41,637 nt of DNA, from NCBI GenBank assembly GCA_015058145.1, contig SVCX01000009.1, positions 1 through 41,637 on the forward strand, in the 5' to 3' direction. Positions 1 through 41,637 of this stretch are shown here, piece after piece. The notes beneath the pieces are model-generated. The model did not search any database, had not been told where the DNA came from, and saw only the letters and a list, made by a program, of their open reading frames with translations. Source of the stretch: Clostridiales bacterium. GTDB taxonomy: Bacteria; Bacillota; Clostridia; Peptostreptococcales; Anaerovoracaceae. Numbering within the stretch: position 1 is the stretch's first letter; each line of letters starts with the position of its first letter. Made by a program: the position numbers and the translations under genes.

Positions 1-126
1 ATACATCGCTTATTACAACAACGAACGGCCGGCGTATGCATTGCATTACAAAAGCCCAGTCCAGTACAAGACTGAAATGGGCTTTGTGTGATTTTTTAGA
101 CTGTCTACTTTTTGTTGACTAGTTCA
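1..126 (+). mobile_element. Right end of an IS3-family insertion sequence
   Basis: The window opens inside the last codons of an IS3-type transposase (stop at 89-91). About 35 bases later the sequence ...GTTGACTAGTTCA ends in CA at 126, as IS3-family inverted repeats do (5'-TG...CA-3'). An 8-bp inverted repeat (AAAGCCCA at 51-58, TGGGCTTT at 78-85) followed by a T-run at 92-97 may end transcription. The left end, the rest of the transposase and any target duplication lie outside the window, so the exact boundary at 126 is inferred. Confidence 0.6.
2..91 (+). CDS. IS3-family transposase OrfB, C-terminal 29 residues (partial)
   Basis: Reading from base 2 gives a C-terminal tail with the pattern YYNNERP, a short gap, then SPVQY, ending GFV and a TGA stop. 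This is the characteristic end of the DDE integrase-core transposase (rve domain) of IS3-family elements, where the YxNxxRxH/P segment follows the catalytic glutamate region. The catalytic residues are not in the window, so activity cannot be judged. The gene points toward the NnrE-MazG gene on the opposite strand and is not part of any operon here. Confidence 0.75.
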   Translation, partial: YIAYYNNERPAYALHYKSPVQYKTEMGFV

Positions 127-167
127 CCCTTTTGAGGCGGCTTTTTTCGTTATAATGAACGTTATCG

Positions 168-1262
168 TTATTTCATTTCCTTTTCTTTCTGTTTGATCTG
201 CTCCCACAGGGAGACGTTCTCATCGATGCTGTCGATTTCCATGTCGCCGAATACCCACGGATGCCGGCGAATCATCTTTTCTGAAATACCCTGTATCACA
301 TCATCGATGGTGAAGGTTCCGTCCTCCGCACCGATCTGCGCGTTGAGCACGATCTGCAGAAGCACATCGCCCAGTTCTTCGCACAGGTTTTCATCATCCC
401 CGTTCAGCATCGCTTCCACGGCCTCCTGCGCTTCTTCTGTCATGTACTTCGTCAGCGTTTCATGAGTCTGGGCTCTGTCCCAGACGCAGCCGTCCGGCGC
501 CCTGAGCTGCGCGACGATATCCACGAAATCACGGAAGTCGTAGGCTTCCTTATTCACAAGCTGTTCCTTGGTCTGTAACGAACGATTCCTCTCCTCATCT
601 ACGATACCGATATCCACGGTGATGACCTCTCCACAGTACTTTGAAGCAAACCCCTGCAGGTGCACCGGCTTCTTCGCATGAAACGTGACGGTACAGTCCG
701 CCTTAACACAACGCTCGTCCAGTTCGCTTTCATCCGTCAGATCTCCGCCCATGCCGGACGGAATGTCCAGCGCAAAGACAACAGCCCCTGCTGCCTTTGC
801 ATCGGCGATTTCGGCCGCCGCGGCGGCGCCTTTCTCCCTCAACCGGCCATGGAAGCCCGTGCCGTAGATGGCGTCGACCACCACGTCGGGATCGGGGTCT
901 GCGTCCCCTAAAGCGGCAATCGGTATCCCGAGCTCCTTCGCGAGGCCGTAGTTCGTAACGGCGTCCGGCGTCTGCGGTTCGCCGTCGACGAGTATAAGCT
1001 GCACATCCCAGCCTCTCTGCTTCAGGATTCTTGCCACAACAAAACCATCCCCGCCGTTGTTGCCTTTGCCGCAGTAGATCCGCGCCGTCAGCTGACGAGT
1101 GGACGGATGGGGCCGCTCACGGGTGGCCATAGTCATTTCCATGATTCTGTTTGCAGCGATGTTGCCGGCGTTCTCCATCATCTGGTAGTAGGACAGCCCG
1201 GATTCATCCGTCGCCTTCTCCAGATCCTTCATACGCGCGCAGCTTACACAGTATTCGCTCAT
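168..1262 (-). CDS. NAD(P)HX epimerase fused to MazG nucleotide pyrophosphohydrolase
   Basis: A 364-residue two-domain protein. Residues 1-222 are a YjeF_N / NnrE domain, with the signature CGKGNNGGDGF (64-74), VVDAIYGTG (128-136) and DIPSGMGG (166-173). This fold epimerises R/S NAD(P)H hydrates. Residues 248-340 are a MazG domain: LRAPDGCVWDRAQTH, the metal-binding EEAQE (276-280) and EELGD (295-299), then HPWVFGD. MazG hydrolyses (d)NTPs to NMP and PPi. In the usual bifunctional Nnr protein the second domain is the ADP/ATP-dependent NAD(P)HX dehydratase; here a MazG domain takes that place. Start: ATG at 1262 has AAAGGGA about 8 bases upstream. An in-frame ATG at 1280 has no ribosome site and would translate that site. 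Both domains look intact, so it is probably a dual housecleaning enzyme. Confidence 0.88.
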   Translation of the reverse strand: MSEYCVSCARMKDLEKATDESGLSYYQMMENAGNIAANRIMEMTMATRERPHPSTRQLTARIYCGKGNNGGDGFVVARILKQRGWDVQLILVDGEPQTPDAVTNYGLAKELGIPIAALGDADPDPDVVVDAIYGTGFHGRLREKGAAAAAEIADAKAAGAVVFALDIPSGMGGDLTDESELDERCVKADCTVTFHAKKPVHLQGFASKYCGEVITVDIGIVDEERNRSLQTKEQLVNKEAYDFRDFVDIVAQLRAPDGCVWDRAQTHETLTKYMTEEAQEAVEAMLNGDDENLCEELGDVLLQIVLNAQIGAEDGTFTIDDVIQGISEKMIRRHPWVFGDMEIDSIDENVSLWEQIKQKEKEMK

Positions 1263-1301
1263 ATTAGTTTTCCCTTTCATCCGCAGTACAGTTGACTCGT
1301 A

Positions 1302-1607
1302 CTATTCCGCCTGCGGCCAGTAGACGCAGTAGCACGGATAGTATTCGCCCATGTAGACCCAGACAGTATCGCCCATCTCCAGTTTCGTCTTTTTGTCGGC
1401 GAAGTAGAGGTCCGGGATGAAGAGCTTGACCGTCGTGCGCTTTCTGCCTTTGAGCAGAATGCCTTCAGCGGTCGGATTCGCTTTGAAATTCTCCAGCTTG
1501 GTGCGGAAATTTTCAATGCCCGCTTCCTTGCCGAAGTGATCCGCGAACTGATCTACATCCGCGTAAACGACGTTGTCCGGATCCTGGAACCAGCCGAATC
1601 TCATCAT
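1302..1607 (-). CDS. Hypothetical protein, about 101 residues
   Basis: I do not recognise a family. The protein starts MMRFGWF and is rich in aromatic residues, ending with a Tyr/Cys-rich stretch (GEYYPCYCVYWP). It has no signal peptide or membrane segment, so it is probably a small cytosolic protein of beta character. The start at 1607 is chosen because a perfect AAGGAGG (1618-1624) lies 10 bases upstream; the frame is open further upstream but without a ribosome site. The gene lies 39 bases before the NnrE-MazG start on the same strand, so the two may be cotranscribed. It diverges from the acyl-CoA synthetase gene. Confidence 0.7.
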   Translation of the reverse strand: MMRFGWFQDPDNVVYADVDQFADHFGKEAGIENFRTKLENFKANPTAEGILLKGRKRTTVKLFIPDLYFADKKTKLEMGDTVWVYMGEYYPCYCVYWPQAE

Positions 1608-1716
1608 TGCTTGATTACCTCCTTGCTGTGCTTCCAGTACTGTCGTTCCATTTGAATGGTACATATGCGTCTGGCAAATGTCAAGGCGCTTTAGCGGGTC
1701 GTTTTTGCTGCCTGCA

Positions 1717-1746
1717 TTAGACAAACACTTCTGTCTATTATATAAT
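1717..1746 (+). promoter_or_regulatory. Promoter with embedded palindromic operator for the acyl-CoA synthetase gene
   Basis: TTAGAC (1717-1722) and TATAAT (1741-1746) are 18 bases apart, 40 bases before the ATG at 1786. Between them lies a perfect inverted repeat TAGACA-N8-TGTCTA (1718-1723 / 1732-1737). A palindrome that fills the -35/-10 spacer is the usual place for a TetR- or MarR-type repressor. No such regulator gene is in the window, so the protein that binds is unknown. Confidence 0.6.
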
Positions 1747-1785
1747 TTTCTCAGATAGAATTACTCTCATCAGGAGGTGGGAAAC

Positions 1786-3444
1786 ATGAACAGAACCTAC
1801 AACGACAAAATGTTTATCGAAACGTTTGAACATGAATACACATGGTTGAACGGATTTCTGAGAAACGTCAGGAGATACGGAAACAAATCTGCTCTGATCG
1901 ACCCGATCAGAGAAAAAACGTGGACGTATAAAGAACTGGACGAAGAAGTCAACATGCTGGCCAACGCCCTCAAGGCAGACGGTGTAGGCAAAAACGACGT
2001 GGTCATGTCCATACTGAACAACTGTCCGGAATTCTGTTTTACCTACATCGCTCCAAGAAAGGTCGGCGCCATTGTGAGCCTGGTCAACTACAAACTCTCG
2101 CCGGGCGAGATGGCCAGACTGATCGAGCATAACCAACCGAAGGTCGTCATCTATCTGGCTGAACTGCGGGAACACGTTGAGGATGCGGTTAATATGTCAT
2201 CGTTCAAGCCGACGCACGTAGTTATGGCAGACAACCTGGAAAACGATCCGCTTCCGGAAGGCCACATTTCCTACGAATCATATATCGAAGGACAGAGCAA
2301 GGAAGCTCCTCCTTTCGATTTCCCTCACCACATCTACGACGAGGTCGTCCGCATGTGCACCAGCGGTACTTCCGCTCTGCCGAAGAACGTACCTCTGAAC
2401 GATATCAATGAAGTCCTCTCGGCCCACGACGCCATCATGCACTACCCGCTCAACTGCACCGATGTCTGCATGAACATGACGCCGCTGTTCCACAGAGGCG
2501 GCAGCCATTCCGGAGGAACCTGTCCAACGTTCTTCGTGGGCGCCACCCTCCTTCTGATGCGTGCTTTCTCACCGAGAGTTACGCTCAACTATGTAGAGAA
2601 ATACAAGATCACTTTTCTGACCGGCTCCCCATCGTCGTTGGAGATGATGGCGAGAATTCAGGAGCGGGATCCGGTGGATCTCTCCTCTCTGAGAGGCCTG
2701 GTCACCATGGGCGCTCCGCTGGACAAGGCCGCTTGCGAGCGGTTCCTGAAAATCCTCACGCCGAACATTCTCAATGGATACGGCACGACGGAGACCTTCT
2801 GGAACTCCTTCCTGCGTCCTTACGACCTGCCGGAATATGCAGGTTCAGTCGGCGGCAGCTGCATCGACGATGAAGTCCGCGTTGTCAAAGTCTACGAAGA
2901 CCGCAAGGCGGAACCAGATGAAATGGTTCCGATGGATAATGAGACGGTCGGCGAAGTCATACTCTACTGCCCGGGCAAAACCACCTACAGCTACTACAAA
3001 AATCCTGAAGAGGAAGAGAAAAAATTCTACAAGGGTTGGATGTACACCAACGACTTGGGCTACTGGGATCAGAACACCTACGTCACCATTACCGGCCGTA
3101 AGGACGATATGATCATCAGCGCCGGCGAAAATGTCTATCCAACTCAGGTGGAAGAGGCAATTAATGAATTCGACAGAGTGTCCGACTGCATGGTTACTGC
3201 CGTTCCCGACGAGGCCAGAGGTCAGGCAATCGCCGCGTACATCGTTCCGAAGGACGACTCACTGACCGTCCGCGATGTCTTTGAATTCTGCCGCAACACG
3301 CCGATGCTTTCCACTTACAAGCGCCCGAGATGGTATATGATTGTCGACAGTCTCCCGATGACGGCAACCGGCAAGAAAATGCACTACGCCCTCAAGCAGC
3401 AGGCGGAGAAGGATCTGGCAGCAGGATTGTTGAAGAGAAAGTAG
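1786..3444 (+). CDS. Acyl-CoA synthetase, class I adenylate-forming (AMP-binding) enzyme
   Basis: A 552-residue ANL-superfamily ligase that should activate a carboxylic acid through an acyl-AMP to its CoA thioester. Visible motifs are CTSGTSALPK (191-200, the phosphate-binding A3 loop), GYGTTET (331-337, A5), the TND plus LGYW hinge region (421-427), TGRKDDMIISAGENVYP (436-452, A8) and the catalytic lysine near the end (TATGK, Lys530). The A3 loop is divergent from the usual TSGTTGxPKG: Ser-Ala replaces Thr-Gly and Asn replaces Gly. The substrate is not readable; medium-chain, aromatic or bile-type acids are all possible. AGGAGG at 1772-1777 fixes the ATG at 1786. The small gene 10 bases downstream and the shared terminator make a two-gene unit. 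Confidence 0.88.
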   Translation: MNRTYNDKMFIETFEHEYTWLNGFLRNVRRYGNKSALIDPIREKTWTYKELDEEVNMLANALKADGVGKNDVVMSILNNCPEFCFTYIAPRKVGAIVSLVNYKLSPGEMARLIEHNQPKVVIYLAELREHVEDAVNMSSFKPTHVVMADNLENDPLPEGHISYESYIEGQSKEAPPFDFPHHIYDEVVRMCTSGTSALPKNVPLNDINEVLSAHDAIMHYPLNCTDVCMNMTPLFHRGGSHSGGTCPTFFVGATLLLMRAFSPRVTLNYVEKYKITFLTGSPSSLEMMARIQERDPVDLSSLRGLVTMGAPLDKAACERFLKILTPNILNGYGTTETFWNSFLRPYDLPEYAGSVGGSCIDDEVRVVKVYEDRKAEPDEMVPMDNETVGEVILYCPGKTTYSYYKNPEEEEKKFYKGWMYTNDLGYWDQNTYVTITGRKDDMIISAGENVYPTQVEEAINEFDRVSDCMVTAVPDEARGQAIAAYIVPKDDSLTVRDVFEFCRNTPMLSTYKRPRWYMIVDSLPMTATGKKMHYALKQQAEKDLAAGLLKRK

Positions 3445-3454
3445 GCGCAGCAGC

Positions 3455-3760
3455 ATGGCAGACAAGAAAGTAATTGAACTCAGACCGGCGCTGGTACGTC
3501 CGAAATTCGCAGATATCGACGTGATTGACAACCTTGAGTCAGGCGGCCGCAAACGCTGCAGCATCACCGTAGACTACTCTGAATACGACGTCAAATCTCT
3601 GATCCGGGAAGGCCTGGATCTGGAAGGCGCCATGGATCACTACAAGGAGCGCATCACCTACATTGTACGGCGATATCTCCTGACCGACTTCGAGGTGCGA
3701 AACGGCTGGGATGAGATACTGAACGTGATCAAACCATATGTAGAACAATACTATAAATAA
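3455..3760 (+). CDS. Hypothetical protein paired with the acyl-CoA synthetase (101 residues)
   Basis: I do not recognise this family. It is a soluble, charged protein of 101 residues that starts MADKKVIELRP. It has a probable short beta segment (CSITVDYSEYDV), an amphipathic helix (LIREGLDLEGAMDHYKE) and a C-terminal helix ending QYYK. No signal, membrane segment or metal motif is present. It lies 10 bases behind the AMP-binding ligase and directly before a strong terminator. It is therefore almost certainly cotranscribed and could be a partner or regulator of the ligase, though that is inference from position only. Confidence 0.7.
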   Translation: MADKKVIELRPALVRPKFADIDVIDNLESGGRKRCSITVDYSEYDVKSLIREGLDLEGAMDHYKERITYIVRRYLLTDFEVRNGWDEILNVIKPYVEQYYK

Positions 3761-3762
3761 AG

Positions 3763-3788
3763 AAACAGCCCGTCAGGGCTGTTTTTTT
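3763..3788 (+). terminator. Rho-independent terminator after the acyl-CoA synthetase operon
   Basis: ACAGCCC-GTCA-GGGCTGT (about 3765-3782) forms a 7-bp stem with a 4-base loop, followed by seven T. It ends the two-gene plus-strand unit and sits between convergent genes. Confidence 0.92.
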
Positions 3789-3808
3789 AATACATATTGT
3801 CAGTCGGT

Positions 3809-4759
3809 TTATAGGCTCATGAAGATGCTGACCAGCACTGCTACAGACGCGGACAGTATGACACCGTTCACAAAGGAGTAGACGGCGATGGTGCTGTCGG
3901 TGGCTTTTTCAACCAGCGGCAGACACACGTCCATAGATGATGCTCCCGGCAGACAGTAGCACTCGATGTAACCGAGGCGCTTTGCGCAGACCGGAATCAG
4001 CAGAATGCCGACCACCTCACGGATGACACAGTGCATAAAGCAGATGGCGCTGACCTTCGTTGAATAATCCACCAGCATGGCCGCCGCTAAGGAATACCAA
4101 CCAAGGCCGGATCCGATGCAGAGGCTGTCCTGCAGACTGAACGGCAAAAACAGGGAGGCGATCACGCATCCCAAAAGCATGGCGCCGATGGAGACGAACG
4201 GGAACACGACCACGCGCCATCCGGCGCTTTTGAAGTTGGTCACAAGGGTTCCTTCCGTACCGATGTCGATACCTACGAGCACTAGCAGCGCGCAAAGGGT
4301 TATCATCAGCAGCGTACCTGTGACTGCGATGAAGCCATCCGGCAGGAACAGGTATCCCGCTGCGATGCCCACCGCCACGAAGACCACCATAATCACCGTC
4401 AGGCTATTCAGCTTCGGCGTCGGCGCTCCATCGTCGGCAGCCGCTTCCGCGGCTTCTCTCGCAGCGCCCCGTTTGCCGTAGCGGTCAAAACCCATAATCC
4501 TGCGGACGAGGGTAAACGCCACGAGGGTCACGAGCATGATGACAATTGTGAAAACGAAGGAAACCAGGCCGATGGTGCCAAGTGAAGATACGATTTCCTC
4601 GCTGGCTCCGATTCGGCTGCCCATGAGAAACACGAGCACGATGATGACCAGCGTCTGAAGGCCTCCGACCCACTTCCATGTTTTATTTTGTTTTTTGAGC
4701 CTCGCTCCGATGAAGTATCCTGCTACGGTCACTGCGAGGTAAATCAGTAAGTCAATCAA
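3809..4759 (-). CDS. lysO: LysO-family lysine exporter
   Basis: A 316-residue integral membrane protein with about eight to ten hydrophobic segments. It matches the LysO (YbjE, former DUF340) family, which exports L-lysine or related toxic analogues. Family-like stretches are the glycine-rich GSGLGWYSLAAAMLVDY, then REVVGILLIP and the C-terminal PGASSMDVCLPLVEKATD. A charged cytoplasmic loop (RRIMGFDRYGKRG to DDGAPTPK) separates the two halves. The start is taken as TTG at 4759, which has AGGAG (4767-4771) 7 bases upstream. A longer frame from 4810 would overlap the upstream exporter gene without a ribosome site. It is the last gene of the minus-strand row beginning with the YwaF-like gene, 26 bases after the EamA stop. 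Two exporters side by side suggest amino-acid overflow control. Confidence 0.85.
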   Translation of the reverse strand: MIDLLIYLAVTVAGYFIGARLKKQNKTWKWVGGLQTLVIIVLVFLMGSRIGASEEIVSSLGTIGLVSFVFTIVIMLVTLVAFTLVRRIMGFDRYGKRGAAREAAEAAADDGAPTPKLNSLTVIMVVFVAVGIAAGYLFLPDGFIAVTGTLLMITLCALLVLVGIDIGTEGTLVTNFKSAGWRVVVFPFVSIGAMLLGCVIASLFLPFSLQDSLCIGSGLGWYSLAAAMLVDYSTKVSAICFMHCVIREVVGILLIPVCAKRLGYIECYCLPGASSMDVCLPLVEKATDSTIAVYSFVNGVILSASVAVLVSIFMSL

Positions 4760-4785
4760 ATCAATTCTCCTGCATGCTGCCGCGG

Positions 4786-5643
4786 TCAGCGGTTTTTCAC
4801 GCACCACCATGAGACGGCCGCTATGATGATGACAGCGCCGACCAGTGCGAACGGTCCCGGTGTTTCACCGATGAAGATGGCGACCCACACCGGATTGAGT
4901 AACGGCTCCAGCATACCGATGAGAGAACACGCCAGCGGCGGACAATCTCTCGAGGCGATACCGTAGAGCACATAAGGTATTCCAAGCTGGAAGACTCCGA
5001 GTATTATAACATAAACGATTTCCATGCCGCAGGCGTGAGCAGTCATTGGAATTCCCAGCGGCAGCCCGATCAGCAGTGTAATCGCGTGGGCGATGAGGAT
5101 ACCGCTCATCCTCGTGGAATCATCGTCTCCGCCCTGCCCGACCATGACGAACATCTGGGCCAGAAAGATGCCTGCCAGTATACCCAGAACATTTCCAAGC
5201 ATATTTCCAGGCGACAGTTGGTCGAGGAAGAACAGCACCATGCCGGCCATGGTGATGCAGACGACCAGGACGTCACGCTTTTGCATCTTCTGCTTGAAGA
5301 AGAGCGCGGAGATGATCAGAATAAAAATCGGGGCCGTATATTGGAGCACGATGGCGTTGGCCGCCGTCGTCAGTTTGTTGGCGACGGTGAACAGTGTCGC
5401 TGAAAAACCGAGGCCTATGCCGGCTAGCAGTGAATAGCGGTTCAGTTTGAACTTTGTATGGGTCGCCGCCATGTACATGGCCATGATGCTGCCGGAAATA
5501 CCGCTCCGCACGCCGGCAATCAGGAACGGACTCCACGAAATCAATTTGATAAAGATTCCGGCGATACTCCACATAGCCGCCGTCAGAACCATGAGCAGCA
5601 TGGCCTTGTGTTTTCTTTTGAGGTCGGTCTGCGTGTCGATCAT
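4786..5643 (-). CDS. EamA/DMT-family transporter
   Basis: A 285-residue drug/metabolite transporter with ten predicted membrane segments in two EamA halves, residues about 13-135 and 150-283. Family-like features are AAMWSIAGIFIKL in the first helix, the QYTAPIFILI helix and, in the second half, CSLIGMLEPLLNPVWVAIFIGE, which matches the conserved LEP...W...GE pattern. Such proteins usually export amino acids or other metabolites; the substrate is not readable. The start ATG overlaps the stop of the upstream YwaF-like gene (ATGA, 5640-5643) and has AGGAG 6 bases before it, so translation is coupled. Confidence 0.9.
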   Translation of the reverse strand: MIDTQTDLKRKHKAMLLMVLTAAMWSIAGIFIKLISWSPFLIAGVRSGISGSIMAMYMAATHTKFKLNRYSLLAGIGLGFSATLFTVANKLTTAANAIVLQYTAPIFILIISALFFKQKMQKRDVLVVCITMAGMVLFFLDQLSPGNMLGNVLGILAGIFLAQMFVMVGQGGDDDSTRMSGILIAHAITLLIGLPLGIPMTAHACGMEIVYVIILGVFQLGIPYVLYGIASRDCPPLACSLIGMLEPLLNPVWVAIFIGETPGPFALVGAVIIIAAVSWWCVKNR

Positions 5644-6395
5644 GATCTGCTCCTGCGGCTCCTGTGATAGAGTTCAATACCTGCGTATATCAGGCCGATG
5701 ACAATGAATGCAAATACGGCGTAACCCACCAGATACAGCCCATCGCCGGTGATGTGCGCGATCATTTCCAAAGGCGTGGCCTTCGGCGGCCAGTTCACAA
5801 ACATGTAGTTGCAGTCAGCCGCCCGGTCGAAGAAGTAGACCGGGATTGCCACACCAATCATGAAAATCCAGACATAGTGGGCGTGTCGAACGCTCAGCTG
5901 CGCCCAGCCGCTCTTCACCATCATTATCGGATAGAGCAAAAGCATTCCGTGCCAGACGTATCCGTACAGGTTCATGAAATTGAACACGGGATACAGGTGC
6001 GCCCAGTCAGGGAACAGCAACGCCGCAATCGTCCCCGGCACAATGACCACGCAGGCGATTTCACTCAGGATCATCCGCCACTTGAACGTGCTCGCCAGAG
6101 ACGCCGCGATGAACACAAACACGCCGAGGCTGCACAAATGCAGCGGCAGATACCCCACGCCGAAGTGCCCTGTTTTTATCAGAAAGGCGTCTTTAAATAT
6201 TTCAAGCCCCACCATGATCCATGGCAGGACTTTCATGGACGCCGCCCGTCTGGCATCCTGCGCCGTCAGCAGTCTGACGGTCAGTACAAGCAGCACGCCA
6301 AGCACGAGCAGGGTCACGATGTGCTCCGCGCTGAAGCGCATGTAACCCAACCCCTGCGGCAGATCTTCATATTGCTTCCAGAAGTAGTCGGACAT
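5640..6395 (-). CDS. YwaF / TIGR02206-type membrane protein (TMEM164-like)
   Basis: A 251-residue protein with about seven membrane helices. It resembles the YwaF (TIGR02206) family, related to eukaryotic TMEM164. Signals are GVGYLPLHLCSLGVFVF in the third helix, PDWAHLYPVFNFMNL, and the HGMLLLYPIMM helix, with conserved histidines in membrane segments. The bacterial function is not established. It is translationally coupled to the EamA transporter downstream (4-base overlap) and starts 1 base after the rhodanese gene, so it is part of one operon. Confidence 0.78.
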   Translation of the reverse strand: MSDYFWKQYEDLPQGLGYMRFSAEHIVTLLVLGVLLVLTVRLLTAQDARRAASMKVLPWIMVGLEIFKDAFLIKTGHFGVGYLPLHLCSLGVFVFIAASLASTFKWRMILSEIACVVIVPGTIAALLFPDWAHLYPVFNFMNLYGYVWHGMLLLYPIMMVKSGWAQLSVRHAHYVWIFMIGVAIPVYFFDRAADCNYMFVNWPPKATPLEMIAHITGDGLYLVGYAVFAFIVIGLIYAGIELYHRSRRSRS

Positions 6396-6396
6396 A

Positions 6397-6714
6397 TTAT
6401 TCGCGTACCAGTTCTCCGCGATATCCTTCTACTCCGCCAATGCTCTTGATGTTTTTGTAACCCGCGCGCCGAAGTCTCTTGGCGGCTCTCTCCGCTCTCG
6501 CTCCGTTGGCGCAGTACAGGTATACCGGCGTATCAAAATCCGGAATGAATTTCGCTGCGCTCTTCAACTGGTTCAGCGGCATGTTCACGCTGCCCGGAAT
6601 ATAACCGTGCTTGCGCTCGCTCGGATTTCTCACGTCAATCAGCACTCCTCTTCCGGCAAGGCGGCCGAACTCTTCCAGCCCGACGCTGATATCTACTTTC
6701 TTTCTCAAAAACAT
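6397..6714 (-). CDS. Single-domain rhodanese-like protein
   Basis: A 105-residue protein made of one rhodanese domain. It has the CH2A-like LIDVRNPSERKHGYIPGSVNMPL segment (split here as DVRNPSE, 27-33, and GYIPGSVNMPL, 37-47) and an active-site loop YCANGARAERAA with the catalytic Cys68. It should carry sulfur as a persulfide. There is no signal peptide, so it is cytoplasmic. It has a clear GGGAGGA ribosome site, lies 21 bases behind the thioesterase gene and ends 1 base before the YwaF-like start. Confidence 0.9.
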   Translation of the reverse strand: MFLRKKVDISVGLEEFGRLAGRGVLIDVRNPSERKHGYIPGSVNMPLNQLKSAAKFIPDFDTPVYLYCANGARAERAAKRLRRAGYKNIKSIGGVEGYRGELVRE

Positions 6715-6735
6715 ATCCGTATTCCTCCCTAATCA

Positions 6736-7137
6736 CTATTTCTTCAATATCTTATATCCTTCCACTCTGACTCTGGCGATTTCCGTACCGTAGTCATCTG
6801 TCACGTTCACCTCGTAGAAGCAGGCGTGATGCCCGTCTCTGATGCAGTGCGCCTCACAGATCAAATGTCTTCCCTTATTCTTGTCCATGAAAATCGCATG
6901 GGAGCCCAACGTCACGCAAGGATCTGAATCAAAGTTGGAAGCAACCGCAAAGGCGAAGTCGCACAAAGTGAAATACACGCCGCCCATGACGTTTCCCATA
7001 GCGTTCAAATGCCGCTCATCCAGGTCCAATTCAACCTTGGCGTATTGTTTCCTGGCTTCTGTGATCTCAATTCCCGTCACTTCGCTCGCATATTTATCAT
7101 TCGCGAAATACTTTCTTGCTCTTTCCAAATCTGTCAT
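6736..7137 (-). CDS. PaaI-family hotdog thioesterase
   Basis: A 133-residue single hotdog-fold protein. The motif HLNAMGNVMGGVYFTLCDFAFAVASN (split HLNAMGNVMGG and YFTLCDFAFA, about residues 43-67) is the PaaI/COG2050 hallmark: N and G of the catalytic loop, then the Asp at the start of the central helix. The enzyme should hydrolyse acyl- or aromatic-CoA thioesters. It heads the minus-strand row and has AAAGGAG 11 bases before the ATG. It diverges from the cobalamin adenosyltransferase gene with about 50 bases between them. An acyl-CoA synthetase lies 3.3 kb away, but no direct link is visible. Confidence 0.9.
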   Translation of the reverse strand: MTDLERARKYFANDKYASEVTGIEITEARKQYAKVELDLDERHLNAMGNVMGGVYFTLCDFAFAVASNFDSDPCVTLGSHAIFMDKNKGRHLICEAHCIRDGHHACFYEVNVTDDYGTEIARVRVEGYKILKK

Positions 7138-7188
7138 CGTTGTTCAGACTCCTTTCGTGTTACAATTATACCACAAGGAGGCGTTCTC

Positions 7189-7779
7189 ATGAGCAAGAAC
7201 AATAAAGGCTACGTTCAGGTTTATACGGGCAATGGCAAAGGCAAGACGACCGCCGCCCTCGGCATCACGATGCGCGCTTCCGGCGCGGGGATGAAGGTCG
7301 CCTTCATACAGTTTATGAAGGCTTTGGGCTACAGCGAGCAGAAGATACTGCCGACGCTTCCCGGCGTCACATGGAAGACCCTCGGCAAACCCTTCTTCAT
7401 TGCAAAAGCAGGAAGCATCTCCGAAGAGGAACTGGCCGGTTACGGCGACTCCTGTGTCGTTTTTGAAGAAGGCAATCCGCCGGCGGATTATGTGAAGATG
7501 ATCCGTGATGGATTCGATGAGGCGCGGGAGATGGTTATGTCCGGCGAGTATGACATGGTAGTGCTCGATGAAATCAACTGCGTCATGTACTTCGAACTGC
7601 TCGACACAAAGGAAGTCCTGGACCTGATTCGGAACAAACCGACTCACACAGAGCTCATTCTCACCGGCCGCTGCGCACCGGAAGAAATCATAGAAGCCGC
7701 CGATCTCGTCACGGAGATGCGCGAAATTAAGCACTACTACAACGAAGGCGTGCAGGCGCGCCGCGGAATCGAGGATTAG
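7189..7779 (+). CDS. cobO: Cob(I)alamin adenosyltransferase (CobA/CobO/BtuR type)
   Basis: A 196-residue P-loop protein of the CobA/CobO/BtuR family. It transfers the adenosyl group of ATP to cob(I)alamin or cobyrinate a,c-diamide to make coenzyme B12. Visible are the P-loop GNGKGKTT (14-21), the Walker-B-like VVLDEIN, and the C-terminal TGRCAPEEIIEAADLVTEM with a final YNEGVQARRGIED that matches the family end. The start is ATG at 7189 with AAGGAGG 8 bases before it; the frame is open further upstream but overlaps the divergent thioesterase. A B12-riboswitch operon lies 5 kb away, so this gene and that operon probably serve the same cofactor. Confidence 0.95.
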   Translation: MSKNNKGYVQVYTGNGKGKTTAALGITMRASGAGMKVAFIQFMKALGYSEQKILPTLPGVTWKTLGKPFFIAKAGSISEEELAGYGDSCVVFEEGNPPADYVKMIRDGFDEAREMVMSGEYDMVVLDEINCVMYFELLDTKEVLDLIRNKPTHTELILTGRCAPEEIIEAADLVTEMREIKHYYNEGVQARRGIED

Positions 7780-7796
7780 AGAAGCCTCAGGAGATG

Positions 7797-9161
7797 TTAG
7801 GATTTCCTGCGCTGCAGGGACATGAAGATGCCCAGAATGCAGAGTCCCGTAAAGATAAAGAAGCAGATGTGCATGGTGCGAATCAGGTCTGCAGCCGGCA
7901 CATCATAGAGGGAGACGTTGCCGATGGTTCCGCTGACGACCAGGGTGATAATGGCCATGCCGATGGTCTGTCCTGATGTACGCATAGTCGAAACAATGGA
8001 ATTGGCAACGGCGAATTTCTGCGGCGGAACGCAGCTCATAATTACGTTTGTATTCGGTGATGAGAAGAGCGCGATGCCGAATCCTGCAGCTGCCATAGCG
8101 AAAACGATAGCCCATATCGGTGTGTGCACTTGTGTAAAACCGAAGAACAACAAAGTGAACGCACACACTGCCATGCCGCCTGATACTAGCTTGTAGGCGG
8201 GAACACGATCAGACATGCGCCCCATCCACGGCGAGAAGAGCGCCATGAATACCGGTTGGGTCATCATAATCAGTCCCGCTGTCTGAGAGTGCAGTCCCTG
8301 TGCCACCTGAAGGTAAATGGAAACGAAATAACCCAGCGCGAAGGTTGCGCTGTAGTTGAATAACGCTGTCAGATTCGACAGCGTAAACACCCTGTCCTCC
8401 GCGAAGATTCGCACATCGATGACAGGGTTCTCGAATTTCAATTCAATTTTTACGAACAGTATCCCCAGAATCACACCGACCAGAAGAAACGCCCATCCGA
8501 ATCGGATGCTGTTCAGAGAAGTCAACCCATAGATCAGGCACATGATCATCAGAATATAAACGATATTTCCGCCGAGGTCGAATTTCGCCCCGGTTTTTTC
8601 TTGCCTGTCATCAGTGACTCCCGCCAGTGTCAAAATCATTGACGCGAAAGCGATGGCTGCGCCAAAGAGAAAGATCGCTTGCCATCCGAAGAAATTGTTC
8701 AGAAATCCGCCCAGTGCCGGACCAATGGCGAGGCCGGTATAAATACCCGATGTCACGATGCCGATGGCTTTGCCCCGCTGGTTGCCTGGGAATGCATTGA
8801 TGGCAATGGGCATATTGGATGCGAAGATCATGGCCGCGCCGATACCCATGACGACGCGCGCTGTGAGGATTCCCGCAGATGACCCCATGAACACCGCTAC
8901 AACAGAAGCAACGCCAAAAACAGCGACTCCCGCCGCCAACATATATTTTCTGCTGGTGCTGTCTGCAATTTTTCCGAACGGTACCGCCAAAGCTGCGATG
9001 ATGATAACATAGGCTGTTGTGATCCAGCCCACACTCGCCGCTCCCATATTAAAGTATGTTCCCATGGCCGGTATCGCCAGATTCGTCGCGCTGCCCGAGA
9101 AGGCTGTCGCAAACGACGTTCCTGTCGCCACGGCAAGGGCAATCTTCTGTTCCTTTGTCAT
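7797..9161 (-). CDS. MFS transporter, DHA2 (14-helix) drug:H+ antiporter type
   Basis: A 454-residue transporter with about 14 hydrophobic segments, as in the EmrB/QacA subfamily. It has the motif-A-like loop VPFGKIADSTSRKYML after helix 2, RVVMGIGAAMIFASNMPIAI, and the motif-C-like GIYTGLAIGPALGGFL in helix 5. It probably exports a toxic compound by proton antiport. It is convergent with cobO (17 bases apart). The ATG at 9161 has no ribosome site, and a TATAAT ends 6 bases upstream, so the mRNA may be leaderless. A terminator hairpin separates it from the upstream B12 operon. Confidence 0.9.
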   Translation of the reverse strand: MTKEQKIALAVATGTSFATAFSGSATNLAIPAMGTYFNMGAASVGWITTAYVIIIAALAVPFGKIADSTSRKYMLAAGVAVFGVASVVAVFMGSSAGILTARVVMGIGAAMIFASNMPIAINAFPGNQRGKAIGIVTSGIYTGLAIGPALGGFLNNFFGWQAIFLFGAAIAFASMILTLAGVTDDRQEKTGAKFDLGGNIVYILMIMCLIYGLTSLNSIRFGWAFLLVGVILGILFVKIELKFENPVIDVRIFAEDRVFTLSNLTALFNYSATFALGYFVSIYLQVAQGLHSQTAGLIMMTQPVFMALFSPWMGRMSDRVPAYKLVSGGMAVCAFTLLFFGFTQVHTPIWAIVFAMAAAGFGIALFSSPNTNVIMSCVPPQKFAVANSIVSTMRTSGQTIGMAIITLVVSGTIGNVSLYDVPAADLIRTMHICFFIFTGLCILGIFMSLQRRKS

Positions 9162-9167
9162 ATACGC

Positions 9168-9173
9168 ATTATA
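9168..9173 (-). promoter_or_regulatory. -10 box of a possible leaderless promoter for the MFS gene
   Basis: TATAAT on the minus strand ends 6 bases before the ATG at 9161, so transcription would start at or next to the A of the ATG. No Shine-Dalgarno sequence fits between. The -35 (TTTTGT, 9191-9196) is weak and lies in the loop of the preceding terminator hairpin, so the promoter call is tentative. Confidence 0.4.
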
Positions 9174-9206
9174 ACAAAAGAGCCGTCGCTACAAAAGAGC
9201 GACGGC
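9174..9206 (-). terminator. Rho-independent terminator of the B12-riboswitch operon
   Basis: On the minus strand GCCGTCGCT-N7-AGCGACGGC (9198-9206 / 9182-9190) is a perfect 9-bp stem, followed by TCTTTTGTT. It lies 15 bases past the stop of the binding-protein gene and ends that operon before the MFS gene. Confidence 0.85.
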
Positions 9207-9221
9207 CCCTGAAACAGTGAA

Positions 9222-10391
9222 CTACTCTAGTTTTTTCAAGTACTTCAAATCAGTCGGATTCTCTTCCGAGAACAGCTTATGAAAGTCCAATATCATATCT
9301 GCGACAATATCTGTTCTCTGATACATGGCGCTGTCTGTGACCCAACAGTTATTATTCTGAACAGCTGTCATCTTTTTCATGATTGGATCTTTACCTATCA
9401 AATCGTCCATCGTTTTCACAGAGCTATCTATACTGCCATTGTAGATGATATAATCAGCATCCACCGCAGTATCATAAAACGTCTCAATAGATGTATCGAT
9501 AGATGTTCTGCCGCTATCATCATCCAGGTCCTTGAAAATGTATCTCGCTCCTGCGATTTCAATCATCGCAGGAATGTAGTCTGTGCTTCTCCTTACGACC
9601 GCCTTGCCATCAGACGAAATGTAGAAGAACGCAACAGTCTTTTCAGTATTTTCAAAGTCATCTAAGTCTTTAATTGCATCTATTTGCGTTGCGAAGAATG
9701 ATTCTGCCTGCTCTTCGTGATCCGTCAGAATCCCATATAGCTTGATCCATTCTGCTCTGCCCAAAGGATCCGATTCGTAACTAGATCTGTCGACCATAAC
9801 AGGAATGCCAAGATCTTCTAGCATTTCCTGAACTTCCGGTGAATGATCAATCATCGTTGACTCCAGTGCAAGATCACACCCTTCTTTCAGGATGGTTTCA
9901 TAATCCGGCGCACTGTACTTGCCTGCAAATATGATATCCCCTTTTTCCATGGCTTCTTTGGGTTCATCGAAAGTCCATGACTCCTTTGGAACAGAGGACA
10001 TGCGAATATGATCAATGGCGTCCATGGAACAGAACATCGCCATCGTCGCCGTAGCCGCCAGATAGATTGTATCAATCGGTTTCTGCAGAACTATAATGTC
10101 GCTTTCCAGGTTCTCCGGAACCGTTCCATCCTCAGGAACAATTAGAAAGCGCTGAAATCCATGGATGTCTACCAGGTCATAGCCGCCCTCATAACGGTAG
10201 ACGCTGTACTCTGTAGCCCGTTGCAACTCAAGAGTTGATTCGTAGGTCAGTCCATCGATTTTCGGTGCGGTTTCAGTAGCTGTTTCGCCGCCTTCCCCAC
10301 CGCATCCTGTGAAGAGCCCTGCAGTCAACATGCAGAGAGATACCATCAGTGCAATCAGCCTGTACTTTGTTTTCCTGTTATTACTGTTCAT
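9222..10391 (-). CDS. ABC transporter substrate-binding lipoprotein, BtuF/FepB-like (probable cobalamin or corrinoid)
   Basis: A 389-residue lipoprotein. Residues 1-29 are a signal with lipobox LFTGC (Cys30), so it is membrane-anchored. The body has the cluster A-II helical-backbone binding-protein layout. The first lobe contains LIVPEDG, VLQKPIDTIYLAA and GIPVMVDRSSYE; a connecting helix carries AEWIKLYGIL; the second lobe contains EKTVAFFYISSDGKAVVRR and ends with NNCWVTDSAMYQ. That class binds B12, haem or Fe-siderophores. The B12 riboswitch upstream of the operon favours a corrinoid. No BtuC/BtuD partners are in the window. The start lies inside the end of the preceding gene (11-base overlap), which implies translational coupling, and a strong terminator follows. 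Confidence 0.82.
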   Translation of the reverse strand: MNSNNRKTKYRLIALMVSLCMLTAGLFTGCGGEGGETATETAPKIDGLTYESTLELQRATEYSVYRYEGGYDLVDIHGFQRFLIVPEDGTVPENLESDIIVLQKPIDTIYLAATATMAMFCSMDAIDHIRMSSVPKESWTFDEPKEAMEKGDIIFAGKYSAPDYETILKEGCDLALESTMIDHSPEVQEMLEDLGIPVMVDRSSYESDPLGRAEWIKLYGILTDHEEQAESFFATQIDAIKDLDDFENTEKTVAFFYISSDGKAVVRRSTDYIPAMIEIAGARYIFKDLDDDSGRTSIDTSIETFYDTAVDADYIIYNGSIDSSVKTMDDLIGKDPIMKKMTAVQNNNCWVTDSAMYQRTDIVADMILDFHKLFSEENPTDLKYLKKLE

Positions 10392-12888
10392 CTTCTACTT
10401 TTTCCTTTTTATTGTCTTTGACGTATTTGTCGAAAGCCTGAGACGCAGCCTCTTCCTCGCCGTAGATTGCACCATAAACTTTAATCCACTCTGCATCACC
10501 GTAATTCGTCGCTTCGTTCTGAGCACGGTCAACCATGACTGGAACAGACAGCGAAGAATATCTCGTCTGAAGCCTGCGTAGGGTTTTCGTTTTTTCTTTT
10601 GATGCTTCTACTTCTTCATCGGTGCTCTTTTTAGTCACTTTGTCCGGAAGCACTTCCGCCGGAAGGATAACCATGTCCCCTTCTTCCAGAACAATCTTCT
10701 TGAAATCCGGCTTCTCATATTCCCCGATATCATCCATTTTCTGAAGTGCGTCCTTCCTTCCAAGCTGCTCGATTCTGTCGCCTGCCTCCGCTGCAAAGGC
10801 AAAGGTACTGTCTATAGGCTTTTGCACGATGATACAGTCTTTTTCTATTCCGGCAGGAAGTTCTACGCCTTCTGGGACGACCAGATAATTAACGATGTTA
10901 TTCTGATACAGTTCATTGGTAAATTCGTTTTCAGATTTGGCAATCGGCTTTCCGTCTTCATCATATTCGATTTTCTCTTCGCCGTTCACCTCTTCTTCCT
11001 TTGCGTCTTTGTCCGACTCTTTCTTTGGTTTTATATAAAGATCCGTACCTGAACTCTGATCGATTGAAATCAGTGTTATGCCTTGCTCATATTTGAAGAT
11101 TTTGAAATACTTAGCGTATTCGATTTTCGTCTCGCCTTCATTCTCCAAACCAATCAGTTCCGGCGCTTTATCTGACAGTTTGTTTTTATCAATCAGTTCA
11201 CCTTCTCCATCTTTTCCATCTTTACCAGCTGTTGCACCAGCCTTGTAGATGAAAATCTTATACTCAACCCAATGTGGTTGGGACATGGCAGTGGTTCTTC
11301 CGATAATCGTATTGTTGGCATTCAGTTTCACAGGGATGACAAATGTGGAATTTCCGCCACCCTGCTTCGAATATGTTCTGCCGTTCGCGCGGAGAGAATC
11401 ATATTTACTGCTTCCAAAAACTATGGTTGCATAAGCTTTTCCGCCTTTAACTGTAATCTTTGTGCAGTGGATATACGCTAGTCTTCCGGAGCCGCCTGAC
11501 CACCTGAACTTATCCGGTTTATAGACGCCGTCCTTCAGGCTCGTTGAATTGTCGACCTTACTCGTGCCTTTGTTCTTGGCATCCGCCCATTTTTCAATCT
11601 TCTTTTCTTTGTTTTTTTTCTTTTGGGAAGGCACTACAGATGTGCCGCCCTTCACTTTCTGAGCGCCTTTGCTATAGAACATGATCCACTTGTCCGGTCT
11701 CCAAGGATCTGTCGATGGATCAGTATCATGCTCATATTTCCAGGAGTGCGGTGTAATAGTCAATTTCTTGTCCAGGGCTGCAACTGGAATATCGAAGGTG
11801 TAGTATCCGTTGACGATCTTCGCCTTGATCCATTTGTTCTTTCCTGCGCTCCTTGCCTGCTTCGGCGTTCCCATGTAGACATAGTCATATCCTTCTCCGC
11901 TCAGGACGATTGTTGCAGTCATGGTCTTGTTCTTATTGACCTTCAGAATCACCCATGCAGGATCGGTGTTTTTAGGATTGAGATAAAACATCTTCCTGTC
12001 TGTTGTCGCTTTTACCTTCCACGTTCCAACGGTGAGTTTCTGCTTATCTTTACCAGTCGGTTCCGTAGGTTCCGTCGGTTTTGTCGGGTCAGTCGGATTT
12101 GTTTGCTCGTCTGGTTCTGTTGATTCCTCTGGATTCTTAGGGATTACCGTGCTATCATCAATTTTCGAGTTTTCGGATGTCAGTGTGATTGTATAATGAT
12201 AATTAATCCAATGAGGCTGAATCATTGCGACTGATCTGCCGCTGAATGGTTTTTTAACATTCAGTGTGACAGGAACAGAAACCTGTTGATTTCCAATCTT
12301 ATATACGTCCTTACCCTTCTTCTTTGTCTTTGGATCGTACAGTTCAGCTGTTTCGTTGCTGGAAGGCGCTTTCCCCATATAAACATGGGTCATGTTCTCA
12401 CTGTCTGTCGTGAATACCGCAGTAGCTTCGCCATTGACGATAACCACCTTTTCGCAGAAGAAGTTGGCCTTTCCAGTCCCCCCTTCAAACTCAAACTTTT
12501 CCGGTTTATATGTGCCGTCTGACAAATTGGTCGAAGGTTCCTCTTCGCTGCCCTGCTCAGTGCCTTCTTCCCCTTCTGTCCCCGCATTTACGGCATTTTC
12601 AACAGTTTGGTTCTTTGAGCTGTCTGCGGATGCTTCGGGAGTTTCCGCACCTTCGGTTGCTTCTCTCTCGTCATCTGCAACATCTTCCGAAGGTGTTTCC
12701 GAAGGCTGGTCCTCCTCAGCCGGTTCCGAATCAACGGAACCCGGTTCGCCTTCCTGGACGACTATTTCCTTGTTGCCATCAGTATTGGAATTCGGATCAA
12801 CATCATCTGCAAAAGCAGGAACAGACCATGCTAAAGCCACCATGACAGCCAAAACCACTGAAATGAATTTGTTTTTTCTCTGCGTCAT
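10381..12888 (-). CDS. Secreted surface protein: three capture-like repeats plus half of a BtuF-like binding domain
   Basis: An 835-residue secreted protein. Residues 1-28 are a signal peptide ending PAFA-DD, followed by an acidic, Pro/Glu/Ser-rich linker to about 120. Three related domains follow (about 123-236, 283-407 and 451-548). Copies 1 and 3 share DGxYKPxKF, GGxGxxxxxxC and a closing pattern VPVxLN...GRxxAMxQPHWxxY. Copy 2 is diverged but keeps PHSW. A PT-repeat linker (about 250-280) and a Lys-rich linker (about 420-450) separate them. Residues 575-835 match the first lobe and linker helix of the neighbouring lipoprotein (LVVPEG, IIVQKPIDS, VPVMVDRAQ, AEWIKVYGAI) and then stop. There is no lipobox, LPXTG or membrane tail. 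The start is ATG at 12888 (AAAGGG 9 bases before). By context it is a cobalamin-capture protein; the ligand is inferred. Confidence 0.75.
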   Translation of the reverse strand: MTQRKNKFISVVLAVMVALAWSVPAFADDVDPNSNTDGNKEIVVQEGEPGSVDSEPAEEDQPSETPSEDVADDEREATEGAETPEASADSSKNQTVENAVNAGTEGEEGTEQGSEEEPSTNLSDGTYKPEKFEFEGGTGKANFFCEKVVIVNGEATAVFTTDSENMTHVYMGKAPSSNETAELYDPKTKKKGKDVYKIGNQQVSVPVTLNVKKPFSGRSVAMIQPHWINYHYTITLTSENSKIDDSTVIPKNPEESTEPDEQTNPTDPTKPTEPTEPTGKDKQKLTVGTWKVKATTDRKMFYLNPKNTDPAWVILKVNKNKTMTATIVLSGEGYDYVYMGTPKQARSAGKNKWIKAKIVNGYYTFDIPVAALDKKLTITPHSWKYEHDTDPSTDPWRPDKWIMFYSKGAQKVKGGTSVVPSQKKKNKEKKIEKWADAKNKGTSKVDNSTSLKDGVYKPDKFRWSGGSGRLAYIHCTKITVKGGKAYATIVFGSSKYDSLRANGRTYSKQGGGNSTFVIPVKLNANNTIIGRTTAMSQPHWVEYKIFIYKAGATAGKDGKDGEGELIDKNKLSDKAPELIGLENEGETKIEYAKYFKIFKYEQGITLISIDQSSGTDLYIKPKKESDKDAKEEEVNGEEKIEYDEDGKPIAKSENEFTNELYQNNIVNYLVVPEGVELPAGIEKDCIIVQKPIDSTFAFAAEAGDRIEQLGRKDALQKMDDIGEYEKPDFKKIVLEEGDMVILPAEVLPDKVTKKSTDEEVEASKEKTKTLRRLQTRYSSLSVPVMVDRAQNEATNYGDAEWIKVYGAIYGEEEAASQAFDKYVKDNKKEKVEDEQ

Positions 12889-12920
12889 CAAAAAATGCCC
12901 TTTCTTTATGACACGGCGGA

Positions 12921-12944
12921 AACCGCCCGTAAAAACAGGCGGTT
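12921..12944 (-). other. Intercistronic hairpin in the B12 operon
   Basis: AACCGCC (12921-12927) and GGCGGTT (12938-12944) form a 7-bp stem with a 10-base loop, in the 90-base gap between the two surface-protein genes. It has no clean U-run in the minus-strand direction, so it is more likely an mRNA stability element or weak attenuator than a full terminator. Confidence 0.45.
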
Positions 12945-12978
12945 AGCCGCAATAATAATATGAAAATGGGTAGAATTT

Positions 12979-14274
12979 TTATTTAACTTTTACTTTGATT
13001 GTCTTTGTGACTGTTGCTGCTTTGTAATTAGTTGATTTTGCAGCAGTTGCCTTAACCGTAATCTTGTAAGTACCCTTCTTTGTCTTTTTAGCAACTTTAA
13101 TCTTGCCGGTCGTCTTATTGATTGACAACTTCTTGGAGCCACTTACCTTCGCATAGGTGACTTTTGTCTTTGCTCCGGATACAGCTACTTTACTTGTCTG
13201 CTGTGCCTTCTTCTTCAGTTTCTTGAACTTGACAGTCTTCTTCGCCGTTGACATTGTCAGTTTCTGATTTGCAGGATTGATCTTGAATGTCGCGGCCTTC
13301 GTACCTGTGAAGTTACCTTTTCCCGTTACCGTCACCTTAGCTGTACCGGCGTTTGTATTGTTTGCATAGACCACAGTGTAGTCCTTATCCTTCACTAGGT
13401 TTTTGCCACCGAATGATACAGTAACAGCAGGAGTCTGAGCCTTGCCGTTATACGTCTTCGCAGTAATGGCTGCTACAGTTGCACTGTTGATTGAAGCAGG
13501 GTTGATTGTGAACTCAGCAATCTTTGTTCCTGCATAATTATGCTGGACTCCTTCGATTGTTACAATTGCCTTTCCACTGTTTACGTTGTTTTCATACCCC
13601 ACTTTGTAGTCAGTATCTTTGACCAATGTTTTGCCATCGAGCGTCAGTACTACCTCAGGCTCTATTGCTGCACCCGTATACGTATAAGAAGCTGCAGAGA
13701 GAGATCCTTCTGCTCTGGCAAAATTGTATGATTCAGTCAAAACCGTCACATAATAGTTTTTGTTCTTCCAAGTGCCTCCAACAGACATAACGATAGGTAT
13801 CCTTCTGCCAACATCGCTTACAGGGATTTTAAACGTAAACTCCGCAGAGTAAGTTGTTGCACCTTCGTCATTTACGCTTGTATCCGTAATGTTTCCATCA
13901 CTTCCCAAATTGTCTGCTGTAATAGCTAAACTGTCTAAGATTGCAGTTGGATCTTCAGCTTCAGAAGGATATTCTGATAATGCAATCCTGTCATAATTGT
14001 TGCTCTTTGCATATGCGGTCTTAACATGCGCTGTTACTGTGTTGTCATCGTTAACAACAACATATGTTCCCTCGTCTAACAACCTGAACATTCCAATGGA
14101 AGCATATACAATATTATTCGTTGCTCCTTTATCACTGTCTGCGGTTGTTTGGTTGCCCCGATTCCCATCATCATCAAGTGACGTATACGTATACGCAAAC
14201 GCTGATGTACTCATTCCAAATACCAGCATAACTGATAACAATGCGACAAGCATTCTTCTCAAACTTGTTTTCAT
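12979..14274 (-). CDS. Secreted surface protein with N-terminal capture-like domain and Ig-like (MBG/YDG-type) repeats
   Basis: A 431-residue secreted protein and the first gene after the cobalamin riboswitch. Residues 1-27 are a signal peptide (STSAFA-YT). Residues about 53-180 form a beta domain with FRLLDEGTYVVVNDDNTV and FTFKIPVSDVGRRIPIVM, then WKNKNYYVTV. This is the same layout as the repeats in the next gene: a strand with an aromatic ligand-like loop, then IPV...GRR...M...W...Y. Two Ig-like repeats follow (about 195-259 and 272-334), each with YxYTG/TYNGK, GxxLVKDxDYxVxYxNN, GTKxAxFxINPA. A Lys-rich C-terminal domain (336-431) is probably wall-associating. There is no LPXTG. The start is ATG at 14274 with AGAAAGGAAG upstream; the frame upstream runs back through the riboswitch platform and is not coding. 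Confidence 0.78.
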   Translation of the reverse strand: MKTSLRRMLVALLSVMLVFGMSTSAFAYTYTSLDDDGNRGNQTTADSDKGATNNIVYASIGMFRLLDEGTYVVVNDDNTVTAHVKTAYAKSNNYDRIALSEYPSEAEDPTAILDSLAITADNLGSDGNITDTSVNDEGATTYSAEFTFKIPVSDVGRRIPIVMSVGGTWKNKNYYVTVLTESYNFARAEGSLSAASYTYTGAAIEPEVVLTLDGKTLVKDTDYKVGYENNVNSGKAIVTIEGVQHNYAGTKIAEFTINPASINSATVAAITAKTYNGKAQTPAVTVSFGGKNLVKDKDYTVVYANNTNAGTAKVTVTGKGNFTGTKAATFKINPANQKLTMSTAKKTVKFKKLKKKAQQTSKVAVSGAKTKVTYAKVSGSKKLSINKTTGKIKVAKKTKKGTYKITVKATAAKSTNYKAATVTKTIKVKVK

Positions 14275-14346
14275 ACTTTCTTCCTTTCTTGTTGATTGTA
14301 TCAATAACATATATTTGTAATCTGACTTAGATAGGCAGATTGTAAA

Positions 14347-14378
14347 CAAAAAACCCTTTGCGACTTCTCGCAAAAAGG
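14347..14378 (-). terminator. Riboswitch expression-platform terminator
   Basis: On the minus strand a stem built around TTTGCGA-GAAG-TCGCAAA (about 14354-14378) is followed by six T. It lies between the aptamer and the first gene, 75 bases before the start codon. That arrangement indicates transcriptional attenuation: B12-bound aptamer favours termination. Confidence 0.75.
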
Positions 14379-14479
14379 TCATTATCAACAAGTAAGAAAC
14401 ATAGAAAGGAACCCAGTCGGTCATATCCTGCTCTGCATATCATTGACGGAACTTTCTGCGGAAGTTCGTGTATCAATCC

Positions 14480-14675
14480 CAAATCGGCAGGCTTCCTGGC
14501 TTAAGATCATCATCTCCCTGCGCCTTCTCAAATCCTCTCGGACTCAATGGCATCTGCAGGCAGACTCCCTATCACAGTGACCGGATCGCTCAGGTATCTC
14601 ACCTGATTTCCTATTATCCCATTGAGCCCTTAATATGTCAGTTTCTAAATGCTCACCCAACGGGCACCGATCTGA
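14480..14675 (-). promoter_or_regulatory. Cobalamin (B12) riboswitch aptamer
   Basis: The minus-strand sequence carries the conserved blocks of the cobalamin riboswitch in order. They are GGTGCCCGTTGGGTGA near the 5' end, AATGGGA...GGAAATCAGGTGAGA, the junction GGTCACTGTGATAGGGAG, GCCATTGAGTC, GAGAAGGCGCAGGG, and the hallmark B12-box-type AAGCCAGGAAGCCTGCC at the 3' side. ATCGG near 14671 can pair with CCGAT near 14484 to close P1. The B12 box and the GCCA(C/T)TG element are diagnostic. It controls the three surface-protein genes downstream. The central CCACTG is changed to TCACTG/CCATTG, a mild divergence. Confidence 0.92.
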
Positions 14676-14709
14676 TATTAATTTGTTCCTGTGCTTTAAG
14701 CACGGAATT

Positions 14710-14738
14710 ACTGTAGCATGAATCTTAACATTTGTAAA
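14710..14738 (-). promoter_or_regulatory. Promoter of the B12-riboswitch operon
   Basis: On the minus strand TTTACA (14738-14733) and TACAGT (14715-14710) are separated by exactly 17 bases. The start would be near 14703, about 30 bases before the aptamer, which is the expected position for a riboswitch transcript. Confidence 0.6.
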
Positions 14739-14785
14739 GATTTAGTTTGGTGTAACTAATCAAGCTGAATTGTCTGACGATTGTT

Positions 14786-15979
14786 TCACTTCAGCAGCGA
14801 CTCTTCCGTCTCCGGATCAAACAGGTGCATGGCCTCGGTCTGGAGCTTGAGTTTCAGAGCTTTTCCCTGGCTCATCTCATCTACATTCATGTTCAGCGTT
14901 GGGACGACAGCGATGATTTCCGTGTCTCCTGCCGCCTTCATGTGCAGGTGCATCTCGCTGCCCATCATCTCAGCGACTTCGATGACGGCGTCGATGCCGG
15001 TATCATCATCGCTGATCACCACGTTGACCGGTCTGACGCCGGCGACGACTTCGCGCTCTGCGGCCGCATCCGGCTGCACCTTCAACGACTCTGCCAGTTT
15101 GCCGGACAGTTCAAACTTCTCGCCCAGAATCTCAACAGTGTACTTGCCGTCCTCGCAGCGCAGCTTGCTGTCAGGGAAAAAGTTCATCTGCGGCACGCCG
15201 ATGAAGCCGGCGACGAAGAGGTTCTTCGGATTGCTGAAGACTTCCTGCGGCGTTCCGATCTGCTGGATGAAACCATCCTTCATGATGACGATCCGGTCAC
15301 CCAGTGTCATCGCTTCCACCTGATCGTGGGTTACGTAGATAAACGTCGTGTCAATCTTTTTTCTCAGCTTGATGATCTCCGCACGCATCTGGTTTCTAAG
15401 CTTCGCATCCAGATTGCTGAGCGGTTCGTCCATGAGGAAGACTTTCGGGTCTCTGACGAAGGCTCTGCCCATAGCGACTCTCTGTCTCTGCCCACCGGAG
15501 AGAGCTTTCGGTTTTCTGTTCAGGAGCGGTGTGATGTCCAGAATCTCCGCCGCTTCGCGAACGTTCTTGTCAATCTCTTCTTTGCTGAACTTCTGCATCT
15601 TCAGCGAGAAGGCCATGTTTTCATAGACCGTCATGTGCGGATACAGAGCGTAGTTCTGGAATACCATTGCGATATCTCTGTTTTTCGGAGCAACGTCATT
15701 CATGCGTTCGCCGTCAATGTAGAGATCACCTTCGCTGATGTCTTCCAGACCTGCGATCATTCTGAGTGTCGTGGACTTTCCACATCCGGAAGGTCCAACC
15801 AGCACAACGAATTCCCGGTCCGCGATTTCAAGATTGAACTCCTGAACAGCTACAACGCCTTTGTCCGTGATCTGCAGATTCATCGGCTTGTCTTCCGACC
15901 CATCCTTCTTATCTTTTTTCTTTTCATCCTCCGTAAACGGATAGATTTTCTTGATATTCTTGAGAATTACTTCTGCCAC
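14786..15979 (-). CDS. msmK: Sugar ABC transporter ATPase, MsmK/UgpC/MalK type
   Basis: A 397-residue ATPase for CUT1-family sugar importers. The Walker [10 protein letters not shown] lies near residue 60, then [14 protein letters not shown], Walker [17 protein letters not shown] and the switch His in YVTHDQ. A C-terminal TOBE regulatory region follows (about 290-390). A charged 25-residue insert after the first strand ([16 protein letters not shown]) is common in clostridial members. The start is GTG at 15979 with GGAGG 7 bases upstream. It is the last gene of the amino-sugar operon and provides the ATPase for the two permeases. In many Firmicutes one such ATPase serves several importers. 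Confidence 0.92.
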
Positions 15980-15992
15980 AGCTGAACCTCCA

Positions 15993-17369
15993 TTACTGCT
16001 CCCACAGTTCTATTTCTTCTTCATCCGGCACAAACGCCGATCCCACTCCCTCTATCTTTGACTTCAGTCCGTCGAGAACCTGACTTCTGTCGTTAATCAC
16101 TTCCTGCTTCAGCATACTGCTCTCCGGAATGAGAATCGACAAGCCGTAACTTCCTGTGTCCATGATGTCTTCCAGATCACCTTCCTCAAAGCACCATACA
16201 TTTCTGCCGAAGTCATTGATCAGATCCTTCAATTTGCAATCATAATTGAAATCGATCGCTGAGTCCCCTCCGACGAAGAGATTGTCATAAATCTTGTTGC
16301 CTTTGCTTCTCTGCACGCCGATCTGCGTTCCGTTGTCAAGCAGTGTGTTGTTGTGAAACTCACAGTCCTCAGTGAATCCCAGATCTTTGTCATAACCGCC
16401 GAAGCAGAGACCGCACCATCCCTCGCAGTCTGCGATTACGTTATCGTGGACCTCGATCCCGGACACCTTGAACAGCGGGTTGTCATCCGGGCTGTGTTCC
16501 GTCGCCACTTCGATGCCGATGTCGCAGTTGTAGACGAAGTTGTTGTAGATTTCAATATTCTGGCCGCCGTCTACATAGATGCCGTCGGCGCAGAGATCGT
16601 ACTCGCCGTCCTCATAGTAAGCCGGATTGCCGTCGGCGCTGATGTTGAACACCACATTGCCGAAGCACTTGCCGTTTCTCGCCATATCCACATCGTAAGG
16701 ATTCTCGAAATTACTGTCTTCTGCGTGCTCTGCCGTTCCCTCAAAGCCGATCATGTCGATGCCGATGTTGTTGTTGTCATGGATCCGATTGTCGGCAATG
16801 GTGAAGCCATCGATGTTGCCGTTGAGCACCAGGGATTCACTGTCCCCGCACTTGCAGTTCTGCACTTCACACCCGCTTACCGTAATATCCTGTACCGGAG
16901 CCAGGTCGTTGCCCGCGTAGACGCAGATTCCATGAGCGCCCACAACGCCGCTGACGCTGCAATCTTTGATTACAATATTCTGCAGAGGCTCTTCGCCCTG
17001 ATCCGGCGTGCTCTCGTAGATGATGCCGTGGGTTCCGCCCTCGACGGCGATTCCCTCAATGATGACATCGTGCACATTCACCAGATGGATTCCGTAGCTC
17101 GGCGGCAGTTCATCCTCTTCGCCGCTCTGGAATTCACCCGGCGCGACTTTGATGACCGGCGCTGCTCCATCAGCCGCGCGAATGATCGTCGGGCTCTCCG
17201 GTGTTCCGGACATGGATGCGTCCAGTTCCAACGCGCCGTATGTCCCGTCTTCAAGCACTGTTTCTCCTCCGGCTGTTACTTCTATATTCATCGCTTCTTC
17301 CTCTCCGCATGACGCGAATGCAAAACACATGGCTGCCGCAAGCAATGCTGTCAGAATCAGTTTTGTCAT
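15993..17369 (-). CDS. Right-handed parallel beta-helix lipoprotein (possible glycan lyase or glycosidase)
   Basis: A 458-residue lipoprotein: signal 1-20 with lipobox FAFASC (Cys21), so it is anchored on the outer face of the membrane. Residues about 45-430 show short beta-helix coils with N/D ladders, as in pectate-lyase and NosD/CASH-type proteins: [64 protein letters not shown] and [17 protein letters not shown] catalytic set cannot be assigned by eye. It sits between gatZ (1-base gap; its GGAGG overlaps the gatZ end) and the ATPase gene, so it is part of the sugar operon. It probably acts on a host or plant glycan before import. This is inference from place and fold. Confidence 0.75.
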
Positions 17370-17370
17370 G

Positions 17371-18693
17371 CTATTCCTCCAGTCCGCATGCCCTCCAGTA
17401 TCTGGACAGCTCGTCGCATACTTTATCTATGACAAGAGCCTCAGGATCAGGCTCCAGAATACCCTCGCGCACGTGTGTGAACTGCTCTGGTAAGAACTGG
17501 CTGAGCATAGTCAGCGATATTCTGCCCCGCAGGTTCTCCATCATGGTTTCAATGGCCGCCTTCACTTCCGGCCGGTGCATGTAGTACCGGCTCCGGTCGC
17601 TGTAGCTGTACTTCCTGAGCAATGTGCTCTCCGGCTCTTCCGCCGTGTAATGTCCCTGCCAGCTGGACGGATCCTTCCTCATCGTCTCATCGAGAACTTC
17701 GATAAACCGCGATGCCTTGCCGGCTTCCAATGCGCCTGCCGCGCACAGTTCCTCTTCCATCATGGCCAGAGCGTAGAGTCCCTCTCTCGCCGCGAAGGTG
17801 AGCGCCGGCCCTACTTTCAGAATCGCGATGCCGTCCTCTACCATTCTCTTCAGACTGCTCTCACGCTGGTAATCGGTTGAGTGCCCTTCGAGAACAATGC
17901 CCGGTATCTCCGCTGCTTCTTTCGTCAGCTGTGTTGCTTCCTCCGGAACATACTCATGAACATTGTCGTTGCCGAACTCCACGCCCGGCTGTACGACCGC
18001 CGCGATGATTCTGCTCCATGGGCTGCCCTCGCCTTCCGCCAATCCTGCCGCCGCGAACTTCTCCTCAAAGCACGCCAGCATTTCTTTCAGCGCTTCCGGC
18101 TTGGTCACGCTCAATGCGTCTTCTTCACCGCTTCCGCCCGGCGTCGGGACTTCGCTTCCGATGACGTATACCGGTGCAAAGGCATCAGCATCTGCTTTTC
18201 TATATTCTTCGAACCCTCTCTCGGACGCCTTGCAAAGCCGGACCGTCCGGTCGGCGATTTCTTCGGTACGCAGCGTGACCTCTTCTCCCAAAGGCATGCT
18301 GGCGTCAAGGTGAATCTTCGTGAACCCCGCCTTCGCGAATTCGTAGGTGAGTTCTTCCGCCAGATCCATGGCCTCCGCTGCATCGCGCTTCTGCCACGCG
18401 ACTGGTCCCAGGTGATCGCCGCCAAGTATGACGCGCTCCGCCGGAAGGCCGAACTCCGCCGCACGCCCCAGCACGTATTCCTTGAAGTCCGCAGGCTTCA
18501 TGCCTGTGTAGCCTCCCATCTGATTCACCTGATTGGCTGTGGCCTCAATGAGCACCGGCGTTCCCGTCCGGACCGCCTGCTCGATGGCCGCGTCTATGAC
18601 AAAAGGACTGCTGCTGCACACAGAGCAGATACCTTCGTGAATTCCCTCTTTCTGCTTTTGAACTAAAGCCTGAAGATGATGCGTATACTCCAT
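17371..18693 (-). CDS. gatZ: GatZ/KbaZ-family protein (tagatose-bisphosphate aldolase subunit or tagatose-6-P 4-epimerase)
   Basis: A 440-residue TIM-barrel protein of the GatZ/KbaZ/AgaZ family. Signatures are EGICSVCSSSPFVIDAAI, LIEATANQVNQMGGYTGM, ILGGDHLGP, KIHLDASM, IVLEGHSTDYQ and LKVGPALTFAAREGLYAL. In E. coli the family was described as the non-catalytic stabilising subunit of class II tagatose-1,6-bisphosphate aldolase. Other members have been shown to epimerise tagatose-6-P to fructose-6-P. No GatY/KbaY aldolase or tagatose-6-P kinase gene is present here, which favours the epimerase role. The start is ATG at 18693 with GAGGAG (18701-18706) inside the agaS end. A longer frame from 18708 would use that site as codons. 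Confidence 0.9.
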   Translation of the reverse strand: MEYTHHLQALVQKQKEGIHEGICSVCSSSPFVIDAAIEQAVRTGTPVLIEATANQVNQMGGYTGMKPADFKEYVLGRAAEFGLPAERVILGGDHLGPVAWQKRDAAEAMDLAEELTYEFAKAGFTKIHLDASMPLGEEVTLRTEEIADRTVRLCKASERGFEEYRKADADAFAPVYVIGSEVPTPGGSGEEDALSVTKPEALKEMLACFEEKFAAAGLAEGEGSPWSRIIAAVVQPGVEFGNDNVHEYVPEEATQLTKEAAEIPGIVLEGHSTDYQRESSLKRMVEDGIAILKVGPALTFAAREGLYALAMMEEELCAAGALEAGKASRFIEVLDETMRKDPSSWQGHYTAEEPESTLLRKYSYSDRSRYYMHRPEVKAAIETMMENLRGRISLTMLSQFLPEQFTHVREGILEPDPEALVIDKVCDELSRYWRACGLEE

Positions 18694-18697
18694 CGTT

Positions 18698-19852
18698 CTA
18701 CTCCTCATAAATCGTAACGCCCTGAACGACCCGGTTCACCTCTCCCGTCGGACAAGGATTGTCCGGAGTGATGCCCAGCTTAATCGAATAGAGCATGGCC
18801 ATGGTCTGCGCCACCACGATGTAGGCCGGAGCGAGCTGGGAGTTCGCCGCCTTCTTCCGGAAGCCCATCGGCAGAGCCAGATCGCTGTATGCGCTCACCT
18901 CTTCGTCCTCCGAAGACGTGATTGCGATGAGCTTGCTGCCTTTGCGGTCCCGGAACAGTTCCTTCAGAACGTCCATCTCATATCTTCTCGTCCACTCGTC
19001 ATCGGAAAGGAAGACAACGCAGACGGTCTCATCATCGACGATGGATTTCGGTCCGTGTCGGAAGCCCATCGGCGTATCGAAGATAGCTGCCATGCGGCCT
19101 GCCGTAAGTTCCAGAACCTTCAGAGCCGCTTCCTGGGCGATGCCTTTGAGCACATCGCTTCCTAAGTAGACGACGCGGCTGAAACTGTTCCGCTCAACGA
19201 AATCCGCAAGCGGTTTGTAAGTCTTCGTCATAAATTTTTCGGCACTGCTTATGGACTCATAGAGGTCCATGTCGAATTCGCCGGTCAGCGCCAGCAGCGC
19301 AGCCACATACATGCTGGTGAAACTGCTGGTCATAGCGAAACTTCTGTCATTGGTTTCCGGCGCCAGTACGATGCTGATGCAGTTAGCTTTCTGCTCTGCC
19401 AGCTTCGCGAGCTCGCCCTCCTCATTGCAGGTGATGAACAGATGCTTCACCTTATCTGAAATTCTGTCCGCGGCTTTGACCGCGCCGACGGATTCCGGAC
19501 TGTTGCCGGAACGGGCGAAGGATACGAGCAGCGTCGTTCTCTCTGGCGAGATGAACAGCTCCGGGGAGGCGACGATATCTGTCGTACCGATGGCGTGAAC
19601 GCGGCCTTGAAGCTTTTGCAAAAGCGCCGGATAGAGGGCGCGTCCCACGTATTCGCTGGTCCCCGCGCCGGTGAGAATGATGTCGAAGTCACCTTCTGAC
19701 GTGACATCTTCCATCAGTCTGCTGAGGGAGACACGTACGCCCCGCACCTGATCGATGGTCTTCTGCCATACTGCAGGCTGCTGGGCAATTTCCTCCGCGG
19801 TAAAAATCGCGTTTTTCTCTTTCAGGTTTTCTTCTTTGTAGCCAAAAATCAT
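18698..19852 (-). CDS. agaS: AgaS-type SIS-domain galactosamine-6-phosphate deaminase/isomerase
   Basis: A 384-residue protein with two SIS domains (about 50-200 and 215-360). AgaS deaminates and isomerises D-galactosamine-6-P to tagatose-6-P plus ammonia. Signals are DIILTGAGTSEYVGRALYP, SFARSGNSPESVGAVKAAD, VVYLGSDVLKGIAQEAALKVLELTAG (split), DTPMGFRHGPKSIV, and the family-typical C-terminus DNPCPTGEVNRVVQGVTIY. It starts 12 bases after the permease stop with a GGGAGAAG site, and gatZ follows 4 bases later. The operon neighbour GatZ uses its product. Confidence 0.93.
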   Translation of the reverse strand: MIFGYKEENLKEKNAIFTAEEIAQQPAVWQKTIDQVRGVRVSLSRLMEDVTSEGDFDIILTGAGTSEYVGRALYPALLQKLQGRVHAIGTTDIVASPELFISPERTTLLVSFARSGNSPESVGAVKAADRISDKVKHLFITCNEEGELAKLAEQKANCISIVLAPETNDRSFAMTSSFTSMYVAALLALTGEFDMDLYESISSAEKFMTKTYKPLADFVERNSFSRVVYLGSDVLKGIAQEAALKVLELTAGRMAAIFDTPMGFRHGPKSIVDDETVCVVFLSDDEWTRRYEMDVLKELFRDRKGSKLIAITSSEDEEVSAYSDLALPMGFRKKAANSQLAPAYIVVAQTMAMLYSIKLGITPDNPCPTGEVNRVVQGVTIYEE

Positions 19853-19864
19853 CTTTCTTCTCCC

Positions 19865-20701
19865 TTACTTCATGCCTGTCATGGACAGTCCCTTGATGAA
19901 CTGCTTCTGGAAGATGATGAATACGACAGCCGCCGGTATCATGATCAGCGCTGATGCTGCCATGGTTGCCGACAGGTCTGTCGTGTGCTGGGTCGAGAAG
20001 TAACTCAGCGCCAGCGGCAGTGTCATCTTCTCTGTCGATGAGAGGTAGATCAGTGGATTGAGGTAGTCGTTCCAGTACTCCATGAAGGTGAAGATGGCCA
20101 GTGCGCCGATGGCCGGCCGGATCTGCGGAATGACGATCCTCCAGTATATTGCGAAATCTCCTGCGCCGTCGATACGGGCGCTTTCGATGAGTTCTCTTGG
20201 TATTTCCTCGCAGTACTGCTTGCACAGATAGATGCCGAATACATTGACGAAGGATGGGATGATCAGAGCCCATACGGAATCGTAGAGGCCGATATCATCG
20301 ATGATGATGAAGGTCGTGATCATCGTGACCTGCGCCGGTACCATCATGGTGAACATGAGCATGGCGAACAGGAAGTCCTTGCCTTTGAACCGGAATCTTG
20401 CGAAAAGATAGCCCACCAGCGTACTCGTGAAGAGAATGACGATGGTGTTGAAGCACGTGATGAAGACCGAGTTGCCGAGCCAGTGGAAGAACGGCGACTT
20501 GGTCAGAACTTTGATATATCCGTCCAGTGTGAACTCCTGCGGGATGATGTGCATTGGGTCCGTCAGCGTCTCGATGGTCGTCTTAAAGGAGTTGCTGAGC
20601 ATCCAGATGTAAGGAATGACCACGATGATGGACACCGCCAGCAGGATAGCGAAGATGAGCGCCCGGCTTTTAAAATCTCTTGTGTATGCGAAATCTTTCA
20701 T
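19865..20701 (-). CDS. Carbohydrate ABC transporter permease, MalG type
   Basis: A 278-residue permease with six membrane helices. It has the cytoplasmic EAA loop ELIESARIDGAGDFAIYWRIVIPQIRP (split ELIESARIDGAG and YWRIVIPQIRP, about 180-207), which docks the ATPase, and the typical ending FIKGLSMTGMK. The start is ATG at 20701, one base after the stop of the MalF-type gene, with GGGAG 7 bases upstream. A longer frame from 20719 is less likely. It forms the importer with the adjacent permease, binding protein and MsmK-type ATPase. Confidence 0.93.
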   Translation of the reverse strand: MKDFAYTRDFKSRALIFAILLAVSIIVVIPYIWMLSNSFKTTIETLTDPMHIIPQEFTLDGYIKVLTKSPFFHWLGNSVFITCFNTIVILFTSTLVGYLFARFRFKGKDFLFAMLMFTMMVPAQVTMITTFIIIDDIGLYDSVWALIIPSFVNVFGIYLCKQYCEEIPRELIESARIDGAGDFAIYWRIVIPQIRPAIGALAIFTFMEYWNDYLNPLIYLSSTEKMTLPLALSYFSTQHTTDLSATMAASALIMIPAAVVFIIFQKQFIKGLSMTGMK

Positions 20702-20702
20702 A

Positions 20703-21581
20703 TCAGTACTCCCAATCAACTCTGTTGATGCGCTGCTGGACTACGCTGACGATGAGGATGAGCAGGAACAGCACTACGGACAGCGCCGACGCGTATCCCA
20801 TCTCTTTGTATACGAACGCATTCTCATAGATATAACTTGTGAGTACCAGACCGGAATTCTGCGGCCCGTCCTTGAAGAGGAGGACGCTGAACTGAGCGAA
20901 CATCTGGAAGTAGGATATGAGTGTCATCAATATAACGAAGGTCGTCGTCCTTCCCAGAAGAGGCAGCGTGATGTGGAAGAACTTGTTCCACCCGCCCGCA
21001 TGGTCGAGTTCAGCTGCTTCGTAGACCTCTCCCGGTATGCCATCGATGCCGGCTGAATAAAGGATGATGTTATATCCCAGGTCAGCCCATAGTGTGAAGA
21101 CGATGACGGAGAACATGACATAATGGGGATCTCCTGTCCAGGCGACTCCCTCTCCACCGAAGGCTTCGATGATCTGGTTGACGAGTCCGATCTTCGTGTT
21201 AAAAATACTTCTCCCCCATACGACGGCCGAGGCGACCATCGGCGCCATGCACGGCAGGAACACGATCATCCGGAAGAAACTTCTTGTCTTGTTGCTCTTC
21301 ATTTGGCTGATCAGTGTAGCGACGGCGAGAGAAATGACTATATTAAGCGCAACTGCGACGAACGTGAATATGATGGTATTCTTGAACGCCTTCACAGCGT
21401 CCGGGTCGTCCAGCAGTTCTCTGTAGTTGTCAAGTCCAACAAACCTCGATGAATGATTCAACGGGTTGTAATCCAAAAACGAGATACCGAGTGTTCCCAG
21501 AATCGGAATGATCAGGAATATCAGAGCTTCGATAAATATCGGTATCAGTATCAGTAATAAAAATGTGCGGCTGGTTTTCAA
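20703..21581 (-). CDS. Carbohydrate ABC transporter permease, MalF type
   Basis: A 292-residue permease with six helices. The EAA loop is EVYEAAELDHAGGWNKFFHITLPLL (split EVYEAAELDHAGGW and FFHITLPLL). Early features are FLIIPILGTLGISFLDYNP and VGLDNYRELL, typical of CUT1 permeases. The start is taken as TTG at 21581 with GGAAGGTG 6 bases upstream. A GTG at 21590 is also in frame, but it overlaps that site. It follows the binding-protein gene after a 78-base gap that contains a strong hairpin. Confidence 0.92.
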   Translation of the reverse strand: MKTSRTFLLLILIPIFIEALIFLIIPILGTLGISFLDYNPLNHSSRFVGLDNYRELLDDPDAVKAFKNTIIFTFVAVALNIVISLAVATLISQMKSNKTRSFFRMIVFLPCMAPMVASAVVWGRSIFNTKIGLVNQIIEAFGGEGVAWTGDPHYVMFSVIVFTLWADLGYNIILYSAGIDGIPGEVYEAAELDHAGGWNKFFHITLPLLGRTTTFVILMTLISYFQMFAQFSVLLFKDGPQNSGLVLTSYIYENAFVYKEMGYASALSVVLFLLILIVSVVQQRINRVDWEY

Positions 21582-21622
21582 TTTGATCACCTTCCGAATA
21601 AATACGTTTTGAAGTCACAACA

Positions 21623-21647
21623 GCGCGGGAGCTGTCAGCCCCCGCGC
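21623..21647 (-). other. Intercistronic stem-loop between binding-protein and permease genes
   Basis: An 11-bp stem (21623-21633 / 21637-21647) with one G-U pair and a 3-base loop; the core is GCGCGGG / CCCGCGC. There is no U-run. It lies just after the binding-protein stop. This placement is typical of hairpins that protect the upstream mRNA, so that the binding protein is made in excess over the permeases. Confidence 0.65.
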
Positions 21648-21659
21648 CATCATTATAAA

Positions 21660-22967
21660 CTATTTGAAGAGTTTCTTGTTCAGCGTCTGCTCGAGAGCAG
21701 CAAGGCATTCATCCGTCGTGCCTGCTTCGCCCTTGCAGTATGCGCTGAATGATTCATTTACACATTCTTTGAAAATGTCTGTATTGAAGCTTCCGATGAA
21801 CTGCGCATCGCCGAGGATGCCTACGAGCGGCTCAGCATATGGGAAGTTCTTAACGTAATCAGGATCCTGTGCTACAGCTTCTTTAGCAGGAATCTGTCCG
21901 CATGCCAGGTTGTGCTGCATAATGACATCATCCGAGAAGAAGTACTCGAGGAAGTCAAATGCTGCAGCTTCCTTCGCTTCATCCAGTCCGGCAGCAACCG
22001 CCATGGACCAGCCAGTCTCAGATGCGAACTTCTTTTCCGGGCCGTAGAACGGCATAGAAACATAACTGAAGTCCTTGCCATATTCAAGGCCGAAGTCATT
22101 GACGCCTTCTGCCAGACACCAAGGTCCGCGCGGTACCATCATGACTTCGTTGGTGTACAGTTCCTGATATCCTTCGATGTCGCTTCCATCATCAAGGCCT
22201 GACAGGTTCGTAACAGCGTTGTCTCCGGACGCCATTGCAGCCAGTTCTTCCCAAGCTGTCTTGGCAGCGTCTGAAGTGACATTGATTGTTCCGTCCTCAT
22301 TCAGGTAGTTGTCGCCCTGTGAGAGAATCATGGAAGTCCACAGGTACATAACGCCGTCCCAGTTCACGAAGTCAAAGCCCTTGACCTTGATCTTCTTTCC
22401 GTCTTTGACGGTTCCCTTTTCAGCAGCAGCTTTCAGTTCGTCCCATGTAGTCGGAACTTCTACGCCCGCTTCCTTCATGACGTTGTTGTTGACGATCAGT
22501 CCGCCGCACTCAATGTTGAATTCCTGCGGAATACCGTAGACGACTCCGTCTGCTTCCAGTGCGCCGTATGTGTTAGGATAGCATTCTTCTTTTACTTCTG
22601 CCTGCATGTCCTCAGGAAGTGGAGCCAGAACTCCTGCAGGAGCGAAATCGAGGCCCCAGCCTCCCCACAGTTCATAGATGTCTGCTCCGCCCTCTTCTGA
22701 CATGAGCGCAGTCTGCGTCTTTGACTCAAATTCGTCATACGGGAACGCTTCGATGTTGATCGTTACATCAGGATGTTCTTCCATATAAGCGTCAGCAATA
22801 CTCTGATAGGACTCGTTCCATGTGTCCTCATCATTATGAGTCCACAGTGTCAGAGTGGTTCCGTCAGAGCTATCTCCGCCGTCTGAGCCGCCGCATCCTG
22901 TGATTACAAGCGCGATTCCCAATGTCAGCACGACCGTCAGAGCGATCAGAATCAGCTTCTTCTTCAT
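21660..22967 (-). CDS. Sugar ABC transporter substrate-binding lipoprotein (family 1)
   Basis: A 435-residue extracellular solute-binding protein of the CUT1/MalE class. The signal ends at lipobox VITGC (Cys25), followed by a GGSDGGDSSDG linker. The body starts TLTLWTHNDEDTWNES, then INIEAFPYDEFESKTQTAL and YGIPQEFNIECGGLIVNNN, and carries MMVPRGPWCLAEG near residue 290. Tryptophans such as WGGWG and WDGVMYLW could stack on sugar rings. The start is ATG at 22967 with GGAGGAG upstream; upstream in-frame codons lack a site. Its ligand is probably a galactose- or GalNAc-containing oligosaccharide, from the enzymes around it. Confidence 0.93.
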   Translation of the reverse strand: MKKKLILIALTVVLTLGIALVITGCGGSDGGDSSDGTTLTLWTHNDEDTWNESYQSIADAYMEEHPDVTINIEAFPYDEFESKTQTALMSEEGGADIYELWGGWGLDFAPAGVLAPLPEDMQAEVKEECYPNTYGALEADGVVYGIPQEFNIECGGLIVNNNVMKEAGVEVPTTWDELKAAAEKGTVKDGKKIKVKGFDFVNWDGVMYLWTSMILSQGDNYLNEDGTINVTSDAAKTAWEELAAMASGDNAVTNLSGLDDGSDIEGYQELYTNEVMMVPRGPWCLAEGVNDFGLEYGKDFSYVSMPFYGPEKKFASETGWSMAVAAGLDEAKEAAAFDFLEYFFSDDVIMQHNLACGQIPAKEAVAQDPDYVKNFPYAEPLVGILGDAQFIGSFNTDIFKECVNESFSAYCKGEAGTTDECLAALEQTLNKKLFK

Positions 22968-23009
22968 TTCTTTTCTCCTCCTTCGAATAAAACAGATAAT
23001 AACCACCGA

Positions 23010-24326
23010 CTAGAAATTGAAATTACTTAAATACTCTTTATTCTTCTCAAGCATCTCCTGAACCATGTTATGGATTTCCTCCATACTGCACACGCTTGCG
23101 GTGAGCGGGTCCTGAAGAATTGCCTGGAATACCAGATCCGTGTCGCCTGTGATGGCTGCCTGTACGGCCAGTTCTTCCAGCTTGGCCGAATGGGATACCA
23201 GCGCTGAAAGGTGCGCCGGAAGTGTGTACGTTCCCTTCACGTGAATACCGTCCTTGTCTGCTATGACCGGAACTTCCACGCATGCCCCTTCATCGATATT
23301 CGTGACATACCCCTTATTTCTCAGATTCGCATTGAATGGAAACGGTGTTCCGTCTCCGTATATGGCGTTGAAGATATTCGACGCGTATTCTTCACCACGC
23401 TCCAGTTCCACCTCGCCGTTCGCAAGCCAGTCAGAGTATTCTGCTTCCCAAGTATCCTCACGGTTCATGTACTCTTTCAGAATATAAGCATGCTCTCCCG
23501 GATTCCATCCCGTACCATGCATGCAGTACTTCTCAATGAGATCCGGTCTTTTGCGGAACCAAGGGTTGTATTCCGAATTGTGTCCGGATGATTCTGTCGG
23601 GAAGTATCTGAGATACTTGAACATCTCGATTCTGACCGGCTCCTCCGCCGCGACTTCCGGTCTCTTGATGGCCTCCCGCAGCGCAGGATACATATCTTCT
23701 CCCTTGTGCTTCAGGTCCAGGTAAAATGCCTGATGGTTGATACCGACGCAGGTGTAATCCAGTTCCTTTGGTTCCACTCCCAGCCAGCCGGCCAGCATCT
23801 CGGCGGTTCCCTGTACACTGTGACAGAGTCCTGTGATACTCACATCCGTCTGAGTCTGCAGATAGCTCACGAGCATTGCCATCGGATTTGTGTAGTTGAG
23901 TACGACTGCCTTCGGGCAGAGTTCCTCCACGTCGCGGATGATTTCCAGCATGACGGGAGCCGTTCTCAAAAAACGGAAGATTCCTGATGGACCTCTGGTG
24001 TCTCCAACGCAGATGTCCACGCCGTACTTCTCCGGAATCTCGACGTCGTAGCGCCAGACGTCCACGCCGCCCTGCAGCACGGTAATCAAAACGCCATCCG
24101 CACCCGGGAGCGCTTCGCGCCGATCTGTGGTCGCCGTTACCTTGGCGTGATGTCCGCCAGCCTGCACAACTTTTTCTACGCCGCGCTTGGCGTAGCCCAG
24201 TCTCTTCTCGTTGATATCTACGAGAGCGATTTCACAATCGTCGAAACTCTCGTAAGTCATCAGATCTCTTACCAGGTCTCTGGTGAATTCCAGAGAACCC
24301 GCCCCGATAAAAACAAATTTGTTCAT
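23010..24326 (-). CDS. Glycoside hydrolase family 4, alpha-galactosidase type
   Basis: A 438-residue NAD- and Mn-dependent GH4 enzyme. It has the dinucleotide loop FIGAGSLEFTRDL (5-17), VDIN (36-39), NYTNPM (144-149), the metal ligands Cys168-His169 in GLCHSVQGT and His198 in GINHQAFYLDL. GH4 cleaves by oxidation at C3 and elimination, and works on alpha-galactosides, alpha-glucosides or glucuronides. The LplD/MelA-like sequence and the operon suggest alpha-galactosides, possibly alpha-GalNAc. It has no signal, so it acts in the cytoplasm after ABC import. It is the first gene of the operon, with GAGGAAG before the ATG. Confidence 0.92.
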   Translation of the reverse strand: MNKFVFIGAGSLEFTRDLVRDLMTYESFDDCEIALVDINEKRLGYAKRGVEKVVQAGGHHAKVTATTDRREALPGADGVLITVLQGGVDVWRYDVEIPEKYGVDICVGDTRGPSGIFRFLRTAPVMLEIIRDVEELCPKAVVLNYTNPMAMLVSYLQTQTDVSITGLCHSVQGTAEMLAGWLGVEPKELDYTCVGINHQAFYLDLKHKGEDMYPALREAIKRPEVAAEEPVRIEMFKYLRYFPTESSGHNSEYNPWFRKRPDLIEKYCMHGTGWNPGEHAYILKEYMNREDTWEAEYSDWLANGEVELERGEEYASNIFNAIYGDGTPFPFNANLRNKGYVTNIDEGACVEVPVIADKDGIHVKGTYTLPAHLSALVSHSAKLEELAVQAAITGDTDLVFQAILQDPLTASVCSMEEIHNMVQEMLEKNKEYLSNFNF

Positions 24327-24340
24327 GTCTCTTCCTCTTT

Positions 24341-24353
24341 TGTTTAGTAAACA
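24341..24353. promoter_or_regulatory. LacI-type operator 1 (5' region of the GH4 operon)
   Basis: TGTTTAGTAAACA is a perfect 13-bp palindrome with a single central base. It lies about 30 bases downstream of the predicted GH4 operon start point. The identical element recurs before the lacI-type gene, so this is very probably the binding site of that regulator. Confidence 0.8.
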
Positions 24354-24382
24354 GTCCTCGTGATATACTTTACTCTGCTATA

Positions 24383-24411
24383 ATTATAGAGCGTTTTTGA
24401 GCCTTTGTAAA
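24383..24411 (-). promoter_or_regulatory. Promoter of the GH4-ABC-agaS-gatZ operon
   Basis: On the minus strand TTTACA (24411-24406) and TATAAT (24388-24383) are spaced by 17 bases. Transcription would start near 24376 and run through operator 1 to the GH4 gene, which fits a roadblock type of repression. Confidence 0.75.
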
Positions 24412-24484
24412 CCGTATAATTACTGTAAAAATAAGGAATATATGGATATTCTGGCCTTGACTTCACACTTATAATGGTGTAAAG

Positions 24485-24497
24485 TGTTTACTAAACA
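24485..24497. promoter_or_regulatory. LacI-type operator 2 (upstream of the LacI gene)
   Basis: TGTTTACTAAACA is the reverse complement of operator 1. It abuts the AAGGAG ribosome site of the regulator gene and lies just after a candidate -10 (TATAAT, 24470-24475). It suggests autoregulation. Confidence 0.8.
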
Positions 24498-24511
24498 AGG
24501 AGACAATACAT

Positions 24512-25507
24512 ATGGCTACAATCAGAGAAGTCGCAAAACTGGCCGGCGTTTCGGCCGCAACTGTGTCACGCGTCCTTTCCGGGGACCCGGGATTTAACGT
24601 GCGTGAAGATACCCGGCGCAAGATCAATGCCGCCGCGGCCCAGCTCCGGTACGAGACCCCTGTCCGTCAGCACGACCAGTACCGCTTCGGCTGCGTCCTC
24701 TCGGACACGACGGACAAATACTCAGACCCGTTCTTCATCGATATCCTCGCCGGTATGGAAGACGCGTGCAAAGGCAGGAACGCTATGATCGCCGCCGTCA
24801 AATCGTACAAGGAACTTGAGAATCCGCAGATACTGCAGGAGATGATCAGCGCCAATCTGGACGGCATATTCCTCATGGAGCATGTTTCGCCTGAGACTAT
24901 GAAAGTTCTCAAAGCGCACATCCCGCACATCATTCTCATCGATAAGGACGAACCGGAATACGATTATGACAACGTGGGATTCGATCATACGACAGCCAAC
25001 TGGCAGGTCATGAATGCCCTCCTCGACCGCGGTTACCGGCGCATCGCTCTCATCAGCGGCAGTTCTCCGGGAATGCCTCTTCCCGAGACCATTCGAATGA
25101 TTATATATCGGGAGATGCTGCGCCGCGCGGGAATCGAATACGAAGAGGACCTGGTCAAAGACTGCGGTTGGGATCTGTCTCTCTGCGAAAAGCAGACCCG
25201 CGAACTCATGTCCCTCGAAAATCCCCCTGACGCCATCTTCGCCGGTAGTGATTCTCTGGCGTCAGTCGTTCTCGGCACACTTTACGGCCTCGGCTATCGG
25301 TGTCCGCGTGACGTGGGCGTCATCGGTTTCAACAACATTGAACTCAGTTCGCATCTGGTGCCGCCTCTTACGACCATTGAAGTTCCGACGGCAGACATCG
25401 GCAGGGCGGCGATTGAAAGAATGTTTCAGATTATAACGGAAAAAGACAAGACCATCCGTCGCATCTTCTTCCCTACCAAACTCATAGAAAGGAAGTCACT
25501 GAAATGA
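24512..25507 (+). CDS. LacI/GalR-family transcriptional regulator of the amino-sugar locus
   Basis: A 331-residue regulator. Residues 1-50 are the LacI helix-turn-helix plus hinge helix (MATIREVAKLAGVSAATVSRVL). The rest is a periplasmic-binding-like effector domain with FGCVLSDTTDKYSDPFF, DGIFLMEHVSP, DAIFAGSDSLASVVLG and the family-typical VGVIGFNNIELSSHLVPPLTTIEVP (split). It diverges from the GH4 operon, and both promoter regions carry the same palindrome, so it should repress both. The stop overlaps the kinase start by 4 bases (ATGA), so regulator and kinase are one transcript. The effector is probably a galactoside or phosphorylated amino sugar. Confidence 0.93.
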   Translation: MATIREVAKLAGVSAATVSRVLSGDPGFNVREDTRRKINAAAAQLRYETPVRQHDQYRFGCVLSDTTDKYSDPFFIDILAGMEDACKGRNAMIAAVKSYKELENPQILQEMISANLDGIFLMEHVSPETMKVLKAHIPHIILIDKDEPEYDYDNVGFDHTTANWQVMNALLDRGYRRIALISGSSPGMPLPETIRMIIYREMLRRAGIEYEEDLVKDCGWDLSLCEKQTRELMSLENPPDAIFAGSDSLASVVLGTLYGLGYRCPRDVGVIGFNNIELSSHLVPPLTTIEVPTADIGRAAIERMFQIITEKDKTIRRIFFPTKLIERKSLK

Positions 25508-26472
25508 ATACTTCGGAAACAAAATACTACATCGGCATCGACGGCGGCGGCACGAAGACGAAGTTCCTGGTCGGCCGCGGTCTCGAAGTAATTGGCGAAT
25601 ACACGGCCGGCGGCTGCCACTACATGCAGATTGGCTTCGACGGCGTGGAAACGCTCATGAGAGAAGGCGTGCACTCTGCTTGTGAAAACGCCGGTATCAA
25701 AATTGAGGATGTTGCCTTTGTATACGCCGGATTCGCAGGATATGGAGACGTGGTCTCAGACCAGCCCATGATCGACGAGGCTATTCGCAAAGCTTTCGGC
25801 GACATTCCTTACGCTGCGGGAAACGACAGTGAAAATGCTCTGGAAGGTGCCCTCGCAGGACGTCCCGGTATCAACATCATCGCGGGCACCGGTTCCATCG
25901 GAAGCGGTCGCAACGCCGCGGGTGAATTCATGCGCTGCGGCGGCTGGCACTTCGCCCTGGGCGGCGATGAAGGCAGCGCCTACTGGCTCGCCTGGAATCT
26001 CCTGAAGGAATACTCCCGCCAAAGCGACGGACGTTCCGAGAAGACCCTTCTCTACGAGGCGGTCAACCGCGCTCTTGACCTCCACTCGGACGACGAGATG
26101 GTTACCCGCGTGGTCAACGAGTGGCATCTGGATCGCACCCGCATCGCCGGACTTGCCCCGATCGTCAGCCAGCTCTCTCACGATGGCGACCCTTATGCAA
26201 AAGCTTTACTCTCCGACTGTGCCCAGGAACTGGCCGATCTGGCCATCGTCCTGTACGATCGGCTCGGATTTGCTGACGCATCTGATAGCTCCGCTGATTC
26301 GGACAACCTCGTTCCGGTCAGCGGCACTGGCGGCGTCTTCAAAATCGGCCCGGCGGTTACCGAACCATTCGCTCGCATTCTCAGCGAGCACGGCATGGAG
26401 TATGTCGAGCCTGCAGCCGCGCCTGACATGGGCGCCCTCATGCTGGCGGTCAAACACGATCAGCGCATTTGA
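25504..26472 (+). CDS. BadF/BadG/BcrA/BcrD-type ATPase, N-acetylhexosamine kinase-like
   Basis: A 322-residue ASKHA-fold protein with the phosphate-1 motif GIDGGGTKTKFLVG (11-24), AGFAGYGD, NDSENALEGA, the phosphate-2 motif IIAGTGSIG and the adenosine-type SGTGGVFKIG near the end. This family contains N-acetylglucosamine kinase (NAGK) as well as acyl-CoA reductase activators. The activator type needs a Cys-bound FeS cluster, which is not evident here, so a sugar kinase is preferred. In this locus it probably phosphorylates GalNAc or galactosamine and so feeds AgaS. It overlaps the LacI gene by 4 bases. Confidence 0.88.
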   Translation: MNTSETKYYIGIDGGGTKTKFLVGRGLEVIGEYTAGGCHYMQIGFDGVETLMREGVHSACENAGIKIEDVAFVYAGFAGYGDVVSDQPMIDEAIRKAFGDIPYAAGNDSENALEGALAGRPGINIIAGTGSIGSGRNAAGEFMRCGGWHFALGGDEGSAYWLAWNLLKEYSRQSDGRSEKTLLYEAVNRALDLHSDDEMVTRVVNEWHLDRTRIAGLAPIVSQLSHDGDPYAKALLSDCAQELADLAIVLYDRLGFADASDSSADSDNLVPVSGTGGVFKIGPAVTEPFARILSEHGMEYVEPAAAPDMGALMLAVKHDQRI

Positions 26473-26497
26473 TTTAATCCAATTGTTGTTGTATAAT
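26468..26497 (+). promoter_or_regulatory. Promoter of the tRNA-Val gene
   Basis: TTTGAT (26468-26473), overlapping the kinase stop, and TATAAT (26492-26497) are 18 bases apart. The -10 lies 15 bases before the tRNA. Confidence 0.55.
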
Positions 26498-26512
26498 AGC
26501 CGGCAGCGGCTT

Positions 26513-26588
26513 GGTCTGTTAGCTCAGCTGGGAGAGCGCATGGGTCACAACCATGATGTCGTGGGTTCGAGCCCCGCACAGACCACCA
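26513..26588 (+). tRNA. tRNA-Val (anticodon CAC)
   Basis: A full 76-base cloverleaf. The acceptor stem is GGTCTGT/ACAGACC, the D stem GCTC/GAGC, the anticodon stem CATGG/CCATG with loop GTCACAA (anticodon CAC, positions 34-36), the variable loop ATGTC and the T arm GTGGG-TTCGAGC-CCCGC. CCA is encoded. CAC reads GUG valine codons. Base 32 is G, where a pyrimidine is usual. All stems pair, so it should be functional. Confidence 0.88.
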
Positions 26589-26591
26589 AAT

Positions 26592-26656
26592 TGACCACAA
26601 TTCTCTTAATTTCCTGTTATGGGTGTGAAACAGAGAATTCGTGGTCATATTTTTTT
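26592..26656 (+). terminator. Long-stem terminator after tRNA-Val
   Basis: TGACCAC-AATTCTCT (26592-26606) pairs with AGAGAATT-C-GTGGTCA (26632-26647): 15 bp with one bulged base, 25-base loop, then seven T. It begins 3 bases after the encoded CCA. Confidence 0.85.
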
Positions 26657-26742
26657 CAAACTGAGAAAAAAAGAGAAATAATCGATAAAAACGTTCCTCA
26701 TTGGGAATATTTTTCTCTCTTTTGAAGCAAAACAAAACAAAA

Positions 26743-26776
26743 ACGAGAATAACACAGGTATTATTCTCGTTTTTTA
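26743..26776. terminator. Bidirectional terminator between tRNA-Val and trmL
   Basis: ACGAGAATAA (26743-26752) pairs with TTATTCTCGT (26761-26770). A T-run follows on the plus strand and an A-run precedes it (a U-run for minus-strand transcripts), so it can also end the trmL message. Confidence 0.82.
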
Positions 26777-26858
26777 TATTTTCACTCTGATTACGGAGAA
26801 AAAAGTACGGCTTTTAAGCGGAATATCCAAAAAGAGAGAATCCTCCGGGCTGCCCCCC

Positions 26859-27329
26859 CTATTCCAGCCCCGGGAAATCCAGCTGCCGCAGCGCCTCGAA
26901 AAGAACCACAATCACTGAGTTAGACAAATTGAAGGATCGCAGGCGGGTATTCGCGCTCATGGGGATGCGGACCGCCTGCTCCGCATGGGCCGCGATAAAG
27001 TCCCGCGGAAGCCCCGCGGTCTCCCGGCCGAAGAGAATCATATCTTCGTCCCGATATTTCACGTCCGTGTAGTTGCGGCCGCCCTTGGTCGTAGCCAGCC
27101 ACATGCGGCGGTCACCGTACTCGGCCATGAATTCATCCAGGCTCTCGTGCACCTCAAGTTTGACGTAAGGCCAGTAATCAAGTCCCGCGCGCTTCAGACT
27201 TTTGTCATCGATGCTGAAGCCGAGGGGCTTCACAAGATGCAGGACGCTGTCCGTCGCAGCGGCCGTCCTCGCTATGTTTCCGGTGTTTGGCGGAATCTCC
27301 GGTTCCACCAGTACAATGTGAAGTGCCAT
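26859..27329 (-). CDS. trmL: tRNA (cytidine/uridine-34 2'-O)-methyltransferase TrmL
   Basis: A 156-residue SPOUT methyltransferase of the TrmL (YibK) group. It methylates the wobble ribose of tRNA-Leu isoacceptors using SAM. Signatures are LVEPEIPPNTGNIARTAAAT (8-27), LVKPLGF, RAGLDYW, LFGRETAGLP (the knot glycine loop) and IPM...RSFNLSNSVIVVLFEALRQ near the end. Length matches the family. It stands alone on the minus strand and diverges from the pantothenate operon. Confidence 0.94.
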   Translation of the reverse strand: MALHIVLVEPEIPPNTGNIARTAAATDSVLHLVKPLGFSIDDKSLKRAGLDYWPYVKLEVHESLDEFMAEYGDRRMWLATTKGGRNYTDVKYRDEDMILFGRETAGLPRDFIAAHAEQAVRIPMSANTRLRSFNLSNSVIVVLFEALRQLDFPGLE

Positions 27330-27379
27330 ATGTCTTCCCTCCTGTTTCTATAGTACCACGCCCGCACCGCAAAAAACTA

Positions 27380-27408
27380 TTTACATTTTATGGGTTTTGC
27401 ATTATACT
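27380..27408 (+). promoter_or_regulatory. Promoter of the pantothenate operon
   Basis: TTTACA (27380-27385) and TATACT (27403-27408) with exactly 17 bases between. The start near 27415 leaves a leader of about 90 bases before the first start codon. Confidence 0.72.
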
Positions 27409-27422
27409 CCCCTTGTGATGGA

Positions 27423-27476
27423 CGGTATTCCAATGGGAAACTGTACCGCGAAGGTCCCGGATCGATAGCAGGAACC
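27423..27476 (+). ncRNA. Structured leader resembling the pan RNA motif
   Basis: Two similar hairpins lie in tandem. The first is CGGTA-TTCC / GGAA-(ACTG)-TACCG at 27423-27448. The second is GGT-CC / GG-A-ACC at 27453-27476 with a bulged A. Short G/C-rich stems with bulged A residues upstream of pantothenate genes are the known description of the pan motif. Assignment is by position and shape, not by a covariance model. Confidence 0.45.
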
Positions 27477-27479
27477 ACG

Positions 27480-27502
27480 TCACCTTTTCAGAAAAGAGGT
27501 GA
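27480..27502 (+). promoter_or_regulatory. Hairpin that covers the ribosome site of the first pantothenate gene
   Basis: TCACCT (27480-27485) pairs perfectly with AGGTGA (27497-27502), with further T/A pairing inside. The right arm is the Shine-Dalgarno sequence of the TTG start at 27507, so this hairpin can mask it. It lies directly after the pan-like hairpins. Confidence 0.55.
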
Positions 27503-27506
27503 TCGA

Positions 27507-28397
27507 TTGAAAACAGGATTTATTGGAGCAGGCAAAGTTGGATTTACCTTAGGTAAATACTTCAGCAGCAAAGAAAGCGACAGCATCAAGGTTACAGGCT
27601 ATTACAGCCGCAACACTCAATCTGCCGAAGAGGCAGCGCAGTTTACTGAAACCCGGGCGTTCACTGATATGGGCGCTCTCATCGAAGCAAGCGACGTGCT
27701 GTTCCTGACTGTTCCCGACGGAAGCATAACAGAGGTTTATGAACAGGTCCGTCAGTATCCGATCCAGGGAAAGTACATATGTCACTGCAGCGGATCGCTC
27801 TCCGCAGGAGAAGCATTTCCGGGCATTGACCAGACCGGTGCATACGAGTATTCCGTTCATCCTCTATTCGCAGTAAGCGACAAGTATGAAGCTTACAAAG
27901 AATTGCAGGATGTTTTTTTCGCGGTCGAAGGAAATGAAGAACACCTTCCGGAGATCAAAGGAATGCTTAAAAGCGTCGACATCGACCTGCAGGTCATCAG
28001 GGCGGAGGACAAGACCCTCTACCACGCGGCGGCAGTCACAGCCAGCAATCTAGCGGTAGCGCTGCTGGCGGAAAGCATCAATATGCTCTGCCAGTGCGGA
28101 TTCAGTGAAGAAGACGCCCGCAAAGCCCTCACTCCTCTCGTCACAGGAAATGTGCACCACATCCTTGCGAAGGGACCTGCCGCAGCTCTCACGGGACCTG
28201 TGGAACGGGGAGACGAGAAGACCATTGCCAAGCACCTTGGCTGTCTCAACGAAGGGCAGCGCGACCTATATCGTGTACTATCCTCGCGGCTCATACCTAT
28301 CGCGGAATCCAAACATCCGGACCGTTTGTACCAGAATATCAAGGACCTGTTGGAAGAAGACCTGCTGAATGAGAAATTGCAGAACCAGGAACTTTGA
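27507..28397 (+). CDS. panG: Rossmann-like plus DUF2520 protein, probable PanG-type ketopantoate reductase
   Basis: A 296-residue protein. Residues 1-130 are an NAD(P)-binding Rossmann domain (KTGFIGAGKVGFTLGKYF, DVLFLTVPDG, HCSGSLSA). Residues about 135-290 are the all-helical DUF2520 domain (SVHPLFAVS, TLYHAAAVTASNLAVAL, ALTPLVTGN, LTGPVERGD). The DUF2520 group includes PanG, an alternative ketopantoate reductase reported in Francisella and some Firmicutes. It reduces 2-dehydropantoate to pantoate, the step between PanB and PanC. Its place directly before panB and panC, with no panE or ilvC here, supports that role. The start is TTG at 27507 with AGAGGTGA before it; an upstream ATG at 27390 lies in the promoter and is rejected. 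Confidence 0.82.
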   Translation: MKTGFIGAGKVGFTLGKYFSSKESDSIKVTGYYSRNTQSAEEAAQFTETRAFTDMGALIEASDVLFLTVPDGSITEVYEQVRQYPIQGKYICHCSGSLSAGEAFPGIDQTGAYEYSVHPLFAVSDKYEAYKELQDVFFAVEGNEEHLPEIKGMLKSVDIDLQVIRAEDKTLYHAAAVTASNLAVALLAESINMLCQCGFSEEDARKALTPLVTGNVHHILAKGPAAALTGPVERGDEKTIAKHLGCLNEGQRDLYRVLSSRLIPIAESKHPDRLYQNIKDLLEEDLLNEKLQNQEL

Positions 28398-28434
28398 TTA
28401 AAAGAAGGACAAAACAATAAGAAAGGAAAAAACA

Positions 28435-29262
28435 ATGAGAAACTCAGTACTCACCTTCCAGAAGATGAAGGAAGAAGGCAAAAAAATCTCCATGCTTACG
28501 TGCTATGATTACACGACAGCCAAGCTGATGGACGGCAACATAGACGCGATACTGGTAGGAGATTCACTCGGCAACACCATGCTCGGACTCGGTGATACGA
28601 TTCCGGTAACCGTGGACAACATGATTACCTACGGCGCTTCCGTCGTACGCGGCACCGAAACGACGATGATCGTCGTCGACATGCCGTTCATGTCCTATCA
28701 GGTATCCATGGAGCAGGCTCTGGAGAACGCAGGCCGCATCATGAAGGAAACACACTGTCAGGCCATCAAACTCGAAGGCGGCGCGCGCGTTTGCCCGCAG
28801 ATCAAGGCGATGGCAGAAGCAGGCATTCCTGTCATGGCGCACATCGGTCTGACTCCGCAGTCCATCAACGCTTTCGGCGGATGCCGCGTACAGGGCAAGA
28901 CGGAAGATGCTGCCAGAGAGCTCCTCGAAGATGCTCTGGCTGTTCAGGAAGCCGGCGCCTTCTCTGTCGTTCTGGAATGCATCCCTGCCCCTGTATCCGC
29001 GCTGATCACCAGCAAGCTCGACATTCCGACCATCGGAATCGGCGGCGGAACGGAATGCGATGGACAGATCCTCGTTTACCAGGATATGCTGGGCACATTC
29101 ACAGACTATGTTCCGAAGTTCGTCAAGCACTTTGCCAACATCGGCGAAGAGATGACCAAGGCCTTCAAGGCTTACGATGAAGAAGTCAAGGCGAAGACCT
29201 TCCCGGACGAGGAACACTCCTTCCAGATGAAGAACGAAGAAGCACTGAAACGACTCTATTAA
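28435..29262 (+). CDS. panB: 3-methyl-2-oxobutanoate hydroxymethyltransferase
   Basis: A 275-residue PanB that adds a hydroxymethyl group from 5,10-methylene-THF to 2-oxoisovalerate to give ketopantoate. Signatures are MLTCYDYTTAKL, ILVGDSLGNTMLG (metal-binding Asp), VVDMPFMSYQ, KLEGG, AHIGLTPQSINAFGG and TIGIGGGTECDGQILVYQDMLG (split). Length is normal. AAAGGA precedes the ATG. It is the second gene of the pantothenate operon. Confidence 0.97.
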   Translation: MRNSVLTFQKMKEEGKKISMLTCYDYTTAKLMDGNIDAILVGDSLGNTMLGLGDTIPVTVDNMITYGASVVRGTETTMIVVDMPFMSYQVSMEQALENAGRIMKETHCQAIKLEGGARVCPQIKAMAEAGIPVMAHIGLTPQSINAFGGCRVQGKTEDAARELLEDALAVQEAGAFSVVLECIPAPVSALITSKLDIPTIGIGGGTECDGQILVYQDMLGTFTDYVPKFVKHFANIGEEMTKAFKAYDEEVKAKTFPDEEHSFQMKNEEALKRLY

Positions 29263-29280
29263 TAAACCGAGGGCAATTCA

Positions 29281-30141
29281 ATGAGAATCATAACAACAAT
29301 CGCTGAAATGCACGCTCAGATCGAGACGTGGAAGAACGCAGACCAGACCATCGGCCTCTGCCCTACTATGGGATACCTTCACGAAGGGCACGCCTCACTC
29401 ATGGACTACAGCAACGAAGATAACGACTATACGGTAGCGTCGGTTTTCGTCAATCCGATTCAGTTCGGACCGAACGAAGACCTCTCCAAGTATCCGAGAG
29501 ATTTCGAAAGAGACTGTCAGATTCTCGAAGCGCACGGCGTAGACGTTGTATTCCATCCGGAACCGGAAGAGATGTATTTCCCTGACTTCTGTACTTACGC
29601 CGATGTGGACGTTGTCTCCGACACCCTCTGCGGCGCAACAAGGGAAAACCACTTCCGTGGAGTCTGCACCGTCATCGCGAAATTCCTCAACATCGTTCAG
29701 CCTGACAAAATCTACTTCGGCAAAAAGGACGCCCAGCAGCTGGCTGTCGTGCGCCGTATGGTCAGAGACCTGAACTTCGATGTGGACGTCGTCGGATGTC
29801 CGACCGTAAGAGAAGAGGACGGACTGGCGATGAGTTCGCGAAATGTCTACCTGAGCCCGGAGGAGCGCAAGGCTGCGCAAATTCTGTCGAGAACATTGCG
29901 TCTTGGTCAGGATATGATCCGCAATGGCTGCTCCGACTCAAAAGAACTGCTCGACGCTATGAACGCGAAACTGGCTACGGAACCGATGGCGCAAGTCGAG
30001 TACGTCGAAGTGGTCGACGGCATGTCCATGCAGCCGATCGAGACCTTCGGCAAGGGAGACGTTGTCGCCATGGCAGTGCGCATCGGCTCGACGCGCCTGA
30101 TCGACAACTTCACCGTTGGAGACATGGCAATCGACGTATAA
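29281..30141 (+). CDS. panC: Pantoate--beta-alanine ligase
   Basis: A 286-residue PanC that joins pantoate and beta-alanine with ATP. Visible are PTMGYLHEGHASL (28-40, with the HIGH-like HEGH), NPIQFGPNEDL, FGKKDAQQLAVVRRMVRDL (split), and the SSRNVYLSPEER loop that matches the KMSKS region. It follows panB by 18 bases and is the last gene before a strong terminator. panD is not in the window, so beta-alanine must be made or taken up otherwise. Confidence 0.97.
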   Translation: MRIITTIAEMHAQIETWKNADQTIGLCPTMGYLHEGHASLMDYSNEDNDYTVASVFVNPIQFGPNEDLSKYPRDFERDCQILEAHGVDVVFHPEPEEMYFPDFCTYADVDVVSDTLCGATRENHFRGVCTVIAKFLNIVQPDKIYFGKKDAQQLAVVRRMVRDLNFDVDVVGCPTVREEDGLAMSSRNVYLSPEERKAAQILSRTLRLGQDMIRNGCSDSKELLDAMNAKLATEPMAQVEYVEVVDGMSMQPIETFGKGDVVAMAVRIGSTRLIDNFTVGDMAIDV

Positions 30142-30154
30142 CTGTCTTAAAACC

Positions 30155-30191
30155 AAAGGCTGACGCATCATCCGATGCGCCAGCCTTTTTT
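30155..30191 (+). terminator. Terminator of the pantothenate operon
   Basis: AAAGGCTG-A-CGCATC-ATCC-GATGCG-C-CAGCCTTT (30155-30188) followed by more T: a 14-bp stem with a single 1x1 mismatch. Confidence 0.92.
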
Positions 30192-30223
30192 ATTGATTTT
30201 GCATGAGGTGTTTTATCGATTGT

Positions 30224-32107
30224 TTACAAGTCTTCGCCCAGAATCGGATCGTCATCGGCGATTTTGGTCTTAGCGGAAATGAGATCCGGATGTTCCTCGA
30301 CGTACTTCGCGATATTCTTATCTTCCGTGGTGAAGGAATAATAACTTAAATCATTTCCAAGCAGCGACACTTTCGCGGCAGGCAGTCTGTGGTCGATGCA
30401 TACCTCGAGACTGTACGCAGAGTTATCTTTTACAGGATCGTACTCTTCATAAACGAAGAGTTTGCGGTTCTGCGCAGTCCATTTTCTAATATCTTTATTG
30501 GCCGCCTTGACCACTCCGCGCAGATCCTTCTCAGGCACCATGTGCATACTTAAATCAATGTTGTCACCATTTTCATTCACATGGCAATCACTGATGGACA
30601 GATACTGACCCGCTTTTAACGGTTCCACCTCATCGAGGCACTCATGCTCTCTGACCGTTTTGCAGTTGTAGAACTGCGCATAGGCGTTGTAGGACTCTGG
30701 CAGAATGGCAGGATAATTTCTCTTAAGCGTCTTGCCGTTATTGAGTTTGTAGATCACTTCCACGCCGCTGATAGATCCGCATATCTCATAGGACTGTCCA
30801 TGGAGAGGCTTGTTGAGTTCCTCGTCGGTGCCCTCTCCCCTGTCGACGATCGACCTGTGCAGGTCTATAAGCAGTCCTATTGTTTCCTCGTCCTTGACGT
30901 CTTTGATTTCCGGATGAATCAAATTGCTGTCTTCTACAGTCACCGACTTCACATCGGAGGCCGCCGGAATCCGTTTCTCAAACCCAGTCACGTCGAAGAG
31001 CGTAAACGCCATGACGACGCACATAACCGCCGCATATATGATGAACACCTTGACATTCTTGTTCTTGAAAATCCGGAAGCTCTGATCCGCGATCATGCAG
31101 AAAATCGGGAAGAACACGATTGTAGCCAAAATGATTGTGATGACCGCGCCAGCCGTCGTGTCGATGGACAGAAAACTGCGTGCGATGAACATTGTCATGG
31201 ATACTGCGATGGCTGTGAGCAGAATCACCAACAGTTCCGCCACATATGGCACAACGATTGTATTCTCTTCATTCTCGAGCTTAATCTTCCTGTAAATAGC
31301 CACTGCCGCAAAGACCAGCAGCACCGAGATGACCGCAAACACGATGAGCGTAATCGGTACAGAGGTGAACGGGTACTCCCCTCTGCTTATGAGGTGCGCG
31401 TATGGCGAAAGATATGCAGCGAGATTTCCGTCTCCATCATAGCCGTACAGGAATGTACTCAGGTATCCCAGGATAAACGTGTACACGATGGAAGGCAGCG
31501 CCACGAGCACCAGAGAAAGCAAAGCCTGCACAACTGACGTCCCTGCGAGAGTCGCCGCGAAGCACGATACGCAGTAGGTGAAGCCGATCATCAGGATGTT
31601 GTCCAGCGTCCAGCCGAGGATGTTGGCAACGGAAAGCGCGTGGCTCACATCAATGGTGGTGTCGTATCCCAAGTCCTTCATGATTTCCATCAGGTTGCCG
31701 GAAGCGTGCGCTCCCATGACACACAGGTAGAACAGCCCCGTCAACACAATCGGTACGATGACCATTACGAGACCTGCGAAGAAGGAGCCCCGGAAGAGCT
31801 GCGTTCTCGTCAGCGGTTTCGCGTGGGCGTCGATCACCGACGCTGTGCTGTGCAGATACCGGAATACCGCGCAGCTGACCACGACGCCGCCTGCGATGCC
31901 GATGGCTATATTCAGCAGGTTCGCGCCGGTCATGCAGCCGTATGTGTACATGATTACGTTTTCCAGCCTGTTGTAGGACAGCAGGACCGGAAGTATATTG
32001 CTGAGAAAATATGCCACAGCAATGAGGACCGGCAGCGCCTTGCAGCGCCGAAGCATTTCCGTAAACCATGTTCTCTCAGGATTCTTACATGATTTCGCTG
32101 AAGTCAT
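30224..32107 (-). CDS. ABC transporter permease with large extracytoplasmic C-terminal domain
   Basis: A 627-residue membrane protein. About ten hydrophobic segments lie in residues 20-380. The last is followed by a soluble domain of about 240 residues (from about 385) that resembles the C-terminal domain of DUF6449-type permeases. Early features include FRYLHSTASVIDAHAKPLTRTQLF, a loop that is typical of antibiotic-peptide or stress ABC permeases. It pairs with the ATPase gene (23-base overlap). The start is ATG at 32107 with GGGAGGTGA 6 bases upstream. The YtrA-type regulator in front suggests induction by cell-wall-active compounds; the substrate is unknown. Confidence 0.8.
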   Translation of the reverse strand: MTSAKSCKNPERTWFTEMLRRCKALPVLIAVAYFLSNILPVLLSYNRLENVIMYTYGCMTGANLLNIAIGIAGGVVVSCAVFRYLHSTASVIDAHAKPLTRTQLFRGSFFAGLVMVIVPIVLTGLFYLCVMGAHASGNLMEIMKDLGYDTTIDVSHALSVANILGWTLDNILMIGFTYCVSCFAATLAGTSVVQALLSLVLVALPSIVYTFILGYLSTFLYGYDGDGNLAAYLSPYAHLISRGEYPFTSVPITLIVFAVISVLLVFAAVAIYRKIKLENEENTIVVPYVAELLVILLTAIAVSMTMFIARSFLSIDTTAGAVITIILATIVFFPIFCMIADQSFRIFKNKNVKVFIIYAAVMCVVMAFTLFDVTGFEKRIPAASDVKSVTVEDSNLIHPEIKDVKDEETIGLLIDLHRSIVDRGEGTDEELNKPLHGQSYEICGSISGVEVIYKLNNGKTLKRNYPAILPESYNAYAQFYNCKTVREHECLDEVEPLKAGQYLSISDCHVNENGDNIDLSMHMVPEKDLRGVVKAANKDIRKWTAQNRKLFVYEEYDPVKDNSAYSLEVCIDHRLPAAKVSLLGNDLSYYSFTTEDKNIAKYVEEHPDLISAKTKIADDDPILGEDL

Positions 32108-32978
32108 ATTTCTCACCTCCCAATTCATAAATGAATACCTCTTCTAATGTGAGCGGCAGCACATCCAGAATCAGCGGATTGGCCGGAGCCAACACTTCTT
32201 CAATCGTCTCTGTGCTGTCCCTCGTGATGATCAGTTCAACGGAACCGTGTTTTTCTCTGTGCAGTACGTTCAGTTTCTCAATGGCTTCCTCACCATCTTT
32301 CGCAAAGGCAACCTGCACCTTGTTGATGCCCTCTCTGATGGACTCCAAATCACGCTCCATTACGGTCTTTCCGTCATCTATGATTCCTACGTAGTCGCAG
32401 ATGGACTCCAGATCGCGCAAATTGTGGGATGAGACTAGAACGGTCATCTCCCGATCGGCGACATCGTCAACAATCTGCTTCCACACCAGCTTTCTCACAA
32501 TTGGGTCCAGCCCGTCGATTGGCTCGTCCAACAGCAGATATTCCGGCATGCTCGCCAGCGCCAGCGCAATGGCCGCCTGTTTCTTCATTCCTTTTGAGAA
32601 ACCCTTCAGCGGCGCCTTTTCATCCAGGCGGAAGAGCTGCGTCAGCTCGTGCAGCCTCTCCTCGTTGAAGTTGTCGTAAGTTCCGCTGTAGATTCTCACC
32701 ATGTCGCTGATGGAATACCCCTTCGGAAAATACAGTTCATCCGGTACGAGTCCGATTTTCTGCTTGAGGGCCGTGTTCTCTAAAACCGGTTCCCCGTCAA
32801 AGAGTATTTCGCCTTCGTCAGGTTTCAGTATTCCGGCCATGTGTCTGATCAGTGTCGTTTTGCCTGCGCCGTTGGTTCCAACAAGACCGTAGATAGACGC
32901 CCTGTTGATGGTCAGTTCAATTCCATCCAGAGCCTGCGTCCTGTCGAACTTCTTGTGCAGATTCCTGACATTTATCAT
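32085..32978 (-). CDS. ABC transporter ATPase (YtrB-like)
   Basis: A 297-residue ATPase with Walker A GTNGAGKTT, a Q-loop in GLVPDELYFPKGYS, signature GFSKGMKKQAAIALAL (degenerate: SKGMKKQ instead of SGGQ), Walker B LLLDEPIDGLDP and the switch His in SSHNL. This form is usual for YtrB/BcrA-like exporters driven by GntR-type regulators. It overlaps the regulator by 4 bases (ATGA) and the permease by 23 bases, so all three are coupled. Confidence 0.92.
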   Translation of the reverse strand: MINVRNLHKKFDRTQALDGIELTINRASIYGLVGTNGAGKTTLIRHMAGILKPDEGEILFDGEPVLENTALKQKIGLVPDELYFPKGYSISDMVRIYSGTYDNFNEERLHELTQLFRLDEKAPLKGFSKGMKKQAAIALALASMPEYLLLDEPIDGLDPIVRKLVWKQIVDDVADREMTVLVSSHNLRDLESICDYVGIIDDGKTVMERDLESIREGINKVQVAFAKDGEEAIEKLNVLHREKHGSVELIITRDSTETIEEVLAPANPLILDVLPLTLEEVFIYELGGEKYDFSEIM

Positions 32979-33415
32979 AAGTACCCCTCCTTTTTATCTG
33001 CCTTTTCTGCGTCCGCCTCGGCGGCCTTTTCCCCCGCTTCGGCGAACGGGTCGGCGGCGATATCTGCCACCATTTGCTTAATCTCCGCTGCCGGAACTCC
33101 CAGATAGCTGAGTTCCTGCACACTGTTCCTGATATCCGCGCAGACTTTTTTGACTGCCTGCGGGTCGATCCGGGAATCCTGTCTCGGACTGACGAATGTG
33201 CCCCTGCCTTTGACCTTGTAGATGAAGCCTTCCCGCTCCAGCTCCTTAAAGGCTTTCTGAACCGTGTTCGGGTTCACAGTCAGGCTCCGTGACAGTTCCC
33301 TTATGGACGGAAGCTCGCTGTCCTCAGGCAGCACGCCCCGTATGATCAGCTCCTTGATGTTGTCGATAATCTGTTCGTATATCGACCGCTGACTCCTTAG
33401 GTTAATCTGAAACAT
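32975..33415 (-). CDS. GntR-family regulator, YtrA subfamily
   Basis: A 146-residue regulator. Residues 1-75 are the GntR winged helix (SIYEQIIDNIKELIIRG, LPSIRELSRSLTVNPNTVQKAFKELEREGFI split). The short tail (about 80-146) is the small helical dimerisation part of YtrA-type proteins, with no large effector domain. It should repress its own operon through the palindrome in the promoter. The start is ATG at 33415. An in-frame TTG at 33445 has no ribosome site and would read the AGGAGG of this gene as codons. The last 35 residues are Ala/Glu/Lys-rich, ending KKEGYL. Confidence 0.9.
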   Translation of the reverse strand: MFQINLRSQRSIYEQIIDNIKELIIRGVLPEDSELPSIRELSRSLTVNPNTVQKAFKELEREGFIYKVKGRGTFVSPRQDSRIDPQAVKKVCADIRNSVQELSYLGVPAAEIKQMVADIAADPFAEAGEKAAEADAEKADKKEGYL

Positions 33416-33474
33416 TACCTTTCCCTTCCTCCTCCTAATCTTCAAAAACCCTTTTTTTGATTCTGGGTGAACTA

Positions 33475-33504
33475 AGTGTACTACTTCAAATAGTACAGTG
33501 TCAA
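33475..33504 (-). promoter_or_regulatory. Promoter and YtrA-type operator of the GntR-ABC operon
   Basis: On the minus strand TTGACA (33504-33499) and TACACT (33480-33475) are 18 bases apart. TGTACTA-N7-TAGTACA (33477-33497) is a perfect 7+7 palindrome filling the spacer and overlapping the -10. This fits autorepression by the GntR protein 60 bases downstream. Confidence 0.82.
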
Positions 33505-33533
33505 GTTCTTTCTTTTTCGCAAAAACAACAAAA

Positions 33534-33585
33534 TGTAAATGGCATCGAATTTGATTAGTGATTTTGCATCGATTTTGATTAGTGA
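33534..33585 (+). repeat. 52-bp perfect direct repeat, copy 1
   Basis: Bases 33534-33585 are identical to 34047-34098. The unit begins TGTAAATGGCATCG and contains two TTGATTAGTG cores 24 bases apart. The copies are 513 bases apart, start to start. Confidence 0.9.
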
Positions 33586-33786
33586 CTGATTCTATTTTCA
33601 GTGAAACCCCGTGGCCCTTTTATGTCATGGGCTTTGGTGTTTTCAATGATCCGTATAAACTCGTGCACGATTTTGATTAGTGGTTTTCGGTTTCTACACT
33701 TTTCTGCACAAAGTTGATTAGTGATTTTCGTGTGCATCCCATTTTTGCAAAATATTGATTAGTACTTAAGTGATTGAGGCATTAAA

Positions 33787-33831
33787 AAAGACTGTTGCAT
33801 AGACAATTATTTGTCTAACGCAACAGTCTTT
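33787..33831. other. Long perfect-arm hairpin inside the repeat island
   Basis: AAAGACTGTTGC (33787-33798) pairs with GCAACAGTCTTT (33820-33831). TAGACAA (33800-33806) pairs with TTGTCTA (33811-33817). That makes 19 bp in total with a small asymmetric internal loop and a 4-base end loop. A-rich before and T-rich after, it could end transcription either way, or be a folded DNA end of a lost element. Confidence 0.75.
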
Positions 33832-34046
33832 CTTGATATAATTTGCAGCTCGAAAAGTACTAATCAAAATCATGCAGCACGTAATCCGTTTCTCAGATAC
33901 TTGCTTTTTGATTCTTTACGAAAAGTACTAATCATATTTAATACACAAATGTGTCGAAAAAGATGATTAGCGATTTTCGCCGATATAGTTATATTAACCG
34001 TTTCGTTCGAACTTTACTAATCACAATTTTTCCATTTACATCCATT

Positions 34047-34098
34047 TGTAAATGGCATCGAATTTGATTAGTGATTTTGCATCGATTTTGATTAGTGA
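34047..34098 (+). repeat. 52-bp perfect direct repeat, copy 2
   Basis: Identical to 33534-33585, base for base, including both embedded TTGATTAGTG cores. Confidence 0.9.
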
Positions 34099-34195
34099 TA
34101 CGTTTTATACCCTTACTCAATAAGAATACAATCATTATGGCGGTATAAGAACCATCCTTTACATTAATTTTGATTAATGGTCTCCGATATATGCA

Positions 34196-34330
34196 TTGGA
34201 AATTTATGAAGATGCAGAATCTATTATCCTTAAAAAATACCAGCCTGCATGTATTCTTTGTGGCAGTGCTGATGATCTGATCGAATATAGAGGAAAAAGG
34301 ATTTGCCGAAAATGTATCGCTAACCTATAG
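34196..34330 (+). pseudogene. Truncated AbrB/SpoVT-family regulator, C-terminal fragment with zinc ribbon
   Basis: The frame reads LEIYEDAESIILKKYQPACI and then a CxxC...CxxC zinc ribbon (CILCG, 16 residues, CRKC), ending IANL and a stop. This is the second half of an AbrB-type swapped-hairpin domain plus the C-terminal zinc ribbon found in many clostridial members. The first half (about 30 residues with the RRIDxxGRxxxP pattern) is missing. Upstream the frame hits a stop at 34174 in repeat sequence. No start codon with a ribosome site is seen. It is read as a decapitated gene left at the edge of the repeat array. Confidence 0.75.
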
Positions 34331-34395
34331 AGAAATATCTTTTTTGGTCACCATATACAATGAATAGAGACAATCAACAACAAATATTTATTACT

Positions 34396-34430
34396 AAAAC
34401 AGCCTACAAGAGAAATCTTGCAGGCTGTTA
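34396..34430 (-). terminator. Terminator of the BspA-type gene
   Basis: On the minus strand AACAGCCTGCAAGA pairs with TCTTGTAGGCTGTT (about 34416-34429 / 34398-34411; one mismatch), followed by TTAG and T-rich sequence. It is 10 bases past the stop. Confidence 0.8.
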
Positions 34431-34439
34431 GTAACTCAC

Positions 34440-35948
34440 CTATTTAGTTTTTACTGACTTCTTCACTGACCACTTGGAATAGAATATCTTTCCACCCTTC
34501 TTAGTATAAGTCCTAACCTGAACATAATACCTTTTCTTTGCCTTCAGTTTCTTAATCGTCTTTGATTTTGAGGCCTTTCCAGCGGTGGCATACTTAGCGC
34601 TACTCATATTGGATTTCAATGAGTATCTAATCTGATATCCGTTGAACTTTTTCTGATTTGTGGCACTCTGCTTTGCCCATTTAACTGTGAAGCACTTCTT
34701 ACCTTTCGCAACCTTCAGCGACTTCACGTAGAAAGACGCGTAGCCGGCCAAAGTCTTGACATTTTTCTTCGCGTTACAGTCAGTGCAATAATAATACTCT
34801 ATGCCATCCTTCAGCAGTGCACCTGCCTTCTTATAGTGTTTCCAACTATGACCTGATGCGAAGATTGTCCTTGTCTCTGTTTTTCCACACCTAGTACAAG
34901 TGTATGTTATCATCCCGTCAGTCGTGCAGGTTGCTTTCTTGTTTATCATGCCGGAGTCCCACTGATGGTTTCCTCCACATGGGTCTTCCGGTTCATCAGG
35001 TCCGGCTGTGTATGTAGTGCTGTACCCTAAGCATGGAATAACTGCTCCTGCCTCGTATTTAGTTTCATCCGAACCGTACATTGTCTTTGGGAAGGTTGCT
35101 TTACAGACAGCGTTTATATTTGCGTTGTTAAAATCAGTTCCAATACTTAGTGTTTTTAAGGAATTGCATTTATAGAACATACCTTGCATGTTGGAAACCT
35201 CACTTGCATCAAAGTTCGATACGTCCAAATACACCATGGATCTGCATTCACTGAACATTTCTGACATGAGACCCACATTTCTCGTATCAAAACTTGAAAC
35301 ATCCACACTTGACAATGAACTGCAGCCGTCGAACATTCCATGCATGTTTTCCACTTTGCTCGTATTAAAGTTTTTTAAATTCAAACTCGTCAAGGAACTG
35401 CAGCCTGCGAACATTCTGTGCATGTTCGTCACATTACTCGTATCAAAGCGTGTTAAATACAGTTCCGTCAAAGAACTGCAGCTTTCGAACATTCTGTCCA
35501 TGTACTGCACTTTGCTCGTATTAAAGTTTTTTATATCCAGATTCGTCAAGGATTTGCACTCGCCGAACATTCCGCCCATGTCCGTCACATTACTCGTATC
35601 AAAACCTGTTACATCCAGATTCGTCAGGGAACTGCACCCATAGAACATATCTTCCATGTTTTCTCTGCCGTACACTGTCCCCTCAAATGTTGCTGTTTTT
35701 AGAGAACCACTGTACGAAAGCCATGGATAAGACGCCTCCTCACCCTTAAACGTATACTCCTGTCCTTTTTCTCCAATGATCAGTTCATAATCACTGGTAA
35801 TTCTCCACGGAACACCATCATACACACCGCTATCGATATCTTCGCCTGCAGCGTAAACCGGCTGAACAGTCAAAATTGCAAAGGCGGCGATTCCCATGAT
35901 GAGCGCCACAAATAAGGCCATCATATTCTGTCTGATAATACTTATCAT
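34440..35948 (-). CDS. BspA-type leucine-rich surface protein (DUF285 repeats)
   Basis: A 502-residue secreted protein. The signal is 1-33 (ends VYAAG). Residues 101-282 hold seven 26-residue DUF285/BspA repeats of the form MFxxCxSLTxLDxxxFDTSxVxxM. They are followed by a Cys-rich part with HQWDSG, CTRCGKTETR and CTDCN (about 327-405), a probable small zinc-ribbon-like or wall-type domain, and a fibronectin-III-like, Lys-rich domain (415-502). Such proteins bind host matrix or other bacteria. There is no LPXTG; the Lys/Tyr-rich end may hold it to the wall. The start is ATG at 35948 with AGGAGG 6 bases upstream; a GTG at 35951 is also in frame. The gene is alone and flanked on both sides by TTGATTAGTG repeats. 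Confidence 0.9.
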   Translation of the reverse strand: MISIIRQNMMALFVALIMGIAAFAILTVQPVYAAGEDIDSGVYDGVPWRITSDYELIIGEKGQEYTFKGEEASYPWLSYSGSLKTATFEGTVYGRENMEDMFYGCSSLTNLDVTGFDTSNVTDMGGMFGECKSLTNLDIKNFNTSKVQYMDRMFESCSSLTELYLTRFDTSNVTNMHRMFAGCSSLTSLNLKNFNTSKVENMHGMFDGCSSLSSVDVSSFDTRNVGLMSEMFSECRSMVYLDVSNFDASEVSNMQGMFYKCNSLKTLSIGTDFNNANINAVCKATFPKTMYGSDETKYEAGAVIPCLGYSTTYTAGPDEPEDPCGGNHQWDSGMINKKATCTTDGMITYTCTRCGKTETRTIFASGHSWKHYKKAGALLKDGIEYYYCTDCNAKKNVKTLAGYASFYVKSLKVAKGKKCFTVKWAKQSATNQKKFNGYQIRYSLKSNMSSAKYATAGKASKSKTIKKLKAKKRYYVQVRTYTKKGGKIFYSKWSVKKSVKTK

Positions 35949-36503
35949 CACTTTCCTCCTATCATAAATGATTCATTGTGAACTTTGGATTCTCTCTTCC
36001 CTCAGTATGAGGTGTTTATCTAAGCTTACACCTTGTTAGTTATCCTTTTACATTTTATCAAAATAGTCGCACTTCTATTGTATTAATTCTGTTCATACTT
36101 CACCATACTATGATTTCGCACTTAAACTCGTTCCCAGAATCTTAATTTTCCTTTTGCGAAGAAGAGAACTATGTCATATTCCTCGTCGCCATCTAAATCG
36201 AACTCACGATATGTATTCTAATAATGAATATAGTTGTGATTAAAAACTTAAGAGCATCTCTCCGGAGGTGCTATTTTAATCGGGTTCTTCTATCTGTTTA
36301 ATCTTTTAAAATCGAATATTTATAATCAAATTTATGCGATTTGAAGACCACTAATCAAATTCTTGTTTTTTGATTCAATTCGAAATGCAGTAATCATAAT
36401 TATTGCGCTAATTGTGTAAGAAAAGTTGATTAGTGGAACTCATGGATGTGGTTATACCAAAGGTTCCAAGTGAAACCCACTAATCAAAATTACTACCGTC
36501 TAC
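35949..36503. other. Non-coding AT-rich stretch upstream of the BspA-type gene
   Basis: It contains the leader of the BspA-type gene (to about 36100, with no clear -35). A 31-codon minus-strand open frame without start codon lies at 36122-36217 (it reads with an EF-hand-like DLDGDEEYD). A hairpin AGCATCTC-TCCG-GAGGTGCT is at 36253-36272, and three repeat cores are at 36349-36487. I see no credible gene. Confidence 0.6.
36349..36487. repeat. TTGATTAGTG repeats (right part)
   Basis: CACTAATCAA at 36349-36358 and 36478-36487 (minus-strand cores) and TTGATTAGTG at 36426-36435. They place the same repeat on the far side of the BspA-type gene. A weaker match (CAGTAATCAT) lies near 36388. Confidence 0.85.
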
Positions 36504-36533
36504 ACAAAAGACCCGCCCCTCCCGGAGCGGGTC
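36504..36533 (-). terminator. Terminator after citF
   Basis: On the minus strand GACCCGCTCC-GGG-AGGGGCGGGTC (36510-36533), then TTTTGTG. It ends the fhs-citDEF operon 26 bases past the citF stop. Confidence 0.88.
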
Positions 36534-36558
36534 AGATATTCCTGTCTATGGCAACTGC

Positions 36559-38094
36559 CTAATCGATGACGTTCTTAATCATGTCGATGACTGTACCGTC
36601 TCTGTACTCAACGACACCGACGACGATATCGCCGAACTTCGGCGGCTCCGGCTTGCCCGTGATGCTGTAGGCTTTGTCTCTCAGTTCTTCCACTTCGCAT
36701 ACCGGAAGTCCTGCCTTGACCAGTTCTGCCTTGAGCAGTGGATTGTTCGGGTTGACCGCGATACCGCGCTCGGTAACGATGACGTCTACGCTCGGTCCCG
36801 GCGTGCAGATCGTCTGAACTTCGTCCACGACGATCGGAATCCTCTTTCTGACGAGCGGGCAAACAACGATAGCCAGCTTGGCTCCGGCCGCTGTATCAGG
36901 GTGGCCGCCGAGGGCTCCCATGATGTTGCCGTTAGACGCAGTCAGAACGTTGACGTTGAAGTTGACGTCAACTTCCGTCGCCGACAGAATCATGATATCC
37001 AGGTTGTTCGTCACGCATCCCTTGGTCAGAGGATCGGCGTAAGTACCGGCGTCCATCTCAATGTGATTGCCGTTGTTCCGAATGGACTTGACCGCATCTT
37101 TATCAAAAGTCTGTACATCCAGAAGTCCGGTGAACAAGCCCTCGTCGAGGAGTTCGACCATGGTCGATGTGATGCCGCCTGAACCGAAGGATCCGATGAT
37201 GTGGTTTTCCTTCATGTAATCGCGCAGGAACCTTATAACGGCCAGTGAAACGCCGCCCGTTCCTGCCTGATAGGAGAATCCGTTTTTGATGAGTCCTGAC
37301 GCGATGAGGACTTTGCTTGCGTATTCCGCAATGGTGAGTTCCACCGGATTTTTGGTTTTGCGCGTAGCACCCTGTCCCATAAGTTCCGGATCGCCGATCT
37401 GATCGATAACCGCAACGATATCGACAAGCGTCTGCGGGATGCTTACCGGGTAAGCCGGGAAGTCTACGAGGTTGTCTGTGACCGCAACAACATTCTTCGC
37501 GTAGCGCGCGTCCACCATGGCGTAACCCATGGATCCGAAGGCAGACGGTCCCTGCTGCCCGTTCATGTTGCCCATATCGTCGCAGCAGGATGCTGCGATG
37601 AAGGCTACATCGATCTGTACGTCGCCCTTCTGTATGGCTCTGGCTCTGCCGCCGTGGGTTCTGAATACGACCGCAGAATCAAGCAGACCTCTCGAAATCT
37701 GTTTTCCAAGTTCTCCGCGCATGCCGCTGGTCTGCAGACCCGTTACAACGCCTCTTTTGATGTAATCGATCAGGCATTCATGGGAACTGGTCAATGAGGA
37801 TGCGCAGATGGTCAGATCCTTGATGCCAAGCTCATCGATGGCTTCCATGACCTTCGGCAGGACCATGTCGCCGGCGCGCAGGTGGTGATGGAAGGAAATG
37901 GTCATTCCATCCTGCAGGCCTGACTTGATGATTGCTTCTTTCAGGGAACCTACGACCTTGCCGGTATAGACTTTGTCGCTCTCCGTGATGTAGTTTTCTT
38001 TTCTCTTGCCGCTTCTGATGTACGGTTTGACATCACCCATCTGCCGTACATGCTCCGGCACTTCTCTTCCTATTTTATTCTTCTGCAGTTTCAT
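36559..38094 (-). CDS. citF: Citrate lyase alpha subunit (citrate CoA-/ACP-transferase)
   Basis: A 511-residue CitF. It exchanges the acetyl group on the acyl carrier protein for citrate. Family-like stretches are GLQDGMTISFHHHLRAGD, GVVTGLQTSGMRGELG, FRTHGGRARAI, NGQQGPSAFGSMGYA and the C-terminal VDEVQTICTPGPSVDVIVTERGIAVNP (split). Length is normal. The ATG overlaps the citE stop by 4 bases. It works as a complex with CitD and CitE to split citrate into acetate and oxaloacetate. Confidence 0.96.
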   Translation of the reverse strand: MKLQKNKIGREVPEHVRQMGDVKPYIRSGKRKENYITESDKVYTGKVVGSLKEAIIKSGLQDGMTISFHHHLRAGDMVLPKVMEAIDELGIKDLTICASSLTSSHECLIDYIKRGVVTGLQTSGMRGELGKQISRGLLDSAVVFRTHGGRARAIQKGDVQIDVAFIAASCCDDMGNMNGQQGPSAFGSMGYAMVDARYAKNVVAVTDNLVDFPAYPVSIPQTLVDIVAVIDQIGDPELMGQGATRKTKNPVELTIAEYASKVLIASGLIKNGFSYQAGTGGVSLAVIRFLRDYMKENHIIGSFGSGGITSTMVELLDEGLFTGLLDVQTFDKDAVKSIRNNGNHIEMDAGTYADPLTKGCVTNNLDIMILSATEVDVNFNVNVLTASNGNIMGALGGHPDTAAGAKLAIVVCPLVRKRIPIVVDEVQTICTPGPSVDVIVTERGIAVNPNNPLLKAELVKAGLPVCEVEELRDKAYSITGKPEPPKFGDIVVGVVEYRDGTVIDMIKNVID

Positions 38095-38960
38095 TTTTCG
38101 AGCCTCCCCGCCTGTATCAGTATTCTCTTCGCCTTGTTGATGATCGGGTAATCCACCATCTTGTTGTCGACGGTGAAGACGCCGATTCCGGCAGCGCTCG
38201 CTTCTCTTTCGGCGTCAACGACACGTTGTGCGTGCTCGATCTGTTCTTCTGTCGGGCTCAGCAGAGCGTGCGCGATTTTGATCTGTGACGGGTGGATGCA
38301 GGATTTGCCTGTGAAGCCCAGGGTCTTCGCCCACTTGACTTCTTCTGCGAACCCTTCTTCGTCCTTGTAGTTAGACCATACCGTATCAACTGCCGTAATG
38401 CCCGCTTCCGCGGCAACGACCGGCAGATATGCTCTGGCATAGGACAATTCGTTCCCTTCTCTTGTCCTGATGGTGCCCATGGAATTGGTGTAGTCCTCTG
38501 CGCCGAAGGAAAGGGAGATGACTCTGTCGCTGGCTTTGACGGTATCTCTGGCGTTGAGCACGCCCTTGGCCGTCTCAATGGAGCACTGGATCTTAACGGT
38601 TCCTTCCTCGATTCCGTGCTCTTTCTCCACCTCGCTCAAAAGCTGGTCGAGCACGACTACGTCGTCCGGGCAGTCACACATTGCCAGTCTCATGTAACGA
38701 ATTCCTGACGGTACGATAGCTCTCACGTCATCCTCGAAGAACGGAGTTCCCGTTCCGTTGACCCTCGCGAAGACCATACAGTCTCCGAATTCGAGACTCT
38801 CGACGGCCTTGCACAGAAGATCTCGTCCCGCATCTTTTTCTGTCATGGCAACGGCGTCCTCCAGATCAAAGAGGATGCAGTCCGGCTGGAATACCGGAGC
38901 GTTCAGATACATCTTCGGTTTATTGGCCGGACAGAATAACATTGTTCTCATCTTATACAT
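38091..38960 (-). CDS. citE: Citrate lyase beta subunit (citryl-ACP lyase)
   Basis: A 289-residue CitE of the HpcH/CitE TIM-barrel family. It has MLFCPANKPKMY at the N-terminus, DCILFDLEDAVA (metal-binding Glu/Asp), FARVNGTGTPFFEDDV, SFGAEDYT and KSCIHPSQIKIAH. It cleaves citryl-ACP to acetyl-ACP and oxaloacetate. The start is ATG at 38960 with AAGGAGG about 10 bases upstream, inside the end of citD (8-base overlap). It has a 4-base overlap with citF. Confidence 0.96.
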   Translation of the reverse strand: MYKMRTMLFCPANKPKMYLNAPVFQPDCILFDLEDAVAMTEKDAGRDLLCKAVESLEFGDCMVFARVNGTGTPFFEDDVRAIVPSGIRYMRLAMCDCPDDVVVLDQLLSEVEKEHGIEEGTVKIQCSIETAKGVLNARDTVKASDRVISLSFGAEDYTNSMGTIRTREGNELSYARAYLPVVAAEAGITAVDTVWSNYKDEEGFAEEVKWAKTLGFTGKSCIHPSQIKIAHALLSPTEEQIEHAQRVVDAEREASAAGIGVFTVDNKMVDYPIINKAKRILIQAGRLEK

Positions 38961-39222
38961 CTTCTTCTGCCCTCCTTGCTCTTCTTACCGCCGTTCTGAT
39001 TCTCGCCTGGATGACGAAATCCAGGGCGCTGAAATCATCGATTGTGACATCGGCATGCTTTACTCCCAGAAGGTCGAGTTCTTCCTGCGCCTTCTGTTCG
39101 ATCTGGTTGCCGAACATCTTCTTCATCTTGCTGTTCAGAACAATCTTGATCTTGCCGCGTTTCTTGAGTTTGACAGTCACTTTGCAGTCCTGAGACTGCT
39201 CGTAGCCGGCTTCACCTATCAT
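38953..39222 (-). CDS. citD: Citrate lyase acyl carrier protein (gamma subunit)
   Basis: An 89-residue CitD. It carries the 2'-(5''-phosphoribosyl)-3'-dephospho-CoA prosthetic group. The likely attachment residue is Ser10 (GYEQSQDC), which corresponds to the Ser near residue 14 in known CitD. The rest matches with VKLKKRGKIKIVLNS, MFGNQIEQKAQEEL, and DDFSALDFVIQARIRTAVRRA (split). GGGAGG precedes the ATG. It starts 55 bases after the fhs stop and is probably cotranscribed with fhs. Confidence 0.93.
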   Translation of the reverse strand: MIGEAGYEQSQDCKVTVKLKKRGKIKIVLNSKMKKMFGNQIEQKAQEELDLLGVKHADVTIDDFSALDFVIQARIRTAVRRARRAEEDV

Positions 39223-39277
39223 ATTCGTTTTTCCTCCCTAAGCTCCTGCTTATATAGGTTTCAGCAATAATATATAT

Positions 39278-40954
39278 TTAGAACAGGCCCGTTACGCGCC
39301 CGTCATTATCCACGTCGATATTCTCGGCCGACGGTCTCTTCGGCAGTCCCGGCATGACCATGATGTCACCGGTTCTCGCTACGATAAAGCCCGCGCCTGA
39401 ATTCGGTTTGACGTCGGTCACATGGATTCTGAATCCTGTCGGTGCCCCGAGCAGCTCCGGATCATCCGAGAAACTGAACTGCGTCTTCGCCATACAGATC
39501 GGCAGATCTCCATATCCCTGTTTTTCCAGCCTCTGAATCTGCTTCTCCGCCTTCAGATCGAAGCTTACGGAATCCGCACGGTAAACGCGCTTCGCAATCG
39601 CCTCGATCTTCTCATCAATTTTCATGTCCAGCGGATAGGTGAAGCTGAAGTTGTTCGGCTGCTCGCAGAGTTTCATAACTTCCTCTGCCAGCGCGATTCC
39701 GCCCTCGCCGCCTCTTTCCCAGACTTCACTGACCACTACATTTACGCCGAGCTGCCTGCACTTCTCCTGCACGAGCGCGAGCTCCGCCTCGGTATCTGAC
39801 GGGAAGACATTGATTGCGACGACTGCCGGAAGGCCGTAAACCTGCGTTACGTTTTCCAGATGTCTCAGGAGGTTCGGCATGCCCTTCTCGAGGGCGTCCA
39901 GATTTTCTTCCCCCAGATGTCTCTTCGTCACGCCGCCGTGGTACTTCAGTGCGCGCACCGTTGCCACGATGACACAGGCTGAAGGTCTCAGATCCGCCAT
40001 TCTGCACTTGATGTCCACGAATTTCTCCGCGCCGAGGTCCGCCGCGAAACCGGCCTCAGTGATCGTATAATCCGCCAGTTTAAGAGCCATCTTCGTGGCC
40101 ATTACGGAGTTGCAGCCGTGAGCGATGTTCGCGAACGGTCCCCCGTGGACAAAGGCCGGCGTGTGCTCCAGCGTCTGGACGAGATTCGGCTTGATGGCGT
40201 CCTTGAGCAGGGTCGCAACCGCCCCCTGTACGTTCAGATCGCGTACGGTAATCGGCAGTCCATCGTAGTTGTATGCGACGATGATGTTCGCGATTCTCTC
40301 CTTCAGATCATTGATATCTTTGGCAAGACATACGATCGCCATGATCTCGCTGGCAACCGTAATCTTGAAATGATCCTCTCTCGGACGGCCGTTGATGCTC
40401 CCGCCGAGGCCATCCACAACATTACGCAGCTGACGATCGTTCATATCCATGACGCGCGTCCATGTGACACGTCGCGTATCGATTCGGAGCGGATTATCCT
40501 GGTGGATATGATTGTCGATGATCGCCGCGATTAGATTGTTTGCTGCAGTGATTGCGTGCATGTCGCCGGTAAAATGCAGGTTAATATCCTCCATCGGAAC
40601 GACCTGCGCGTAACCGCCGCCTGCGGCGCCGCCCTTAATACCAAAAACAGGACCCATGGACGGTTCCCGCAGCGCAACCATGACATTCTCTCCCAGCCTG
40701 TGGAAGGCATCCGCCAGTCCTACTGAAGTCGTGGTCTTACCTTCACCGGCAGGTGTCGGGGAAATCGCTGTCACGAGAATCAGCTTGCCGTCTTCTCGGT
40801 CCTGCAGTTTTTCTAACACATGATAGTCGATTTTGGCCTTGTAACGACCGTAAAGTTCGACATCTTCTTCGTCGATGCCCAGCTGTTCGGCGATCTCCGT
40901 GATGGGATACATCTCGTTTTCCTGGGCAATTTCAATATCTGTTTTTACTTCCAT
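39278..40954 (-). CDS. fhs: Formate--tetrahydrofolate ligase
   Basis: A 558-residue FTHFS that makes 10-formyl-THF from formate, THF and ATP, for purines, C1 supply or the Wood-Ljungdahl methyl branch. Signatures are the P-loop-like [39 protein letters not shown] (split), [17 protein letters not shown] and [26 protein letters not shown] (split), with the end [17 protein letters not shown]. The start is ATG at 40954 with AAGGAGAG before it; an upstream in-frame extension lacks a site. No other Wood-Ljungdahl gene is in the window. A small inverted repeat (AAACTAC...GTAGTTT) lies in its leader at about 40988-41025. Confidence 0.97.
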
Positions 40955-41082
40955 TCCAGCTGCTCTCCTTCTATCTTCTCTATTGTTCAAACTACCACAT
41001 ATAGTAGTGATTATCCAGTAGTTTTTGCACATTCCCCGAAATTTGCTATCCTGCTAACTCTTTAATACGACAAAGGGCTATG

Positions 41083-41112
41083 AAAGGCCCGCAGTTCACA
41101 CTGCGGGCCTTT
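41083..41112. terminator. Strong terminator hairpin between the surface protein and fhs
   Basis: AAAGGCCCGCAGT (41083-41095) pairs perfectly with ACTGCGGGCCTTT (41100-41112): 13 bp with a 4-base loop. T-rich sequence follows on the plus strand; on the minus strand the stem itself ends in TTT. It separates the surface-protein gene from fhs. Confidence 0.8.
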
Positions 41113-41147
41113 CATTCTTTATTAATTAAGTCAGAGAGCGACTCTAC

Positions 41148-41637
41148 TTATGCATTAACTTCTGCCATCTCTCCATCGGTGTCATCTGACTTCTTCTTCG
41201 CTGCGATAGCAACGATGCACTGTACCGCCAGAATAACTACCATCATAATCGTCCACTTGTCTACCATTGTCATCGGCAGGCTCATATCCTCGGTCAGAAT
41301 GAAGGCTATGATTGCCCCGATAGCCGGGATGATACTGGCGAGGCGTACCGCGCCCTTGCGTCTGATTTCAGTCTCTTCGCCTGTCTCTTCATCTTCTTCG
41401 TTTCTTCTGCCGAAGTATCTGTTCAGCATAACGACTGAGAGCAGTGCTGTCGCGATTGCGCAGAGCAGGTTCACGAGCGCCCAGTACGCATTGACTGCGA
41501 GCGGGGTATCCGGATCGCTGATTACTGTCGCTGCCGGTGCTTTTGGTGCCGGGTTGGCAGTAATGGTTGCCGGACCCATTGGTCCGCCTGCTGCAGTTGT
41601 GTCGCCGCCGTTACCGCCGCCTGCTGCAGGAGTGTTT
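41148..41637 (-). CDS. Surface protein, C-terminal membrane-anchor region (partial, cut by window edge)
   Basis: The frame is open to the right edge, so only the last 162 residues are present; an internal Met at 41579 is not the true start. Visible are a Gly/Pro/Ala/Thr-rich linker (GGGNGGDTTAAGGP and beyond), the segment DPDTPLAVNAYWALVNLLCAIATALL (split) as the first membrane helix, a charged acidic loop (NEEDEETGEETEIRRKG), a second helix (LASIIPAIGAIIAFIL), a third helix (WTIMMVVILAVQCIVAIAA) and a short acidic tail. This multi-helix C-terminal anchor replaces LPXTG in many clostridial surface proteins, often with InlB-like repeats. The function of the outer part is outside the window. 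Confidence 0.8.
   Translation of the reverse strand, partial: NTPAAGGGNGGDTTAAGGPMGPATITANPAPKAPAATVISDPDTPLAVNAYWALVNLLCAIATALLSVVMLNRYFGRRNEEDEETGEETEIRRKGAVRLASIIPAIGAIIAFILTEDMSLPMTMVDKWTIMMVVILAVQCIVAIAAKKKSDDTDGEMAEVNA

Follow-up and report, generated by a model that had tools for sequence, protein, structure and literature searches.

A cobalamin riboswitch operon encoding NEAT-like surface proteins and its suggested role in cobalt supply for B12 synthesis in Clostridia

Background

In the Isd system, surface proteins with repeated NEAT domains and a membrane-anchored PF01497 lipoprotein serve a FecCD-type ABC importer. NEAT domains are known as haem catchers, in which the haem ligand is a tyrosine pair in the last strand. 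BtuG and BtuF, which act in corrinoid capture, combine surface capture with a PF01497 binding protein under B12 control. Two proteins of the CbiK family, FetB of P. gingivalis (PDB 9b86; we take it to be identical to IhtB) and CbiKp of D. vulgaris (PDB 2xvx), are presumably located outside the cytoplasm. IhtB has been described for haem (PMC13227078), and CbtJKL of Sinorhizobium meliloti is described as a cobalt ABC importer controlled by an adenosylcobalamin riboswitch (PMC7689651).

The window analyzed here, i.e. the whole stretch of DNA under study (41,637 nucleotides from a Clostridiales bacterium of the gut), contains an operon that is comparable to each of these systems. It resembles Isd in its repeated NEAT-like domains at the predicted surface, its PF01497 lipoprotein and its FecCD-type importer; it differs in that the domains fall below the PF05031 cut-off, a B12 riboswitch is present, no LPXTG-like motif (the mark of a sortase-type anchor) occurs anywhere in the secreted proteins P1 and P2, and the association is with B12 synthesis rather than with haem. 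With the cobalt ECF importer CbiMNQO it shares its apparent function and a slot between a cobalamin riboswitch and cbi genes: related locus L162 reads riboswitch-cbiM...cbiK-cbiD, while in L163 the slot is swapped to riboswitch-NEAT-SBP-BtuC-BtuD-cobO-cbiD, where SBP denotes a P3-type binding protein. The proteins themselves are of other kinds than those of CbiMNQO: domains at the surface, a binding protein and an ABC importer of the FecCD type. As in FetB and CbiKp, a CbiK-family protein is apparently placed outside the cytoplasm; FetB/IhtB is tied to haem (9b86 is named a heme-binding protein), whereas the exported CbiK considered here occurs in B12-riboswitch operons with NEAT-like domains. 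BtuG/BtuF is matched in surface capture and a PF01497 binding protein under B12 control. The system is set apart from BtuG by the absence of any Pfam beta-propeller match among the window proteins and by a distribution that speaks against corrinoid scavenging. CbtJKL is alike in its description, that of an ABC importer for cobalt which an adenosylcobalamin riboswitch controls; the passages on CbtJKL mention neither NEAT domains nor an exported chelatase (PMC7689651).

Organization of the operon

The operon comprises a promoter-like site, a cobalamin riboswitch, a terminator and the genes of P1, P2 and the lipoprotein P3 (Table 1). The three genes have the same direction, and the P2 gene shares 11 bases with that of P3. 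The strong Rfam match and the promoter-like site and hairpin flanking it bear out the preliminary description of a cobalamin aptamer with a promoter and a terminator platform. Since the counts of consensus sites are close to chance expectation (14 versus 10.1 for promoter-like and 5 versus 4.5 for terminator-like sites), the case for the promoter and terminators rests on their position.

Table 1. Features of the operon and its surroundings in the window
Feature	Position	Strand	Remarks
Promoter-like site TTTACA-17-TACAGT	14710..14738	-	consensus match only; just upstream of riboswitch
Cobalamin riboswitch aptamer, RF00174	14469..14686	-	92.9 bits, E 5.9e-22; gathering score 31.5
Terminator-like hairpin of expression platform	14354..14377	-	10 pairs, then T run
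P1, secreted	12979..14274	-	431 aa; weak NEAT-like domain and further repeats
Weak NEAT-like domain in P1	about 13729-14103	-	assignment weak
P2, secreted	10381..12888	-	835 aa; three NEAT-like domains and SBP N-lobe
NEAT-like domain, type B, first P2 copy	12172..12528	-	residues 125-236
NEAT-like domain, type A, P2	11677..12036	-	residues 289-383
NEAT-like domain, type B, second P2 copy	11233..11544	-	residues 453-549
N-lobe of P3-like binding protein, P2 C-terminus	10432..10887	-	residues 668-819; without C-lobe; 31% identity, E 1e-16
P3, PF01497 (Peripla_BP_2) lipoprotein	9222..10391	-	
Terminator-like hairpin at operon end	9178..9210	-	13 pairs
cobO/btuR, corrinoid adenosyltransferase	7189..7779	+	opposite strand to operon

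Judged by eye, the N-termini of P1 and P2 are Sec-type signals and that of P3 carries a lipobox; P3 also matches PF01497 (Pfam, E 1e-34). Two secreted proteins and one BtuF/FepB-like lipoprotein, as first proposed, are thus encoded, and the cobO gene reported beyond the operon was found there, on the other strand. The FecCD permease and ABC ATPase of a BtuFCD-type importer are indeed absent from the window operon itself. This lack of a transporter does not extend to relatives, such as L048 and L050, whose operons include BtuC and BtuD, nor to the genome as a whole, in which an SBP-BtuC-BtuD set is present on another contig.

The recurrent beta domain described for both secreted proteins is found in three copies in P2, in the subtype order B-A-B, while the copy in P1 is only weak (family HMM E 0.0028). 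The hhalign value is 14.6%, and full NEAT membership of P1 is not supported. In two relatives, the proteins at the P1 position do match, at 3e-13 and 3e-17. The SBP-like N-lobe at the end of P2 had been overlooked earlier. Its layout, an N-lobe without a C-lobe, recurs in 34 of 80 related loci.

Identity of the recurrent domain

The recurrent domain appears to be a divergent NEAT domain. Paralogs match PF05031 at 8.1e-7 and 1.1e-4, the best of them reaching 29.9 bits against a Pfam cut-off of 32.8, and the window's own domains gave no PF05031 match in Pfam. PF05031 is the commonest Pfam match of the family, obtained with 16 of the 26 members of type B and 10 of the 21 of type A. Four PDB matches at E<=1 were obtained with the type-B profile, the best being weak (0.0077); two of the chains bear the name iron transport-associated domain protein, and the other two we take to be NEAT chains of IsdX1. 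With the type-A profile, the best two of four matches bear the same name, again with a weak best E-value (0.071). Among all families and solved structures, NEAT thus seems the closest to both domain types, at these weak PDB E-values. One tyrosine is invariant in type B (26/26), mostly with His or Val upstream; the PDB alignments end before the last strand, where known NEAT domains have their tyrosine pair.

This homology gives some weight to a haem or iron-porphyrin uptake system, as in Isd and FetB/IhtB, in which the NEAT domains and a CbiK-like lipoprotein would take haem or its iron. The P3 profile points the same way, its sole PDB match being Lmo2184, presumably the Listeria haem protein HupD.

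Related loci

Relatives of P3 were used to fetch 80 loci, of which 70 encode a NEAT-like domain, 65 BtuC, 67 BtuD and 37 CbiK. In relatives, BtuC and BtuD stay linked to the operon, and the gene set is often preceded by an exported version of the cobaltochelatase CbiK. The system is also present in a cultured commensal, Roseburia inulinivorans DSM 16841 (L132). A search for B12-type control placed a riboswitch upstream of the SBP gene, on the same strand, in 56/80 loci, which argues against haem as the cargo. None was found in the other 24, many of which end there and several of which have about 9 kb upstream; in the seven of these 24 that were run against Rfam, no family at all was returned, riboswitch included. 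In L052 and L063 the SBP gene lies opposite longer ORFs.

The preliminary description saw in the operon a wall-spanning corrinoid relay. On this view, cobalamin, cobinamide or other corrinoids would be scavenged by the NEAT-like domains and by P3 and delivered to an importer of the BtuCD type. The cobalamin riboswitch agrees with this, as does the pairing of a PF01497 binding protein with a FecCD-type permease and ATPase, a class that we take to include BtuFCD. In L217, genes of the cobU, cobS and cobT type share one operon with the system.

Distribution among genomes

The main sample consisted of 200 genomes, at least 95% complete, from 199 genera, all within a single family that belongs to the same class as the window's organism. 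An SBP is encoded in 69 of them, and CbiD accompanies it in 68/69, as compared with 48/131 genomes without SBP (p 2e-20). Only one of the 84 genomes lacking CbiD, those that would most need corrinoid import, carries the SBP. The NEAT-like domain is not found mainly in haem or iron operons within this sample: of the 68 genomes that have it, 67 also have a P3-type binding protein and 67 cbiD, as measured by co-occurrence in the genome.

Among the 116 CbiD-positive genomes, a short CbiM is encoded in 6/68 with SBP and 32/48 without (p 5e-11). The contrast holds without the length split (16/68 versus 34/48; p 5e-7) and, in a class sample of CbiD-positive genomes, outside the main family (2/9 versus 48/62; p 0.002). 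With a laxer SBP cut-off of 1e-20, CbiD is missing in 2 of 20 SBP-positive genomes of the class, and the p-value of the CbiM contrast rises to 0.01 for all 79 CbiD-positive genomes and to 0.047 for those outside the main family. On a CbiD tree with 16 independent pairs, CbiM was opposite in 8.9 and the same in 0.0 (median p 0.004, range 0.0005-0.07). The system is thus nearly confined to de novo B12 makers and tends to replace CbiM, the sole cobalt importer scored. Exceptions are the six genomes that keep a short CbiM beside SBP and CbiD, and 16 of the 116 that have neither P3 nor short CbiM. In the window's own genus, where genomes were taken regardless of CbiD, CbiM over the cut-off occurs in 4/19 SBP-positive and 5/18 SBP-negative genomes, i.e. 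without anticorrelation. The window's genome encodes a long CbiM, above the cut-off and named cobalt transporter CbiM by NCBIfam, so its organism need not rely on the present system alone for cobalt. An assignment of the long form to nickel was dropped on account of this name, and the length split is merely descriptive.

Near-restriction to de novo makers and exchange with CbiM are odd for a scavenger. Corrinoid capture, initially the first choice, was therefore demoted to a rival; it fits poorly, and we regard it as unlikely. The preliminary view of an Isd-like surface relay under B12 control is supported, and its domains even seem distantly related to NEAT; scavenged corrinoid as its cargo is doubtful. 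The same restriction and exchange speak against haem.

Exported CbiK

CbiK of the exported type was the only one found in 38/68 genomes with both SBP and CbiD; 17 of these proteins were read, and all 17 have a lipobox. An initial count of 40 was corrected after reading sequences, as the G306 protein is cytosolic and G461 has an extra cytosolic copy. Among B12 makers without the system, 47/48 have CbiK, in 46 of the cytosolic type as judged by span. CbiK that is not exported-only is found in 26/68 genomes with the system and 47/48 without (Fisher p 2e-12; 3e-11 with G341 counted out). For the CbiD-tree test, 26/68 was the coding with the system, and all SBP-negative genomes, G341 and G458 included, were scored as cytosolic. 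This anticorrelation, like that with CbiM, is unexpected for a corrinoid importer, and exported CbiK has no evident role in corrinoid uptake.

The CbiK of L045 matches PF06180 at 3e-63. GHG, TVE and AGDH motifs, with a conserved His, Glu and His that we take to be catalytic, are present in 21/21 exported sequences examined, 19 of which came from an alignment prefiltered for GHG[TS] and AGDHA, the other two (L191 and L200) having been excluded by the start motif of that filter. Exported CbiK was aligned to the cobaltochelatase 1qgo, which it matches (5.2e-29) as well as FetB (9b86; 2.7e-28). The latter match would suit haem uptake, the former would not, and we consider that reading quite improbable.

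Proposed function

The data suggest that what surface systems of this type take up is not B12 but the cobalt needed to make it. We propose, with moderate confidence, that the operon encodes the surface part of a B12-riboswitch uptake system by which de novo B12 synthesis is supplied with cobalt, the metal probably arriving as a cobalt-tetrapyrrole. The riboswitch, the domain homology, the gene order, the tie to de novo B12 genes and the anticorrelation with CbiM and cytosolic CbiK are shown by sequence; transport, the order of the relay and the chemical nature of its cargo are what we infer. The NEAT-like domains of P2, together with its lipoprotein and membrane-anchored paralogs, would bind the ligand at the surface and hand it on to P3. 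Import would then be the task of a permease of the FecCD/BtuC type and an ATPase, whose genes lie on another contig here but within the operon in relatives. High B12 would switch the operon off.

Free Co2+ (or Ni2+) could also be imported, with exported CbiK as a metal chaperone only, SBP-BtuCD taking the metal or a small chelate and the NEAT-like domains holding a non-tetrapyrrole chelate. The same genomic evidence for cobalt (association with B12 makers, CbiM contrast, CbiD tree) applies, and CbtJKL is a precedent (PMC7689651). Against it, CbiK of the exported type, assigned by best BLAST hit alone, is clustered with tetrapyrrole genes in L109 and L135. To our knowledge, the established ligands of NEAT domains and of PF01497/FecCD transporters are tetrapyrroles and metal-chelates, not free metal. 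We hold this possibility to be very unlikely.

Returning to a cobalt-tetrapyrrole, the cobalt-inserting enzyme is apparently placed outside the cell in many species. Because exported-only CbiK in genomes with the system is set against cytosolic CbiK in makers without it, we tentatively suggest, as a rather less probable extension, that cobalt is inserted outside the cell: lipoprotein CbiK would load Co2+ into a surface tetrapyrrole, possibly self-exported sirohydrochlorin, a B12 precursor that would act as a cobalt-catching metallophore, and NEAT, SBP and BtuCD would return the cobalt-tetrapyrrole to CbiL and the rest of the pathway. With regard to such export, an ABC-2 exporter is encoded among sirohydrochlorin genes in the window's genus.

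If cobalt supply is the function, NEAT domains would have been recruited for it, and many gut Clostridia would obtain the metal of B12 via a surface system easily filed as iron or haem transport. The absence of the usual importer CbiMNQO from many gut bacteria that make B12 would then be explained, and a clear prediction would follow as to which gut organisms compete for cobalt. With the exported cobaltochelatase, a step of B12 synthesis would take place outside the cell. In the open-access literature (most subscription papers lie outside this scope), we found no paper joining a NEAT domain with CbiK and cobalamin, with a cobalamin riboswitch or with a sirohydrochlorin cobaltochelatase, nothing on a cobaltophore, and no description of a B12-synthesis step outside the cell.

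Organization of the operon

The operon under study occupies the minus strand, where a cobalamin riboswitch precedes the genes of two secreted proteins, P1 and P2, and of a solute-binding lipoprotein, P3 (see table). Beyond the operon there is an MFS gene, followed by cobO on the opposite strand. A gene at window positions 15993-17369 encodes a secreted protein with right-handed beta-helix/NosD similarity; a gene for a sugar-type ABC ATPase lies directly downstream of it, with isomerase-like genes alongside (isomerase names assigned by eye).

Features of the operon and of related loci
Feature	Location	Strand	Remarks
Promoter-like site	14738..14710	minus	
Cobalamin riboswitch	14686..14469	minus	92.9 bits
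Terminator-like hairpin, between riboswitch and P1	14377..14354	minus	
P1 gene	12979-14274	minus	Sec signal, read by eye
P2 gene	10381-12888	minus	Sec signal, read by eye
Binding-protein N-lobe at P2 C-terminus	10432-10887	minus	31% identity to P3-like protein
P3 gene	9222-10391	minus	lipobox by eye; PF01497, E 1e-34 (Pfam)
Strong hairpin at operon 3′ end	9210..9178	minus	
DrrA/DrrB-like ABC-2 exporter	L047:9521-10710 and L053:7840-9415		loci of the window's genus

Related loci

A scan of named genomes for the P3 family revealed at least 579 relatives, the best 80 of which, chiefly from gut or rumen Clostridia by record title, formed the locus set. Among these best 80 loci, many of them truncated, a NEAT-like domain was found in at least 70, the FecCD-type permease BtuC in at least 65, its ATPase BtuD in at least 67 and the cobaltochelatase CbiK in at least 37. 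A riboswitch was identified upstream on the same strand in 56 of the 80 (model R1). An Rfam search of seven long loci of the set, some of which had contributed to R1, detected it in all seven, and seven loci lacking an upstream R1 match had no riboswitch by Rfam either. Within the window's genus, the window-type operon runs on into BtuC and BtuD in locus L048, and in L050 it starts with an exported CbiK and extends into cbiD and more B12 genes. A compact run in a genome of another family, G165 (L169:464-13420), encodes an exported CbiK, two NEAT proteins, a binding protein, BtuC and BtuD, and then cbiA, cbiC, cbiD, cbiF, cbiG, cbiH and cbiET.

The repeated domain and its fusions

The repeated domain was modelled with an HMM whose seed was picked by eye and then iterated over the fetched loci. 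This HMM distinguished three copies in P2 (residues 125-236, 289-383 and 453-549) and one to four per protein in related genomes. The preliminary description counted one copy in P1 and three in P2; the three were recovered, while the P1 copy is a weak match only. Proteins at the P1 position in genomes G011 and G014 match the HMM at 3e-17 and 3e-13. There are two subtypes, B (motif GG[TS]G ... TTAM ... Y) and A, which are mutually related (hhalign probability 98.3%). The window's own copies have no NEAT match in Pfam. Paralogs from the same genome match PF05031 (NEAT) with E-values of 8.1e-7 (29.9 bits against a cut-off of 32.8) and 1.1e-4, and NEAT was matched by 16 of 26 B members and 10 of 21 A members. 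Comparison of profile B with the PDB (E up to 1) gave four chains, the best at 0.0077; two are named iron transport-associated domain protein, and the other two are presumably the NEAT chains of IsdX1. On the basis of these profile matches, we take the repeated domain to be a divergent NEAT.

The N-lobe of a P3-like protein that ends P2 stands without a C-lobe. NEAT proteins ending in the same manner recur in 34/80 related loci, and nine further loci of the 80 have NEAT joined to an entire binding protein, so an assembly fault is an unlikely cause of the half lobe. These fusions suggest direct hand-over between the two components. In locus L127 (9551-11038) NEAT is in frame with a complete P3-like binding protein, and the arrangement is similar in L103, L104, L111, L123 and L129; no BtuC was found within these six loci beside the fusions, and Rfam gave no match in L103, L104, L111, L127 and L129.

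Distribution of the system and its predicted cargo

The main sample comprised 200 genomes, at least 95% complete, from 199 genera of one family of the window's class, probably Lachnospiraceae as judged by named relatives. A P3-type protein was found in 69, CbiD (a marker of de novo B12 synthesis) in 116, the cobalt importer CbiM in 67 and CbiK in 117; 68 genomes carried the NEAT pair. P3 and NEAT occurred together in 67 genomes, P3 alone in two (G306 and G394) and NEAT alone in one (G458). CbiD was present in 68 of the 69 P3-positive genomes, and a P3-type protein in 1/84 CbiD-negative ones. Among the 116 CbiD-positive genomes, short CbiM was present in 6/68 with P3 versus 32/48 without (p 5e-11), and any CbiM in 16/68 versus 34/48 (p 5e-7). 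Long CbiM had no link with P3 in these genomes (15/68 versus 10/48) or with CbiD in the 200, and both P3 and short CbiM were lacking in 16/116.

The second sample covered the whole class with 242 genomes; it excluded the window's own genome and shared a few with the first. All 14 P3-positive genomes carried CbiD, and short CbiM occurred in 3/14 versus 49/65 P3-negative genomes (p 3e-4); outside the first family, where the samples are independent, the counts were 2/9 versus 48/62 (p 0.002). When weaker P3 relatives were included, CbiD was present in 18/20 and the CbiM contrast was smaller (7/18 versus 45/61, p 0.01, and p 0.047 beyond the first family). On a CbiD tree of 115 of the 116 genomes (G085 omitted), P3 changed state at least 33 times, and a comparison of 16 independent pairs, all on supported branches, showed CbiM on average opposite in 8.9 and the same in 0.0 (median p 0.004, range 0.0005-0.07). 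CbiM and the NEAT/P3 system also occupy the same slot between riboswitch and cbi genes (locus L162 versus L163).

The operon had initially been proposed to capture scavenged corrinoid. A corrinoid scavenger is expected to be commonest in non-makers of B12 and indifferent to CbiM, so the near-confinement to CbiD-positive genomes and the anticorrelation with CbiM argue against this cargo; the pattern resembles that of a cobalt-importer substitute, and the system behaves like a replacement for CbiM. The best-supported reading is a putative NEAT-type surface cobalt system, under B12 feedback, in cells making their own B12. Two observations count against cobalt supply: CbiM anticorrelation is absent within the window's genus (4/19 versus 5/18), and a CbiM-type importer is also present in the window's own genome, where contig C52 (L145:1120-2178) encodes a long CbiM of 352 aa (NCBIfam name cobalt transporter CbiM). 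Tetrapyrroles are among the known cargoes of NEAT, PF01497 and FecCD proteins, and by analogy the cargo of this system would be in tetrapyrrole form.

Exported CbiK

CbiK was found in 47 of the 48 makers (CbiD-positive genomes) without the system, and was of the cytosolic type, by match span, in 46 of them; in the exception, G341, the match spans 852 bases. No signal was seen in the CbiK N-termini read from nine of these makers. Genome G458 (NEAT but no P3) has an additional insert-type copy. Among the 68 makers with the system, 26 have a cytosolic-type CbiK, and 38 yielded only exported-type CbiK, called by an insert in the CbiK domain or by position beside P3; the four without any CbiK indicate that other solutions exist. 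A lipoprotein signal was seen in 17 of the 38 exported-only cases, these being the 17 sequences read. The GHG, TVE and AGDH motifs are kept in all 21 exported forms examined, and the window genome's own exported copy has matches to CbiK 1qgo, FetB 9b86 and 2xvx. A CbiK HMM, which may miss CbiX, detected no further chelatase-like ORF (best E 0.46) in 17 stretches surrounding B12 operons in 15 exported-only genomes or in one such stretch from G165. On the CbiD tree, absence of cytosolic CbiK tracks the system, with pairs opposite in 7.9 and the same in 0.0 (median p 0.008). The boldest reading of these sequences is that cobalt would be inserted outside the cell.

Further components in the window's genome

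Contig C68 of the window's own genome carries cobD, cobQ, cbiC, a P3 paralog (72% identity), BtuC and BtuD, as well as two lipoproteins under a separate riboswitch, one a CbiK and the other a protein with two NEAT-like domains. Contig C58 encodes a cytosolic CbiK and a membrane-anchored two-NEAT protein, together with a DrrAB-like ABC-2 exporter that precedes hemB, hemC and siroheme genes. An exporter of this kind is positioned between cbiL or cbiK on one side and hem/siroheme genes on the other in several members of the genus, and it could act as a tetrapyrrole exporter.
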